From Lachnospiraceae bacterium (GTDB taxonomy: Bacteria; Bacillota; Clostridia; Lachnospirales; Lachnospiraceae): DNA of 13,507 nucleotides. The notes under the pieces were generated by a model, which was given only the letters and a program-made list of their open reading frames with translations, ran no database searches and was not told where the DNA came from. The stretch covers positions 1 through 13,507 of the forward strand of contig CABIZF010000023.1 of the NCBI GenBank assembly GCA_902363135.1. Reading direction: 5' to 3'. Below are positions 1 to 13,507 of the stretch, piece after piece (the first letter of the stretch is position 1; every line of letters starts with the position of its first letter). Position numbers and translations under genes: made by a program.

Positions 1-326
1 TTCCCTCCGGTCTGAAGAAGGTCGGCACGCAGGCGTTTTATTTCTGTCCGCTCACGGATCAGCCGTTCCCGGAATCGCTGGAATTTATTGCAGAAGCGGC
101 ATTTTTCCACTGTGCGTTTACGTCCGTCGTCCTGCCTCGCTCAGTCACTTATATCGGTGACCATGCTTTCCACGGAAGCAACACGCTCAAATATCTGGAA
201 TTTCACCATGACCCGGATTTTATCGGCGCGGATATTGCGAATAAGATTACGGTCATCCGTTGCTATGAGGGATCAAAGGTGGATACGTACTGTAAGGAGT
301 ATGGATATCAGACGGAATATCTGTAA
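1..326 (+). CDS. BspA-type leucine-rich repeat protein, C-terminal part (5' end outside window)
   Basis: The frame opens at the window edge (first full codon at position 3) and runs to TAA at 324-326, giving about 107 residues. The protein shows the LRR_5 (BspA, treponemal) pattern: a hydrophobic repeat with 'AFYFC', 'ESLEFIAEAAFFHC', 'SVTYIGDHAFHG' and 'LKYLEF', in which each unit has a 'I.. AF..C/G' turn. The end, 'VIRCYEGSKVDTYCKEYGY', is the usual closing motif of these proteins, where the last repeat is followed by a 'GSKAE.YAKE.GY'-like segment. Family members are often surface or secreted adhesin-like proteins in gut Firmicutes, but no export signal can be judged because the N-terminus is missing. 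The next gene follows at 347 on the same strand with its own ribosome binding site, so the two are probably co-transcribed. I am fairly sure of the family and do not know the ligand. Confidence 0.8.
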   Translation, partial: PSGLKKVGTQAFYFCPLTDQPFPESLEFIAEAAFFHCAFTSVVLPRSVTYIGDHAFHGSNTLKYLEFHHDPDFIGADIANKITVIRCYEGSKVDTYCKEYGYQTEYL

Positions 327-346
327 ATGACGAGGGGGAAATGGGT

Positions 347-1240
347 ATGAAAATCTCTATGAATTTTTCTATGGATCAGGATGATCTTGGCCGCTATGCA
401 AATGCCGCAGATCTACGCCACTTTTATGAATCGTTTTCGCTTTCCGGACTGGAAGTGATGCCGCTTGGCGATGATCCACAGCATCTGGTCGAAAAGGATA
501 TGGTCGTAGGCGTCCACCTGCGCTGTATCACAGACTGGATGGATCTGGATCAGGAGATGCTACTTGCTCATTACCGGAGGGATCTGGACTATGCCCGCCG
601 TATGCAGGCAGAATATGTGGTCTTCCATGTGACACAGGTCAGCTATGGGGAATCCCTGACGTATGAAATGCGGCACAGTGATGCAGAGGTGGTGGATGCG
701 GCGGCGGCATTTATCAATGAACTGCTTGACGGGCAGGATTACCCGTTCTGGTTTCTGATGGAAAATCTCTGGTGGCCCGGCCTGAACATGCTTGATGCAG
801 ACATCACTAGCCGGTTGCTTTCCAAGGTGCATTACGCAAAAAAGGGAATCATGCTTGATACGGGACATTTTATGAATAATCATTACCATCTGCAGACACC
901 GGAAGATGCGATTGTCTGCCTGAATCAGATGTTTGACGCCCATGAGCCGTTGCTTCCGATGATCCGGGGCATCCACCTGAATCAGTCATTAAGCGGTGCT
1001 TATATGAAAGACTATTTACAGCATCCACTCACCCCAAAGGATGACCCGGAAGCACTGGCTACACAGGCATTTTTGCACATTTTCCAGATCGATCAGCACC
1101 GCCCCTTTACTGCGCCCGGCGTCCGGGAACTGGTCGACCGGATTGCCCCGCTTTATGTGACACTGGAATACATCACCCGTAACCGCAAAGAACATGCACA
1201 GTTTCTTAAAGAAGGAACACAAGCGCTGTTTTGCAAATAA
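347..1240 (+). CDS. Xylose-isomerase-like TIM-barrel protein (sugar phosphate isomerase/epimerase or AP-endonuclease-2 superfamily)
   Basis: The protein has about 297 residues, the usual size for this superfamily. Numbering from an ATG at 341, the likely divalent-metal ligands of the barrel are in order: E141 in 'LMENLWW', D173 and H176 in 'MLDTGH', H212 in 'GIHLNQS' and E276 in 'VTLEY'. H59 and H96 sit at strand ends ('GVHL', 'VFHV') as in the family. I choose the ATG at 347 because GAGGGGG at 332-337 lies about 9 nt before it; the ATG at 341 would leave only 3 nt. The protein starts 'MKISMNFSM', a typical first barrel strand. The superfamily includes sugar isomerases, endonuclease IV and peptide-modifying enzymes, and the substrate cannot be told here. 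It follows the LRR gene and converges on the ICE operon, ending 85 nt before it. Confidence 0.75.
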   Translation: MKISMNFSMDQDDLGRYANAADLRHFYESFSLSGLEVMPLGDDPQHLVEKDMVVGVHLRCITDWMDLDQEMLLAHYRRDLDYARRMQAEYVVFHVTQVSYGESLTYEMRHSDAEVVDAAAAFINELLDGQDYPFWFLMENLWWPGLNMLDADITSRLLSKVHYAKKGIMLDTGHFMNNHYHLQTPEDAIVCLNQMFDAHEPLLPMIRGIHLNQSLSGAYMKDYLQHPLTPKDDPEALATQAFLHIFQIDQHRPFTAPGVRELVDRIAPLYVTLEYITRNRKEHAQFLKEGTQALFCK

Positions 1241-1245
1241 AAGAC

Positions 1246-1321
1246 GGCCCGCCAGCGTACCATGTGCAGTACGTCGGCGAGCCATGTCATGCCTTTGCTT
1301 CCCGACACGATGTCGGGAAGC
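1246..1321. repeat. Two adjacent hairpins in the gap between convergent genes (possible bidirectional terminator or element border)
   Basis: The first is an imperfect palindrome at 1246-1283: GGC-CGCC-CGTAC pairs with GTACG-GGCG-GCC around an 8-nt loop (1261-1268), with small internal mismatches. The second is perfect: GCTTCCCGACA at 1297-1307 pairs with TGTCGGGAAGC at 1311-1321 around a 3-nt loop (CGA). Neither is followed by a U-tract on either strand, so a classic intrinsic terminator is not proven. The position between two converging transcription units fits a transcription barrier. It is also the place where the strand switches from probable host or cargo genes to the transfer operon. 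Confidence 0.5.
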
Positions 1322-1325
1322 AGAT

Positions 1326-1523
1326 TCATTCGTCTTCCAGCAAGCTCTTGATATCCATGCTGCGCAGGATCTCCGGCGGGATTTCCAGAATCACGGCCTC
1401 TCCTTTTTCCGCTTTTTTCCGGAAGTAGGAGAGGTCTTTTTCTGTCAGATATTCGATCTCGCTCCAGTTGTCCATTTCTGTTTTTCCTCCTTCGTTTTTC
1501 TCTGTTCTTTTATCGTCGTTCAT
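1326..1523 (-). CDS. Small acidic protein downstream of the coupling protein, function unknown
   Basis: This is the last gene of the minus-strand operon. The long reading (65 residues) starts at ATG 1523 and overlaps the VirD4 stop in an ATGA junction, which suggests translational coupling, but no good ribosome binding site precedes it. An internal ATG at 1475 has AGGAGG about 10 nt upstream and would give 49 residues beginning 'MDNWSEIEYLT'; I find the two starts about equally likely. The body is charged, with a predicted helix 'EKDLSYFRKKAEKGE' followed by 'VILEIPPEILRSMDIKSLLEDE'. No signal peptide or membrane segment is seen. I do not recognise a family. Its fixed place after the coupling protein suggests a transfer-related or regulatory role, by inference only. 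Confidence 0.65.
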   Translation of the reverse strand: MNDDKRTEKNEGGKTEMDNWSEIEYLTEKDLSYFRKKAEKGEAVILEIPPEILRSMDIKSLLEDE

Positions 1524-3571
1524 AGCAGGCTCTCACTCACTGTGATCCTGTTCTCAGCTAAAAAGATTTCTGAAAGTTCCTCTTTGGAATACAGCGCCCG
1601 GCCCTGATCGGTAGTGCATTCCATGATAGAGTGTTTTTTCATTGGCCCTGCCGCTGTATGAAGCACTTCTGCCTGCAATGCAAAGACCGGGTAAAGCTCC
1701 AGCCCCTCATAGAGATAGCCACCATACCATTCTGGCAGGTACCATCCGTTTTCGCTTTCCTGTATGTCCTTCCAGATCTGAGACTCCTCAAAAATTCCAC
1801 CATAGCTTTCTACCTGATACCGGAACGACTGCTTCTGCGCCGCTTCTCCGGCGGCGTCAATATAGTAGGCGATCCGGGCGAGCTCCTGCAGGTGGTCCTT
1901 TGTATGCTGATAGATGCCAAGCTGCTCTGCCTGACGGTATTCTGCTTTCTCCCATGTGCGGTATTTCTCATCACAGACCGCATCGTACCCCTTGACGATC
2001 ACCAGCGCCAACTTATTATCTAACTTGCGCACCTCATCTGGCGTCAGGATTTCGCGTCCGATCACATCGTAGTTGCGGCTGCTCGACCCGTGGCCGCCCC
2101 GGCTCTCCCCGGTCGTCTTTTTGTCAATCGTCTGCTTGCCCAGAAGCTTGGAAATATACTCGTGGGAGCCCTGTTCGTTGCCACCAAGATACACGACTGT
2201 ATCACAGCTTCCGGGTATTTCCTCCCATGCGTCTTTAAATAAGGTCTTTAGCTGTGCAAGATTCTGGATGATAATGTTGCAGGAAATCTCGCGGCTCCGA
2301 CAGGTAGCAAGGATGCGTAAGAAGTCATCCGGTAATGCGGTATTCGCAAATTCATCCATCCAGAGGGCGACATGGATGGGCAGCTGTCCGCCGTATTTGT
2401 GATCTGCAATGTAATACAGTTCCTGAAACAATTGTGTGTATAACAGTCCGACAAGGAAATTGTAGGATTTGTCGCTGTCCGGAATAACACAGAACAGGGC
2501 CGTCCGCCGCTCCGGATTCTCGTAAATCCCTTCCCCGAGTGTGCGGATCTCCATCTCATCTTCATCGAGCACTCGCAGGATCGCTTCATTTTGCAGGTAA
2601 GATAAACGGGAATGGGCGGATATGATGATGCTCCGGATCGTATCTGCCGCACCGCTTACGACTTTTTTGTAGGTAATAAGCGCCGGATGTTCTTCTGGAA
2701 GACGGTTCATCAGGATGTCCAGCTCGGAATCTTCTTTGCCGCCCGGAGATACTTTTGCCTTATTTAAAAGCTCCATCACGCCTCGGAAGTTCGCCTTCCT
2801 GCCCTGCTTTGGAAATTCGTACCAGACATATAAGATGATTGATTGCAGGTACATACTCTCTGCTTTCGTCCAGAACGGGTCGGAAGATGAGGAGCCTTTT
2901 GGCGTCGTATTCGCAATCAGGTTCGTGACAAGTTTCACCACATCTTCATCGGAACGCAGATAGGCGAGCGGATTGTAGCCATCGGACTCTGACATGTTGA
3001 CAAGATTCAGGACACGGATGCGGTAGCCCTGCAGCTTTAAATAGTTGCCGATATCCCGCAGCAACTCCCCTTTCGGGTCGCAGAATACGTAGGAACTCTC
3101 ATGGTTATAGCCGTTTGGCTTGACCACCCGGAAGCTCTTGCCGCCTCCGGGACCGCCGATGACAAGCATGTTGTTGTTTAAGTTTGTCTGCCTCGTATTC
3201 AGGCTGATCCGCACGTGTTCCGTAATGATCTTGTTGCGGTGCGGGTCACTGTCCTGTAAATGGCGGTTCAGCTCTTTTGGCTCTGCCAGCCGCGCTGTAC
3301 CATATTCCCTGCCGGGCATATAGTTGCGTCTGGCAGACTCGTAATACAAGGTGCCGGTCAGCGCGGCTGCCACGCAAACCAGGATCGATTTTCCGGTCAT
3401 CGGCGTCAGCTGTAATGGGAAGGGATGCAGGGCGATGCTTCTTAACTGATCTGCTGCAGTTTTGAAGGTATGATCCGTTCCATACAGGCTTCCGATACAG
3501 TACCCAAGGTAGATTGCAAGCAAAAACATTGGGATCAGCAAGACTTTTTGCGTGTGCTTTTTCTCTGGCAT
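1520..3571 (-). CDS. VirD4/TraG-type conjugative coupling protein (T4SS ATPase, PcfC/CD1115-like)
   Basis: This 683-residue ATPase would link the relaxase-DNA complex to the type IV secretion channel. Two membrane segments lie at about residues 10-30 and 60-77, then the nucleotide-binding domain follows. Walker A is GGPGGGKS at 139-146, and Walker B is ALWMDE at 402-407 with the acidic pair D406-E407. The segment 'QNLAQL' at 436-441 matches the motif after Walker B in TraG proteins. 'FCDPKGEL' at 163-170 and 'DPFWTKAESM' at 231-240 are also typical of TraG/VirD4. Length fits the Firmicutes members (about 600-700). The ATG at 3571 has AGAGGAG just upstream and begins one base after the PcfB stop, so the two are coupled, as in the pcfB-pcfC pair of pCF10. 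All key residues are present. Confidence 0.95.
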   Translation of the reverse strand: MPEKKHTQKVLLIPMFLLAIYLGYCIGSLYGTDHTFKTAADQLRSIALHPFPLQLTPMTGKSILVCVAAALTGTLYYESARRNYMPGREYGTARLAEPKELNRHLQDSDPHRNKIITEHVRISLNTRQTNLNNNMLVIGGPGGGKSFRVVKPNGYNHESSYVFCDPKGELLRDIGNYLKLQGYRIRVLNLVNMSESDGYNPLAYLRSDEDVVKLVTNLIANTTPKGSSSSDPFWTKAESMYLQSIILYVWYEFPKQGRKANFRGVMELLNKAKVSPGGKEDSELDILMNRLPEEHPALITYKKVVSGAADTIRSIIISAHSRLSYLQNEAILRVLDEDEMEIRTLGEGIYENPERRTALFCVIPDSDKSYNFLVGLLYTQLFQELYYIADHKYGGQLPIHVALWMDEFANTALPDDFLRILATCRSREISCNIIIQNLAQLKTLFKDAWEEIPGSCDTVVYLGGNEQGSHEYISKLLGKQTIDKKTTGESRGGHGSSSRNYDVIGREILTPDEVRKLDNKLALVIVKGYDAVCDEKYRTWEKAEYRQAEQLGIYQHTKDHLQELARIAYYIDAAGEAAQKQSFRYQVESYGGIFEESQIWKDIQESENGWYLPEWYGGYLYEGLELYPVFALQAEVLHTAAGPMKKHSIMECTTDQGRALYSKEELSEIFLAENRITVSESLL

Positions 3572-3572
3572 A

Positions 3573-4289
3573 TTATCTCCTCTTCTGCTGCTCCTGCTCC
3601 CGTTCCCGGTCGGCCCATGTGGCAGGCTTGCGCGGCTTTTGCAGCTGTGCTTTTGGCGGCTCTGCTTCTGGATGTTTTCCTGCTTTTCCGGTCAGCTCCC
3701 GATCACGCTGCACCAGTATTTTTCTCGTCTCTTCCGGCAGAAGTTTCCAGATCCTCTGCAGATCTTCCGGCTGCTGTCCACCTGCGTTTCTTTCTGATTT
3801 TCCGTTTGAGGGCTCTGCGAAGAAGTCCTGCAGGGCATCGGGAAGCTGCCTCGCTTCCCCACTTCCCGTTTGAATATAATCGGCAGGCCGGATCGGGCCT
3901 GCCTTGATCTTTCCGTATTTCCCACTGAAATGGTCGAGGAGAAATGCCCTGCATTTGACCATATCCGACGGGGATATGACATACTGGGTGCGGTTGTCCC
4001 CGCCGCAGAGATCTGGCAGGCGGGCATACAAAATACCGTGCTGCTTCATCTCCTTTTCGATCGCATGCAGAATCTTCTTTTCTTCTGTCGAGACATTGAG
4101 GAACTGTACTTCATCCCCTTTGATTTTCCGCAGCCGTGCATAGGAGACGCTGCCCTTCCACTTTGCGAGGTAAATGGTATCTAAGGTCTTCGCGGTCAGG
4201 ATCGCCGCTTTGAGAGACAGATTTCCGGCAAGGAACATCACCTTGCCGGAAATCACGATCAGCTGGATCGTATCGCTTACTTCACTCAT
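3573..4289 (-). CDS. PcfB-like protein (DUF3801), relaxosome or coupling-protein accessory factor
   Basis: This is a 238-residue soluble protein. Residues about 5-140 match the DUF3801/PcfB pattern as I know it: an N-terminal hydrophobic helical stretch ('VMFLAGNLSLKAAILTAKTL'), then 'LRKIKGDEVQFLNVSTEE' and an alpha/beta part with 'KQHGILYARLPDL' and 'QYVISPSDMVKCRAFLLDHF'. The last 90 residues are a charged low-complexity tail rich in E, K, Q, P and R. In pCF10, PcfB binds the coupling protein PcfC and helps to dock the relaxase, and this gene lies directly before the VirD4 gene in the same way. Its ATG at 4289 overlaps the stop of the SpoVG-like gene by 4 nt (ATGA). The family call rests on pattern and gene order; the role here is inferred. 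Confidence 0.8.
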   Translation of the reverse strand: MSEVSDTIQLIVISGKVMFLAGNLSLKAAILTAKTLDTIYLAKWKGSVSYARLRKIKGDEVQFLNVSTEEKKILHAIEKEMKQHGILYARLPDLCGGDNRTQYVISPSDMVKCRAFLLDHFSGKYGKIKAGPIRPADYIQTGSGEARQLPDALQDFFAEPSNGKSERNAGGQQPEDLQRIWKLLPEETRKILVQRDRELTGKAGKHPEAEPPKAQLQKPRKPATWADREREQEQQKRR

Positions 4290-4864
4290 CGGACCACCTC
4301 CCGCTTTTGGTCTGCCCGCTCTGGCCCGTGGCGGGCTTTTGCTTTTTCTTCTTCGTAGCGTGCCGTAATCAGGCTGACAAAGCTTTTTCGGATGTCCGGT
4401 GTCGCCGCTTCCACAAGTCCCACGATCCGCCCCTCTGGAAAATCATAGGGGAACAGCACCCGTACTCCCTGCGCTACCTCCGTGATCTGGATGCCGTCGA
4501 TCTCTATGCCTTCATACTGCATCGCCGCGTAGGCATTCACTTTACCACCGCTGCAGAGCTGTATCCGGATCTCCTCCGGCTCCTTCATCTGGAACCAGCG
4601 GTCTGCCGCCTCCCGCGTGGCCGCAAGCACCTGTTCTTTAATGAGTTCCCACAGCACCGGATCCTTAATCCGTATGATCTCTTTCCATGTGCCGTCTTTC
4701 TGCTTTTTACGCGGCAGCACTACGATCGTGCGCAGCGCTTCGCCTTCCCGCTGCAGCATCAGTACCTTAACATTCTGAATCCGGAGAATACCGCCCAGGG
4801 TCACCGTACCAATGGCAAACAGATCTTTATCTGAAATGATCCGCATATCCGCTCTTATTTCCAT
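4286..4864 (-). CDS. SpoVG-like nucleic-acid-binding protein with two tandem SpoVG-like halves
   Basis: The protein has 192 residues from ATG 4864, which is preceded by AAGGAGGAG at an ideal distance; an upstream in-frame ATG at 4936 lies inside the previous gene and has no such site. Residues 4-83 read as a SpoVG domain: 'MRIISDKDLFAIGTVTLGG', 'RIQNVKVL', then 'TIVVLPRKKQKDGTWKEII' and a closing helix 'DPVLWELIKEQVLAA'. Residues about 98-172 repeat the plan in diverged form: 'IRIQLCSGGKVNAYAAMQYEG', 'IEIDGIQITEVAQGVRVLFPYD' and the helix 'DIRKSFVSLITARYEEE'. A normal SpoVG has about 90-100 residues and a single domain. SpoVG proteins bind DNA or RNA and regulate genes; copies on mobile elements are common in Clostridia. 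The first half is confident, the second half is my own alignment by eye. Confidence 0.82.
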   Translation of the reverse strand: MEIRADMRIISDKDLFAIGTVTLGGILRIQNVKVLMLQREGEALRTIVVLPRKKQKDGTWKEIIRIKDPVLWELIKEQVLAATREAADRWFQMKEPEEIRIQLCSGGKVNAYAAMQYEGIEIDGIQITEVAQGVRVLFPYDFPEGRIVGLVEAATPDIRKSFVSLITARYEEEKAKARHGPERADQKREVVR

Positions 4865-4878
4865 TTTTCTCCTCCTTT

Positions 4879-5841
4879 CTAGCGTCCCGTCCGGTCGGGC
4901 CTGTGCTCGATCGAGCGCGCTTCGAAGTCTTTGCACATGACAATTTTCTTTTCGGTCGGATCGTATACGTGAGCGTAGTCAGAGAGCTGTTCTTCTGGCG
5001 AAACCCGTTCTTCGTTGATTTCCTGTATCATAGCAGAAAGTTTCTCCCCGCAATCTGCGATGGAACCATGATATCCTTCCATTGGAGCTATCAGGCATTC
5101 CTGCGTAGAAGATGGAAGCACGTAGTAACCATCTGGAAATGCTTCGGCGAGTTTTTCACACATTCCCGGATAAAATAACACGGCAGCTCCATTTATTCTT
5201 TCGCTGTTCGTCAGTATATAAAGGCGATTCTCTTCTGGTGTTGGCAATTCCAGTCCTGGATTTATTGCTTTTACCACTTCTTCTAAAGATTCTAACGTTA
5301 CCGGATAATCCCGCTCACTATTTTTCGTTGCGATCTCAAAGAGCCGGTTTTCCGTAATTCCATACTCCTTCAACAGATCCTTGTTGATGGGTATCGTAAT
5401 CCTGGCATCCGGTGTCATATAAATTTTACATACAACTGCCATATCTCCCATGACCTGATGTGGCAGATCCTCCAGCATTTCTTTATGCCTTGTCACTCCC
5501 ATTGCACATAAATAAATCTGATCTTTTACCCTTGCAAATTCAACAATAGAATCTGCGTCTTTGCCAAGAGCTTCTTGATTTTTCATACTATTTACGCACA
5601 GCTCCGCAAACCTTTTACAAAGCAGCTCTACAAAAGCTCCTTTCTGATAAATCTCATAGGCAGGATCCATTTTCACAACCGGCTTGAACCGATAGCCCGG
5701 CTGAGAAATGACCAACAAAGTCTCTTCTCTTCCCTCTACTTTGTAATGGTCTATGCGCACCGTTCTGTCCTGATATTCTTCCGGGAAATGTTCCAGAATA
5801 TGGTCTTTCATGTAATCACAAAATTCTTCAAACTCCATCAT
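4879..5841 (-). CDS. DUF5688-like protein, function unknown
   Basis: The protein has 320 residues from the ATG at 5841, which is followed by a second ATG and preceded by AAAGGAGGGGAAGG; the longer frame to 5955 is only an overlap with the previous gene. It begins 'MMEFEEFCDYMKDHIL', has 'PEEYQDRTVRIDHYKV' and 'GYRFKPVVKMDPAYEIYQKG', and later 'LYILTNSERINGAAVLFYPGM' followed by 'YYVLPSSTQECLIAP'. I recognise this as the DUF5688 layout found in many Lachnospiraceae genomes and mobile elements; no enzymatic motif or membrane segment is apparent. The gene looks richer in A and T than its neighbours, especially at 5190-5840, so it may have been acquired separately. It overlaps the upstream 54-residue gene by 14 nt and ends 15 nt before the SpoVG-like start. 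Role in transfer unknown. Confidence 0.75.
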   Translation of the reverse strand: MMEFEEFCDYMKDHILEHFPEEYQDRTVRIDHYKVEGREETLLVISQPGYRFKPVVKMDPAYEIYQKGAFVELLCKRFAELCVNSMKNQEALGKDADSIVEFARVKDQIYLCAMGVTRHKEMLEDLPHQVMGDMAVVCKIYMTPDARITIPINKDLLKEYGITENRLFEIATKNSERDYPVTLESLEEVVKAINPGLELPTPEENRLYILTNSERINGAAVLFYPGMCEKLAEAFPDGYYVLPSSTQECLIAPMEGYHGSIADCGEKLSAMIQEINEERVSPEEQLSDYAHVYDPTEKKIVMCKDFEARSIEHRPDRTGR

Positions 5842-5992
5842 TTTCCTTCCCCTCCTTTGCTTCTTCTGTTCGCTGGATTTTTGCGGCTGCATCTGCATAG
5901 CGCTGCAGCCGGTCCTTCTGGTTTTCTTTCTGTGCTTCTTCTGTGTGGACCTCAAAATAATACTGAGGTGCTTTCGTGGTCTGCTTTTTCAT
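5828..5992 (-). CDS. 54-residue charged protein, function unknown
   Basis: The start at ATG 5992 is supported by AGGAAGGAG 7 nt upstream and by a 4-nt ATGA overlap with the stop of the previous gene. The product begins 'MKKQTTKAPQYYFEVHTEEAQ' and ends in a lysine- and glutamate-rich helix ('DRLQRYADAAAKIQRTEEAKE'). It has no membrane segment or cysteine motif. It is too short for family recognition. Overlaps on both sides (4 nt upstream, 14 nt downstream) show that it is translated as part of the operon. A small adaptor or DNA-binding helper is possible, but nothing in the sequence proves it. Confidence 0.7.
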   Translation of the reverse strand: MKKQTTKAPQYYFEVHTEEAQKENQKDRLQRYADAAAKIQRTEEAKEGKENDGV

Positions 5993-6630
5993 GTTCGGTC
6001 TCCTTCCTGTATCTTTTCTTTTAACTGCTGATAGGTCAGGCGCTCTGCATCTGTTAGGATCTGTTTTAACTTCCCGGCGGTGCAGGCCGGGTCTGCAATG
6101 GCCTTGCGGATCAGCTTTTGCTTTCGCCATGCATCGAAACGGCTCGGGGCGGCCTTGGCCTGTCCGGATTGCAGATACTCATACTGCTCTTTTATCTGTT
6201 CCTGTGTCTGCTTCAAAGCTTCCAGCTGAAGCGCAAATTGTTCCAGCTGCTGTCCGACCTCGTTTAAGACTGCCGCAATGTCGGGCGTGTGCTCCTGCTT
6301 TTGTGCGATGGCTTCTGTAAACAGCTCGATCACCCTTGGCTCTTCCGTCTCTTTCCGGAAAAATCGGGAAAGTACAAAGTCCTCTCCGGCGAAGAACGCC
6401 ATGCCCCGCATCAGGTCGAGATCCTGCGATGAGATACCCGCATCGTCCTGAAAAAAATGCCTGATAAAAGAATCGGAACAGCCCTGACTCACCATGAGAA
6501 AAAGCTGTTCCCGCTTGTGGATGTATGGTTCTTCCTGCAAATAGTCATATTGCAAAAGCAGTTTTTCATAGCGCTCCTGCACCGGTTCCTGATTTTGCCG
6601 GATGATATGTGTTACCGGTCTGTTTTCCAG
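5989..6630 (-). CDS. Coiled-coil protein downstream of the relaxase, function unknown (probable CTG start)
   Basis: There is no ATG near the 5' end of this frame. AGGAGGG at 6637-6643 lies exactly 6 nt before a CTG at 6630, giving a 213-residue protein starting 'MENRPVTHIIRQ'. A TTG at 6657 would add nine residues but has no ribosome binding site. The N-terminal 110 residues form a compact, mixed region ('YEKLLLQYDYLQEEPYIHKREQ', then 'DLDLMRGMAFFAGEDFVLSRFF'). Residues about 125-165 are a coiled coil rich in Q, E and L, and the C-terminus is basic and helical ('RKQKLIRKAIADPACTAGKLKQ'). It overlaps the relaxase stop by 19 nt. I do not recognise the family. The place directly after the relaxase and the basic tail suggest a relaxosome accessory protein, which is inference. 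Confidence 0.78.
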   Translation of the reverse strand: MENRPVTHIIRQNQEPVQERYEKLLLQYDYLQEEPYIHKREQLFLMVSQGCSDSFIRHFFQDDAGISSQDLDLMRGMAFFAGEDFVLSRFFRKETEEPRVIELFTEAIAQKQEHTPDIAAVLNEVGQQLEQFALQLEALKQTQEQIKEQYEYLQSGQAKAAPSRFDAWRKQKLIRKAIADPACTAGKLKQILTDAERLTYQQLKEKIQEGDRT

Positions 6631-7994
6631 ATGTGTCCCTCCTCTCTGTCTGAGCAACTTTTCTGGTGTTGGGGGTCATTTTCTATCTGCTCTGTCTGCT
6701 TTTGGATCGGCTGCTTTTGCCGCTCCTGTGATTCGGTAAACAATTGATACGTCTCTCTGGCCAGGCGATGCTCCTGCCGGATATCCCGTAATGTGACTTT
6801 GCATTTTTCGATCTCCTGCAGTTTTTTCAATCCATTGTCCTCCGGATTGCGCCGGTATTTTTTCCAGAGCAGATCCTTCTGCCTCCGTGTTGCCTGCTGT
6901 TCCTGTTCCAGTGCTTCAAGACGATCCTGCAGTGCCTCCGGCGTCCCGATTTCCTGATCAATGAGATACGCGAGTGCATCTGAGAGCTTCTGCACCTCGA
7001 GAATGTCCTTCCGGTATCTCCACGCCTGCTTTCGTCCCGGCTTCCGGATGCCATAGGTATTGTTCCATCTCCGGTAAAATTCCTTCTGGAAGGGCGTCAT
7101 TTTAAAATGCGGTGCGCGCTGCACTTTCTGGTAAAAGACTGCTTTGATGGCAGCGCGGTCGCCGTAAGTGCGATACCGGTATTCTACCTGTATGAGTCCC
7201 TTTTCCTGTATGCGCTGGCAGATCTCCTGCTTTCCGTACCCTTTTCCAAGCCGCCCGGTACGCACCGGACGTTCGCGGCCTTCCGGTCGCAGGGATAAAT
7301 ATTTACCGTCCCGCACCGCGTAATGCTCCCGCCGGAACCATGCGAGGAATGCCTTATAGCTGTCCGTCTCATGGATCGCCTGATCGATGTCGTCCCTTAT
7401 GATGTCATACCAGCGATACGATGGCTTTTCCGGTCTTTTACCGGCCTGCCAGTCTGCGTACTGCATGCCCTTCCGGTCGCCTGCCGGATCGTACTGCAAC
7501 GTTGGCAGATTGTATTTCCAGCACAGTCGGTCCGTGATCGGCTGAATGCGCCGCTCCCAGTCCTTTTTGGGGGAGTGAAAAATCGCTCCGTCCTCTTTTG
7601 ATACCGAGTCAAAGGTGATATGCGTATGGATGTGGGATCGGTCGTTGTGGACGGCGAATGCATAAAAGTACCGCTCCCCTAAAAGCGCGGCGCAAAATTC
7701 CTGCGCGATCTGGTAGGCCGTCGCCTCGGAGATCCCGCAGTCCGGTGGAAAGGAAAGCATGTAGTGAAAGCCCTGGGTGCAGTTGCCCGCCAGGTTGCTC
7801 TCTTTTCCCCACAGACGCTTATTTTGCTTCATCGTGTCATAGATAATTTCCGGCGAGACTCCGGCATTTCCTCCGATGTACAAACCATCGGCGGTCTTAT
7901 CCGGACGGCAGATGTAGAACAGGTTCTTTTTTAAGTGCGCCGCCGGGTTATTCCCCGGTGTCTCTTTGATCCGCAGAAGACGGGTTACTGCCAT
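6612..7994 (-). CDS. MobA/VirD2-type relaxase (MOBP-like)
   Basis: This 460-residue protein would nick oriT, stay bound to the 5' end through a tyrosine and lead the strand into the recipient. The metal-binding triad motif is clear: 'HNDRSHIHTH' at 116-125, with H121, H123 and H125. The likely catalytic tyrosine is Y28 in 'LFYICRPDKT' of motif I, and 'QGFHYMLSF' at 74-82 is the strand before the triad. After about residue 130 the protein continues with a basic region and, from about 330 to 440, a long coiled coil, typical of Firmicutes relaxases. ATG 7994 lies inside the end of mobC (47-nt overlap) with AGGAGG about 12 nt upstream; a later start would remove Y28. The Pfam Relaxase family is certain by motif; the MOBP subclass is my reading. 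Confidence 0.94.
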   Translation of the reverse strand: MAVTRLLRIKETPGNNPAAHLKKNLFYICRPDKTADGLYIGGNAGVSPEIIYDTMKQNKRLWGKESNLAGNCTQGFHYMLSFPPDCGISEATAYQIAQEFCAALLGERYFYAFAVHNDRSHIHTHITFDSVSKEDGAIFHSPKKDWERRIQPITDRLCWKYNLPTLQYDPAGDRKGMQYADWQAGKRPEKPSYRWYDIIRDDIDQAIHETDSYKAFLAWFRREHYAVRDGKYLSLRPEGRERPVRTGRLGKGYGKQEICQRIQEKGLIQVEYRYRTYGDRAAIKAVFYQKVQRAPHFKMTPFQKEFYRRWNNTYGIRKPGRKQAWRYRKDILEVQKLSDALAYLIDQEIGTPEALQDRLEALEQEQQATRRQKDLLWKKYRRNPEDNGLKKLQEIEKCKVTLRDIRQEHRLARETYQLFTESQERQKQPIQKQTEQIENDPQHQKSCSDREEGHIWKTDR

Positions 7995-8406
7995 CTGCTT
8001 TGCTGGCCTCCTCTCGATTTTCTGTTTCTGGCAGTCGTGTTGACACCGCCAGCATTTCCAGCTGCTGATAAAACTGCTGGTAGCTTCGGCGGATCTCCTC
8101 TAAATACTTCACAAGCAGCTGATAGTCTTCTCTCGTGATGAACCGCTTGGAGTTGCAGGAGCGCACGACCTGATTGATATTGATGCCGACGCGCCGTTCC
8201 TGCTCGGTCAGCCTCTGGAGCATTGCATTGGTCTCGGGCGGGAGCCTTGGCTGACTGCCATAGAACAGCCTCCGACGCATATAGCCAGATTCTGTCATTC
8301 GGTATTGTTCTGCCTGCCGTGCCAGCTGCATGGCTTCCTCTTCCGTCACCCGCACCGCCTTTAGGACTGTTCGAGTGCTATGGACTTTCTCTTTTCTTTT
8401 TGTCAT
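7948..8406 (-). CDS. mobC: MobC-like relaxosome accessory protein
   Basis: The protein has 152 residues. It begins with a basic stretch and 'KAVRVTEEEAMQLARQAEQYRMTESGYMRRRLF', which fits a ribbon-helix-helix DNA-binding fold at residues 14-47. The MobC hallmark 'GININQVVR' is at 74-82, followed by a helix ('DYQLLVKYLEEIRRSYQQFYQQLE'). MobC proteins bind oriT and help the relaxase to melt the nick site; they are usually encoded just before the relaxase, as here. The start at 8406 has AAAGGAA about 5-8 nt upstream. The last 15 codons overlap the relaxase gene, so the two are translated together. An intrinsic terminator sits only 30 nt before the start codon and no promoter is evident between, so expression may depend on read-through. 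Confidence 0.9.
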   Translation of the reverse strand: MTKRKEKVHSTRTVLKAVRVTEEEAMQLARQAEQYRMTESGYMRRRLFYGSQPRLPPETNAMLQRLTEQERRVGININQVVRSCNSKRFITREDYQLLVKYLEEIRRSYQQFYQQLEMLAVSTRLPETENREEASKADGSNPSSADQRDTGE

Positions 8407-8437
8407 CGTGATTCCTTTCTTTGATTTTTGGGTATAG

Positions 8438-8470
8438 AAAAAGCAGCTAATCTGCTGACTAACTGCTTTC
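8438..8470 (-). terminator. Intrinsic terminator between the 56-residue gene and mobC
   Basis: Read on the minus strand, 8469-8457 pairs with 8452-8440 over 13 bp (two G-U pairs) around a 4-nt loop (8456-8453). The 3' arm runs into a U-tract (UUUUU at 8442-8438). It lies 20 nt after the stop of the 56-residue gene and about 30 nt before the mobC start. The shape is that of a rho-independent terminator, and it should reduce transcription from the promoter at 8682-8710 into mobC and the relaxase gene. Confidence 0.75.
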
Positions 8471-8489
8471 CTGCCTTTTCCTGATTCTT

Positions 8490-8660
8490 TTAGTTTTCAA
8501 AATCCTGTTTCATTTCTGCTTCCACTTCATCTGCCGAATAGACTCTACCCGACCGAATATCATCCATTCCCTTTTCTATCTCTGCATCAAACTGTTTTTT
8601 TGTAAGAGTGTCATACCTTACAGGCTCCTCACCTAAAGCTATGTTTCTTACTTTTGCCAT
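8490..8660 (-). CDS. 56-residue antitoxin-like protein (RelB/DinJ-type C-terminal pattern), no toxin partner seen
   Basis: The ATG at 8660 has AGGAGG 8 nt upstream. The product starts 'MAKVRNIALGEEPVRYDTLT' and continues 'FDAEIEKGMDDIRSGRVYSADEVEAEMKQDF'. The second half has the 'D.EIEKG..D...GR....EEV...M...F' pattern that is common at the C-terminus of RelB/DinJ-like and related small antitoxins, where it binds a RelE/ParE toxin. A DNA-binding N-terminus is short here. Downstream there are only 83 nt to mobC, filled by a terminator, and upstream lies the oriT-like region, so no toxin gene is next to it. It has its own promoter and terminator. It could be an orphan antitoxin against a chromosomal or distant toxin, or a small repressor of the transfer genes. 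The gene is well supported; the function is a guess from pattern. Confidence 0.72.
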   Translation of the reverse strand: MAKVRNIALGEEPVRYDTLTKKQFDAEIEKGMDDIRSGRVYSADEVEAEMKQDFEN

Positions 8661-8681
8661 ACATACCGCCTCCTACATCTG

Positions 8682-8710
8682 ATTCTATTGCCTTTATCTT
8701 AAAATTGCAA
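8682..8710 (-). promoter_or_regulatory. Sigma-70/SigA-type promoter for the 56-residue gene
   Basis: On the minus strand a -35 box TTGCAA (8710-8705) is followed after exactly 17 nt by a -10 box TAGAAT (8687-8682), five of six matches to TATAAT. The ATG of the 56-residue gene starts 22 nt after the -10 box. This is the clearest promoter in the transfer region and the only obvious one between the membrane-protein genes and mobC. Confidence 0.65.
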
Positions 8711-8721
8711 TATACTTGCAA
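8705..8721. promoter_or_regulatory. Palindromic operator candidate overlapping the -35 box
   Basis: TTGCAA at 8705-8710 and again at 8716-8721 are separated by 5 nt. Each copy is its own reverse complement, so the whole is a dyad with centres one helical turn (11 bp) apart. One half is the -35 element of the promoter. A dimeric repressor such as MobC (ribbon-helix-helix) or the 56-residue protein could bind here; this is inference. Confidence 0.45.
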
Positions 8722-8741
8722 ACACTTTCCTTGCGACTCCA

Positions 8742-8840
8742 AAGCTGGCCTGCAGCCAGCTTCTACATCCGCGCTTCCTCGCGAATGGCAAGATACGCCA
8801 ATGTTATACATTCGCATCTTGTCAGGGGAAGCTCCCCTGA
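8742..8840. other. Candidate origin of transfer (oriT): cluster of three inverted repeats with nic-like motifs
   Basis: Three dyads are packed in 99 bp, upstream of mobC and the relaxase gene. (1) AAGCTGGC/GCCAGCTT, 8742-8749 with 8755-8762. (2) An imperfect repeat, 8789-8803 with 8809-8821, arms CAAGATACGCCAATG and CATTCGCATCTTG around TTATA. (3) TCAGGGGA/TCCCCTGA, 8822-8829 with 8833-8840. The outer arms of repeat 2 carry ATCTTG: TATCTTGC on the minus strand (8795-8788) and CATCTTGT on the plus strand (8815-8822). Both differ by one base from the YATCCTGY nick core known for MOBP relaxases such as RP4. Cluster and position fit an oriT; the exact nick site and strand are not proven. Confidence 0.6.
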
Positions 8841-9200
8841 TACCCCTAAATTGCCGCCCGTTTGCCAGTTTTTCCGGCTTTTTTCCGGGCTGTCTGCAGG
8901 CGGCTGATTCTTGAATAATTCCGGGCTGCTGCTAACGAGCAGCCACCTCCTCCAGCCCTTGGGCCGTGCGATCGCAATTCCGGCTCTGGCCGCTTTTCTT
9001 TTCAACTGCTTCCAGTCCTTTTTGCTTTTGCCGATCCATATCGCGATCGCTATGCTATGCCGATCCTGCAGATGCAGCTTTGGCATTTTCTGGTCGAGCT
9101 GCTGCAAAAGCCACAAGATAGCAAGGCCCTCTGCCAGTTTTTGCGAATCGGAACGCACACCATATCTCCCTGATATCAGAATGATTTCTGCTTCATTCAT
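8763..9200 (-). CDS. 145-residue basic protein, function unknown; 3' end overlaps the oriT candidate
   Basis: The ATG at 9200 overlaps the stop of the preceding 42-residue frame (ATGA), with AAAGGAA just upstream. The first 95 residues look like a folded protein: 'MNEAEIILISGRYGVRSDSQ', a helix 'LAEGLAILWLLQQLDQK', then 'SIAIAIWIGKSKKDWKQLKRKAARAGIAI' with many lysines and arginines. From about residue 110 the sequence is translated from the inverted-repeat cluster ('NLGVSGELPLTRCECITLAYLAIREEARM') and may not be under selection as protein. I do not know the family. A basic protein encoded next to oriT could bind it. The upstream coupling and good start make the gene likely; the exact C-terminal reading is less sure. 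Confidence 0.6.
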   Translation of the reverse strand: MNEAEIILISGRYGVRSDSQKLAEGLAILWLLQQLDQKMPKLHLQDRHSIAIAIWIGKSKKDWKQLKRKAARAGIAIARPKGWRRWLLVSSSPELFKNQPPADSPEKSRKNWQTGGNLGVSGELPLTRCECITLAYLAIREEARM

Positions 9201-9325
9201 CCATTTCCTTTCACACTTTTTTCAAATGTTTTCCATATTTCTGACACAGACACACAGTATCCTGTAATCACATCAAAGCCATACAGCTTTTTTACATAGA
9301 TTTCTTTTTCATATCGCCGGGGCAT
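9197..9325 (-). CDS. 42-residue frame with its start codon in a hairpin loop, possible small gene
   Basis: GGAGG at 9336-9340 precedes an ATG at 9325 by 10 nt, and the frame (product 'MPRRYEKEIYVKKLYGFDVITG...') ends in an ATGA overlap with the 145-residue gene. The overlaps and ribosome binding site make translation plausible. The ATG lies in the loop of a perfect 8-bp GC-only stem (9316-9323 with 9328-9335), so initiation may be blocked or conditional. It could serve as a leader that couples translation to the next gene. No family is recognised. Confidence 0.45.
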   Translation of the reverse strand: MPRRYEKEIYVKKLYGFDVITGYCVSVSEIWKTFEKSVKGNG

Positions 9326-9335
9326 TTGCCCCGGC
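9316..9335 (-). promoter_or_regulatory. GC-rich hairpin at a translation start
   Basis: GCCGGGGC at 9316-9323 pairs perfectly with GCCCCGGC at 9328-9335 around a 4-nt loop that contains two bases of the start ATG. The Shine-Dalgarno GGAGG directly abuts the stem on the 5' side of the mRNA. The minus strand has no U-tract after the stem, so it is not a terminator for this operon. A translational gate for the 42-residue and 145-residue frames is a reasonable reading. Confidence 0.5.
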
Positions 9336-9344
9336 CCTCCTTTT

Positions 9345-9509
9345 TTACTCGGAAAAATATCTGATTTCCTGTTTCTCCAAGAGTTCCCGCTGTTTTTTCT
9401 GATAGACTTCCTTACTGATTGTTCCCTCCATATAATAGGCCAAAAGTAACTTTGCTTCCTCATCCGGCACTACCTGGTCGTCGATGGTTCTCGCGTTGTC
9501 TTCCTGCAT
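9345..9509 (-). CDS. 54-residue acidic protein downstream of the ArdC-like gene, function unknown
   Basis: The ATG at 9509 is preceded by AAAGGAG at 9 nt. The product starts 'MQEDNARTIDDQVVPDEEAK' and ends with a helix pair, 'LLLAYYMEGTISKEVYQKKQ' and 'RELLEKQEIRYFSE'. The 'YYMEGTISKEVYQKKQRELLE' stretch resembles the short helix-turn-helix tail often seen in small conjugation or recombinase-associated proteins (SHOCT-like), but I would not name it. The gene overlaps the end of the ArdC-like gene by 40 nt in another frame, so translation is coupled. It is too short for family assignment. Confidence 0.68.
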   Translation of the reverse strand: MQEDNARTIDDQVVPDEEAKLLLAYYMEGTISKEVYQKKQRELLEKQEIRYFSE

Positions 9510-10471
9510 GCTTTAATGCTCCTTTCTTCCGGTTCTTCGATTTGTGGACGGAGTTTTTCTTTTATCCTTGGGCTGGCATCCAGAATCAGGTTGGCTGCTT
9601 TTTTTGCCTGATTCGCCGCAAAATACAGGTCTGCCGGTTTTCCTGCCCTGATCCGGCTGTACCAGCCCTGCAGGTAAGCCACATTATTTTCCATGCTCCG
9701 ATCATCCTGCAGCCTCGTCGCTGCACAGAGAAAAGATGCGGAGATCTCTGCTACCAGTTCTTCTTTTGCATAAGCCAATCCCGTCCGTTCCGCGATAAAG
9801 TGTCCTGTGCTGTGTGCAAGTTCATGAAATACTGTAGAATAATACTGATATTGACTGGAAAATTGCTCTTTTGCTGGAAGCACGACGGTCTTTCCCTGTG
9901 AGTATGCCTTGTCTCCGCCATCCCGCGTCACGATCTCAATCCTGTATTTTTGGCTGTAATCTGCAATCAGTGCATCGGCCAGCCTGCTGATCTTGGTCGC
10001 ATCATGCGAAAACTCCGGTATCTTGAAATGGCTCTGCAGCCCTTTCACATCTGCGATGTGGAACTCCCTTGTATAGCGCACGCGGAATGTCTCGATTACC
10101 GGCTGTCCATGCTCATCCAGTACCTCTTTCCCTTGTTCATCTTTTTTAAATACCGGAATATTCTGATAAACGTAAGCCTGCCGCGCCCCTTTCCGGATAT
10201 GTACTTCCGGCCTTTCTTTTTGCATCTGGCAAATGCTCCGGTAGCTCAAATATTCTCCCGGCTCTAAGAAAAAATAATTGACTGCCGCGGAAAAAGGACG
10301 ATTTGGGGTATGATAGCTGCAGGCATACGGCGCATGCGTCCACGGCTTTATCCACGTGAAACGCTCCCCGGTATCGAGTGCTTGCTCAATTTTCTGCAGT
10401 AGCTGTGCCTGTATAATATCAAAAATACTTACCTTTTTTACCTGACCTGCTGTTTCTGACTCTGCCCGCAT
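9470..10471 (-). CDS. ArdC-like protein: N-terminal ssDNA-binding domain plus zinc metallopeptidase domain
   Basis: The protein has 333 residues. Residues about 15-150 match the ArdC N-terminal domain (DUF1738): 'WIKPWTHAPYACSYHTPNRPFSAAVNYFFL', then a basic 'IRKGARQAYVY' and 'FRVRYTREFHIADVKGL'. The second domain is a zincin with 'HELAHSTGH' at 216-224 (H216, E217, H220) and 'EELVAEISASFL' at 237-248, where E242 is the likely third ligand. This is the layout of ArdC antirestriction proteins and of plasmid-primase-linked proteins. ArdC is known to bind single-stranded DNA and protect incoming DNA from restriction. All active-site residues are present. The ATG at 10471 has AGGGGGTG upstream and follows the previous stop by 13 nt. 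Some relatives have no antirestriction activity, so that role is inferred. Confidence 0.88.
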   Translation of the reverse strand: MRAESETAGQVKKVSIFDIIQAQLLQKIEQALDTGERFTWIKPWTHAPYACSYHTPNRPFSAAVNYFFLEPGEYLSYRSICQMQKERPEVHIRKGARQAYVYQNIPVFKKDEQGKEVLDEHGQPVIETFRVRYTREFHIADVKGLQSHFKIPEFSHDATKISRLADALIADYSQKYRIEIVTRDGGDKAYSQGKTVVLPAKEQFSSQYQYYSTVFHELAHSTGHFIAERTGLAYAKEELVAEISASFLCAATRLQDDRSMENNVAYLQGWYSRIRAGKPADLYFAANQAKKAANLILDASPRIKEKLRPQIEEPEERSIKACRKTTREPSTTR

Positions 10472-10484
10472 CCCGTTTCACCCC

Positions 10485-11669
10485 CTATAAACCACTGAAC
10501 TGGAAGCTGTTTTTCTGCTTGTTGTAAATAGCGTTAAGGTTCTGTCCGGTACTGAGCGTGATCTGGATGTTTGCTTTTCCGGCATTCGCATCGATCTCAT
10601 AATTATTCATCGTCCCCGTGATCGTACCGGTCAGCCCGGACTGCACGACATAATCAAATGCCTTCTGGTAAAAAACCTCTTCTCCCCCAACGTAATCTAA
10701 AAACGCAGTTGAGACAGATAACAAGTCTAAAGAGATCGTCACCTGCTGAACGGGCTGGCTGCTGCCACCGGATGGCAGATAAGAAGAAGGGGACGATGCT
10801 GCGCCACCTGCCTGCGTGTCCTGTGTAGTTCCCTGTGGTGATCCGCCTGCCGTAATCTGTGCCTCCGGCATTTCTCCGGTAAACGTATAGGCATCCTGCT
10901 GTACATCGTAGACTGCCAGCACCTTCCACTCCGGATCATCGTTGAAATAAATGTAGTGGAATATTTTGTTTGCATCTGCTTCCCCGGCATACCGTTCTGT
11001 GCTGAATGTCACATCCGTCACACTGCGGTACTCGGACCTGGCCGAATCCATATGCAGGGCATCCCCAAGCTGCTGCAGAAATTTTTCTTCTTCAAACATC
11101 CCGTTGTAGGACGTAATGATATCTGCATCGAGCCCGTGCAGGCGCAGGCCATACGGCAGCTGTTTCTCTGTCTGCGGCTGTGTTTCCGATTCTGATGTCT
11201 CTGACTCCTGCGTCTCTGGCTCCTGCCCGGTTCGCGTTTCGGCCGCCTTTTCGGTCTCAAGATCGCGGAACCTGAAACTCACGAGTACATCCTTTTCCGG
11301 CATGGGAAAGAGCACCCGCTCATCTTCTGCCGCCGTTCTGGAACGCTGCGTATTGATGCTGTTAAACTGGTGATCCATCACGGAGACACTCTCCAGCTCT
11401 TTCCCTTCCTTCGGCGATACAATCAGTTCCACCATTGTGTCCGGAACAACGTCAAGCACAGCCTCATCCTCTGAATCGCTCTGCAGATAAGACTCCGGAA
11501 AAGAAATGTCCGCCTCCCCGGTCTTATACAGCCGCACCTCATATTTGACCGGTGCTGGTTCTGTCACCTTCCCCCGCCCGGAAATATATAACAGTGCTAC
11601 CGCAACCACCGTCAGAAAAATGACCACTCCCATTAAAATATACATTTTTTTATTTCTCCTCTTGTACAT
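10485..11669 (-). CDS. Single-pass membrane protein with large external part and an apparent internal repeat, function unknown
   Basis: The protein has 394 residues from the ATG at 11669, which has AGGAGG 6 nt upstream; an earlier ATG at 11693 lacks one. A basic start ('MYKRRNKK') and a membrane helix at about 9-29 ('YILMGVVIFLTVVAVALLYI') predict a signal anchor with the rest outside. An Ala/Glu/Thr/Ser-rich linker is at about 138-171, and a Gly/Ser/Pro-rich one at about 267-308. The two stretches around them, about 172-266 and 309-394, look related: each ends in 'L.A+Y+.Q...+.F.G' ('LAVYDVQQDAYTFTG' and 'LNAIYNKQKNSFQFSG'). I do not recognise a family. With the previous gene it may form part of the secretion channel at the cell envelope. 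It overlaps the previous gene by 20 nt. Confidence 0.82.
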   Translation of the reverse strand: MYKRRNKKMYILMGVVIFLTVVAVALLYISGRGKVTEPAPVKYEVRLYKTGEADISFPESYLQSDSEDEAVLDVVPDTMVELIVSPKEGKELESVSVMDHQFNSINTQRSRTAAEDERVLFPMPEKDVLVSFRFRDLETEKAAETRTGQEPETQESETSESETQPQTEKQLPYGLRLHGLDADIITSYNGMFEEEKFLQQLGDALHMDSARSEYRSVTDVTFSTERYAGEADANKIFHYIYFNDDPEWKVLAVYDVQQDAYTFTGEMPEAQITAGGSPQGTTQDTQAGGAASSPSSYLPSGGSSQPVQQVTISLDLLSVSTAFLDYVGGEEVFYQKAFDYVVQSGLTGTITGTMNNYEIDANAGKANIQITLSTGQNLNAIYNKQKNSFQFSGL

Positions 11670-12300
11670 GGGCTTCCTCCTTATCTCGTACATCCTTCAA
11701 TGAATAAATGCTGTAAAAATCCAGCTCTTTCTCATAACTGCATAAAAAGAGCTCCGAATTTCCATCCGAAGCAATGATTTCAATCTGATACGTCAGCTCT
11801 GCCTCATCCTCACTGACTTTTTCGACTACATCAATCTGCTGTACTTCTATGAGCCCACCGTAGAGCATGTACAGGTAGTCCGATACTGCATCTGAAAATG
11901 CTTCCCGCCTGGTTCCGATCAGCTCCTGCATTCCGCCTTGGGCGGTCTCGGTATAGGCCGGATGGAAGTTGCGTCTGGCTGCCTCGAGCTGTGTCTGCAT
12001 CTCTTCCGCCTGCTTTTGCGATGGCTCCGATCCTGCTACTGTTGCCGGTTGCGTTTCTTCCGGATCTGTCTGTCCTTCCGATTCTGTCTCATCCGGCAGA
12101 TTCCTTTCGATGTGCTCTGTTTGCATTTTGGTTTCTTTTATCTGGTACAGCGATTGCTCCGTGTCCCGTTCCAGTTGCTTTGCAGCCTTCTGGACGATTT
12201 TTCCGGTCACGGTATGGAGCACTCTTGGGACTGCCATCGTAAGAAGGAAGAGCCCAAAAAGTAATAGTAGATAAATTGCAATTCGTTTTTTATGGTTCAT
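11650..12300 (-). CDS. Membrane-anchored protein, VirB8/TcpC-like candidate by layout
   Basis: The protein has 216 residues, with AAGGAGG about 9 nt before the ATG at 12300, and the start lies 15 nt after the hydrolase stop. One membrane helix is at about 7-24 ('IAIYLLLLFGLFLLTMAV'), followed by a helix with a coiled-coil look (about 35-67), an acidic Glu/Thr linker (68-100), and a C-terminal alpha/beta domain (about 128-205) with 'FSDAVSDYLYMLY', 'VEVQQIDVVEKVSEDEAELTYQIEII' and 'LFLCSYEKELDFYSIYSL'. A short N-terminal anchor with an NTF2-like external domain is the layout of VirB8 and TcpC scaffold proteins; that match is by shape and context only, not by sequence motif. Other roles are possible. 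Confidence 0.78.
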   Translation of the reverse strand: MNHKKRIAIYLLLLFGLFLLTMAVPRVLHTVTGKIVQKAAKQLERDTEQSLYQIKETKMQTEHIERNLPDETESEGQTDPEETQPATVAGSEPSQKQAEEMQTQLEAARRNFHPAYTETAQGGMQELIGTRREAFSDAVSDYLYMLYGGLIEVQQIDVVEKVSEDEAELTYQIEIIASDGNSELFLCSYEKELDFYSIYSLKDVRDKEEAHVQEEK

Positions 12301-12315
12301 CGCATCACCTCCTTC

Positions 12316-13507
12316 TCAGGAACCAAAGAACCAGTTGCCTCCGATCTGTATCGCACTGGCCCCGGTCTGGCTTCCCTTCCGGCTCCGGAAGCTTGTGTAT
12401 TTATGGTTCCGAATGCCCCGTTTCAGACAATCCGAAACAGCCCGCACGACATAATCCGGCACGTTTCCATTCAGGCGTTTTTTCCAGTAATGATCCATGC
12501 TGTAGCAATATTGCCCCGGTGCAGTCAGCTGAGCTAATGCATTCCCACCAAGCCTGCCCCACTGCGCCGATTCTGTGCGGTTCATCGCCGAGCTGATGAC
12601 AGCCAGCGCTCCTTCATAGCTGCCGTTATCCTCCTGTGCTACGATCGCGTAGATCAGTTCCAATTCGGATATGGTATAATTCGTCGGATCGATCCGGTAA
12701 TTTCCTTCTGCGTAACCAGATTCTGTATTGATCAGATAGCGCCGGATCGAAGCAATCGGCCGGTAGTCCACCGCACAGATCGTAACACCGCGTCCCGGAT
12801 TCGCTGCCGTGTTGTTCCGGTCACCGGAACACTGCGCAACCTTTCCGTTCCCAAGGTAGATCCCCACATGCGATCCGTAGCATACAATATCACCGGGGCG
12901 AGCCATTGCAAGGTTCGCTACCGGCTCACCGGATATTCCCTGCTCTTCCGCAAGACGCGGGATGGAAATGCCAAATTTCCGGTAGACAGACTGTGTGAAT
13001 CCGGAACAGTCTGCCCCGTCGCTCAGGCTTGTCCCGCCCCACACATACTGCAAGCGTCCGGCAAATCCGGCTGCATAAGCAGCGATCGCTACCCCGGTCT
13101 GGTTCGCTGATACGGCCTCCTGTGTGGAGCGCAGGGTATAATATAAAGACCGGTTATCCTCCGGCTCTACACAGGCGGTTGCGGTCTGTGTAATGTCCTG
13201 ATCCAGCGCCAGAGTTCTGGCTGCCGACCCGGATAACAGCCGGTTTTTTTCCACAAATCCCCGCACATCCCCGGATTCGATGTACACCCAGCCATTTTCA
13301 TTATCCACAAGGGCATATACCGTTGTCCCAGATGTTGTGGTTCCGATAACCTTTGATGTTTCTGACTCATACTCATAGACCGGCCCGCCCTGCAGCATGA
13401 TCGCGTATCGCTTTGACGCAAGGACCGGCTGGGCAGTCGTATGTGTATAGGTGTAGGCGGCATTCTCTGCTCTTTCACAGAAGGCGATTCCCGTCTTTAA
13501 GTTCTTT
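12316..13507 (-). CDS. Cell-wall hydrolase with SH3, NlpC/P60 and SleB-like (Hydrolase_2) domains; N-terminus outside window
   Basis: The frame is open to the right edge with no stop before position 13507, so the ATG at 13398 is probably internal. Numbered from that Met, residues 1-53 read as a bacterial SH3 domain ('VYEYESETSKVIGTTTSGTTVYALVDNENGWVYIE' in broken form). Residues about 103-200 are NlpC/P60, with the catalytic Cys131 in 'DGADCSGF' and His177 in 'GSHVGIYLG'. The C-terminal 120 residues resemble the SleB/Hydrolase_2 family: 'ELELIYAIVAQEDNGSYEGALAVIS' with E256 as the likely acid, then 'SAMNR' and 'APGQYCY'. The protein would open peptidoglycan for the secretion channel; many Gram-positive conjugative elements encode such a hydrolase. 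It is first of the visible operon genes. Confidence 0.9.
   Translation of the reverse strand, partial: KNLKTGIAFCERAENAAYTYTHTTAQPVLASKRYAIMLQGGPVYEYESETSKVIGTTTSGTTVYALVDNENGWVYIESGDVRGFVEKNRLLSGSAARTLALDQDITQTATACVEPEDNRSLYYTLRSTQEAVSANQTGVAIAAYAAGFAGRLQYVWGGTSLSDGADCSGFTQSVYRKFGISIPRLAEEQGISGEPVANLAMARPGDIVCYGSHVGIYLGNGKVAQCSGDRNNTAANPGRGVTICAVDYRPIASIRRYLINTESGYAEGNYRIDPTNYTISELELIYAIVAQEDNGSYEGALAVISSAMNRTESAQWGRLGGNALAQLTAPGQYCYSMDHYWKKRLNGNVPDYVVRAVSDCLKRGIRNHKYTSFRSRKGSQTGASAIQIGGNWFFGS

Follow-up and report, generated by a model that had tools for sequence, protein, structure and literature searches.

The locus and its features

The window, i.e. the whole stretch of 13,507 nucleotides that was analysed, carries on its minus strand a series of transfer genes and a putative origin of transfer, in the order metallopeptidase, oriT, mobC, relaxase and VirD4 (Table 1). 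The mobC and relaxase genes had been named correctly in the first-pass annotation, while the promoter that it placed upstream of mobC corresponds only to a weak consensus match (9/12, at 8710-8682). The relaxase is assigned to the MOBP type on the basis of its nuclease domain with a histidine triad and of the accessory gene of the RHH type beside it. Residues H115, D117, H120, H122 and H124, which include the triad, are invariant in 39 aligned sequences. NikA, to which the accessory protein is similar, is described as an RHH protein in PMC8136818.

Table 1. Features of the window discussed in the text; a slash within a motif marks the predicted cut.
Feature	Position	Strand	Basis and remarks
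VirD4-type coupling protein, CD1115 family	1520..3571	-	NF045973, 2e-135
Relaxase, MobA/VirD2 nuclease family (MOBP-type)	6612..7994	-	PF03432, 1.6e-28
MobC/NikA-like relaxosome accessory protein	7948..8406	-	PF21983, 4.3e-10; PF05713, 3.5e-05
Small ORF (56 aa) between putative oriT and mobC	8490..8660	-	visible reading frame
Dyad 1, AAGCTGGC with GCCAGCTT	8742-8749/8755-8762	.	8 bp, perfect; not conserved
Dyad directly 3' of the predicted nick	8766..8787 (arms 8780-8787 and 8766-8773)	-	fold
Conserved unit, putative oriT	8784..8847	-	covariation; R1 match of 72.1 bits, the window being itself one of the 16 sequences from which R1 was built
Middle dyad	8786-8797/8813-8824		12 nt, 83%
8-nt spacer and predicted nick, GTATCTTG/C	8788..8796	-	nick 8789/8788
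Inner inverted repeat	8797..8815 (8808-8815 with 8797-8804)	-	arms covary
Left outer arm CAAGAT, partner of the nick core	8816..8821	-	covariation
Hairpin TCAGGGG with CCCCTGA, adjoining the left arm	8822-8829/8833-8840	-	8 bp, perfect; conserved
Metallopeptidase	9470-10471	-

The three inverted repeats that had been reported within 99 bp (dyad 1, the middle dyad and the hairpin at 8822-8840) are all present, and a fourth one that had been overlooked is seen in the fold directly 3' of the TATCTTGC site. The two motifs at the ends of the middle dyad, TATCTTGC on the minus strand (8788-8795) and CATCTTGT on the plus strand (8815-8822, the left outer arm read on that strand), were said to lie one base from YATCCTGY, and each indeed has a single mismatch to it. 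In terms of the MOBP consensus YATCCTG/Y, as used in the first-pass annotation, the nick core of the window has one mismatch, and most cores of the family read TATCT[TAG]GC. By itself, the degenerate motif YATCYTGY is not rare, with 6 occurrences in the window compared to 4.4 in shuffled sequences, and at least 6 in 60 of 200 shuffles. The folded arrangement, unlike the bare motif, is rare. The minus strand of 8735-8850 (116 nt) folds with an energy of -31.6 kcal/mol, against -14.0 +/- 2.7 kcal/mol for shuffled sequences (z -6.56), and none of the 200 shuffles folds as low. The dyads are real.

An ORF of 145 aa on the minus strand (8763-9200) reads through the putative oriT. It was considered as a gene and rejected, since its matches in the related loci discussed below are only marginal (5e-4 at best). 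In 89K, according to PMC3132442, the oriT likewise lies within a coding sequence.

Conservation and covariation

A search with the 39 aligned relaxases yielded 24 related loci, mainly from Lachnospiraceae and Clostridiales MAGs but also from the isolate Porcincola intestinalis and from one MAG labelled proteobacterium, with relaxase identities of 40-71% over the best segment. At 22 of the 24 loci, TATCTTGC is found on the relaxase-sense strand, 428-983 nt upstream of the relaxase match. It is absent from the sequence examined at L023 and L024, where the relaxase matches are partial (residues 51-186 and 91-164, respectively).

Among the 23 aligned rows, which include the window and were selected for containing TATCTTGC, GCNTATCTTGC is present in every one, and the flanks on the nick side are nearly invariant, all 23 having G at -3 together with C at -2, and 22 of them G at -1. 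In 16 representatives, the two arms have their conserved GC pairs 15 to 53 nt apart, and in some relatives GTGAAAC repeats occupy this gap. A partner for the 8822-8840 hairpin is present in 19 of the 23 rows (allowing no more than 1 mismatch in the 7 positions), the one counted in L002 being spurious, though a 6-bp stem exists there; none was found in L012, L014, L017 and L018. In L001, L019 and L022, the loop of this hairpin measures 60-76 nt.

As a separate observation, L001, L008, L009, L014, L019 and L022 seem to have an enlarged loop in the 5' hairpin that precedes the oriT core, and some of the enlarged loops hold a palindromic repeat of the GAAGCGAAGCGG or CCGGTCGGT type, as if it had been inserted into the hairpin.

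At the place of dyad 1 (8742-8762), a perfect repeat of at least 7 bp occurs in only two of the 23 rows, the window and L010, and the two sequences are unrelated. Of the dyads that had been put forward together as a candidate oriT, the middle one and the hairpin at 8822-8840 are thus conserved beside related relaxase genes, while dyad 1 is not and was rejected as a part of the unit. Only 8 of the 23 rows form a stem comparable to the dyad 3' of the predicted nick.

The inner inverted repeat varies in sequence across the relatives, with its pairing largely kept. For 16 distinct cores, six positions of the inner arms give 66 pairs out of 96, compared to a mean of 38 with shuffled partners, and a value of 66 was reached in none of 20000 shuffles. 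This repeat is likely the recognition site for MobC and/or the relaxase. In alignment A3, consisting of 16 rows of which some come from pattern-found loci, 90.6% of the cells are paired, against 82.1% for shuffled and 35.6-47.5% for slid partners. The covariation score and the number of cells changed on both sides are above all 500 shuffles, whereas pairs changed on both sides (a value reached in 35/500 shuffles) and the count of further pair types (263/500) are not, such that two of the five measures do not clearly exceed the shuffles.

The covariance model R1 was run on 45 sources and gave 40 matches, 36 of them distinct. At an E-value of 0.01, no match was obtained in L018, L034, L035, L037 (an S. 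aureus plasmid) and L038 (pCF10). For the 36 distinct sequences, 95.0% of the cells are paired, against 32.7-46.2% for slid partners, with 98.4% for the 8822-8840 hairpin; these percentages are flattering, because the alignment is fitted to the R1 structure and contains the model's own rows. The covariation score is 0.360, compared to 0.126 for shuffles, in an alignment where related sequences inflate the counts. The second base of the arm and its partner in the nick core (columns 31-98) form AU in 19, UA in 9 and CG in 8 of the 36 sequences and are never broken. The arm and core thus change together, as CAAG with CTTG, CTAG with CTAG and CCAG with CTGG. The cores TCTTG, TCTAG and TCTGG go with the arms CAAG, CTAG and CCAG or CCGG, respectively; rarer cores are ACTTG with the arm CAAGT (two cases) and GCTTG (L033). 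Breaks are more frequent in two outer pairs (8/36 and 2/36).

Number and strand of nicks

Comparison with the related loci strongly supports the identification of the segment as an oriT. With a probability of roughly 0.88, we consider it to be the oriT of an ICE that would be cut once, on the minus strand at GTATCTTG/C, with the upstream arm pairing to the nick core. The position of the cut is suggested by several features of the 36 distinct sequences. The predicted nick on the relaxase-sense strand follows the end of the inner repeat by 8 nt in 35 of them (7 nt in L033), while on the opposite strand repeat and motif are 6 nt apart in 30 and 7 nt apart in 6. The former strand retains the A of YATC in 34/36 and the latter in 27/36, and a C follows the nick in all 36. 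By eye, the same 8-nt distance to the presumed nick is found in pCF10 and in L037, a probable pC221-like plasmid. The nic predicted for 89K of S. suis also lies 8 nt downstream of an inverted repeat, as stated in PMC3132442. From the spacing, the retention of the A, the invariant C and the distances in these three systems, we infer a single nick at TATCTTG/C on the minus strand, between 8789 and 8788.

Proposed details of the process are as follows. A relaxosome consisting of the NikA-like MobC, of the ribbon-helix-helix family, and the MOBP-type relaxase would assemble on the inner inverted repeat. A single cut of the minus strand by the relaxase would then follow at 8789/8788, 8 nt from the repeat, after which the enzyme would stay attached to C8788 at its 5' end. 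Mobilised in the direction of lower coordinates, the element would bring mobC and the relaxase gene across first. In the single-stranded form, the nick core could pair with the upstream arm CAAGAT, and this paired region, with the 8822-8840 hairpin beside it, may provide for recognition and for rejoining when transfer ends.

A single nick could instead be located on the plus strand, at CATCTTG/TCAGGGG, in which case mobC and the relaxase gene would enter last. This option has the attraction that a hairpin follows immediately 3' of the cut, and in the Monoglobus plasmid L033 it is the hairpin side that faces mobC. There, the unit (2976-3041) is inverted relative to mobC and the relaxase gene as compared to the window, and since it lies on the strand opposite to mobC, the orientation of the unit to these genes is not universal. 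The spacing, the invariance of the flanks and the loss of the arm in one relative favour the minus strand, however, as does a gene order like that of pCF10, whose nick is on the relaxase-sense strand. We therefore regard a plus-strand nick as very improbable. By eye, the unit is inverted likewise in L034 and L035.

The symmetric reading, in which each arm holds a functional nick site and transfer can occur in either orientation, had been raised in the first-pass annotation, and we find it even harder to sustain. Both motifs are one base from the consensus, and the opposite arm follows the nick core through its three variants and keeps the A of YATC in a good part of the sequences. Such tracking is, however, also predicted by base pairing, and the retention of the A and the repeat-to-motif spacing are both unequal between the strands, as given above. 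Furthermore, the opposite-arm motif in the 23 rows reads CATCTTG in 11, CCTCTTG in 9 and CACCTTG in 1, while L018 has lost it and the row of L017 is cut off before it. It is thus intact (YATCTTG) in 11 of the 22 readable relaxase-linked rows, window included, compared to 22 of 24 loci for TATCTTGC. L018 has the nick side without the arm, and the reverse case was not seen among the rows. In view of this asymmetry in spacing and conservation, a bidirectional oriT was rejected. The proposal of an oriT holds, then, while that of nick motifs on both arms permitting transfer either way is not supported: CATCTTGT is most likely the base-pairing arm of the nick core rather than a second nick site, and the original caveat, by which one of the sites could simply result from the dyad, is to be preferred.

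Finally, the hairpins could be a transcription attenuator or an operator of mobC rather than an oriT. Their position upstream of mobC would fit, RHH proteins frequently autoregulate, and autoregulation by the RHH protein is suggested for SmpO in PMC8136818; this is nevertheless highly implausible, considering that the nick-like core is invariant on one side only, that some copies have neither mobC nor relaxase in the DNA examined, and that the sole terminator-like site in 8380-9300 is at 8456-8442. Autoregulation may coexist with the function as oriT.

Occurrence in Lachnospiraceae genomes

To our knowledge, oriT sites are rarely annotated in the gut family Lachnospiraceae. The genomes sampled here come from the family of Porcincola intestinalis (genome G014, locus L016), a member of Lachnospiraceae. 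R1 represents a sequence-and-structure signature for a putative oriT family, and at an E-value of 0.001 it matches 106 of the 397 genomes sampled from this one family; the E-values are rough, 7 of the 106 genomes supplied sequences to the model, and an eighth, G014, has a sequence identical to an R1 row. Two slightly differing sequence patterns gave 5/299 and 9/397 genomes, in overlapping sets, with the reversed control pattern at 0 among the matches listed. Relatives of the window's oriT thus occur across many gut bacteria, and the signature leads to predictions of a single nick, of the strand that is cut and of the direction in which transfer runs.

The best 30 loci were examined, one apiece from 30 high-scoring genomes among the 106, and several of them are near-duplicates (e.g. 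L076, L077, L081 and L082). A family relaxase lies near the match in 17 of the 30, in 16 downstream on the same strand (that of L066 visible only in a longer stretch) and in one upstream (L070). When the 8 loci with a sequence in R1 are excluded, the numbers become 14/22, with 13 downstream on the same strand. In one genome (G162:C5:1271661-1271946), two R1 matches are found on opposite strands, ca 140 nt apart.

Other searches contributed little. In viral contigs, the pattern scan turned up two GC-rich look-alikes that lack the hairpin (L044 and L045) and were dropped. Nothing useful came from the relaxase as a single sequence against genome and viral contigs, or from the relaxase alignment against viral contigs. 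Blastn of the region against plasmids gave no match in one run and in another five short Azospirillum matches with E-values of 2-7, which were disregarded.

Copies without a relaxase

The other 13 of the best 30 loci have no family relaxase in the surrounding 3.8-19.9 kb, the stretches of G189, G063, G286, G068 and G362 being short on one or both sides. These orphan copies retain the hairpin, the arm and the nick core. The one in G362 has a MobC-like gene, with no relaxase found in the stretch, and that in G101 lies near a VirD4 gene. In G288, a family relaxase is located ca 14.5 kb away, with a different oriT of its own (TATCTGG). When the whole assemblies of five orphan genomes were considered, a family relaxase was present in G162, G288 and G189, and none was found in G100 and G362.

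According to profile matches, the neighbours of the orphan copies are an AbiL-like pair and an integrase in G162, an IetS-like protein in G100, restriction-modification genes in G288, AbiEii-like and type I specificity proteins in G088, a PifA-like protein in G068, a candidate PDC-S13 protein in G189 and an AAA ATPase in G362. Integrases stand beside the copies in G372, G286 and G294, and a transposase in G312. With a cut-off of 1e-10, the defence models gave no match to the chosen proteins of G372, G063, G101, G312 and G294; among those of G286, nothing but a short stretch of mad1 was matched. No enrichment of defence genes is claimed, because the scanned ORFs were chosen by hand and the neighbours have no background control. 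Listed by locus, orphan copies at L054, L055, L056, L091 and L094 are beside genes that match the models for IetS, RM, AbiL, AbiEii plus type I specificity, and PifA, respectively. The copy in G068 (L094:9846) directly follows metA (homoserine O-succinyltransferase), and by eye so does that in G288 (L055:5870); this common position, with different defence genes coming next in the two genomes, suggests a shared insertion place.

Those orphan loci that have integrases or anti-phage genes as neighbours may be moved in trans. In a more specific and tentative form, to which we give somewhat less than even odds, relaxase-less defence islands of gut Lachnospiraceae would copy the oriT of ICEs and be moved by ICE relaxases, and the inner repeat would act as the code by which the two are matched. 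Sharing in trans is favoured by the retention of hairpin, arm and core in the orphans and by the family relaxase elsewhere in three of the five genomes; it is disfavoured by the two assemblies that have none (G100 and G362) and by the lack of a background control for the neighbours. Copies of oriT that use a relaxase in trans are known from S. aureus plasmids, as described in PMC4652767 and PMC8136818. Such copies on gut-bacterial islands are a lead, and R1 yields a list of relaxase-less islands possibly mobilised by ICEs.

Comparison with known systems

Among the papers listed, none concerns an oriT of the window's family, as judged from titles and the openings of abstracts. An oriT-like unit of the same kind is present in plasmid pEG81-1 from Enterococcus gallinarum (L025), with TATCTAG/C, the arm CTAGAT and a score of 74.3 bits, this unit being also one of the sequences from which R1 was built. 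Its relaxase is 30% identical to that of the window. Unlike the window, where a scan gave a single isolated hit, pEG81-1 has accessory repeats upstream. These are inverted, centre on AAAAAGTG/AGAAAGTG, lie upstream of the hairpin (L025:2770-2990) and are mostly 32 bp apart. Accessory repeats are also seen upstream of the oriT in L050, L053 and L056, with arm sequences that vary by element.

pCF10, a MOBP-type plasmid of Gram-positive bacteria with PcfF and PcfG, resembles the window in having an inverted repeat that precedes the presumed CTTG/C cut by 8 nt, a MobC-type gene and a relaxase gene downstream of the oriT, and a VirD4 of the CD1115 family; the protein upstream of its oriT matches the window's metallopeptidase at 2e-6. 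It differs in giving no R1 match and, by eye, in lacking both a TYAGGGG hairpin and a paired outer arm of this form. In PMC6514445, the pCF10 oriT is described as inverted repeats plus nic, where the RHH protein PcfF binds and recruits the relaxase.

The pWBG749 family (IR1-IR3, SmpO/SmpP), as described in PMC4652767 and PMC8136818, shares with the window several dyads beside the core and a predicted branched hairpin of single-stranded DNA. It also resembles the present family in the variable IR2 as specificity element, the order of oriT, RHH gene and relaxase gene, and the relaxase-less copies. Membership in this MOBMG group was rejected, since its core CTTATGCTCTT was not found in the window, with one 2-mismatch match (4336) against 5.2 expected. 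By analogy, the mode of action at the present locus would be that of known MOBP-type oriT sites with an RHH accessory protein, and the layout with several dyads and a branched hairpin has a precedent in the pWBG749 group.
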